From the NCBI GenBank assembly GCA_023248855.1, contig JAHFDS010000029.1:1-34554 (forward strand): a stretch of 34,554 bases of DNA, in the 5' to 3' direction. The notes beneath the pieces were generated by a model. It saw nothing but the letters and a program-made list of their open reading frames with translations, had not been told where the DNA came from and made no database searches. The position numbers and the translations under genes are program-made. Numbering within the stretch: position 1 is the stretch's first letter; each line of letters starts with the position of its first letter. The DNA comes from Myxococcales bacterium. GTDB lineage: Bacteria; Myxococcota_A; Polyangia; JAHFDS01. Shown here piece by piece: positions 1 to 34,554 of the stretch.

Positions 1-328
1 CGAGGTCGCCATTGCCACGCGGCCCGCCTGCGCCGCCCGCGCCGCCCGCGCCGCCCGCGCCGCCCGCGCCGTCGTACAGGACGGCGTCGGCGCCCGCCTG
101 CTCGGACAGGGCCAGGAACGACAAGTCCCCCTCGGCGAGGTCCACGAGGCCATTGACCTCGTCCACCGAGGCGGCGCTCTCGACCGAGAGCTCATCGGAC
201 TGCTGGGCGATCGCGTCGTCTTGCGACTGGCCCGTTCCGCCTGGGGTGGTGGGCTTGCCGTCGCTTCCGCAACCGGCAGCCAGCAGGGCGCCCGTGAGCG
301 TGAACTGGATCCAGTGGAGCTTCCTCAT
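1..328 (-). CDS. Predicted lipoprotein, Gly/Ala-rich (partial, C-terminus outside window)
   Basis: I translated this by hand from the minus strand; it is missing from the ORF track because no stop lies inside the window. It starts at ATG 328-326 with MRKLHWIQF, then a short hydrophobic stretch ending in a lipobox, LLAAGC, so it should be lipidated and exported. The next 60 or so residues are acidic and Ser-rich with no family I recognise. They run into a (GGA)n-type tract encoded by 9-bp repeats, where the window ends. Its start lies 95 bp upstream of the MscS gene's stop, on the same strand. Function is unknown. The Gly-Ala tract could be a flexible linker to an unseen C-terminal domain. Confidence 0.7.
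   Translation of the reverse strand, partial: MRKLHWIQFTLTGALLAAGCGSDGKPTTPGGTGQSQDDAIAQQSDELSVESAASVDEVNGLVDLAEGDLSFLALSEQAGADAVLYDGAGGAGGAGGAGGAGGPRGNGDL
26..70. repeat. 9-bp tandem repeat (five units) coding for Gly-Ala-Gly
   Basis: Five head-to-tail units of gcccgcgcc (the last one variant, gcctgcgcc) lie in frame inside the partial lipoprotein. On the minus strand they read Gly-Ala-Gly. Because the unit is a multiple of three, gain or loss of units would lengthen or shorten the linker without a frameshift. Confidence 0.8.
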
Positions 329-423
329 GCGTCTTCCTCCGGTTTCGGGCGTCTTGCCCGCGTCTGGCCAGTAGGACGAGACCCGGGCCGCCGAGGTTCC
401 CTGCGCGCCAAAGTCGAGCGGGT

Positions 424-1938
424 TCAACGCTTTGCGGCGTCGAGCCCGAAGAACCGGCGGATGCGGGCGACGAGCACGCCCTGCGCCACGGCGAACGTGG
501 CGGCGGCGTCGCCTCCGGCCGAGTCCCGCGCTTGCTGCAGCTCCAGCTGGCGCCGCGCGACCGCGGCCGCGACCGCCTCGGCCACCTCGTTGCGCTGCAC
601 GAGGCGCTGGAAGCCGAGCTTGTCCAGCTCGTAGCACTCGAGCTCCGTCAGCGCGACCACCGTGGCCGCGCGTGGCACACCAGCGAGCAGCGACATCTCG
701 CCGAAGAAGCTCGGCGCGGTCAGCTCGGCCACCTTCTCCTTGGCATCGCCGACCGACAGCTTGACGCCCACCTTGCCGGCCGCGAGCACGTAGACCGAGT
801 GACCGGCGGCCCCCTCCTGCATGACGGTCTCGCCGCGGGAATAGGGCATGGGTCGCAGCTCGTCGGCCAGGGCGAGCAGGTCGTCCCAGGGCAGATCGGC
901 GAAGAGCTCGACCGACGCGAGGACGGCGGCGCGACGGTTGCGCTCGGACTGCCGTTCATTCACGCGGTCGGCCTCGGTCTGCTCGAGCAGGTGGATCGGG
1001 ATGGGCGGCGGCCACAGCGCGCCGAGGCGCGACAGCACGAAGTAGATGCGCGTGCGCACGACGCTGTCGGTCGAGACGAAGCGGCCGAGCTCGGTGAGCC
1101 AGTAGCGGACCTGGTAGCGTGCATGGTGCTCGCCGAGCTCGATGCACGTGCAGCTCGGCGGCTGCTCGGACGAGACCCGCGGCAGCTGCGAGCCGAGGGC
1201 CGCTTCGACCGCCTCGATCACCTGGGCCGGCGAGACCTTGAAGCTCGCCCGGAACTCGACGCGCCGGCGCCAGTTGCCGGCCCTGCCGCGGCGGCGGCCG
1301 ACCACGGTGACCTGACTCTTGCCGAGCAGCGCGTTCGGGACCAGCACCGTCTCGCCGTTCGGCGTCTCGACCGCGGTGTGGCGCCAGCTGATCTCGACGA
1401 CCCGTCCGAAGGTGTCCCCCATCCGGATCCACTCGCCGACGGCGATGGACCGGTCGAGCTGAAGGGCGAGCCCACCCATCACGTTGCCGAGGGTGTCCTG
1501 CAGCGCGAAGCCGATGACCGCGGTGGCGACCGCCGAGGTGGCGATGATGCCGGAGAGGTTGACCCCGGCGCGCCGGGCCACGCTGAGAAGGACGATGATC
1601 GACGCCACGCCGAGCAGCACGTCGCGCAGGATCCGCGGCGTCCTGACGCCGACGAGGGGCAAGAGGCGCCCGAAGAGCAGGCTGCCCGCGAGCCACACGA
1701 AGGCCAGGCCCGCGGAGCAGAGCGCGAGAAAGCTCGCATCGGGGTAGAGGGCGTGTTGCCGGCCGATGCCGGCGGCGAGGCCGACCGCCACGAGGTGCAC
1801 CCCGAGCAGCACGAAGGAGCCGATGAGCCCGCGCCGCTCGTCTCGCGCCGCCCGCTGCACGAGGAGCGCGGCGACCAGCGAGAAGCCCACGAGGCCCAAG
1901 GTGTGGTGGCGCTGGAGCTCGGCCCACAGCTGGTCCAT
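424..1938 (-). CDS. MscS-family mechanosensitive channel with C-terminal cyclic-nucleotide-binding domain
   Basis: This 504-aa protein starts with about five hydrophobic segments (roughly residues 15-150). The last resembles the MscS pore helix (SAVATAVIGFALQDTLGNVMGG). It is followed by the MscS beta domain (LQLDRSIAVGEWIRMGD, then ETPNGETVLVPNALL near residues 160-205) and a cytoplasmic region. From about residue 345 there is a cNMP-binding fold. It contains YSRGETVMQEG and a phosphate-binding cassette, FFGEMSLLAGVPRAATVVA, with the expected GE and R-A-A-T residues. Family knowledge: such channels gate ion or solute efflux on membrane tension and can be tuned by cyclic nucleotide. The gene diverges from the thiolase-like gene across 94 bp. 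ATG is the only reasonable start. Confidence 0.88.
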   Translation of the reverse strand: MDQLWAELQRHHTLGLVGFSLVAALLVQRAARDERRGLIGSFVLLGVHLVAVGLAAGIGRQHALYPDASFLALCSAGLAFVWLAGSLLFGRLLPLVGVRTPRILRDVLLGVASIIVLLSVARRAGVNLSGIIATSAVATAVIGFALQDTLGNVMGGLALQLDRSIAVGEWIRMGDTFGRVVEISWRHTAVETPNGETVLVPNALLGKSQVTVVGRRRGRAGNWRRRVEFRASFKVSPAQVIEAVEAALGSQLPRVSSEQPPSCTCIELGEHHARYQVRYWLTELGRFVSTDSVVRTRIYFVLSRLGALWPPPIPIHLLEQTEADRVNERQSERNRRAAVLASVELFADLPWDDLLALADELRPMPYSRGETVMQEGAAGHSVYVLAAGKVGVKLSVGDAKEKVAELTAPSFFGEMSLLAGVPRAATVVALTELECYELDKLGFQRLVQRNEVAEAVAAAVARRQLELQQARDSAGGDAAATFAVAQGVLVARIRRFFGLDAAKR

Positions 1939-2032
1939 CGCACTTCACGGTACCACGGGGCGGGTCGGTGCCGGCGCACGCTCCCAGAGCCACGTTTGGG
2001 CCGCATGGCGGCCTGCGATAAGCTGATTGCGC

Positions 2033-3769
2033 ATGCGCACCCGTCGCGCCGTCTACGTGGTCGACGCGGCCCTGCAGGACGGGCCGATCACCGACCGCCC
2101 CACCGCCACGCTCGACCAGCAGTGCCTCGAGGCGGCTCGCAGGCTGGTCGGGGACCAGCCGACCCTGCGCAGCGGCATCGAGGCCGTCTACTTCGGCACG
2201 ATGGGCGTCTTCCGCGGGGTCGCCTGTGCGCGCCTCGCACCCGCGCACATCCCGAACCAGCTGCGTCGGGAGCTCGGTCTCGACGGCCTGCGTGGCAGCG
2301 GCTACCACACCTATCTGTCGACCTCCGAGTCCGGGGCGGTGGCCCTCATCAAGGCGTTCCAGGACCTCGCGGACGGGCGCTTCGAGACCGTGCTCGTCGT
2401 CGCCGGCGAGCAGATGTTCTCGCTCGATCCAGCGCAGCGCGCCGACGATCGCGCCGACATCGCGCACTGGATCCGCTCGGTCGTGGATCCGGTCGAGGCC
2501 GATCGGTATGGCCTATCCATGCCCTGGATCGGCAACCTCTTGTTCGATCACCAGCTCTGGCACTCGGGTCTTTCGCCGGCGCTGTGGCGCGACGTCATCG
2601 AGACCGCGACCCTCGACAAGTACGAGTGGAGCCACCTCTATCCAGCCACCATGCAGGGCGCCAAGGAGCTCGCTCAGCCGGCCTCGACGGTCACCGCGGC
2701 GCGCTACCGCGACGACGCCCGGGACCCGTGGGTGACACCCCACTTCCGCCGTGACGATCTGTGCGCCAACGCCAACGGTGCGACGGCGATCGTGCTCTCG
2801 ACTGCGGCCTCGATCGTGGGTCGGGCCCGCCGCAAGGTGCGGATCGTCGGCATGGGAGAGGGCCACACCTCGATCGCTCTCGCGGGGCGAGGCGGCCCCC
2901 TTGCCAGGCCCTCGAGCATCCGGCGCGCCCTGCGCGAGCTCTGCACCGACGCGGCCATCGATCCCGCGATGCTGTGGGACGATCGCCCGGGCGCCCCGAC
3001 CGCCGGCATCTACCACGACGCGTTTCCATCGATCGAGCTCGCGTTCCTGTACGAGATCGCGCGGCTCGCCGAGCCCGACGACACCCAACGCTGGCGCTGG
3101 GTGTGTGAGCGCTTCGTGCGCAGCTGGTCGAACCCGCTCGGCGGACTGTGCGCGAGCGGCCACGCTCTCGGGAACTCGGGCCTGTTCCAGGTCGCGAAGG
3201 CGTTCCATAGCCTGGCCCGGGACACCCGCTACCTGCGCCTCGGCGATCCGACGCTGGCCGCCTACGAGGCCGCGATGGGGGCCAAACAATACCTCGTGAC
3301 CAGCGTGGGCTCGGCGCTGACCAACGTCATCGCGACGTTGCTGGTAGACGAGGACGACCTCGCGTCGCGCGAGCGGCTGGTCGAGGCCGAGCGTCGCCAT
3401 GCCCCCGGCGAGGTCGATCACGCCTTCGCACGCGAGGCCGTGGAGGCGCGCTTCGCGGAAGCGGCGTGCGCGCCCGGAGAGGGCGTGGTGCTCGGCGCCA
3501 CGCGGGTGCGCGGGGAGAGTGGTCCAGCCTGGGCGTACCTCGTGCAGGCGGGCGCCGGCACTCGGCTCGCTCTCGGCCCCGCGAGCGCAGTCGAGCCCTA
3601 CCCGGTCGGGTCGCGGGTCGGGTTCATCGTGCGCGACGCACGGACGGAGCTGGCCGGGATGCAGGGCATCGCGGTGCCGGCTCCGATCGCGGAGCCTTCG
3701 GTCGAGCGGGCCGTGCGAGCCGCCCTCGACGCCGCGCGCAGCGGGCGGTTGCGGCGCCGCTTCGAGTGA
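2033..3769 (+). CDS. Thiolase-family protein with C-terminal OB-like domain; nucleophile position is Ser
   Basis: The protein has about 578 aa from ATG 2033; the track uses TTG 2027, two codons earlier. The fold is thiolase-like. An SESG stretch (about residues 98-101) followed by a Gly-Glu-Gln-Met segment corresponds to the CxSG...GxExM region. NPLGGLCASGHALGNSG (His about 377) matches the second thiolase active-site loop. Where catalytic thiolases carry the acylated Cys in CxSG, this protein has Ser. The last 110 or so residues (GEGVVLGATRVRG through YPVGSRVGFIVRD) look like an OB-fold acyl-CoA-associated domain. It may be a non-condensing thiolase homologue, an acyl binder, or an enzyme using another nucleophile. 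It converges with mutH, leaving a 27-bp gap. Confidence 0.75.
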   Translation: MRTRRAVYVVDAALQDGPITDRPTATLDQQCLEAARRLVGDQPTLRSGIEAVYFGTMGVFRGVACARLAPAHIPNQLRRELGLDGLRGSGYHTYLSTSESGAVALIKAFQDLADGRFETVLVVAGEQMFSLDPAQRADDRADIAHWIRSVVDPVEADRYGLSMPWIGNLLFDHQLWHSGLSPALWRDVIETATLDKYEWSHLYPATMQGAKELAQPASTVTAARYRDDARDPWVTPHFRRDDLCANANGATAIVLSTAASIVGRARRKVRIVGMGEGHTSIALAGRGGPLARPSSIRRALRELCTDAAIDPAMLWDDRPGAPTAGIYHDAFPSIELAFLYEIARLAEPDDTQRWRWVCERFVRSWSNPLGGLCASGHALGNSGLFQVAKAFHSLARDTRYLRLGDPTLAAYEAAMGAKQYLVTSVGSALTNVIATLLVDEDDLASRERLVEAERRHAPGEVDHAFAREAVEARFAEAACAPGEGVVLGATRVRGESGPAWAYLVQAGAGTRLALGPASAVEPYPVGSRVGFIVRDARTELAGMQGIAVPAPIAEPSVERAVRAALDAARSGRLRRRFE

Positions 3770-3796
3770 GTCGCACGAGGCTTCGGAGCTGGTCGA

Positions 3797-4507
3797 TCAG
3801 CCGCGCGTACGCGTGCCGGTGACGAACGCGCGCGCGATGAGCGCGCCCGTGAACGACGTGCGCAGGTAGAAGCCACGCGGGAGCGACAGGATCGGGCCGC
3901 CCTCTTCGTCAGCCGAGAGGCGCCGTGCTTGCCCGTGCGCCGCCTTGGGTCGAACCTGGACCACTTCGCCAAGGTGCGCCGTCACGTCGTCGATGCGACC
4001 CGAGCCGATCAGGCCCTGGAAGAGCGCGTGGTCCGAGCTCAGCCGCGCTTCTTCCTCGGGCGACGGGCTCCAGAGCAGTGGCGCGCCCACTGGGCGGTCG
4101 GAGAGCGGCAGCTCCGGCAGCGCGAGCACGGGCACCCATAACACGCGCGCGATCTTGGCGCGCAAGCGTGAGCCGAGCCAGGAGGTGCGGACCAGCTCGT
4201 CAGGGTGCAGGGAGCACACGAAGGTGGTCTCGCGCGGCCGGCCGCGCCGGTCCACCGGGAGGGTCTTGAGCTCGACGCCCAGGGTCGCGAAGTCAGGTCC
4301 CGGGCGCGACCCCGCGTCGGCCCCGAGCGCGGCCTCGAGGAGCGCGCCGACGAACCCCTTCGCCCGTCGCTGGTCTGGCGCGACCTCGCGCCCGAGCCAG
4401 GCGGCGAGCTGTCCGATGGTGCAGCCGGCGAGCGCATCAGCACGGGCCAGCAGCTCACTCTCGGTGCGCGGGACAGGGGGCCGGCTGGATTGTTGCGAGC
4501 GCTGCAT
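3797..4507 (-). CDS. mutH: MutH, methyl-directed mismatch repair endonuclease
   Basis: The 236-aa protein is close in length to E. coli MutH (229 aa) and collinear with it. The metal-binding core is intact: Glu58 in GALLEAALGA, Asp72 in DFATLGVELK, Glu79 and Lys81. These correspond to E. coli E56, D70, E77 and K79. VDRRGRPRETTFVC, ARVLWVPV, GAPLLWSPS, QVRPKAA and LPRGFYLRTSFTGALIARAF follow in order, the last two covering the GATC-reading and methyl-sensing region. Family role: MutS/MutL-activated nicking of the unmethylated strand at hemimethylated GATC. No dam, mutS or mutL is in the window. MutH is mainly known from Gammaproteobacteria, so horizontal acquisition is a fair suspicion. GGGGG lies a few bases before the ATG as a possible ribosome site. 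Confidence 0.95.
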   Translation of the reverse strand: MQRSQQSSRPPVPRTESELLARADALAGCTIGQLAAWLGREVAPDQRRAKGFVGALLEAALGADAGSRPGPDFATLGVELKTLPVDRRGRPRETTFVCSLHPDELVRTSWLGSRLRAKIARVLWVPVLALPELPLSDRPVGAPLLWSPSPEEEARLSSDHALFQGLIGSGRIDDVTAHLGEVVQVRPKAAHGQARRLSADEEGGPILSLPRGFYLRTSFTGALIARAFVTGTRTRG

Positions 4508-4579
4508 GGTGCCCCCGCCGCCTCGGGGGTGGGTGGGTTCGTATCACGCACCCCTGACAGGGACCGCCTCGCGCCGGCC

Positions 4580-4596
4580 AGCGCCCCAATGGCGCT
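4580..4596. other. Short inverted repeat upstream of mutH
   Basis: AGCGCC and GGCGCT form a perfect 6-bp stem around a CCAAT loop, about 75 bp upstream of the mutH ATG. Two direct copies of CAATCGCAA lie just beside it at 4598-4606 and 4626-4634, 28 bp apart. Together they are the only recognisable symmetry in the mutH leader and could be an operator. No convincing -35/-10 pair was found, so the role is open. Confidence 0.3.
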
Positions 4597-4669
4597 GCAA
4601 TCGCAAATCGACGCCCCTCGGCCGCCAATCGCAAGGGGAGGGGGCCCGTGAGGACTTGTCCGAACGGGG

Positions 4670-4690
4670 AGGGGATGCTCGGCATCCCCT
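4670..4690. terminator. Perfect 9-bp hairpin, distal member of a tandem pair after the rhodanese gene
   Basis: AGGGGATGC and GCATCCCCT pair perfectly over 9 bp with a 3-nt loop. On the minus strand it lies about 34 nt past the rhodanese stop codon and only 3 nt beyond the next hairpin. No T-run follows on either strand, so it is not a textbook intrinsic terminator. An RNA-protecting 3' hairpin or a terminator aided by a second hairpin is as likely. Confidence 0.5.
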
Positions 4691-4693
4691 ATG

Positions 4694-4715
4694 CGGCCGC
4701 CTTCCGAGGCGGCCG
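4694..4715. terminator. Perfect 9-bp hairpin immediately after the rhodanese stop
   Basis: CGGCCGCCT and AGGCGGCCG pair over 9 bp around a 4-nt loop (TCCG on plus, CGGA on minus). In the minus-strand transcript it starts 8 nt after the rhodanese TAG stop and is followed 3 nt later by the second hairpin. The stem is all G:C but for one pair. Position argues for transcription termination or 3'-end protection between the rhodanese gene and mutH. The missing U-tract lowers certainty. Confidence 0.55.
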
Positions 4716-4723
4716 ATCGGAAA

Positions 4724-5239
4724 CTAGTTCGGCAGCTCGGTCGCGAGCTTGCTCGTGCCGCCGCCGGCCGCTTGCCACCCGTCGTATCCACCGGCGAGCA
4801 CCTCGACAGCCTCGATGCCGTCGCCGAGCAGGTGCTCGCCCGCGTAGCTGGCGCGGGTGCCGTCCTGGCAGTACAGCACCACGGGGCGTCCATCGGCACG
4901 CAGCTCCGCCAGCTGCACGAGCAGGCTCGCGATCGGCCAGGACCGTGCCCCCGGGATCATGCCGTGCGCGGCTTCCACGGGTTCGCGAACGTCGATGATC
5001 AGCACTCGCTCGCGCCGCTCGATGCGATCGCGCAGCGCCGCCACGGTCACGAGCGGCGCCTTGCGGCCCATCGGCCGGGGTGCCCGGCTGGCCACCGGTG
5101 CGGGGCGCGGGGCTGCATCGAGCTGCTCCGCCATGCCCTGAGCCAATCGCCGGATGAGCCTGATCGGACCCAGCTCCGGCGCCGGCAGGCCGGCCAGCGC
5201 CCGCAGGCCGCGCGCGATGCGCTTTTTCGCGTCGAACAT
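4724..5239 (-). CDS. Rhodanese-domain protein
   Basis: I place the start at ATG 5239 (MFDAKKRIARG, 171 aa). A GGTGGAGG ribosome site sits 8 nt before it; the track's upstream GTG would overlap that site. The first 60 residues are basic and Pro/Ala-rich. A single rhodanese fold follows: VLIIDVREPVEAAHGMIPGA, then the active-site loop VLYCQDGTRAS with catalytic Cys at about residue 124, then EVLAGGYDGW near the end. Family role: transfer of sulfane sulfur through a Cys-persulfide. The loop CxxGxR fits a sulfurtransferase more than a phosphatase. The natural acceptor is not visible. Two hairpins follow its stop. Confidence 0.88.
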   Translation of the reverse strand: MFDAKKRIARGLRALAGLPAPELGPIRLIRRLAQGMAEQLDAAPRPAPVASRAPRPMGRKAPLVTVAALRDRIERRERVLIIDVREPVEAAHGMIPGARSWPIASLLVQLAELRADGRPVVLYCQDGTRASYAGEHLLGDGIEAVEVLAGGYDGWQAAGGGTSKLATELPN

Positions 5240-5295
5240 CGAATGAACCTCCACCGGCGCGGAATGTAGTGACGTCGGCCGCAGCGATCAACCCC

Positions 5296-5562
5296 TCAGG
5301 TTCCCTTCTTTCGCCGGAGGATCCGGGCCAGCTCGCTTCGCCCCACGCGCATGGCGCCGGCGGCCTCCGCCACCCGGGCGAGCTCGACCGGCAGGTCGTA
5401 GTGCTCGCGATCTGTCCCTGCCAGGTGGAGCGCGCGCACGGGAAGACCGGCTCGCAGCGCGAACGCCGCCAGCTCGATCCGCCCGGGTTCGCCCGCGAGG
5501 TCGGACAGGAGATGCGAGGTGGCGCGGCGACCCCAGCGCACCGGGGGATCCATCACGATCAT
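5296..5562 (-). CDS. DUF4031-family small protein
   Basis: The 88-aa protein fits the DUF4031 pattern: a short N-terminal beta strand (MIVMDPPV), a Trp-Gly-Arg segment, SHLLSDLAGEPGRIELAAFALRAGL, then a His-Tyr-Asp-Leu motif and a helical end with AMRVGRSELARIL. DUF4031 proteins are small and of unknown biochemical role. The start lies only 6 nt after the stop of the D-amino-acid deaminase-like gene, so it is probably translated from the same mRNA. It is complete for the family. Confidence 0.7.
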   Translation of the reverse strand: MIVMDPPVRWGRRATSHLLSDLAGEPGRIELAAFALRAGLPVRALHLAGTDREHYDLPVELARVAEAAGAMRVGRSELARILRRKKGT

Positions 5563-5568
5563 GTCCGC

Positions 5569-6783
5569 CTACGCGAAGGCATGGCCCAGCCCTCGATAGG
5601 TGCGCGTGCGCCCGACCGGCTGGTCGCCGCGCACGAGCAGGTACTCGCCGAAGTGCTCGGCGAGCTCCCCCCCCTTGGCGTGGCGGAAGAACACGGGATC
5701 GCCGGGGCGCAGGGCGCGCGCGGCAGCGCCGCGGACCGGCGTCTGCACCTCCCCCGCGCCCTCGAGCGGTACCAGACGGAGGCCGCGCGGCAGGTACGGC
5801 AGCGGGAGGCGGTCCGCGCCAGCCGCCCCCGAAGCCACGTAGCCGCCGCCGTGGCAGGTCACGACGCCGCGGGTGGGCGTGCGCGCGACCTGGAGCGCGA
5901 ACAGGGCGGCAGGCACGAGCGAGAGGCCACGGTAGTAGTCGAAGAGGTGGCTGGCCAGAAAGCCCGAGCCGGCCGTGGTCTCGCTCACCCAGGGCTCACG
6001 CGCGGTCTCGAGAAGCGAGCCGGTCCCCCCGCCGTTGAAGAGCGGCGCCGGTAGCCCTGCGCGAACGAGCGCCTCCGCGACGGCCCTTCGCCTGGCCGAT
6101 ACGGCCCGGATGGAGGCGCGTCGGATGGCAGCCCGCAACGGGTTGGTCGCACGCGAGAACGGGCTCTGGTCCGGCAAGCCCGCCACCTGGGCCTCGTAAC
6201 CCATGATCCCCCCGAAGGCGAGCCCCGGCGTGTCGTTCGCTGCGCGGGCGAGGGCCACCACCTCCTCGGGGCTCCGCACCGGGCTCCGCAAGACGCCCAG
6301 GTGGGCACCGAGCACGCGCAGGGACAGATCGAGCTCCACCACCACGCGCACGCGCACGCCGCGCGCCCGCGCCGCCCGCGCCAGGGGATCCATCTGTGCA
6401 GGCGAATCGATCACCGCGGCCACCCGGACGCCCCTTTCGGCCAGCTCGACCAGCGTCGTCACGTCCGCCGCCTGCGCGCTCGGGTACGCCACGAGCAGGT
6501 CGCCAAAGCCTCGGTCCGCGAGCAAGCGCGCCTCGCGCGCCGAGTAGCACATCACGCCCGAGATGCGCGCGCCCCCGCGCGCGCAGATGGCCTCGAGCAG
6601 CGCGGGGCAGCGCACCGACTTCGACGCCACCCGCAGGGTCTGCCCCGGTCGCACGCGCGAGAGCAGCCGATCCACGTTGGTCTCGAGCGCGTCGAGATCG
6701 CACAGCGCCAGCGGCAGTGGCTCGCCGGCGATCGCGCGGCAGTAGCGCGCGTACTCGGGCCAGGCCGCGGGCCTCACGAGCAC
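5569..6783 (-). CDS. PLP-dependent amino acid deaminase/aldolase (D-serine dehydratase/D-threonine aldolase-like)
   Basis: The track ORF begins at 6927, but its first 48 residues are Arg/Ser-rich and overlap the hydrolase gene. I prefer GTG 6783 (or GTG 6777), just after that gene's stop, giving about 404 aa. The N-terminal half is an alanine-racemase-type barrel: LCDLDALETNVDRL, then LRVASKSVR with the PLP Lys, SGVMCYSAREARLLADRG, LLVAYPSAQ, and GGGTGSL for the phosphate cup. The C-terminal half is the D-Ser-dehydratase-like barrel with VTCHGGGYVASG, whose His is a metal-ligand candidate, and FFRHAKGGELAEHF. Family chemistry: metal-assisted, PLP-dependent breakdown of D-amino acids such as D-Ser or D-Thr. 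Substrate is not predictable here. Confidence 0.82.
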   Translation of the reverse strand: MLVRPAAWPEYARYCRAIAGEPLPLALCDLDALETNVDRLLSRVRPGQTLRVASKSVRCPALLEAICARGGARISGVMCYSAREARLLADRGFGDLLVAYPSAQAADVTTLVELAERGVRVAAVIDSPAQMDPLARAARARGVRVRVVVELDLSLRVLGAHLGVLRSPVRSPEEVVALARAANDTPGLAFGGIMGYEAQVAGLPDQSPFSRATNPLRAAIRRASIRAVSARRRAVAEALVRAGLPAPLFNGGGTGSLLETAREPWVSETTAGSGFLASHLFDYYRGLSLVPAALFALQVARTPTRGVVTCHGGGYVASGAAGADRLPLPYLPRGLRLVPLEGAGEVQTPVRGAAARALRPGDPVFFRHAKGGELAEHFGEYLLVRGDQPVGRTRTYRGLGHAFA

Positions 6784-6787
6784 CGGT

Positions 6788-8809
6788 TCACTCGCACGGG
6801 GCGTCCTCGGCCCCGGAGGCGACCACGACCGGCACCTCTGCCGCCGCGAGCGCCCGCAGGAAGCAGCGGATCTGACGCTTGGGCGAGGCGGTCTGGAACA
6901 CCACCTCGTGACCGTCCTCGACGCCATCCTCTCGTTGCTGCACCACGATCGCCGTCGCGCCTCCGGCGTTGCCGCGCGCGGGCAGCGCGAGCCTTTGCCG
7001 CCCCGAGAAGTCGAGCACGCGCTCGATCGCGTCGAACCCGGCGAGCTCGGGCGTGCTCGCGTCGAGCGCGTCGCCGCCGACGTCGAGCCCCGCGGACAGC
7101 GTGGTCGCGTTGGCGATCGCGGGCAGGATGTAGTGATCGACGATGCCCTGCACCATGAGGACGTGCCTCGGGCTCGCGCCGCGCGTGATCGCCGGCGCGT
7201 ACACCGGTGGATCGGCCGATTCGCCGGCCCATTGCAGGAGCATGAGCTCGATGTCGTGGGGGCCGAGCTCGTGCCCGACCAGCGCCTCGGCGAAGCCGCG
7301 CACCGCGAGGGGCTTCTGCTTGAAGAGGACGTTCTCGATCCAGCTCCCGCCTGCCCCCGACAGCAACAGGGCCTTGAAGCGAGGCTCGGCGGCCATCGCG
7401 AGGGGGGCGATGGTGGCGCCCATCGAGTGGCCCATGAGCGCCAGCCGCTCAGCGTCGAATCGCACCATCGTCGACGCTGGCGGCGGCGCGGACGCGCTCC
7501 GAGGACAATCGGAGGCGTCGACCGTCACGCCCTCGAGGACGTGCGCCGCGAGCGCGAGCTCGAGCGCCGACTGCCGCACGTTGTCGCGCATCGCCACGGG
7601 GTTGAGCACGTTGAAGATGAGCAGCTGCTCGTCCATGTGGGAGACGTTGCGCAGGCCGCCGTGCGGACCGTCGATGCTCGCGCCCGCCCAGCCCGCCTGG
7701 GCGAACGTGCGCGCGAGCCCGCTGCCCGGCACCCTCACGCGCCCGGTCGCGTCGCGGACGCCCCGGTCCACGAGGGGGCGTTCGCCGCCGCCGCCGGTCC
7801 TCGAGAACACGACGAGCGGCAGCGGCCCCGAGCCGCGCGCGCGCGGCACCGTCACGACGACGTTCGCTCGCTCGTGCCCCTGCAGCAGGGGTGCGCCGTC
7901 GGGTCCTGGCACCCAGTCGCCGCCCTCGCTCTGATAGGGCGGTGTGCCGCGCTGGTAAACCGGCATCGCGATCGTGCCCGCGTAGACGCAGTAGTCGTCG
8001 AACACCTCGCCCCGCCGGAGCGGGTCCTCGGGCGTCGGCACGCGCGCCAGCGCCGCCCGGACGGCACGCTCGAGCACAACCGTCGGCCGCCAGGTGCGGA
8101 ACACCGTGAGGCCCGCGATCTGCGCGCGGTCCACGCCCATCTCTCCCAGCGCCGCGATCGCGTCCCGGTACGCCGAGAACGCGGCCTCCGACATCCCCGC
8201 GGGCCGCTGGCCCGAGACCAGTGCCGCGATCGCGGAGGGCCGCCCGACCGGGGCGCCTGCCGTGTCGCGCAGGGTGCGGAAAGCGACAGCCGCGTACGTG
8301 GTGTCCGGCTCCAGCGGCAAGCCCTGATACGGCAGGAGCGCGAGCGCGTGCCGCGCCGCGGGGCCGCGAAACTCCGGGGCCGCGGCCAGGACGGGATGCC
8401 GCCTGCCGTACACCGGCGAGCTCCGGTCGACGGCGACCAGCCACACCGGAGAGTCGCCGCGCGTGCTGGCGTGTGGATCGGGTAGCGCCCGCGCGTCGAT
8501 CGCGGCGCTCGTCGGCAGGTAAATCGTCGAGGTCAGCCCGAAGCCGTCGGCGTCGGCCAGGATGGCCAGCATCTGCGCAACGATGTCTCGCGGGTCGGTC
8601 GCGAGCCCCTCGAGCGTCACGCGGCCGTCCGCGCGTCGTCGGGTCTCGGAGGGCAGGGGCGTGGCCCAGAACGGCGCGCCTTCGGCGAGCTCGAATTTGA
8701 AGATCGTGCCCGCGTCGTCGCGCGCAGGCACGGGCTGCGGGCTGGTGGGCGCGCGCTCGCCACAGGCCAGCAGGGCGCAGATGGTGAGGCCGGCCGGGGA
8801 TGCTCTCAC
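6788..8809 (-). CDS. Predicted lipoprotein, large alpha/beta-hydrolase
   Basis: The 673-aa protein starts at a GTG that overlaps the preceding gene's TGA (GTGA), showing translational coupling. The N-terminus is a short lipoprotein signal ending in ALLAC. The first 300 residues are of unknown fold. An alpha/beta-hydrolase follows: LPLVVFSRTGGGG (oxyanion side), nucleophile elbow GHSMGATIAP with Ser, acid candidate Asp in GIVDHYI, and His in EDGHEVVFQ. It is predicted to face the periplasm or cell surface and hydrolyse an ester, lipid or polymer; the substrate is unknown. It ends 4 nt before the proposed deaminase start. Confidence 0.78.
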   Translation of the reverse strand: MRASPAGLTICALLACGERAPTSPQPVPARDDAGTIFKFELAEGAPFWATPLPSETRRRADGRVTLEGLATDPRDIVAQMLAILADADGFGLTSTIYLPTSAAIDARALPDPHASTRGDSPVWLVAVDRSSPVYGRRHPVLAAAPEFRGPAARHALALLPYQGLPLEPDTTYAAVAFRTLRDTAGAPVGRPSAIAALVSGQRPAGMSEAAFSAYRDAIAALGEMGVDRAQIAGLTVFRTWRPTVVLERAVRAALARVPTPEDPLRRGEVFDDYCVYAGTIAMPVYQRGTPPYQSEGGDWVPGPDGAPLLQGHERANVVVTVPRARGSGPLPLVVFSRTGGGGERPLVDRGVRDATGRVRVPGSGLARTFAQAGWAGASIDGPHGGLRNVSHMDEQLLIFNVLNPVAMRDNVRQSALELALAAHVLEGVTVDASDCPRSASAPPPASTMVRFDAERLALMGHSMGATIAPLAMAAEPRFKALLLSGAGGSWIENVLFKQKPLAVRGFAEALVGHELGPHDIELMLLQWAGESADPPVYAPAITRGASPRHVLMVQGIVDHYILPAIANATTLSAGLDVGGDALDASTPELAGFDAIERVLDFSGRQRLALPARGNAGGATAIVVQQREDGVEDGHEVVFQTASPKRQIRCFLRALAAAEVPVVVASGAEDAPCE

Positions 8810-9303
8810 TGGATCTCTGCGCAGAGCTGTGGCCGCACGTCGAGGCCGACCCGCTCCGAGAGGCTCCTTTCCGAGAGCCCCTGGCCGATGATCGCGAGGG
8901 TCCGGTTCACGTCACCCCAGTCGGACACGACGACCACCGCGTTCATCGCGTCGGCCTCGCACGCCGTGTCGTATGTGAAGGCGACCCAGCTCGCGATGTC
9001 GCGCCTTTGCGGCTGGATGACGTCGTAGTAGAGCTGTGTGAGCGCGCGTCCTCGGCTCGTGGTCGGCGGCGAGGGCGGCACGTCCATCTCCCAGTGCGAC
9101 CCGTTGCCCACCACCAGCACGGCCGAGTCGGTGCAGCCGCGCTCGACGCGGTAGCCGCCCTGGTCCCCCGCCAGCGACCACTCGGCCACGGTGCCCGTCA
9201 CCGCCTTGCCGCACGTGGCGTCGTCCTCGACGTCGCAGCCCGAAAGCGCCACGCATGCGGAGATGCAGAGGAGTCTGGCCGCCGGTAGCGTCCCCCGGCG
9301 CAT
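8806..9303 (-). CDS. Predicted lipoprotein of unknown function
   Basis: The track ORF (322 aa from 9774) is too long. The real start is ATG 9303, which overlaps the upstream gene's TGA (TGATG), giving 165 aa. The N-terminus has a hydrophobic stretch and lipobox ALSGC. The mature part has six further Cys residues including CGK, RGCTDS and the terminal QLCAEIQ, which suggests disulfide bonds in the periplasm. YYDVIQPQRRDIASWVAFTYD and NAVVVVSDWGDVNRTLAII are the most structured-looking stretches. I recognise no family. Its end overlaps the hydrolase start by four bases, so the three genes are translated as a unit. Confidence 0.75.
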   Translation of the reverse strand: MRRGTLPAARLLCISACVALSGCDVEDDATCGKAVTGTVAEWSLAGDQGGYRVERGCTDSAVLVVGNGSHWEMDVPPSPPTTSRGRALTQLYYDVIQPQRRDIASWVAFTYDTACEADAMNAVVVVSDWGDVNRTLAIIGQGLSERSLSERVGLDVRPQLCAEIQ

Positions 9304-9737
9304 CACTGCACCCGCTTGACGACGTGCCAGCCGTATCGCGTGCGCACGACACCGGTCTCGCCGACGGCGAGGCGCAACGAGAGCTTGAGGAACTTCGGCT
9401 CGTAGGGCATCCCCGGTTCCACCGGGTACCCCTCGCCGGTTCTGGCGGTGGCCGCGTCGCTCGAGTGCGCCGCCATCAGGGGCTCGATGGCCTCGCCTGC
9501 GCGGAGCTTTCCGAGCACGCTGCGGGTGAGGATCACGGCGTCGGCCTCGCTCCGTGCTTTCGCCGCCTCGTCGAGCCCCTGCTTGTAGGCGCGGGCGAGC
9601 TCGCCCCACGCGACCAGGACCTGCTTGATCTCGACCTTGTCGGCCGCCTGGGCGCGGTCGAGAACGTCGATCGTGGTGAGAGGGTCCGCGGTCGCGCACC
9701 CGAGCGCGATCGCGGCGCCGACCAGGAGCGCTCGCAT
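9303..9737 (-). CDS. Short parvulin-like (PpiC) lipoprotein
   Basis: The 144-aa protein begins MRALLVGAAIALGCAT, a short lipoprotein signal with lipobox ALGC. A helical segment (residues 30-80) leads into the end of a PpiC-type rotamase domain: LSLRLAVGETGVVRTRYGWHVVKRVQ, matching the family's conserved C-terminal 'G-x-H' strand. A full parvulin domain is about 90 residues, so this one is short and may lack part of the catalytic face. Known homologues fold outer-membrane or secreted proteins. It is first in the coupled run down to the DUF4031 gene and may assist folding of the two lipoproteins encoded next. That last point is inference. Confidence 0.68.
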   Translation of the reverse strand: MRALLVGAAIALGCATADPLTTIDVLDRAQAADKVEIKQVLVAWGELARAYKQGLDEAAKARSEADAVILTRSVLGKLRAGEAIEPLMAAHSSDAATARTGEGYPVEPGMPYEPKFLKLSLRLAVGETGVVRTRYGWHVVKRVQ

Positions 9738-9804
9738 GAAGCGAGATTACGGCGCCCGTCCCCGAGTTGCTCATCGAAACGCCAGGCAGGCGCCTTGTGT
9801 TGGG

Positions 9805-11751
9805 TCAGGGGTTGGTCTTCTCGCGCATGGCGAGGATGATGCGGCGGAAGGTCCGGCCGAGCATGTCGGCGAGGACGCGGCACGGGATGACGGCCTCCTC
9901 CATGGCCGGCTCGTCCGCGGCCTCGCCGTACACCACCGCGACCACGCGGTCGTCGAGCCGCACCGGTACCAGGATGGCGTGGTCCGCGGGGCCCCCCATC
10001 GCGTCCACGAGCGGCTGGTTCTGCGCGGACTCGTCGATGCGGCCGAGGTGGATGGCGCCCTGGGAGACCGCAAGGAACGGGCTCGGAACGTCGAGGGGAA
10101 CGGCGAGCGCATCGAAGGCCTCTCGCACGATGCCGGGGCCGCCCGCGCGCCAACCGGCCACCTGTCCCCGCTGCACGCGGAAGATGGCGGCGCGATCGAA
10201 CCAGCGCAGGAGCTGCCCGAGCGCGACGGGGCCGATCCCATCGCGGTCGGCGACCCCATCGAGCTGTGCCTGCAGCGACGACGTGAGCTCGTCGAGATCC
10301 AGTCTGGGTGGGCCGGTTTCCACGAGCTCGGGCGCGCCGTCGTCCGCCGTCCGCGCGCCCGCCGCCTCGAGGGTCGCGCCGCTCGAATCGACGAGCAGCG
10401 GCTCGAGCGGCGACTCGATCGGGGCGCTGACCGCGCCGCTCAAGGGGTCCGGTGGCGCGTCAGAACGAGGCTCCTCCGACATCACGTAGTCGGCGAGCAG
10501 CAGATTCAGGCCGAGGTCCTTGGCGGGCTCAGGCTCCGCGGCAAGGCTCTGGCGCTCCGGGACGGACGGCGGCGGCGGCGTCTCGACACGGGCGAGGTAG
10601 TCGCGCAGGTAGTCGTCGAGCGCAGGCGCAGCGGGCGGCGGTGCGGCTGCAGTGGGCGGCGCGGCGGCCGGCACCGCGATCGCGGGTGGCGGCGGGGCCA
10701 GATCGATCGGGGGCGTGCGCGGCGGGGTCAGGGCCGGCGGCCGGGCTCCTGGTGTTGGGCTCGGCACCGCGGGGTCGAGCTCGATGGGGCCGCGTATCGC
10801 CTGTGGCTGCGGCGTTCGCGTGGAGATCCGGCTCGGGCGGGCCACCCCAGTCGGGACCATCTGGGGCGTGGGCGCGGCCGGTCGGGGCGGCGAGCTCTCG
10901 CGCCCGCGGACGGCCGGTCGCGCGCCCGAGGCTCGCAGATCCTGCTCGGTGGGCACCCCGTCGGACGCGCACTTCTCGAGCAGGGCGGCGTAGTCCATGG
11001 GCAGCCTTTGCCCCGTCTCGAAGGTGATGCGCATCTGCCCGGGCACCGTCAGCTCACCGCCGGCGCCGATCTCCGGCGGCCTCAGGCTCGACACCGCGCC
11101 GAGGACGCGGATCCTCGCGCCCGACGGCATCCTGAAGTGCACGAAGAGTCTCGTCGCGACGCGCTCGACCCGGGGGCCCGTCACGAGCGCGCAGCCGGTG
11201 CGCGACAGGAACGCGCTCTGGCACAGAAAGTGGCGCTCGCTGACCGGACCGACGAAGGTCTCGCAACGCGCCTCGAGCTGGAACGCGTAGCTCGGCTCGT
11301 GCCTGGCCGCTCGAGCGGCCACCGGCGCCGCCTGGGCGCGCGGCACGGCCACCTGCACGGGCTCGACGCGCGCGAGCGACTGGCTCGGTGCGGCGGGGGG
11401 CTCCAGCTCGAGCGAGAGGCTCCTCGCACGTTCGGCCTTCTCGTGACCCGGCACCAGCACGCGCTGCAGCTTCTCCGGGAGCTGCCCGCGCCAGGACACC
11501 TGCATGACCCCCGGTTGTGAGATGCGCCCCCCTGTCACCTGGATCGGCGGCAGGCTGCGATCGACCGCGCACTTGCCCACGACCGTCGTGCCATCCCCGA
11601 GGTGCATCACGATCTCGAGCTGCGAGCCCTCGGGCTCGACGCCGTTCGACGACAGCGTGCAGCCGAACAGCGAGGCGTTCGAGGCGAACGCTGCGCGCTC
11701 CTTCCCTCCCGGGAGGCGGAACTTCACCGAGACACGTGCCTCCGCCGCCAT
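9805..11751 (-). CDS. PilZ-like / Pro-rich / GAF-like regulatory protein
   Basis: The 648-aa cytoplasmic protein has three parts. Residues 1-240 hold two beta-rich modules that look PilZ-like. The first keeps NASLFG, an NxSxxG motif, but I see no clear RxxxR. The second has LSRTG without the Asn. Residues about 260-400 are a Pro/Ala-rich linker. Residues about 500-648 resemble the GAF-like domain common in myxobacterial regulators (LLRWFDRAAIFRVQRGQVAGW, then DHAILVPVRLDDRVVAVVYGE). If PilZ holds, it could bind c-di-GMP. The missing RxxxR argues for a degenerate or protein-binding version. It lies 57 bp after the epoxide-hydrolase gene's start on the same strand. No partner kinase is adjacent. 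Confidence 0.6.
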   Translation of the reverse strand: MAAEARVSVKFRLPGGKERAAFASNASLFGCTLSSNGVEPEGSQLEIVMHLGDGTTVVGKCAVDRSLPPIQVTGGRISQPGVMQVSWRGQLPEKLQRVLVPGHEKAERARSLSLELEPPAAPSQSLARVEPVQVAVPRAQAAPVAARAARHEPSYAFQLEARCETFVGPVSERHFLCQSAFLSRTGCALVTGPRVERVATRLFVHFRMPSGARIRVLGAVSSLRPPEIGAGGELTVPGQMRITFETGQRLPMDYAALLEKCASDGVPTEQDLRASGARPAVRGRESSPPRPAAPTPQMVPTGVARPSRISTRTPQPQAIRGPIELDPAVPSPTPGARPPALTPPRTPPIDLAPPPPAIAVPAAAPPTAAAPPPAAPALDDYLRDYLARVETPPPPSVPERQSLAAEPEPAKDLGLNLLLADYVMSEEPRSDAPPDPLSGAVSAPIESPLEPLLVDSSGATLEAAGARTADDGAPELVETGPPRLDLDELTSSLQAQLDGVADRDGIGPVALGQLLRWFDRAAIFRVQRGQVAGWRAGGPGIVREAFDALAVPLDVPSPFLAVSQGAIHLGRIDESAQNQPLVDAMGGPADHAILVPVRLDDRVVAVVYGEAADEPAMEEAVIPCRVLADMLGRTFRRIILAMREKTNP

Positions 11752-11808
11752 GAAGCCTGGATCTTACGTCGGCACGGCGCGCCCCGGAAGATTCGGTGGC
11801 GCGATGGG

Positions 11809-12684
11809 TCAGCCGCCTTCGCGCGCCGGGTGGCGCGCGAGCCAGTCGAGCACTCGCGCGGCCACGCGATCGGGCGCCTCGAGCTGCAGGAAATGCCCGA
11901 CCCCCAGGAGCTGCTCACTCTGGAAGGGTCCCGTGAAGAATCGCTCCTGACCACGCGAGGCGGCTGGCCCGATGCAGCCGTCGTCGTGTCCGCACAGGTG
12001 CAGCGTCGGCACCCGAATGGAGCCTGCGCCGCTCTGGCTTCGGGCGCGCGCACGCGCCGCGCGCGGGGGCCGCCTCATCGCGCGGTAGTAGCCGAGGGGC
12101 GCCGGCATGCTCTGGCGGAGGCACGCCTTGAGCGCGCGCATGGCGGCCGGATCGGGCAGGTAGCCCGGGGACCAGCGGCTCCACAGACGCTCGACGAACG
12201 CGAAGTCGTGTGCCGAAACGACGCGATCCGAGAGGCCGCGCAGCTGGAAGAACGCCACGTACCAGCTACGCAGGAGCTGGGCGGGCTGCCGGACCGCATT
12301 CTCGAGGAAGGCCAGAAGGTGCGGCATCGCGAGCGTCACCGCGGCGGAGAACCGTTCGGGGGAGCGCGCCACGGCGGCGTACGTCGCGACGGCACCCCAG
12401 TCGTGTCCGACGATCGCGACGGGCTTGCAGGGTGCCAGCGTGTCTGCGATCGCGATCACGTCGGAGGCGAGCGTGTGGACGTCGTAGGGGCCACTCGCCA
12501 CCGACGGGGCGTAGCCGCGCATCCACGGCACGACGACATGGTAGCCGGCACACGCGAGTCGGTCGGCGAGCGGCACGAAGCTCGGGGGATGGTCGGGGAA
12601 TCCATGCAGGCACAGCACGAGTGGCGCGTCGTCGGCCCCCGCTTCGAGCGCCTCGAACGCCCCCGTTCGTGTCTGGATCCGCAC
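11809..12684 (-). CDS. Epoxide hydrolase-like alpha/beta-hydrolase
   Basis: The 291-aa protein matches the epoxide hydrolase/haloalkane dehalogenase branch. LCLHGFPDHPPSF is the oxyanion loop and VGHDWGAVATY is the elbow with an Asp nucleophile. GHDDGCIGP carries the charge-relay acid, and GVGHFLQLEAPDRVA holds the catalytic His. The cap region (residues about 135-215) contains a short Arg/Ala-rich patch with RAARARAR, unusual for the family. The N-terminus has no signal, so it is cytoplasmic. It sits between the vWA lipoprotein (28 bp) and the PilZ-like gene on the same strand. The exact substrate cannot be read from sequence. Confidence 0.85.
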   Translation of the reverse strand: MRIQTRTGAFEALEAGADDAPLVLCLHGFPDHPPSFVPLADRLACAGYHVVVPWMRGYAPSVASGPYDVHTLASDVIAIADTLAPCKPVAIVGHDWGAVATYAAVARSPERFSAAVTLAMPHLLAFLENAVRQPAQLLRSWYVAFFQLRGLSDRVVSAHDFAFVERLWSRWSPGYLPDPAAMRALKACLRQSMPAPLGYYRAMRRPPRAARARARSQSGAGSIRVPTLHLCGHDDGCIGPAASRGQERFFTGPFQSEQLLGVGHFLQLEAPDRVAARVLDWLARHPAREGG

Positions 12685-12712
12685 GGAACGAGTCGCGAGC
12701 GTGGCTAGAGGA

Positions 12713-14518
12713 CTACGTGCACTTGCAGGGCTCGCCTTGGTCGTCGATCACTCCGTCGCAATCGTTGTCGAGGCCGTCGCCCTTGCACTCGACTCCGTGG
12801 TTGCTGGGCGTGCACGAGGCACACTTGACGCGCAGCTGCGTGTTCGGCGGGGGGTCGGCCGGCATCGCGTTGCAGGCGCTCGTCGCGGCATTGTAGCCGC
12901 TCCGGCAGACCTGGAGCGCCAGGCCCGTCGCCGGGCAGGCGGCTGACCCGTCCATCTTCTTCGGGTCCTTCTGCAGGTACCAGCAGGTCTGGCGGTAGGC
13001 CGCAGCGTCCGGAATGACCATGGCCGCACAGGGCGGAATCTCGGTCATCTTGTCGCCACCGCAGCGCTCGATCTTGATGGGGCACTCCTTCGTCCCTGGA
13101 TCGATCACGTCCGACACCTTGCAGTCGGCTACCGCCGGATCGCTGGTCGGGCGACCCGCGGTGTCGAGCGGCCGCTGCGAGATGCACTGGTCGCCGAGGC
13201 GCTGACCGATCTTCATGGCCATCGTGGCGAGCGCGTCCGCGAACGAATTCTGGCAGACCGAGACGACCTTCTTCTGCGCCTCCCAGCCCTGGAGGAACTG
13301 CTGGATGCGCACCGCCGGAATGCCCTTGCCGACGCCCGCGCCCCCCATGCAGGACGCGCCGAGCTCCGGCACCGGGTTGCCCGCCGACATGCCGATCTCG
13401 ACCTTGAACACGCCATCCGGCGGCGGCTGCGCGCCGATCGCCTCCACGATGGTGGAGCCGGGGGGCTTGAGCGCCTGGATCTGGGTGATGAGCTCGGCCA
13501 CCGACAGCAGCCGGTGCCGCTCGTTCGGGATGCCGACGCCCATGTCGTTGGCGTGGCAATTCTTGTAGCTCTGGAGGCCGGTCGGGCCCGCCTGGCGCAG
13601 CAGGGCGTGGTTGTTCGGGTCCCTGACCCAGCTCGTCGCCGAGTTGGGGCCGTCGCCGTCGCAGGTCACGCCGAGCTCGGTGCAGCGGAAGCTCGTCAAG
13701 GGGCCGAGCTCGCTCATGATGTCGGTGCCGCCTCCGGTGTCGCCAATGAGCGAGGTCTCCGTCATCGAGCAGTCGTCCTCGTCGGTCACGATGATGATGC
13801 CGAGGAAGGCGTCGTTGCGGAGAAAGCCGCCGTTGATCGCGTCGTTCGTATCCGTGGCGCGCTTGAGCGCGCGCTTGATGGCGTTGAGCTGGCTCTCGTA
13901 GCCGCAACCGGTCTCGCCGAGCGCCGCGATGCAGGCGAAGGCCTTGGAGAGGGGCTCGCCGCCGATGTTGTTGTCGGTGGCGCTCTTGTAGCGGATCCAG
14001 CCCTTGCCATCCATCGGGCCGTTGCAGCCCGTGGTATCGAGCGTGGTGCCGCCGTTCATCGAGCAGTCGGTCACCTGCGGGTGTGGGGTCCCCTGCATGG
14101 CGCCGTCGTCACCGCCCATGCGGCCACACGACGGGATCGCAACCGAGCCCGAGCCCATGTCCGAGGACACGACCGCCATGTGCAGGTCGGGCAGACCAGC
14201 AGGCAGCTTGCTGAGGACGTCGATGAAGCGCGGGAAGTTGCAGTTGATGTTGACCTGCTTGTCCTTGGTCGACGAGGAGTTGTCGATGAGGAACAGCAGG
14301 TCGAGCTTGTTGATGACGTTCTGCTCGAAGGTGTCGTTCGCCGAGCCCGCGATCTCGCAGTAGGGCTCCTGGACCTTGCGGGCGTTGCAGGCGATGAGGG
14401 CGCCGCCGAGCGCGCTGGTCGCGAGGACGAGCCTGGCCCGGCGCCGGAGCCGGCCGAAACCTCCGTAATTATTCCGGCCGGAGGCCGTTGCACGCGTACC
14501 GAACAACTTGCGAATCAT
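12713..14518 (-). CDS. vWA-domain lipoprotein with MopE-type metal-binding C-terminus
   Basis: I place the start at ATG 14518 (MIRKLFGTR, 601 aa) because GGGAGG lies 8 nt before it; the track's longer form adds unlikely residues. The N-terminus is Arg-rich, then a hydrophobic stretch ending in the lipobox-like LIAC. A von Willebrand A-like domain follows: DLLFLIDNSSSTKDKQ with a MIDAS-type DxSxS variant, and IIIVTDEDDC later. Some 20 or more Cys residues point to disulfides outside the cytoplasm. The C-terminus has GDGLDNDCDGVIDD, the metal-binding repeat typical of MopE-like proteins. It likely acts in surface adhesion or metal-dependent binding; this is inference. Confidence 0.8.
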   Translation of the reverse strand: MIRKLFGTRATASGRNNYGGFGRLRRRARLVLATSALGGALIACNARKVQEPYCEIAGSANDTFEQNVINKLDLLFLIDNSSSTKDKQVNINCNFPRFIDVLSKLPAGLPDLHMAVVSSDMGSGSVAIPSCGRMGGDDGAMQGTPHPQVTDCSMNGGTTLDTTGCNGPMDGKGWIRYKSATDNNIGGEPLSKAFACIAALGETGCGYESQLNAIKRALKRATDTNDAINGGFLRNDAFLGIIIVTDEDDCSMTETSLIGDTGGGTDIMSELGPLTSFRCTELGVTCDGDGPNSATSWVRDPNNHALLRQAGPTGLQSYKNCHANDMGVGIPNERHRLLSVAELITQIQALKPPGSTIVEAIGAQPPPDGVFKVEIGMSAGNPVPELGASCMGGAGVGKGIPAVRIQQFLQGWEAQKKVVSVCQNSFADALATMAMKIGQRLGDQCISQRPLDTAGRPTSDPAVADCKVSDVIDPGTKECPIKIERCGGDKMTEIPPCAAMVIPDAAAYRQTCWYLQKDPKKMDGSAACPATGLALQVCRSGYNAATSACNAMPADPPPNTQLRVKCASCTPSNHGVECKGDGLDNDCDGVIDDQGEPCKCT

Positions 14519-14653
14519 CGCGGATCCTCCCGTGGGTGTCTCTGGCTGCCGTCGCCCTACACTCGCGCGGACCATACCACACGCGAAACAGGCCACGGCG
14601 CCCTTTGCCTGGGATTGGGACCAGCGCGGACGATCCGTCACAAAGATCGCAGT

Positions 14654-14670
14654 CGCCCCTCGCAGGGGCG
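14654..14670. other. Hairpin in the divergent leader between vWA gene and NtrC-type regulator
   Basis: CGCCCCT and AGGGGCG form a 7-bp perfect stem with a CGC loop, 91 bp before the regulator's GTG start. No T-run follows, so it is not a clear terminator. The 242-bp divergent leader otherwise holds GGGAGG for the vWA gene and no promoter I can call with confidence. Confidence 0.3.
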
Positions 14671-14760
14671 GCCTTCTCCTCAACGCCACGATTCTCCAGC
14701 AGCTGCTTGGGTTCGGCTCGGGGGTCCGCGCCGCGCTGTCGGCTCATGTAAGCTCCTGCC

Positions 14761-16128
14761 GTGACCGACCGTCCGCGCGTCCTGGTGGTGGACGACGAGA
14801 AGGAGGTGCGCGACCTGGTCGCGGGCCTCTTGGCCTCGCGCGGCTACGAGGCCGTGCTCACCGCCGACGGCGCCGAGGCGCTCGAGGCCGTGGCTCGGGT
14901 GCGGCCACGCTTCGTGCTGACCGACCTGCGCATGCCCACGATGGACGGGATGCAGCTCCTCGACGAGCTGCGCCGGCGCGGCTCCGAGGCGACGGTGATC
15001 GTGATGTCAGGCTTCGGAACGTTCGACCTCGCCGTGGAGGCGATGCGGCGTGGGGCCTACGATTACGTCGAGAAGCCCTTCCGCAACGACGAGCTCGTGC
15101 TCGTGTTGCGCAAGGCCGAGGAGCGCGAGCGCCTCCTGGCGGAGAACCGTCAGCTCCGTCGTGCGCTCTACGGCCCGGCGCGCAGCGGCCTCGTCGGCAC
15201 CTCGGCGCCGATGGCTGCCCTCGAGGCGCGCCTCGCGAGGCTGGCCCCGCACAAGACGACTGTGCTGGTCGAGGGCGAGAGCGGAACCGGCAAGGAGCTG
15301 GTCGCCCGCGCGCTCCACCGCGGCTCGCCCCGCGGCGAGGGGCCCTTCGTGGCCGTCAACTGCGGCGCGATCCCCGAGCCCCTGCTCGAGAGCGAGCTGT
15401 TCGGCCACGTTCGCGGCGCGTTCACCGATGCGATGCGCGACAAGCGAGGCCTCATCGAGGAGGCCTCGGGCGGCACGCTGTTCCTCGATGAGATCGGCGA
15501 GCTCCCCCTGTCCCTGCAGGCGAAGTTGTTGCGCGTCCTGCAGGAGGAACGCCTAAGGCCCCTCGGCGCCACCGACGAGCGGACCGTCGATGTGCGCGTG
15601 GTCGCGGCTACGGTGCGCGATCTCGACCTCGAGGTCGCCGAGTCTCGCTTCCGCGAGGACCTCTACTACCGGCTGGCCGTGGCACGAGTTCGGCTGCCGC
15701 CCTTGCGCGAACGACGCGAGGACATCCCCCTGCTGTGCGCTCACTTCGTGCGCAAGCACGCGGCGCGGCTAGGGCTGTCGGACGCACCCGCGCTCACGGC
15801 GGAGGCCGTCGCACTGCTCCAGTCGTATTCGTGGCCGGGCAACGTGCGCGAGCTCGAGAACGTCATCGAGCACGCGATCGTGCTCGCCGAGGGGCCGGCG
15901 CTCGACGCGTCGTCGCTGCCCGATCGGCTCCGCCTGGGCGAGCCCGACCCGCTGATCCTCGTGAGCGCTGCGCCGGGGCTCTCCATCAAAGAGAACACCC
16001 GGCGTCTGGAGGCGGAGCTGATCCGACGCGCGCTCCACCAAACCCATGGAAACCGAACCAAGGCACTTGAATTGCTTGAGATTTCACATCGAGCCTTGCT
16101 CTACAAGATCAAGGAGTATGGGCTGTAG
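14761..16128 (+). CDS. NtrC-family sigma-54-dependent response regulator
   Basis: The 455-aa protein begins at GTG 14761. A receiver domain (residues 1-120) has VVDDEKEV, phosphoacceptor Asp in TDLRMPTMDG, VIVMSGFGT and EKPF. The AAA+ domain (about 135-375) has Walker A EGESGTGKELVARALH, GAFTDA as the sigma-54 contact loop, Walker B GGTLFLDEIGELP and the R-fingers near FREDLYYRLAV. A Fis-type DNA-binding helix ends it (NRTKALELLEISHRALLYKIKEYGL). Family role: phosphorylation activates ATP-driven opening of sigma-54 promoters. The loop reads GAFTDA rather than the consensus GAFTGA. No histidine kinase is adjacent, so it is an orphan here. It lies upstream of the XRE and pil genes. Confidence 0.93.
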   Translation: MTDRPRVLVVDDEKEVRDLVAGLLASRGYEAVLTADGAEALEAVARVRPRFVLTDLRMPTMDGMQLLDELRRRGSEATVIVMSGFGTFDLAVEAMRRGAYDYVEKPFRNDELVLVLRKAEERERLLAENRQLRRALYGPARSGLVGTSAPMAALEARLARLAPHKTTVLVEGESGTGKELVARALHRGSPRGEGPFVAVNCGAIPEPLLESELFGHVRGAFTDAMRDKRGLIEEASGGTLFLDEIGELPLSLQAKLLRVLQEERLRPLGATDERTVDVRVVAATVRDLDLEVAESRFREDLYYRLAVARVRLPPLRERREDIPLLCAHFVRKHAARLGLSDAPALTAEAVALLQSYSWPGNVRELENVIEHAIVLAEGPALDASSLPDRLRLGEPDPLILVSAAPGLSIKENTRRLEAELIRRALHQTHGNRTKALELLEISHRALLYKIKEYGL

Positions 16129-16207
16129 CCTGCTTTCGAGAGGATGATTCATGTCGGATTCGTACACATCGCAAAAAACACAGAGAATCATGCGACTACA
16201 AACCGAC

Positions 16208-16236
16208 ATATAATTTAGCATCAATTATATATAATT
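16208..16236. promoter_or_regulatory. AT-rich island with three ATATAATT copies
   Basis: ATATAATT occurs at 16208-16215 and 16229-16236 in direct orientation, 21 bp apart (about two helical turns). It occurs inverted at 16223-16230. The last two form a perfect 14-bp palindrome, AATTATATATAATT (16223-16236). The island is almost pure A/T in a GC-rich region. It ends 15 bp before the -35 hexamer of the XRE promoter. It could be an UP element, a repressor operator, or both. Confidence 0.6.
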
Positions 16237-16250
16237 TTGAGCAGAAATTC

Positions 16251-16280
16251 TTGACTGTACGACACCCTCCTTTCCATAAT
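16251..16280 (+). promoter_or_regulatory. Strong sigma-70-like promoter for the XRE regulator
   Basis: TTGACT (16251-16256) and CATAAT (16275-16280) are separated by 18 bp and each has five of six consensus bases. Transcription would start near 16287, giving a leader of about 50 nt before the ATG at 16340. It is the best housekeeping-type promoter seen in the window. Confidence 0.65.
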
Positions 16281-16339
16281 GAGAGCCTGGAGGCTAGACG
16301 CCGGAACCCTCCCTGGCGTTTAGTGCACGAGAACGATCG

Positions 16340-16789
16340 ATGAAGGCGCTAGAGAGCGAGCCCATGACCTCACGCGGCGCGGAGACTGCGCGTGGCGAAG
16401 CCGTGGGCGACGAGCATGCCGAGCCGCACGACACCGAGCCGGCTCGCGAGCGCGCCGTCCACGACGCCAAGCACGAGGGCAAGGTGGCCGAGGCGAAGAC
16501 CGCCGAGGCGAAGACCGCCGAAGTGAAGACCGCCAGCGACGCCAAGACGAGCGGCGTCGACAAGCGCGCCGCGTCGAAGGGCAAGTCGAAGAAGAACAAC
16601 GTCCGCAAGCTCCGCATGGAGCGGATGATGAGCAAGGCGGAGCTCGCGCGACGCGCGGGTGTCTCGACGCTGACCATCGACCGAGTGGAGAACGGCTACC
16701 CCTGCCGCATGGACACCAAGCGGAAGATTCTCGAGGCGCTCGGCCTCAAGCCGAGCGATCGGCTGCTGGTCTTCGGCGACGAGGACTGA
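16340..16789 (+). CDS. XRE-type HTH regulator with charged N-terminal tail
   Basis: The 149-aa protein has two parts. Residues 1-90 are low-complexity and rich in Ala, Glu, Lys and Asp, including three EAKTA-type repeats. Residues about 95-140 form an XRE/HTH_3 domain: RMMSKAELARRAGVSTLTIDRVENG, then MDTKRKILEALGLKPSD. ATG 16340 and ATG 16364 are both possible; neither has a clear ribosome site. Only the C-terminal domain is set up for DNA binding. The tail could be a disordered partner-binding or DNA-clustering region. The gene is driven by the promoter in the AT-rich island and lies 197 bp upstream of pilM. It may therefore regulate itself or the pil operon; that is inference. Confidence 0.75.
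   Translation: MKALESEPMTSRGAETARGEAVGDEHAEPHDTEPARERAVHDAKHEGKVAEAKTAEAKTAEVKTASDAKTSGVDKRAASKGKSKKNNVRKLRMERMMSKAELARRAGVSTLTIDRVENGYPCRMDTKRKILEALGLKPSDRLLVFGDED
16487..16531 (+). repeat. 15-bp tandem repeat (three units) in the XRE gene
   Basis: gccgaggcgaagacc occurs twice exactly and a third time as gccgaagtgaagacc, coding for Ala-Glu-Ala/Val-Lys-Thr. Fifteen bp keeps the frame, so copy number could change the length of the charged tail without breaking the gene. Confidence 0.85.
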
Positions 16790-16906
16790 CCCTCCCCCTC
16801 CTGTCTGCTGCCAGACGATCGGCGGCGGTTGCGATGCCGGCAGACCTCGCACGGCACGAGCTGGCGCACGTGAGCGGGAAACTAGCGGTTGCGCCGGCCA
16901 CCGCGG

Positions 16907-16912
16907 TATCAT
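16907..16912 (+). promoter_or_regulatory. Possible -10 element for pilM
   Basis: TATCAT matches five of six -10 consensus bases and lies 75 bp upstream of the pilM ATG. No good -35 hexamer is present at 16-18 bp, so an activator or another sigma factor would be needed. The rest of the 197-bp gap is GC-rich with no clear motif. Confidence 0.3.
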
Positions 16913-16986
16913 GAACGCGCCGAAGACGCGTGTGCGCTGCCCGGACGTTGGGTGGGGGGCACGCGCGCGGAGCGGAAGGCAAGCGG

Positions 16987-18038
<1,052 letters not shown>

Positions 18039-18042
<4 letters not shown>

Positions 18043-18668
18043 TCCGGATCAACCTACTCCCGGTCAAGGCAGCCAAGAAGCGAGCCACGGGCCAGCGGCA
18101 GCTGATCCTGATGGCCATGATCGTCATCGTGGTCGGCGTCGCGGTGACGATCTTCCACCTCGCGGACGCGAGCGAGCTCACGACGATGCAGCAGGACAAC
18201 AAGGAGCTCAAGGACGCGATTGCCAAGCTCAAGGGTGTGGTCGGCGACTACGAAGCCGTGCGGAATCAGAAGGAGAAGCTGGTCCGGCAGCGCGACACGA
18301 TCAAGCGACTCCAGGACAGCCGGGGTGGACCCGTGTTCGTCCTTCGCGAGGTCTCGGAGATCCTCACCAAGGATCGAGGTCCCACCTTCGACAAGGACCA
18401 CTACGAGGAGCTTTTGCGGCGTGATCCGAACGCCGGCTACAACCCGAGCTGGGACCCGCGTCGGGTCTGGATCGGCTCGCTTCACTTCGGGGGTGGAAGG
18501 CTGGACCTCGGTGCCGCGGCAAAGTCCAACGACGACGTGGCCGAGTTCATGAAGCGGCTCGAGCTCTCGGTCTTCTTCCGGGACGTCTCGCTGAGCGGCA
18601 CGGCCGCGCAGGGCGGAGGTGCGGGAAGATACTACGCCTTCGGCATCGGAACGAACGTCAACTTCTGA
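18039..18668 (+). CDS. pilN: PilN, type IV pilus inner-membrane alignment protein
   Basis: The start is TTG 18039, inside the PilM stop (TTGA), with GAGGAAGG just upstream. The track's ATG-like earlier start is an artefact. This gives 209 aa. MIRINLLPVKAAKK is the PilM-binding motif (INLLP). One transmembrane helix follows (LILMAMIVIVVGVAVTIFHL, residues about 22-41), then a coiled-coil segment with heptads (NKELKDAIAKLKGVVGDYEAV) and a periplasmic ferredoxin-like domain ending YYAFGIGTNVNF. PilN pairs with PilO in the periplasm and reaches PilM in the cytoplasm. Length is typical. Confidence 0.95.
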
Positions 18669-18780
18669 TGGAGGAGGAGCGTTCAGTGCGACTGCCAAGG
18701 CGACCACTGCGGCCTAGGTCGAATGTCGTCCAACGATGGATGGGCAGCCCTGGACGCGGTGAAGAAGGGACGCGCGGCTG

Positions 18781-19353
18781 ATGGATCAGTTTTTCGACAA
18801 GCTCGCGAAGATCCCGCAGGCGCAGAAGGCGGCGATCGTCGTCTTCCTGTGTGCGGCCGTGGTCGCGGGCTGGTACTTCCTCTTCTACACGGACCTGCAG
18901 GCGCAGAAGCAAGGGCTGCGCAACGAGAAGAAGCGACTGCTCAAGGAACGCAGCGAGTACGAGCAGCGCGTGCAGGACTACCTCAAGCTGCGCTCCGAGA
19001 TCGCCCAGCTGCTCGAGGAGGAGAAGGAGCTGCTCCGCGTGCTCCCGAATCGCCAGGAGCTGCCGACGTTGCTCGAGAGCATCCACGCGCAGGCCGAGCT
19101 CGTGGGGCTCAGCATCAACACGTTCTCGCCGGGCGCCGAGTCACCGGTCGAGATGTACTTTCGGATCCCGGTCTCGATGTCGGTCGTAGGCTCGTATCAC
19201 CAGCTCAACAAGTTCTTCAAGAACCTCGGTGACCTCAAGCGAATCGTGAGCGTGGAGGATCTGTCCCTGGGCGGCCCGAGGTTGGAGGACGGTGCGATCA
19301 AGCTGAACGCCAACTTCATCGTGACGACGTTCCGGTTCCAGGATCGCAGATGA
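18781..19353 (+). CDS. pilO: PilO, type IV pilus inner-membrane alignment protein
   Basis: The 190-aa protein has a short cytoplasmic start (MDQFFDKLAKIPQAQK), one membrane helix (AAIVVFLCAAVVAGWYFLFY, about 17-36) and a periplasmic coiled coil (KQGLRNEKKRLLKERSEYEQRV). A ferredoxin-like domain follows, ending in YFRIPVSMSVVGSYHQLNKFFKNL and LNANFIVTTFRF. It forms dimers with PilN and contacts PilP. A 112-bp gap separates it from PilN. GAAGGGAC lies upstream of the ATG. The stop overlaps the pilP start. Confidence 0.94.
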   Translation: MDQFFDKLAKIPQAQKAAIVVFLCAAVVAGWYFLFYTDLQAQKQGLRNEKKRLLKERSEYEQRVQDYLKLRSEIAQLLEEEKELLRVLPNRQELPTLLESIHAQAELVGLSINTFSPGAESPVEMYFRIPVSMSVVGSYHQLNKFFKNLGDLKRIVSVEDLSLGGPRLEDGAIKLNANFIVTTFRFQDRR

Positions 19354-19940
19354 TGACGCGGGCCAAGGTGCGAAAGGTCTGGCGCGCCCTCGGGACGGGG
19401 ACCCTGCTCCTGGCGCTGCATGCCTGCGAGGATGCCCCGCCGCCGAGCCGGGGCACGGGTGGCCCGGTGCCTGCCGCGGCGCCTGCCCCAGCCCCTGGCG
19501 CTCCGGCGCCGGCTGCGGCCCCGGCGGTGAGCAATGTCGAGAAGCTCCGCCGCAAGGCGCTGCGGGAGGAGGACTTCTTCGAGAGCGAATCCAACCGCGA
19601 TCCGTTCCGCTCGTTCCTCGACGCCCTGAACCGGTCGAGCCGAGGTCCCGTGACCTCGGACGTCAAGGTGTACTTCAAGGACTACGGGTGCGAGGAGATC
19701 CGTCTCATCGCGATCATCGCGGGCGGCCTCAACCCGCATGCCATGTTCAGGGACCCGCGCGGAATCGGGCTGTCGATCCGGGTGGGCGACCGCATCTGTC
19801 GGTCGCAGGCCAAGGTGATTCGAATCGTTCAGGATGCCGTCGTGGTCGAGACCGAGGAAGACCTCGGTGGGGCAAAAACGCGCCCCGTCCAGAAGCGGAT
19901 CCCGATCAGCAACGAAGAGCTGCTGGAGCTTGCTCAGTGA
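19350..19940 (+). CDS. pilP: PilP, periplasmic lipoprotein linking alignment complex to secretin
   Basis: The ATG at 19350 (or the second at 19353) overlaps the pilO stop (ATGA). It is 196 aa. The signal ends in the lipobox LLALHAC, so the mature protein is lipidated. A Pro/Ala linker (about 30-58) is followed by a region near LRRKALREEDFFESESNRDPF and a C-terminal beta-sandwich (IRLIAIIAGGLNPHAMFRDPRGIGLSIRVGD) that contacts PilQ. The linker spans the periplasm from inner membrane to secretin. Length is slightly above the usual 170-180. Confidence 0.94.
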   Translation: MMTRAKVRKVWRALGTGTLLLALHACEDAPPPSRGTGGPVPAAAPAPAPGAPAPAAAPAVSNVEKLRRKALREEDFFESESNRDPFRSFLDALNRSSRGPVTSDVKVYFKDYGCEEIRLIAIIAGGLNPHAMFRDPRGIGLSIRVGDRICRSQAKVIRIVQDAVVVETEEDLGGAKTRPVQKRIPISNEELLELAQ

Positions 19941-19960
19941 TGCCGAGAGCTGGAGGAGCG

Positions 19961-22900
19961 ATGACAGGCAACCGAAGTCGGCGACCCGGGGGGCGTCGTC
20001 CGGCGCTGCAGCTCTGGGTGCCCGCGCTGGCGGGTCTCCTGGCGACTGGCATGGAGAACCCGCTGCGCTGGGTGGCAGGAGATGCCTCGGTCGGGGCCGC
20101 GCTCGCGGGGCCCACACGCGCCGCGGCCAACCGGATCGCCGCCGTCAAGGTGGGCGAGGACGGGAGCGTGACCACCGTCGTCGTGGTGGGCTCGGGCACC
20201 CCTACGTTTTCGGTCTTCAAGCTCGAGCAGCCGTTGCGTCTGGTCATCGATGTGTCGAATGCCGTGCTCGCCAGCGAATCGCTGTCGGGACCCGTGGACG
20301 CGCCGAGCACCTGGGCGGTCAGTCAGGCCGTGGTGTCGGGCGTGACGGGGGACCAGGGGGGCCGCGCCCGCGTCGTCGTGGCCTTCCGTCGGCCATCGGA
20401 TTACTCGGTGCAGGCTCGCGGCAACGATCTCGTCGTGACCGTCCGGCCGTTCGACGAAAAGCCCGCTCAGGCGGTCGGGCAGGCGGCGAAGGCGGGGGCT
20501 GGTGATCGCGCGTTGCGCGAGGAGGCCGATCGGGCGTTGAAGCGCGCCGCGGAAGCGGAGCGTGCAGCCCGGGAGGCCAATGCCCAGGCCGCCCGGGAGC
20601 GCGCGGACGCGGACAGCCTGCGGCGGCAGGCGCGCGTCGATCGCACCGAGGCGGACCGCAGGGCGCGCGAGCTGGAGGCGCGACGGTCCGATGCCGAGCG
20701 CAAGGCGCGCGAGCTGGAGGCGCGGCGGTCCGATGCCGAACGCAAGGCGCGCGAGCTGGCGGCGCAAAAGGACTCCGACGCCGAGCGGCGCACGCGTGAG
20801 GTCGCGGTGCGCGAGGGCGAGGCCGAGCGCCGCGCCAGGGAGACTGCAGAGGCAGCCGAGCGACGCAGCCGCGACATCGTGCGGCAGGCGGAGGAGAAGT
20901 CGCGTCGGCTGACGCTCGACGCCGAGCGCGTGCGCGCGGAGGCGGAGCAGACGAGGCAGGCGGCCACCGTTGCCGCCCAGCGGGAGCTGGAGGGCGCACG
21001 CAAGGACGCGGATCGGCTGCGGCGCGATGCCGAAGGCGTGGCGCGCGCAGAGACGGAGCGGCGCACGGCGCAGGCCGCGCGGGATGCCAAGGAGCTCGGG
21101 TTCCTCGAGGAGCGGCTGCACTTCGCGGTGCGCGCTCGCGAGGAGGCGGAGAAGGCGGCCATCGCCGCGCGCATCAAGGCGCGCGAGGCCGAGCGCAAGG
21201 CGCAGGAGGCCGTGGTCGTGCGCGCCCGCGAGGAGGAGCGGGCACGCTCGGTGGCAGCCGCGATCAAGCTGTCGGAGAGCCGTCGAGAGACCCTCGACAG
21301 CCAGGTGCGGGAGGAAGAAGCCAGAAAGCAGGCGCTGGTGGCGGCTCGCGCGAACGAGGAGCTGCTGGCGCAACGCGCGGCGACTGCGCGCGCCGAGGCG
21401 GAGGAACGACGCGCCATCGCGGAGCTCGCCCTTGGGCGCACCGAGAGCGCCCGGCAGGCGGCGGATGCGGCCGGGCAGAAGGCGCGCACCGATGCCGACC
21501 GGACCCAGGCGTCGCAGCTGGCGCACGCGCGCGAGCAGGCCGAGGTCGAGTCGAGGCGCGCCGTCAGGAGCCGGCTCGAGGCCGAGGCCGAGGCCACCCG
21601 GACGCGGGAAGCGCACGCGCTGGCCCGAGCGCAGGTGACCGACGAGGAGGGCCGGCTGAGGACCTCGCAGCTCGCCCGCGCTCGAGAGGAGCAGCGCCTC
21701 AAGCAGGCCCAGGACGCGCGCGCCCGGGAGGAGCTGCGGCTCGCGGCGTTGCGTTCGGAGCGCGAACGCCTGGAGCGGGCCCGACCGGCCGGCGATCTGG
21801 TGGCCCTGGCGACCCGGGCGACGCAGCCGACAGAGGAAGTCGCGGTCGAAGTCGCGCCTCGGCGGAGCCTGGTCACGCGCGCGGATGCGCCGCGGCAGAA
21901 GGCCGCGGTCGTGATCCAGGACATCCAGTTCATCGACGAGCCCGGCAGGTCGTCGGTCGTGATCGATCTGGCTCGAGGCGTGCCCCCCGAGGTCGAGGTG
22001 CTCCGGCAGAGCCCGCGCACGGCCGTGCTGGTGGTGCCGGGCGCGATGCTGGATCGCGAGGCGCAGACCGACCGTGATACCACCGAGTTCCTGGGTCCCG
22101 TGCGCGGGTTCGAGGCGCGAGCGGATCGCGCGGGGGTGCGCGTTCGTGTAGACCTCGCCGAGTCTGTGCCTGCCACGCTGCGCAAGGTCGGCTCGAAGCT
22201 CTACTTCGATTTTGCCAAGGGCAAGAGCAGCGCCCTCGGCGGCGTGCTGCCGGAGCGGGCGCCGCTTTTCGTACAGACGATCTCGCCCACGCGGGTGGCG
22301 CTCTTCCAGTCGAGGCCACTCGGCAGAAACGGTACGAAGAAGCGCTACACTGGCCGGCGCATCGATCTCGACTTCAAGGATGCGGACATCCACAACCTGC
22401 TCCGCCTGCTGTCCGACGTCGGGCAGATCAACATCATCACCGACAACACGGTCGGCGGCTCGGTGACCCTCCGCCTGCGCAACGTGCCCTGGGACCAGGC
22501 CCTCGATCTCATCCTCAAGGCCAGGGGCTACGGCATGGTGCGCGAAGGCAACCTCCTCCGAGTGGCGCCCCAGGGGGTGCTCGACAAGGAGCGCGAGGCG
22601 GAGCTCGCGTGGCGGCGCGCGCAGATCGAGCTCGAGCCCCTCGAGACGCGCCTCATCCCGCTGTCGTACGCCCAAGGTGGCGACATGGCGGGGCGCATCC
22701 AGGAGGTGCTGTCGCCACGCGGCCGCGTGAGCGTGGACGCTCGCACGAACTATCTGATCGTCACGGACGTCCGTAACAAGATCGACCTGGCTCAGGAGCT
22801 CGTGAACAACCTCGACACGCAGACCGCGCAGGTGCTCATCGAGGCCCGCATCGTCGAGGCGAACACCTCGTTCTCCCGCCAGTTCGGCATCCAGTGGGGG

Positions 22901-23641
22901 TTCGACTACATCGCGTCCGCCGCGACCGGCAATCCCACCGGCCTGGTCTGGCCGAGCACGGTGGCGGTGGCCGGCGGAACTCCGACGGCCGGCGCGCCGA
23001 CGACTGGGCTCCTGGCAGGCGCGGCGCAATCGCCGAACTTCGTCATCAACATGCCGGCCGCGGCCGGGGCCGGCGCGGGCGCTGCCCTCGGCTTCACGTT
23101 CGGCTCGCTGTCCGGCAACTTCAACACCAACCTGCGCCTGTCGGCGCTCGAGACCACCGGCAACATCCGGACACTCTCGGCGCCACGCATCCAGACGCTG
23201 GACAACCAGTCCGCGACCATCACCCAGGGCCGCAGCATCCCCATCTCGCAGGTGAGCGCCGCGGGCGTGAACACGGTGTTCGTGCAGGCGGCGACCACGC
23301 TCGCGGTCACCCCCAAGGTCACCAACGAGGGGACGGTGATGCTGACCATCAACGTGACCCGGAACGAGCCCGACTTCGGCAACACGGGAGCCCGCGGCGA
23401 CCCGTCGATCCTCACCAAGTCCGCGACCACGAACATGCTGGTCAAGGACGGCGACACGGCGGTCATCGGCGGCATCTACTCGCGCGTCGCCGGCACCTCG
23501 TGGGGCAAGGTGCCGTTCTTCTCCGACATCCCGATCCTCGGCTGGTTGTTCAAGACCATGCGCGAGACCGACGACCGCAGCGAGCTCCTCATCTTCATCA
23601 CCCCGCGCGTCGTCAACCGCGCTCGCTCGATCGGCCAGTAG
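19961..23641 (+). CDS. pilQ: PilQ, type IV pilus secretin with a ~430-residue coiled-coil insertion
   Basis: ATG 19961 follows GGAGGAG closely; ATG 19940, overlapping the pilP stop, is an alternative. From 19961 the protein is 1226 aa, against about 700-900 usual. In order: a signal-like N-terminus; AMIN-like domain 1 (about 58-167); an Ala/Glu/Arg-rich predicted coiled coil (about 180-610) with 14-residue repeats; AMIN-like domain 2 (about 648-755, IQDIQFIDEPGRSSVVIDL); the short secretin N-domain (RRIDLDFKDADIHNLLRLL, about 799); N-domain repeats; and the secretin barrel (about 943-1220, VPFFSDIPILGWLF, ELLIFITPRVV). PilQ is the outer-membrane gate for the pilus. The coiled coil is in frame with both sides, so it is a real insertion. 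It ends 23 bp before aroKB. Confidence 0.93.
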   Translation: MTGNRSRRPGGRRPALQLWVPALAGLLATGMENPLRWVAGDASVGAALAGPTRAAANRIAAVKVGEDGSVTTVVVVGSGTPTFSVFKLEQPLRLVIDVSNAVLASESLSGPVDAPSTWAVSQAVVSGVTGDQGGRARVVVAFRRPSDYSVQARGNDLVVTVRPFDEKPAQAVGQAAKAGAGDRALREEADRALKRAAEAERAAREANAQAARERADADSLRRQARVDRTEADRRARELEARRSDAERKARELEARRSDAERKARELAAQKDSDAERRTREVAVREGEAERRARETAEAAERRSRDIVRQAEEKSRRLTLDAERVRAEAEQTRQAATVAAQRELEGARKDADRLRRDAEGVARAETERRTAQAARDAKELGFLEERLHFAVRAREEAEKAAIAARIKAREAERKAQEAVVVRAREEERARSVAAAIKLSESRRETLDSQVREEEARKQALVAARANEELLAQRAATARAEAEERRAIAELALGRTESARQAADAAGQKARTDADRTQASQLAHAREQAEVESRRAVRSRLEAEAEATRTREAHALARAQVTDEEGRLRTSQLARAREEQRLKQAQDARAREELRLAALRSERERLERARPAGDLVALATRATQPTEEVAVEVAPRRSLVTRADAPRQKAAVVIQDIQFIDEPGRSSVVIDLARGVPPEVEVLRQSPRTAVLVVPGAMLDREAQTDRDTTEFLGPVRGFEARADRAGVRVRVDLAESVPATLRKVGSKLYFDFAKGKSSALGGVLPERAPLFVQTISPTRVALFQSRPLGRNGTKKRYTGRRIDLDFKDADIHNLLRLLSDVGQINIITDNTVGGSVTLRLRNVPWDQALDLILKARGYGMVREGNLLRVAPQGVLDKEREAELAWRRAQIELEPLETRLIPLSYAQGGDMAGRIQEVLSPRGRVSVDARTNYLIVTDVRNKIDLAQELVNNLDTQTAQVLIEARIVEANTSFSRQFGIQWGFDYIASAATGNPTGLVWPSTVAVAGGTPTAGAPTTGLLAGAAQSPNFVINMPAAAGAGAGAALGFTFGSLSGNFNTNLRLSALETTGNIRTLSAPRIQTLDNQSATITQGRSIPISQVSAAGVNTVFVQAATTLAVTPKVTNEGTVMLTINVTRNEPDFGNTGARGDPSILTKSATTNMLVKDGDTAVIGGIYSRVAGTSWGKVPFFSDIPILGWLFKTMRETDDRSELLIFITPRVVNRARSIGQ
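20662..20763 (+). repeat. 42-bp tandem repeat inside the PilQ coiled coil
   Basis: Two units of 42 bp (20662-20703, 20704-20745) differ at two bases, and a third is partial. Each codes for 14 residues (two heptads) around ARELEARRSDAERK. Recent unit duplication is the simplest explanation, and it would lengthen the helix by exactly two heptads. Confidence 0.85.
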
Positions 23642-23664
23642 CCGACGCTGAAGCTGGAGCCCGG

Positions 23665-25350
23665 TTGCGTCCCATCCTGTTGTGCGGGCTGCCAGGGTCG
23701 GGCAAGAGCGCGCTCGGCGGAAGGCTCGCCGCAAGACTCGGCGGCGCCTTCGTGGATCTCGACGAGGCGGTGGCGGCGGAAGCCGGGCGCTCGATCGCAG
23801 ACCTGTTCGCCCGGGAAGGCGAGGCGGCCTTCCGTGATCGCGAGGGGCGCGCGCTCAGGGCGGCGCTCGAGGGGGCTCCGGCCGTGATTGCGCTCGGGGG
23901 GGGCACGCTGTGCCGGGCCGACCACCTGGTGCTGGCGCGCACCCGTGGCACGCTGGTGTGGCTCTGGGCCGACCCGGCCGTCCTCGTGGCGCGGCTCGAG
24001 GCCGACGAGCGAGCTGTGCCGGGGCGCCGTCCGCTCCTCGCGGGTGGCACGATCACGGCGCGGGTGCGGCAGCTGCTGGACGAGCGCTGGGCATTTTACG
24101 AGCAGGCCCACGTGCGGGTCGACACGACAGCGCTCTCGCCCGACGAGGCGGCCGAGCGCGTCGAGCGGATGGTCGGCACGCTCGCGCTCGAGAGTACGTT
24201 GCCGCCGGGAACGCCCGTCCCAGGGCCGCCGGTGCGAACGATCCCGGTGCCCCTCGGCGCGCGACGGTACGACGTGGTGGTCGGGGCGAGCTTCGACGGC
24301 CTTCCTGCAGCGCTGCTGCGCGCCGGCGTGGTGCCGCTCCGCGCCTCTTCCGCGCTCGTGGCGGACGCGGCCGCCCTTCGCCTGCATGGCGCCGCCGTGC
24401 GCGCGGCCCTCGCGACGGCTCGCATCGAGCCCGTGGTGCTCGAGGTTCCTTCGGGCGAGGCGCACAAGCGGCTCGCGACCCTCGAACGGCTCGCGGAGGC
24501 GTGCGTGGCTGCCGGGCTGGATCGTGGGTCGGTGGTGTTCGCGCTCGGGGGCGGGGTGGTAGGCGACCTTGCGGGGATGCTGGCGGCCACGCTCCTGCGG
24601 GGCATGCGGGTGGTCCAGCTCCCGACCACCCTGCTGGCCCAGGTCGACGCGGCGATCGGCGGCAAGACCGCGGTCGATCTCGCAGCGGGCAAGAACTTGC
24701 TCGGGGTCTTCCACCAGCCCCGCCTCGTGTTTGCGAACGTCGAGACGCTCGCCACGCTGCCCGCCCGCGAGCTCCGCTCCGGGCTGGGCGAGGTCGTCAA
24801 GTATGCGTTGCTCGGTGCCCCGGGGCTGCTCGAGCAGCTGGGCGGTCTCGAGGTCGAGCACCTGCCCTCGCGCGTGCCGGAGCTGGTCGCGTTGGTGGCC
24901 CGATGCGCCGAGCTCAAGGCGACCGTGGTCGGAGAGGACGAGGAGGAGCGCGGCGATCGGAGGAAGATGCTCAACCTCGGCCACACCATCGGGCATGCGC
25001 TCGAGACCGAGAGCGGCTACGCGCTCGCGCACGGGGAGGCGGTGGCCCTCGGTCTCGTCGCCTCCCTGCGGGTGTCGCGCGCGCTCGGCTTGCTCGAGGA
25101 GGCCGATCTGGAGGAGCGCGTCGTGAGCCTCCTCGGCCAGCTCGGCTTGCCGACGGATCTCGACGCGAGGCTCTCGCCCGCGGTGATGGCCCGGGTGGGC
25201 GCCGACAAGAAGCGCGCAGGCACCGAGGTGGACTTCATCTGCGTGCGCAGGACCGGAACCATCGAGGGGGTTCGCGTCGCGGTGGCGGCGTTGCCGTCGC
25301 TGGTGGCGGGCAGGAATGTTGCTGCCCCAGAAAACGGGGTGTTACGCTGA
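23665..25350 (+). CDS. aroKB: Fused shikimate kinase / 3-dehydroquinate synthase (AroK-AroB)
   Basis: The track ORF starts inside pilQ. I choose TTG 23665 (MRPILLCGLPGSGKS) after CTGGAG, giving 561 aa. Residues 1-175 are shikimate kinase: P-loop GLPGSGKS (8-15), VDLDEAV, FRDREGRAL and ALGGGT. Residues about 190-555 are dehydroquinate synthase: FALGGGVVGDLAGMLAATLLRG for NAD, PTTLLAQVDAAIGGKTAVDL, and metal ligands in GLGEVVKYALL (Glu), NLGHTIGHALE (His) and ALAHGEAVALG (His). Both halves keep their catalytic motifs, so it should do steps two and five of the chorismate pathway. In many Gammaproteobacteria aroK and aroB are separate genes after pilQ; here they are one. Confidence 0.93.
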   Translation: MRPILLCGLPGSGKSALGGRLAARLGGAFVDLDEAVAAEAGRSIADLFAREGEAAFRDREGRALRAALEGAPAVIALGGGTLCRADHLVLARTRGTLVWLWADPAVLVARLEADERAVPGRRPLLAGGTITARVRQLLDERWAFYEQAHVRVDTTALSPDEAAERVERMVGTLALESTLPPGTPVPGPPVRTIPVPLGARRYDVVVGASFDGLPAALLRAGVVPLRASSALVADAAALRLHGAAVRAALATARIEPVVLEVPSGEAHKRLATLERLAEACVAAGLDRGSVVFALGGGVVGDLAGMLAATLLRGMRVVQLPTTLLAQVDAAIGGKTAVDLAAGKNLLGVFHQPRLVFANVETLATLPARELRSGLGEVVKYALLGAPGLLEQLGGLEVEHLPSRVPELVALVARCAELKATVVGEDEEERGDRRKMLNLGHTIGHALETESGYALAHGEAVALGLVASLRVSRALGLLEEADLEERVVSLLGQLGLPTDLDARLSPAVMARVGADKKRAGTEVDFICVRRTGTIEGVRVAVAALPSLVAGRNVAAPENGVLR

Positions 25351-25366
25351 GCACGGAGGAATCGCG

Positions 25367-26194
25367 ATGACACGATTCGCGAAGGTTCGCTGGGTTGCGT
25401 TCGCGCTCCCGCTCCTTCTGAGCTGCGCCGAGAACGACCAGAAGTTGCGAGTGGTCAGCCTCGCCGAGACCGGCAAGGGCTTCGGCAGTGGCTGCGTGGC
25501 TGGCAATACCGCGATTGGCCTGTCTCGCGGCATCCTCGACCTCGCGGCGGTCGACGACTTTACGGGGCAGGTGCCGGTCGAGTATCGGGTCTTCGTCCAG
25601 GTCGAAAACGGCTTCGTCCCGCCGGGAGCGGGAGAGCTCGGCACGCTCACGCCGAGCCCCGGCGTGGCCGATCACACGGTGGTCATCACGGATGTCGTGA
25701 CCGAGCTCAACGTGGGCCTGCAAACGTCCGCGGCCGGATCCCTCAAGACGGTGGCGGGTCTCGGAGGCGCGGACCTCAAGTTCCGGACGCCGATCTTCGC
25801 GCGCATCGACGGCGGCGGCACGTCCGTGCTGGCCGGGGTGGGCGTCCCTGAGAGCGCGGTGATCAAGCTCGCGCGGGTGCGGGACGCCATCTTGCCGCAG
25901 CCGTCGAGCCAGGTCGTCATCAGCGCTCGCCTCCGGGTCTTTGGCAAGAAAGATGGCGTCTCCGACGTCGAGTCGAGCTTCGTCGATCTGCCGATCAGCC
26001 TCTGCAACGGCTGCCTCTACAAGAACATCTCCAGCTGCGACAACGTCACCGACGCGGACGCGACCAAGACCGGCAGCGCCTGCAGCCCGATCCAAGACTA
26101 TCCGCTGCGCTGTTGCAAGCAGGCGGGGATGGCCACGCTCGTGTGTCCAGCGGTCAAGACGACCCCAACGGGCGCGGCGGGCGCAGGAGGCTAA
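25367..26194 (+). CDS. Predicted lipoprotein, Cys-rich C-terminus
   Basis: The start is ATG 25367 after GGAGGA, giving 275 aa; the track start at 25316 lies inside aroKB. The signal ends in the lipobox LLLSC. The middle is beta-rich (VPVEYRVFVQVENGF, VVITDVVTELNVGLQT, SQVVISARLRVFG). The last 55 residues hold at least seven Cys (CNGCLY, SSCDN, SACS, RCCKQ, LVC), suggesting disulfides outside the cytoplasm. I recognise no family. It sits 16 bp after aroKB and 2 bp before the Roadblock gene, so it is in the same operon. Confidence 0.78.
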   Translation: MTRFAKVRWVAFALPLLLSCAENDQKLRVVSLAETGKGFGSGCVAGNTAIGLSRGILDLAAVDDFTGQVPVEYRVFVQVENGFVPPGAGELGTLTPSPGVADHTVVITDVVTELNVGLQTSAAGSLKTVAGLGGADLKFRTPIFARIDGGGTSVLAGVGVPESAVIKLARVRDAILPQPSSQVVISARLRVFGKKDGVSDVESSFVDLPISLCNGCLYKNISSCDNVTDADATKTGSACSPIQDYPLRCCKQAGMATLVCPAVKTTPTGAAGAGG

Positions 26195-26196
26195 CC

Positions 26197-26559
26197 ATGT
26201 TTCGCGAGCACCTGCAGCGGGTGGTAGACAGCGTGCCGGGGGCCCTGTCGGGGGTGCTCATGGGCTATGACGGCATCGCCGTGGACTCGTACTCCGTCGG
26301 GGAACAGCTTCCCGGCGCCGACATCCAGACGATCGGCATGGAGTTCTCCTTTGTCCTGTCGCAGATCCGCAAGGCGTCCGAGGCGCTCGACGTGGGCACA
26401 CCGAGCGAGGTCACCATCCAGGCCGACCACCTCATCATCCTCACGCGCGCGGTGTCGCCGGAGTACTTCCTGGCGCTCGCCGTGCGCCCCGAGGGCAACG
26501 CCGGCAAGGGGCGCTTCTTGCTCCGGGTGGTGGCGCCTTCGATGAAGGCCGAGCTGTAG
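26197..26559 (+). CDS. Roadblock/LC7-domain protein (MglB-like)
   Basis: ATG 26197 follows AGGAGG by 6 nt and gives 120 aa, a single Roadblock/LC7 domain. MFREHLQRVVDSVPGALSGVLMGYDGIAVDSYS matches the first helix and strand (G-x-x-x-x-x-x-D-G). DHLIILTRAVSPEYFLALAV matches the second half. Family knowledge: MglB in Myxococcus is the GAP for the small GTPase MglA, which sets the pole at which type IV pili act. Such domains act as dimers. MglB is longer by a C-terminal tail missing here, so it may be a paralogue. No MglA-type GTPase lies in the window. Confidence 0.88.
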   Translation: MFREHLQRVVDSVPGALSGVLMGYDGIAVDSYSVGEQLPGADIQTIGMEFSFVLSQIRKASEALDVGTPSEVTIQADHLIILTRAVSPEYFLALAVRPEGNAGKGRFLLRVVAPSMKAEL

Positions 26560-26571
26560 CCGGGACGCGAA

Positions 26572-27060
26572 ATGACCCGGTCAGGGGCTCCGCGGGGCGG
26601 CCGCACCGCTCGCCGAAAACCGCACATCCTGGTCCTGCACGGGCCGAACCTCAACCTCCTCGGGACGCGCGAGCCCGAGCTCTACGGGCGGCGGACGCTG
26701 GCCGAGATCGACGCCGCCTTGCGGGCCCGGGCGCGCGCAGCCGGGGCCGAGCTCGAGGCGCTGCAATCGAACCACGAGGGTGTCCTCATCGATCGCCTGC
26801 ACGCAGCGCGCGGACAGGTCGACTTCATCCTCCTGAACGGGGCAGGCTTGACCCACACGAGCGTGGCGCTTCGCGACGCGGTCGTCGCCAGCGAGATCCC
26901 GACCGTCGAGGTCCACCTGTCGAACGTCCACCAGCGAGAGGACTTCCGCCAGACCTCGCTGCTGTCCGGCGTTTGCGTCGGAATCATCTCCGGCTTCGGC
27001 GCCTTGAGCTATGTTCTCGCGCTCGAAGCGGCCCTCGACGGGCTCGAGCTGCGGCGGTAG
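26572..27060 (+). CDS. aroQ: AroQ, type II 3-dehydroquinate dehydratase
   Basis: The 162-aa protein carries the complete type II motifs: [17 protein letters not shown] with catalytic Tyr, [26 protein letters not shown], and [16 protein letters not shown] with catalytic His. The usual Asn-Pro in the third motif reads Asn-Gly here. About 15 basic residues precede the core and could be spurious. AroQ performs the third step of the shikimate pathway, following the AroB product made by the fused enzyme in this gene run. It starts 12 bp after the Roadblock gene. Confidence 0.95.
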
Positions 27061-27115
27061 GCTGCGCCGCCTCGGGGCCCAGGCCCGACGAAAAACCAGA
27101 CGGACAGAAAACTCG

Positions 27116-27655
27116 ATGAAGAAGACGAGCAAGGCCACAGGCAGGGATGCGGTGCGCGCCGTGGGCGCGGGCGCAGCGCGAAGGGATGATGGGCGGTTCG
27201 ATCTCGGCTGGATCCGTGCGCTCTCGGAGATCCTGGTCGGTCAGGATCTCGAGGAGCTGGAGCTCGAGCTGGGCGAGGGCCGCATCCGGCTTCGGCGCGC
27301 TGGCGCGCATTCCGTGACTCAGGCACCGGTGCCGGCGGTGGTGGCGATGCCAGCCGCTGTAGCCGCACCGATCTCAGCGGCGGCCGCGAAGGCTGCGGCC
27401 GCCGAGGCCGAGGGGTCGGTGTACGTGACCTCGCCGTTCGTGGGCACGTTCTACCGGGCTCCCTCGCCGGAAGCCGCGATGTTCGTGGAGGTGGGTCAGC
27501 AGGTCAAGAAGGGGCAGGTCCTGTGCATCGTCGAGGCGCTCAAGCTGATGAACGAGATCGAGGCCGAGACCGACGGCACGATCGCGGCGGCCCTGGTCGA
27601 GAACGGGCAGGCGGTCGAGTTCGGCGAGCCGCTGTTCAAGCTGCGTCCCGCCTGA
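27116..27655 (+). CDS. accB: AccB, biotin carboxyl carrier protein of acetyl-CoA carboxylase
   Basis: I use ATG 27116 ([14 protein letters not shown], 179 aa); the track's 27011 start overlaps aroQ. The N-terminal half has the usual helical segment ([26 protein letters not shown]), then an Ala/Pro linker (about 65-100). The biotinyl domain follows: [17 protein letters not shown], then [13 protein letters not shown] with the biotinylated Lys. The common Met before Lys is Leu (ALKLM for AMKLM). AccB carries CO2 from AccC to the transferase in fatty acid synthesis. AccC starts 16 bp later. Confidence 0.95.
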
Positions 27656-27671
27656 TTTGGCGGAAGCCGTC

Positions 27672-29018
27672 GTGCTCAAGAAGATCCTGATCGCGAACCG
27701 GGGCGAGATCGCGCTGCGCATCATCCGCGCGTGTCGCGAGCTCGGCGTGAAGTCGGTCGCGGTACACTCGACCGCCGACGCGGACGCGCTCCACGTGCGC
27801 TTCGCCGACGAGAGCATCTGCATCGGTCCGCCAGCGTCCAAGCTGAGCTACCTCAAGTTCGACGCGCTCATCGCGGCCGCCGAGGTGACGCGGGCCGACG
27901 CGATCCACCCCGGCTACGGCTTTCTGGCCGAGAACGCCGAGTTCGCGGACGCGTGCATCGCCTGCGGTCTCTTGTGGATCGGTCCTCCGCCCGCGCTGAT
28001 GCGCCTGATGGGCGACAAGGATCGCGCCCGCGCGGCGATGCGCAAGGCCCAGGTCCCGATCCTGCCGGGAACAGGCCTGCTCCCGGGCGCGGAGGAGGCG
28101 GCGCGGCAAGCCGGCGAGATCGGCTATCCGATCATCATCAAGGCGACGGCGGGCGGCGGTGGCCGGGGCATGAAGATCGTTCGCGCCGAGGGGGAGATCG
28201 CGAACCAGTTCCACACCGCCAGGCGCGAAGCGGAGGCGGCCTTCGGCAACCCCGAGGTCTATCTCGAGCGTTACCTCGAGCGCCCGCGGCACGTCGAGGT
28301 GCAGGTCGCGTGCGACGACCACGGGGGCATCGCCATCCTGGGCGAGCGCGAGTGCTCGATCCAGCGCCGCCACCAGAAGCTGGTGGAGGAGGCGCCGAGC
28401 ATCGCGCTCACCGAGAAGCAGCGCACGCGCCTGCACGACGTCGCGCACCAGGCGTGCCAGCAGATCGGCTACCGGAACGTGGGCACGATGGAGTTCCTGC
28501 TCGACGAGCGCGGGCGCTTCTACTTCATGGAGATGAACACGCGCATCCAGGTCGAGCACACCGTGACCGAGATGGTCACCTCGGTCGATCTCGTGCGCGA
28601 GCAGATCCAGCTCGCTTGCGGTGCGCCGCTGTCGGTGCGGCGGGCGTTCGTGCCGCGCGGGCACGCGATCGAGTGCCGCATCAACGCCGAGGACCCCGTG
28701 ACCTTCGCGCCGAGCCCCGGCAAGATCACCGCGCTGCACCTGCCGGGCGGCCTCGGGGTGCGCGTCGACACGCACATCTACGAGCAGTACGTGGTGCCGC
28801 CCCACTACGATTCGCTGCTGGCCAAGCTCATCGTACACGCCGAGGACCGCGAGCACGCCATCGCGCGGATGCGCAGCGCGCTCGGCGAGTTCGTCATCGA
28901 GGGCATCAAGAGCACGCTGGGCTTTCACCGCCGGCTGTTCGCGGACCCGGACTTCCAGGCCGGCAACATGGACACCGGCTTCGTCGCGCGCTTCCTCGAG
29001 AAGCCCCGCGACGGGTGA
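27672..29018 (+). CDS. accC: AccC, biotin carboxylase
   Basis: GTG 27672 ([18 protein letters not shown], 448 aa) matches the E. coli start almost exactly. The track's TTG adds five residues. GGCGGAAG lies upstream. The ATP-grasp core is intact: [50 protein letters not shown] with metal-binding Glu, and [12 protein letters not shown]. It carboxylates biotin on AccB using ATP and bicarbonate. Its stop directly abuts the convergent lipoprotein's stop (TGA next to TCA). Confidence 0.97.
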
Positions 29019-29942
29019 TCATCTCCGCTTGAGCACGAGCTTGTAGGTGCCGCCGGACGGAGGCGCGTCGAGCGTGGCCTCGTAGGCGTCGCCGAAGGCG
29101 AGCTTCGGGTTGGAGGGCAGGGTGCCGCGTCCGCTCACGCGAAAGCGCGTGGGAGGGCGATCGAGCGCCTCGATGCGCTCGAGCTTGACCTGCGGATCCC
29201 GCAGCAGATCGCGGAAGGTCTCGCACGACACGCGCGCCTCCGCCGTGCGCTGGGTGGCGCGCGCCCGCCGGTGCTCGACGTCCTCGCGGAGCCTGGTGAA
29301 CCCGGTCGCGTTCGGCCACTCCTTGAGGTCGGCCAGGCGCCCTCGCATGCTCCTCAGGCTGAGGCGGAGGTCGCCTGCCTTGCCCCCCGAAAGGCGCGAG
29401 GGCGGGACCCGGTCCGGCGCTTCGGCGTCGGGCAGCGGCGGGATGACCGCGGGAGGCAGAACGTAGCGATCCGCCTCGATGCGGATCTCCCAGCTGGGCG
29501 GGAACGTTCGCTTCCGCTCCGCGCTCCGGATCTCCACCACCCGGGGGCGGCTGCACAGCGCCTGGACGAAGCTCGCGGCCTCCTGCTCGACCCCCTGGAA
29601 GGCCACGACCACTGGATGTCGCGTCAGGTCCCCGGCGGCGGTCTCGGGCTCGAGCTTGTACGTCGGTGAAAGGCCCGTCTTCGCGATCGCGTCGTGGATG
29701 CGCTTTTTCAGCTGTTCATCGGTCTCGGCGGCGCGCGGCAGGGCGCGCTCGAGCTCGACCGCTTCGGCGCGCAGCACCTCGAGCGGGTGATGACAGCGGC
29801 CCCTGGGCTCCGCGCAGGCGCTGCGCTCGGCGATCTCGCGCTTGCTCTCCTCGTAGAGGCGCGCCAGCTGCTTGACCTCGTCGGTCTCGCAGCCGCAAAG
29901 GGCCAGGGCGGCGGTCAAGAGGGTAGGGACGAGGGCTCGCAC
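29019..29942 (-). CDS. Predicted lipoprotein with PilO-like core
   Basis: The GTG start at 29942 gives 307 aa. The signal ends in lipobox ALCGC. A charged helical segment (QLARLYEESKREIAERSAC) is followed by another (EVLRAEAVELERALPRAAETDEQLKKRI). Then comes a fold pattern like the PilO/PilN periplasmic domain: HPVVVAFQGVEQEAASFVQALC, PRVVEIRSAE and SWEIRIEADRYVLP. These line up with IPVSMSVVGSYHQLNKFFKNLG, KRIVSVEDLSL and LNANFIVTTFRF of the PilO in this window. The C-terminal third is unknown. Its start is 5 bp from the divergent mfd start. PilO homology is inference from pattern, not from a search. Confidence 0.6.
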   Translation of the reverse strand: MRALVPTLLTAALALCGCETDEVKQLARLYEESKREIAERSACAEPRGRCHHPLEVLRAEAVELERALPRAAETDEQLKKRIHDAIAKTGLSPTYKLEPETAAGDLTRHPVVVAFQGVEQEAASFVQALCSRPRVVEIRSAERKRTFPPSWEIRIEADRYVLPPAVIPPLPDAEAPDRVPPSRLSGGKAGDLRLSLRSMRGRLADLKEWPNATGFTRLREDVEHRRARATQRTAEARVSCETFRDLLRDPQVKLERIEALDRPPTRFRVSGRGTLPSNPKLAFGDAYEATLDAPPSGGTYKLVLKRR

Positions 29943-29947
29943 CCCCC

Positions 29948-32900
29948 ATGGATAGACCGACCGGGCGGGATCGGTCGAGTCTTGCGGCCGCGGACGTGCT
30001 AGATCCCGCCACCGTGTCGCTAGATCCCGCCACGGCGGAGGCGCCGAGGCTCCGTGCCCGGCAGGCCCTGACCGCGCTGGCCGGGGGGCTTTCGGGCGGC
30101 CTCGTCGAGGCCTATGGCCTGTCGGGTTCGATGGTCGCCTTCGTCGCGGCGGCGCTGCGCGAGCGCTCCGGCCGGCCGCTGGTGGTGCTGGTGCAGGAGG
30201 AGGCGCGCGCGGCGGAGCTGGCGCGCGATCTCGGCTTCTTCCTGGGCACCGAGGGCGGGGACGACCCGGCCCGTACGCACGTGCGGGCCTCGCACCTGCC
30301 GGAGGTGGAGCACTCGCCCTACGCCGATCTCGCGCCGGACCGCCGGCAGATCATGCGTCGACTGGCGGTGCTGTTCCGGCTCGCCCACGGCATGGCCGGC
30401 GACGCCGTCGTGCTCTCGGCGCGCTCGCTGGCGCGGCGGACGCTGCCGCCCGACGCCTTGAAGAAGCGCTGCGATCTGGTCCTCGCCGAAGAGGAGCTCG
30501 ATCGAGGCAAGTTCCTCGACAACCTCGTGCGCGCGGGATTCATGCGTCAAGCCGTATGCGAAGATCCGGGCACGTTCGCCGTGCGGGGGGGCGTCATCGA
30601 CGTCTTCGTACCGCTTTATCGCTACCCGGCGCGCATCGAGCTCTACGGCGACCTGGTCGAGAACGTGCGCTTCTTCGACCCGTCCACGCAGCGCACGCTG
30701 CGGCCGCTCGACGAGCTCTTGGTCCATCCGGCACGCGAGACGCTGGTCACCGAGGGGGCCGATCCACGGGCGCGCCTGCTCGAGGCGGGCGACGTCGCGG
30801 GGCACCCGTCGTCACGGACGCGGGCGCTCATCGAGCAGGTCGAGTCGGGCGAGGACTTCTTCGGGCGAGAGGCGCTCATCCCCGCGTTCCACGCCCGCAT
30901 GGCGGCGGTCACCGAGTACCTGCCCGAGAACGGGGTGTGGCTCATCGAGGCGCCCGACGAGGTGCTCGCCGAGGTGCGGCGCGAAGAGGTGCGCCTTGGC
31001 GAGGGCTTCGAGCACCGGCGCGTCGAGCACCGGATCGCCTTTCCACCGGCGACCTTCACGGTCGGCGAGGACGAGGCGCGGCGCGCGCTCGCGCAGGCGA
31101 CGCAGGTGGCGCTCCGCACGCTGGAGATCGAGCCTCCTGCTGGCGCGCCCGCGCCCACGCGCGTGCGCTTCGAGGTGCGCGACAACGCCGACCTCTCGGC
31201 CGAGCTCCGGCGGGCGCGCGCCGAGCGCGGCGAGCAGATGCTGGGCCCGCTGGTGTCGCGTCTGCGCGAGGTGTCGCGGAGCGTCCTCGTCGTGCCGAAC
31301 GGGTCGCACGCCGAGCGCCTGGCGGGCCTTCTACGCGGCTACGGCCTCGAGCCGCGTCGGGTGCCCGCGGGACGGGCGCTCTCCCTCGACGGCGGCGAGC
31401 CCGGCGTCGAGATCTGGATCGGCCCGCTGGCCGAGGGCTTCTCGCTGCCCGGCGACGGCCTTTCGCTCCTTGCCGAGGACGAGCTGTTCGGCCCGCGCTC
31501 GCACCGGCGCGCGCCGCGCGAGCAAAAAGGCGGCCTCGCGTTCGAGGATTTCCGTCAGCTCCAGCCGGGCGATCCGATCGTGCACAAGGAGCACGGGGTC
31601 GGCCGCTACCTGGGTCTCGTGCGCCTCGCCGCCGGCGGCGTCCCCGCCGACTTCCTGCACCTCGAATACGAGGGCGGCAAGCTCTACGTCCCGGTCTACC
31701 GGCTGTCCCAGGTGCAGCGCTGGATGGGCGCGGAGGGCGAGCGCGCCCGGCTCGACCGGCTGGGTGGACAGACCTGGCAGCTGGCCAGAAAGCGTGTCCG
31801 CGCCGAGGTGCGGCAGCTGGCCGAGGACCTCCTCAAGCTCTACGCGCAGCGCGCCGCGCTCCCGGGCCACGCGATGCGCCCACCCGACGCGATGTTCCGC
31901 GAGTTCGAGGCCACCTTCCCGTTCGAGGAGACGCCCGACCAGCAGCGCGCGATCGACGAGGTGCTCGGCGACATGGAGGCCGACCGTCCGATGGACCGCC
32001 TGGTGTGCGGCGACGTCGGCTATGGCAAGACCGAGGTCGCGTTGCGCGCCGCGTTCCTGGCCGCGGAGAACGGCCGCCAGGTCGCGTTCCTCGCGCCGAC
32101 CACGGTGCTCGCCCAGCAGCACTACTCGACCTGCACCGAGCGCTTCCGCGACTACCCGATCAGGGTCGGCGTGCTCTCGCGCTTCCAGTCGAAGGAGGAG
32201 CAGGCAAAGACGGTCAAGGCGATCGCCGAGGGCAAGGTGGACGTGCTCGTCGGCACACATCGCCTGCTGTCCAAGGACGTGCGCTGGAGCAAGCTGGGCC
32301 TGCTCATCATCGACGAGGAGCAGCGCTTCGGCGTCGCGCACAAGGAGCGCATCAAGCAGATGCGCACGCAGGTGGACGTGCTGACCCTGACGGCCACGCC
32401 GATCCCGCGCACGATGCACATGTCGCTCATGGGCCTTCGCGAGATCTCCATCATCGCGACGCCGCCGGCCGACCGCCTCGCCATCCGCACGTTCGTGTGC
32501 AAGTGGGAGGACAGCGTGCTGCGCGAGGCCATCAAGCGCGAGCTCGCGCGCGGAGGCCAGCTGTTCTTCGTGCACAACCGCGTCGAGGACATCGAGTCGT
32601 GGGCCGTGCGCCTGCACACGTTGGTGCCCGAGCTGCGGGTCGCGATCGGCCACGGCCAGATGGAGGAGGGCAAGCTCGAGCGCGTGATGATCGACTTCAT
32701 CGATCACAAGTTCGATGTGCTCCTGTGCACGACCATCGTCGAGAGCGGCCTCGACATCCCGCGTGCCAACACGATGATCGTGAATCGCGCAGACTGCTTT
32801 GGCCTGGCGCAGCTCTACCAGCTGCGCGGACGCATCGGCCGCGGCCGCGAGCGCGCGTTCTGCTACCTGCTCGTGCCGGGCGGGCAGGGCGCGATGGACG

Positions 32901-33625
32901 AGGTGCCGCTCGCGGAGGACGACCTCGCGAAGAAGAAGAAGGCCACCGTGCGCGGCGCGATGACGGTCGAGGCCCAGCAGCGCCTGGCGGTGCTGCAGCG
33001 CTTCACGGAGCTCGGCTCGGGCTTCTTGATCGCGCAGCACGACCTCGAGATCCGCGGAGCTGGCGAGTTGCTCGGCGGCAAGCAATCCGGCACCATCGGC
33101 CAGGTCGGCTTCGAGACCTACACGGAGATCCTGCGCGAGGCGATCGCGGAGCTGCGCGGCGAATCGATCCAGCCCGAGCGGGACCCTGAGCTCACCGCGG
33201 ACCTCGCGGCGTTCATCCCCGACGACTACGTGCCGGACACGGCGCAGCGGCTCGACCTCTACCGCCGCCTCGCCAGCGCCGCGGACGGCGACGAGGTGAC
33301 GGCGCTCGTCACCGAGCTCGAGGACCGCTTCGGCGCGGCGCCCATCGAGGTGCGCGCGCTCGCGGGTCTGATGGAGGTCAAGGCGCTGGCCCGGCGGCTG
33401 CGCGCGAGCGCCATCGACGTCTCGGCCAGCAAGCTGACGCTCGCGCTGGCCGACGACACGCCCCTCTCGCCCGAGCGCGTGCTCGCGCTGGTGCAGAAGA
33501 AAGGCTCGCCCTTTCGGCTCACGCCCGACATGCGCCTTTTGCGCGCTCTGACGGAGGAGGAGAAGAAGGACCGGCTCGCCGCCGCGCGCACCATCTTGCA
33601 CGAGATCCTGGCGTGTGCTAACTGA
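29948..33625 (+). CDS. mfd: Mfd, transcription-repair coupling factor
   Basis: From ATG 29948 the protein is 1225 aa (E. coli 1148). Domains in order: a UvrB-like N-terminus, the RNA polymerase-interacting domain (LQPGDPIVHKEHGVGRYLG, near 537) and the RecG-like motor. The motor has GDVGYGKT as Walker A (near 688), DEEQ as Walker B (near 788), TATPIPRTMHM and VESGLDIPRANT, then LYQLRGRIGRG (near 958). The TRCF C-terminal domain lies beyond about 1077. Mfd frees stalled RNA polymerase and recruits UvrA. The first 35 or so residues, with VLDPAT/SLDPAT repeats, are not needed for the fold and overlap the repeat cluster. The true start may be downstream, for example GTG near 30014. Confidence 0.96.
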   Translation: MDRPTGRDRSSLAAADVLDPATVSLDPATAEAPRLRARQALTALAGGLSGGLVEAYGLSGSMVAFVAAALRERSGRPLVVLVQEEARAAELARDLGFFLGTEGGDDPARTHVRASHLPEVEHSPYADLAPDRRQIMRRLAVLFRLAHGMAGDAVVLSARSLARRTLPPDALKKRCDLVLAEEELDRGKFLDNLVRAGFMRQAVCEDPGTFAVRGGVIDVFVPLYRYPARIELYGDLVENVRFFDPSTQRTLRPLDELLVHPARETLVTEGADPRARLLEAGDVAGHPSSRTRALIEQVESGEDFFGREALIPAFHARMAAVTEYLPENGVWLIEAPDEVLAEVRREEVRLGEGFEHRRVEHRIAFPPATFTVGEDEARRALAQATQVALRTLEIEPPAGAPAPTRVRFEVRDNADLSAELRRARAERGEQMLGPLVSRLREVSRSVLVVPNGSHAERLAGLLRGYGLEPRRVPAGRALSLDGGEPGVEIWIGPLAEGFSLPGDGLSLLAEDELFGPRSHRRAPREQKGGLAFEDFRQLQPGDPIVHKEHGVGRYLGLVRLAAGGVPADFLHLEYEGGKLYVPVYRLSQVQRWMGAEGERARLDRLGGQTWQLARKRVRAEVRQLAEDLLKLYAQRAALPGHAMRPPDAMFREFEATFPFEETPDQQRAIDEVLGDMEADRPMDRLVCGDVGYGKTEVALRAAFLAAENGRQVAFLAPTTVLAQQHYSTCTERFRDYPIRVGVLSRFQSKEEQAKTVKAIAEGKVDVLVGTHRLLSKDVRWSKLGLLIIDEEQRFGVAHKERIKQMRTQVDVLTLTATPIPRTMHMSLMGLREISIIATPPADRLAIRTFVCKWEDSVLREAIKRELARGGQLFFVHNRVEDIESWAVRLHTLVPELRVAIGHGQMEEGKLERVMIDFIDHKFDVLLCTTIVESGLDIPRANTMIVNRADCFGLAQLYQLRGRIGRGRERAFCYLLVPGGQGAMDEVPLAEDDLAKKKKATVRGAMTVEAQQRLAVLQRFTELGSGFLIAQHDLEIRGAGELLGGKQSGTIGQVGFETYTEILREAIAELRGESIQPERDPELTADLAAFIPDDYVPDTAQRLDLYRRLASAADGDEVTALVTELEDRFGAAPIEVRALAGLMEVKALARRLRASAIDVSASKLTLALADDTPLSPERVLALVQKKGSPFRLTPDMRLLRALTEEEKKDRLAAARTILHEILACAN
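29964..30033. repeat. GGCGGGATC motif three times at the mfd/lipoprotein divergent junction
   Basis: GGCGGGATC lies at 29964-29972. Its reverse complement GATCCCGCC lies at 30002-30010 and 30023-30031, within a 15-bp direct repeat GCTAGATCCCGCCAC (29998-30012 and 30019-30033, 21 bp apart, about two helical turns). They sit at the 5' ends of two divergent genes. Either they form operators or a 9-bp stem across 29964-30010. They also code for a short repeat if the early mfd start is right. Confidence 0.55.
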
Positions 33626-33676
33626 GGCCGATTCCTTGACCCATTTTCACAAGTCCTTTCAGGAGCTTTTGGAAAA

Positions 33677-34554
33677 ATGACGACGCGATTCTCTCGGCGA
33701 GTGCGCAGCCACGGGAGGGCCGAGAAGCTGGCCCTGCTCGCGGGCGCGGCCCTTCTGGCCCTTTCCGGCTGCGGTGGTGACGGCAAGAAGACCGGCGGTG
33801 CCAAGTCCGCCAACGGTCCGGCGGTGGCCGAGATCGACGACGTGAAGATCACGGTCGAGGACTTCCAGGACCGGATCAACAAGCAGTCGCCGTACCTGCG
33901 CAGCCGTTACACGTCGCTCGAGCGAAAGAAGGAGTTCCTCGACAACCTCGTGCGGTTCGAGGTCATGGCGCGCGAGGCCGAGAAGAAGGGGTACGACAAG
34001 GACCCCGAGGTCGTGCGCTCCATGAAGCAGGTGATGATCCAGAAGCTGATGAAGGAGGAGTTCGACAACCGCCTCAAGCTCGAGGACATCAAGGACGAGG
34101 AGTGCAAGGTCTTCTACGACGGGCACCCGGATGAGTACAACAAGCCGGCCGAGGTGCGCGCGTCCGCCATCTTCACCAAGGAAGAGAAGAAGGCCAGCGA
34201 CGCCATCAAGAAGGTCAAGGACAAGGCCAAGAGCGGGAAGATCGACTCCGCGGTGTTCGGCGATCTCGCCAAGGACCTCACCGAGGACGAGAAGGCCAAG
34301 CCTGCGCGCGGGGATCTGCGCTACTTCGACGCCAAGAGCACGCTCTACCCCAAGCAGGTGATCGAGGCGTCGTTTGCGCTCAAGGACGTCGGCGACTTCA
34401 CCGAAAAGCCCCTCAAGGCCGGTGACGGCTACTGGGTCATCACCAAGACGGGCGACCGCAAGGCCTTCACGCGCAGCTTCGAGGAGGTCAAGCGGCAGAT
34501 CCAGAATCGCCTGTACCGCGACAAGCGCACCAAGGCGATGGAGGACTACGTGGC
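33677..34554 (+). CDS. Parvulin/SurA-type peptidyl-prolyl isomerase lipoprotein (partial, C-terminus outside window)
   Basis: I read this by hand; no stop lies before the window end (292 complete codons). ATG 33677 follows AGGAG by 11 nt. The signal ends in lipobox LSGC. A SurA/PrsA-like N-terminal helical region follows (VAEIDDVKITVEDFQDRINK, REAEKKGYDKDPEVVRSMKQVMIQKL). A rotamase-like domain comes next (AEVRASAIFTKEEKKA, ARGDLRYFD, IEASFALKDVGDFTEKPLKAGDGYWVITKTGDR). It ends in a Lys-rich tail (RSFEEVKRQIQNRLYRDKRTKAM). Such proteins guide folding of outer-membrane proteins. It follows mfd by 51 bp, possibly co-transcribed. Confidence 0.82.
   Translation, partial: MTTRFSRRVRSHGRAEKLALLAGAALLALSGCGGDGKKTGGAKSANGPAVAEIDDVKITVEDFQDRINKQSPYLRSRYTSLERKKEFLDNLVRFEVMAREAEKKGYDKDPEVVRSMKQVMIQKLMKEEFDNRLKLEDIKDEECKVFYDGHPDEYNKPAEVRASAIFTKEEKKASDAIKKVKDKAKSGKIDSAVFGDLAKDLTEDEKAKPARGDLRYFDAKSTLYPKQVIEASFALKDVGDFTEKPLKAGDGYWVITKTGDRKAFTRSFEEVKRQIQNRLYRDKRTKAMEDYV

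Follow-up and report, generated by a model that had tools for sequence, protein, structure and literature searches.

A full-length MutH homologue in a Myxococcota genome and the co-occurrence of MutH with endonuclease-motif MutL among its relatives

The mutH gene and its product

The window, the whole stretch of 34,554 nucleotides analysed here, belongs to a draft genome of the phylum Myxococcota and carries a mutH coding sequence at positions 3797..4507 on the minus strand. The gene begins with ATG, encodes 236 amino acids and was delineated from its open reading frame and from the matches of its product to PF02976, NF003458 and the structure of E. coli MutH (PDB 1azo). MutH is the enzyme which nicks new DNA strands at GATC during mismatch repair. 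The Pfam profile search gave an E-value of 2.6e-26 for PF02976, above the cut-off; the score against NF003458, the NCBIfam equivalog for MutH, was 254 bits (cut-off 243) and that against TIGR02248 was 212 bits, slightly below the cut-off of 229.9. Residues 11-229 align without a gap to E. coli MutH (1azo; E-value 4.8e-61), with 106 of the 219 columns (48%) identical, and the 236 residues form one domain, as is characteristic of MutH proteins, which consist of a single domain of about 220-230 residues.

The alignment with E. coli MutH (PDB 1azo, 2azo) was used to assess the key residues. The catalytic stretch D72-(x)6-E79-x-K81, equivalent to D70, E77 and K79 of E. coli, is encoded at 4265..4294, the triplet R186-P187-K188 (E. 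coli R184-P185-K186) at 3944..3952 and Y214 (E. coli Y212) at 3866..3868, all on the minus strand. On the basis of published structures, R184-P185-K186 of the E. coli enzyme are taken here to read GATC and Y212 to sense methylation, and the roles in catalysis and GATC reading assumed for all the residues checked have the same source. The equivalents of E. coli K48, E56, D70, E77, K79, F94, K116, R184, P185, K186 and Y212 are all retained, so that the original prediction, according to which the catalytic and the GATC-reading residues are present and ungapped, holds for the 11 residues checked. The same residues are shared with MutH of Haemophilus influenzae (PDB 2aoq, 2aor), a member of the same family (E-value 7e-52), and the D-(x)6-E-x-K stretch is invariant in all the 74 Myxococcota MutH sequences inspected. 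The match is far beyond chance and, as judged from sequence, the product is a bona fide full-length MutH, which is predicted to be activated by MutL and to nick the unmethylated strand of hemimethylated GATC sites. The gene by itself is ordinary and adds one MutH to the known family.

Surroundings of mutH

mutH closes a run of minus-strand genes, and the gene on its other side is convergent to it. The next gene upstream on the same strand (4724..5254, minus strand) encodes a rhodanese domain (PF00581), and the run also contains an alanine-racemase-like gene (5569-6927, minus strand). The convergent gene (2027..3769, plus strand) encodes a thiolase-like protein of 580 amino acids, which matches no Pfam family and NCBIfam thiolase domains only weakly. 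Neither the rhodanese-domain gene nor the thiolase-like gene was found near MutH in the relatives by neighbourhood comparison, and neither is thought to be functionally linked with mutH. Eight window genes in all were compared with the MutH loci of the relatives; one match near MutH was obtained, for a channel gene (424-1938) in L041, and none for the other seven, with no further conserved neighbour. The open reading frames recurring at the MutH loci of the relatives are antisense shadows of mutH. The original prediction had placed MutH at the end of an unrelated gene run and without dam, mutS or mutL nearby, and both observations were confirmed, the neighbours not being conserved with MutH in the relatives, though dam and mutS are present elsewhere in the same draft.

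The channel gene, located on the minus strand, encodes a fusion of a mechanosensitive-channel beta domain and a cyclic-nucleotide-binding domain, the latter also matching the profiles of Pycsar effectors. This domain accounts for the only padloc matches among the window genes tried, and MutH itself matched no defence family among the padloc profiles. No methylase gene adjoins mutH among the genes annotated at 424-12684. The window contains 277 GATC sites (8.0 per kb), 0.95 of the expected number, and GATC is not avoided.

Dam and MutS1 in the host genome and the search for MutL

The 8.44-Mb draft of the host genome (G000) comprises 724 contigs and is estimated to be 96.9% complete and 5.5% contaminated; its fragmentation and the contamination estimate make mis-binned contigs possible. 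It contains one MutH, one D12 methylase and MutS1, identified by profile search with PF01624 (E-value 5.7e-45). The search of the full genome for Dam, proposed as a check of the original prediction, identified this D12 methylase as Dam, encoded on a contig other than that of mutH, with a score of 174 bits against TIGR00571 (cut-off 114.85). Its closest solved structure is E. coli Dam and it retains the motifs LKWAGGK, GYNGLCRxNxxGEFNVPFGRY and DPPY, its GATC-reading residues being like those of the E. coli enzyme and the specificity for GATC being judged by motif only. The neighbours of dam were found by inspection to resemble a hydrolase and a glycosyltransferase, with no restriction gene adjoining, and Dam is therefore regarded as an orphan. 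In the possession of Dam and MutS1 together with MutH, the host genome is similar to E. coli with its Dam-directed repair.

MutL was not found in the 96.9%-complete draft: neither TIGR00585 nor a profile specific to the class, built from 14 of its MutL N-terminal domains, retrieved it (best E-value 0.006). An oversight due to a poor model is disfavoured, since the class-specific profile also finds none in this genome. A clear MutL is absent from 17 of the 318 genomes of the class including the host, and the rates are equal in genomes with MutH (9 of 157) and without it (8 of 161); the absence therefore looks like draft incompleteness unlinked to MutH. It may alternatively be considered that the host truly lacks MutL, and that its MutH is activated by another partner or cuts unmethylated GATC alone. 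The failure of both the searches would agree with such a state, as would G157, a genome rated 99% complete in which MutH is present and MutL was likewise not found; however, the distribution of the absences is that which draft gaps would give and MutS1 is kept in the host, making a host devoid of MutL improbable. An assembly gap is the likeliest explanation for the missing MutL.

Distribution and phylogeny of MutH

The original prediction regarded MutH as mainly a gammaproteobacterial trait and thus as an oddity in the present genome, and a 2021 review likewise describes methyl-directed repair as restricted to a few gammaproteobacteria (PMC8744996). The genome survey does not uphold this premise. 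MutH was identified in 157 of the 318 genomes of the host class, representing 74 of 152 genera, and in about a third of the genomes sampled across the phylum (129 of 379, of which about a dozen and a half outside the class rest on weak or partial matches). Almost all the MutH carriers of the class have a single copy. In the phylogenetic tree, the window MutH is placed among the members of the class, without a settled position among them, and its nearest relative is MutH of G211 from the same class (57% identity, as compared to about 53% for the gammaproteobacterial sequences). The gammaproteobacterial MutH sequences constitute one group (support 92/98), and the window MutH lies outside it. The distribution and the tree indicate that MutH is native to and common in the Myxococcota and that the premise of oddity is wrong. 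Together with the Dam of the host, the tree essentially provides the picture of a Myxococcota-native MutH clade accompanied by Dam, which was named in the original prediction as one that would remove the novelty. No earlier report of MutH in myxobacteria was found in a literature search limited to open-licence papers.

Three Myxococcota MutH sequences (L041, L197 and L229) were observed inside the gammaproteobacterial group, which suggests that MutH may have been transferred between the two lineages; the tree, being unrooted, gives no direction of transfer. Such inter-phylum transfer, along with the contamination estimate of 5.5% for the draft, would be compatible with a recent horizontal gain of the window gene from the Gammaproteobacteria or with its location on a contaminating contig. 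Against this, the window MutH falls outside the gammaproteobacterial group, is closer to that of G211 than to the gammaproteobacterial sequences and resides in a window whose GC content of 70.4% resembles that of the other pieces of the host genome (71-75%); recent transfer is disfavoured, and either such origin of the gene is very unlikely. Still less credence is given to the view that the window MutH is a GATC nuclease of the Sau3AI type serving in restriction or defence. The fold and family in common with Sau3AI, its GATC target and a weak match to the Sau3AI profile (NF040973; E-value 6e-6) are outweighed by a score of only 25 bits (cut-off 300), by a single domain of 236 amino acids as opposed to two MutH-like domains in about 475 amino acids (a model of 475 positions), by the lack of a defence family match, of an adjoining cognate methylase and of conserved neighbours in the relatives, and by the single MutH copy found in almost every MutH-bearing genome of the class.

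D12 methylases were found in 291 of the 318 class genomes, and the only MutH carriers without one at an E-value of 1e-3 are G026, G036 and G131. In G025, G026 and G027 (families f5 and f6; MutH loci L194-L196), the D12 methylase match is either lacking or a trace, and MutL of G025 and G027 (loci L179 and L170), the two inspected, has no endonuclease motif. SeqA (PF03925) was found in none of the 318 class genomes; Dam and MutH of the class occur without this hemimethylated-GATC binder, which accompanies them in E. coli.

The endonuclease motif of MutL in the relatives

MutH-bearing organisms are described in the 2021 review as possessing a MutL without the endonuclease domain or motif (PMC8744996). 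The motif was scored in MutL of 114 class genomes (loci L084-L113, L145-L189 and L230-L269), a sample biased towards high-scoring MutL, for which the proportions are rough. It is intact in 54 and absent in 14 of the 68 MutH-bearing genomes, while among the genomes without MutH it is present in 39 and absent in 7. The ACH and CPHGR motifs nearly always accompany it, and in the motif-less MutL of the MutH-bearing genomes all three are absent together in the alignment; the absences are therefore considered to be real losses. Thus, MutH occurs together with an endonuclease-motif MutL in most of the relatives surveyed, and this pattern, at the level of the predicted proteins, contradicts the published rule (PMC8744996).

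The C-terminal domain of MutL from the MutH-bearing genome G261 matches the endonuclease domains of Neisseria gonorrhoeae MutL (PDB 3ncv; E-value 1.1e-31) and Bacillus subtilis MutL (PDB 3gab; E-value 8.2e-24) and retains the DQHA(X)2E, ACH and CPHGRP motifs; the motif-less MutL of G174 matches the two domains far more weakly. At the position of the final acidic residue in the published motif, D(Q/M)HA(X)2E(X)4E, MutL of the class frequently carries D, H or T, and its nuclease activity is therefore referred to as predicted. B. subtilis is not known to possess a MutH. N. gonorrhoeae is described as lacking it (PMC2965676), and unlike these two organisms, Myxococcota genomes such as G261 hold both MutH and an endonuclease-motif MutL. 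The comparison with E. coli reveals other differences, which apply equally to H. influenzae: E. coli MutL lacks the endonuclease motif that most MutH-bearing relatives keep, and the present host belongs to the phylum Myxococcota, to a class without SeqA, and has a draft genome without a detected MutL.

The active site is kept in each of the 74 Myxococcota MutH sequences inspected, many of which come from the genomes surveyed for MutL, and hence neither MutH nor the MutL nuclease looks abandoned. Contamination as the source of the pairing was rejected, since the pairing is present in genomes of one or two contigs (G264, G279-G281, G298-G300, G315 and G316). A second, nuclease-dead MutL was also considered for the genomes with both nucleases and was not seen; there is one MutL per genome in the 35 genomes searched in depth, and the apparent second matches represent one gene split at the linker. 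The motif state requires 8 changes on the MutL tree, at least 4 of them on well-supported branches, and the independent pairs available for relating motif loss to the presence of MutH are few. MutL is motif-less and MutH absent in family f17 (L155, L171, L172, L181 and L183), G057 (L159) and G072 (L086), and thus neither known type of repair nickase was seen in these genomes.

Probable role of MutH in mismatch repair

The window gene is, with considerable confidence, the native housekeeping MutH of the host, likely to function in Dam-directed mismatch repair as in E. coli. The original prediction had left a choice between GATC-directed repair and nicking in a defence or restriction-like system; the former is the better alternative, given the MutS1 and the orphan Dam encoded in the same genome, and the latter found no support. 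In the proposed pathway, the solitary Dam would methylate GATC sites in the host, and after replication a mismatch would be found by MutS, which would recruit MutL. MutL, the gene for which is missing from the draft most likely owing to an assembly gap, would activate MutH, which in turn would nick the daughter strand, still unmethylated, at a hemimethylated GATC in the vicinity; excision would begin at this nick. In the relatives with both nuclease sites, MutH probably provides the strand choice or the first nick and MutL the added nicks.

More tentatively, much of the Myxococcota may use two nickases simultaneously, with MutH setting the strand at hemimethylated GATC and an endonuclease-competent MutL adding nicks, a possibility worth considering although the balance lies somewhat against it. 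For the species represented by the window, such an arrangement amounts to a prediction about an unseen mutL.

These results point to MutH as native to a second, large phylum. The wider pattern, in which MutH and an endonuclease-motif MutL occur in one genome, is the part that deserves specialist attention and experiments. The use of two nickases, if true, would break the taught either/or split between MutH and endonuclease MutL, and would represent a state from which the nuclease-dead MutL of the E. coli type arose more than once. The Myxococcota, in which most carriers possess the MutL motif, SeqA is lacking and several motif losses have occurred, constitute a natural test series for examining in what way methylation-based strand choice and MutL nicking work together, and how one may substitute for the other.
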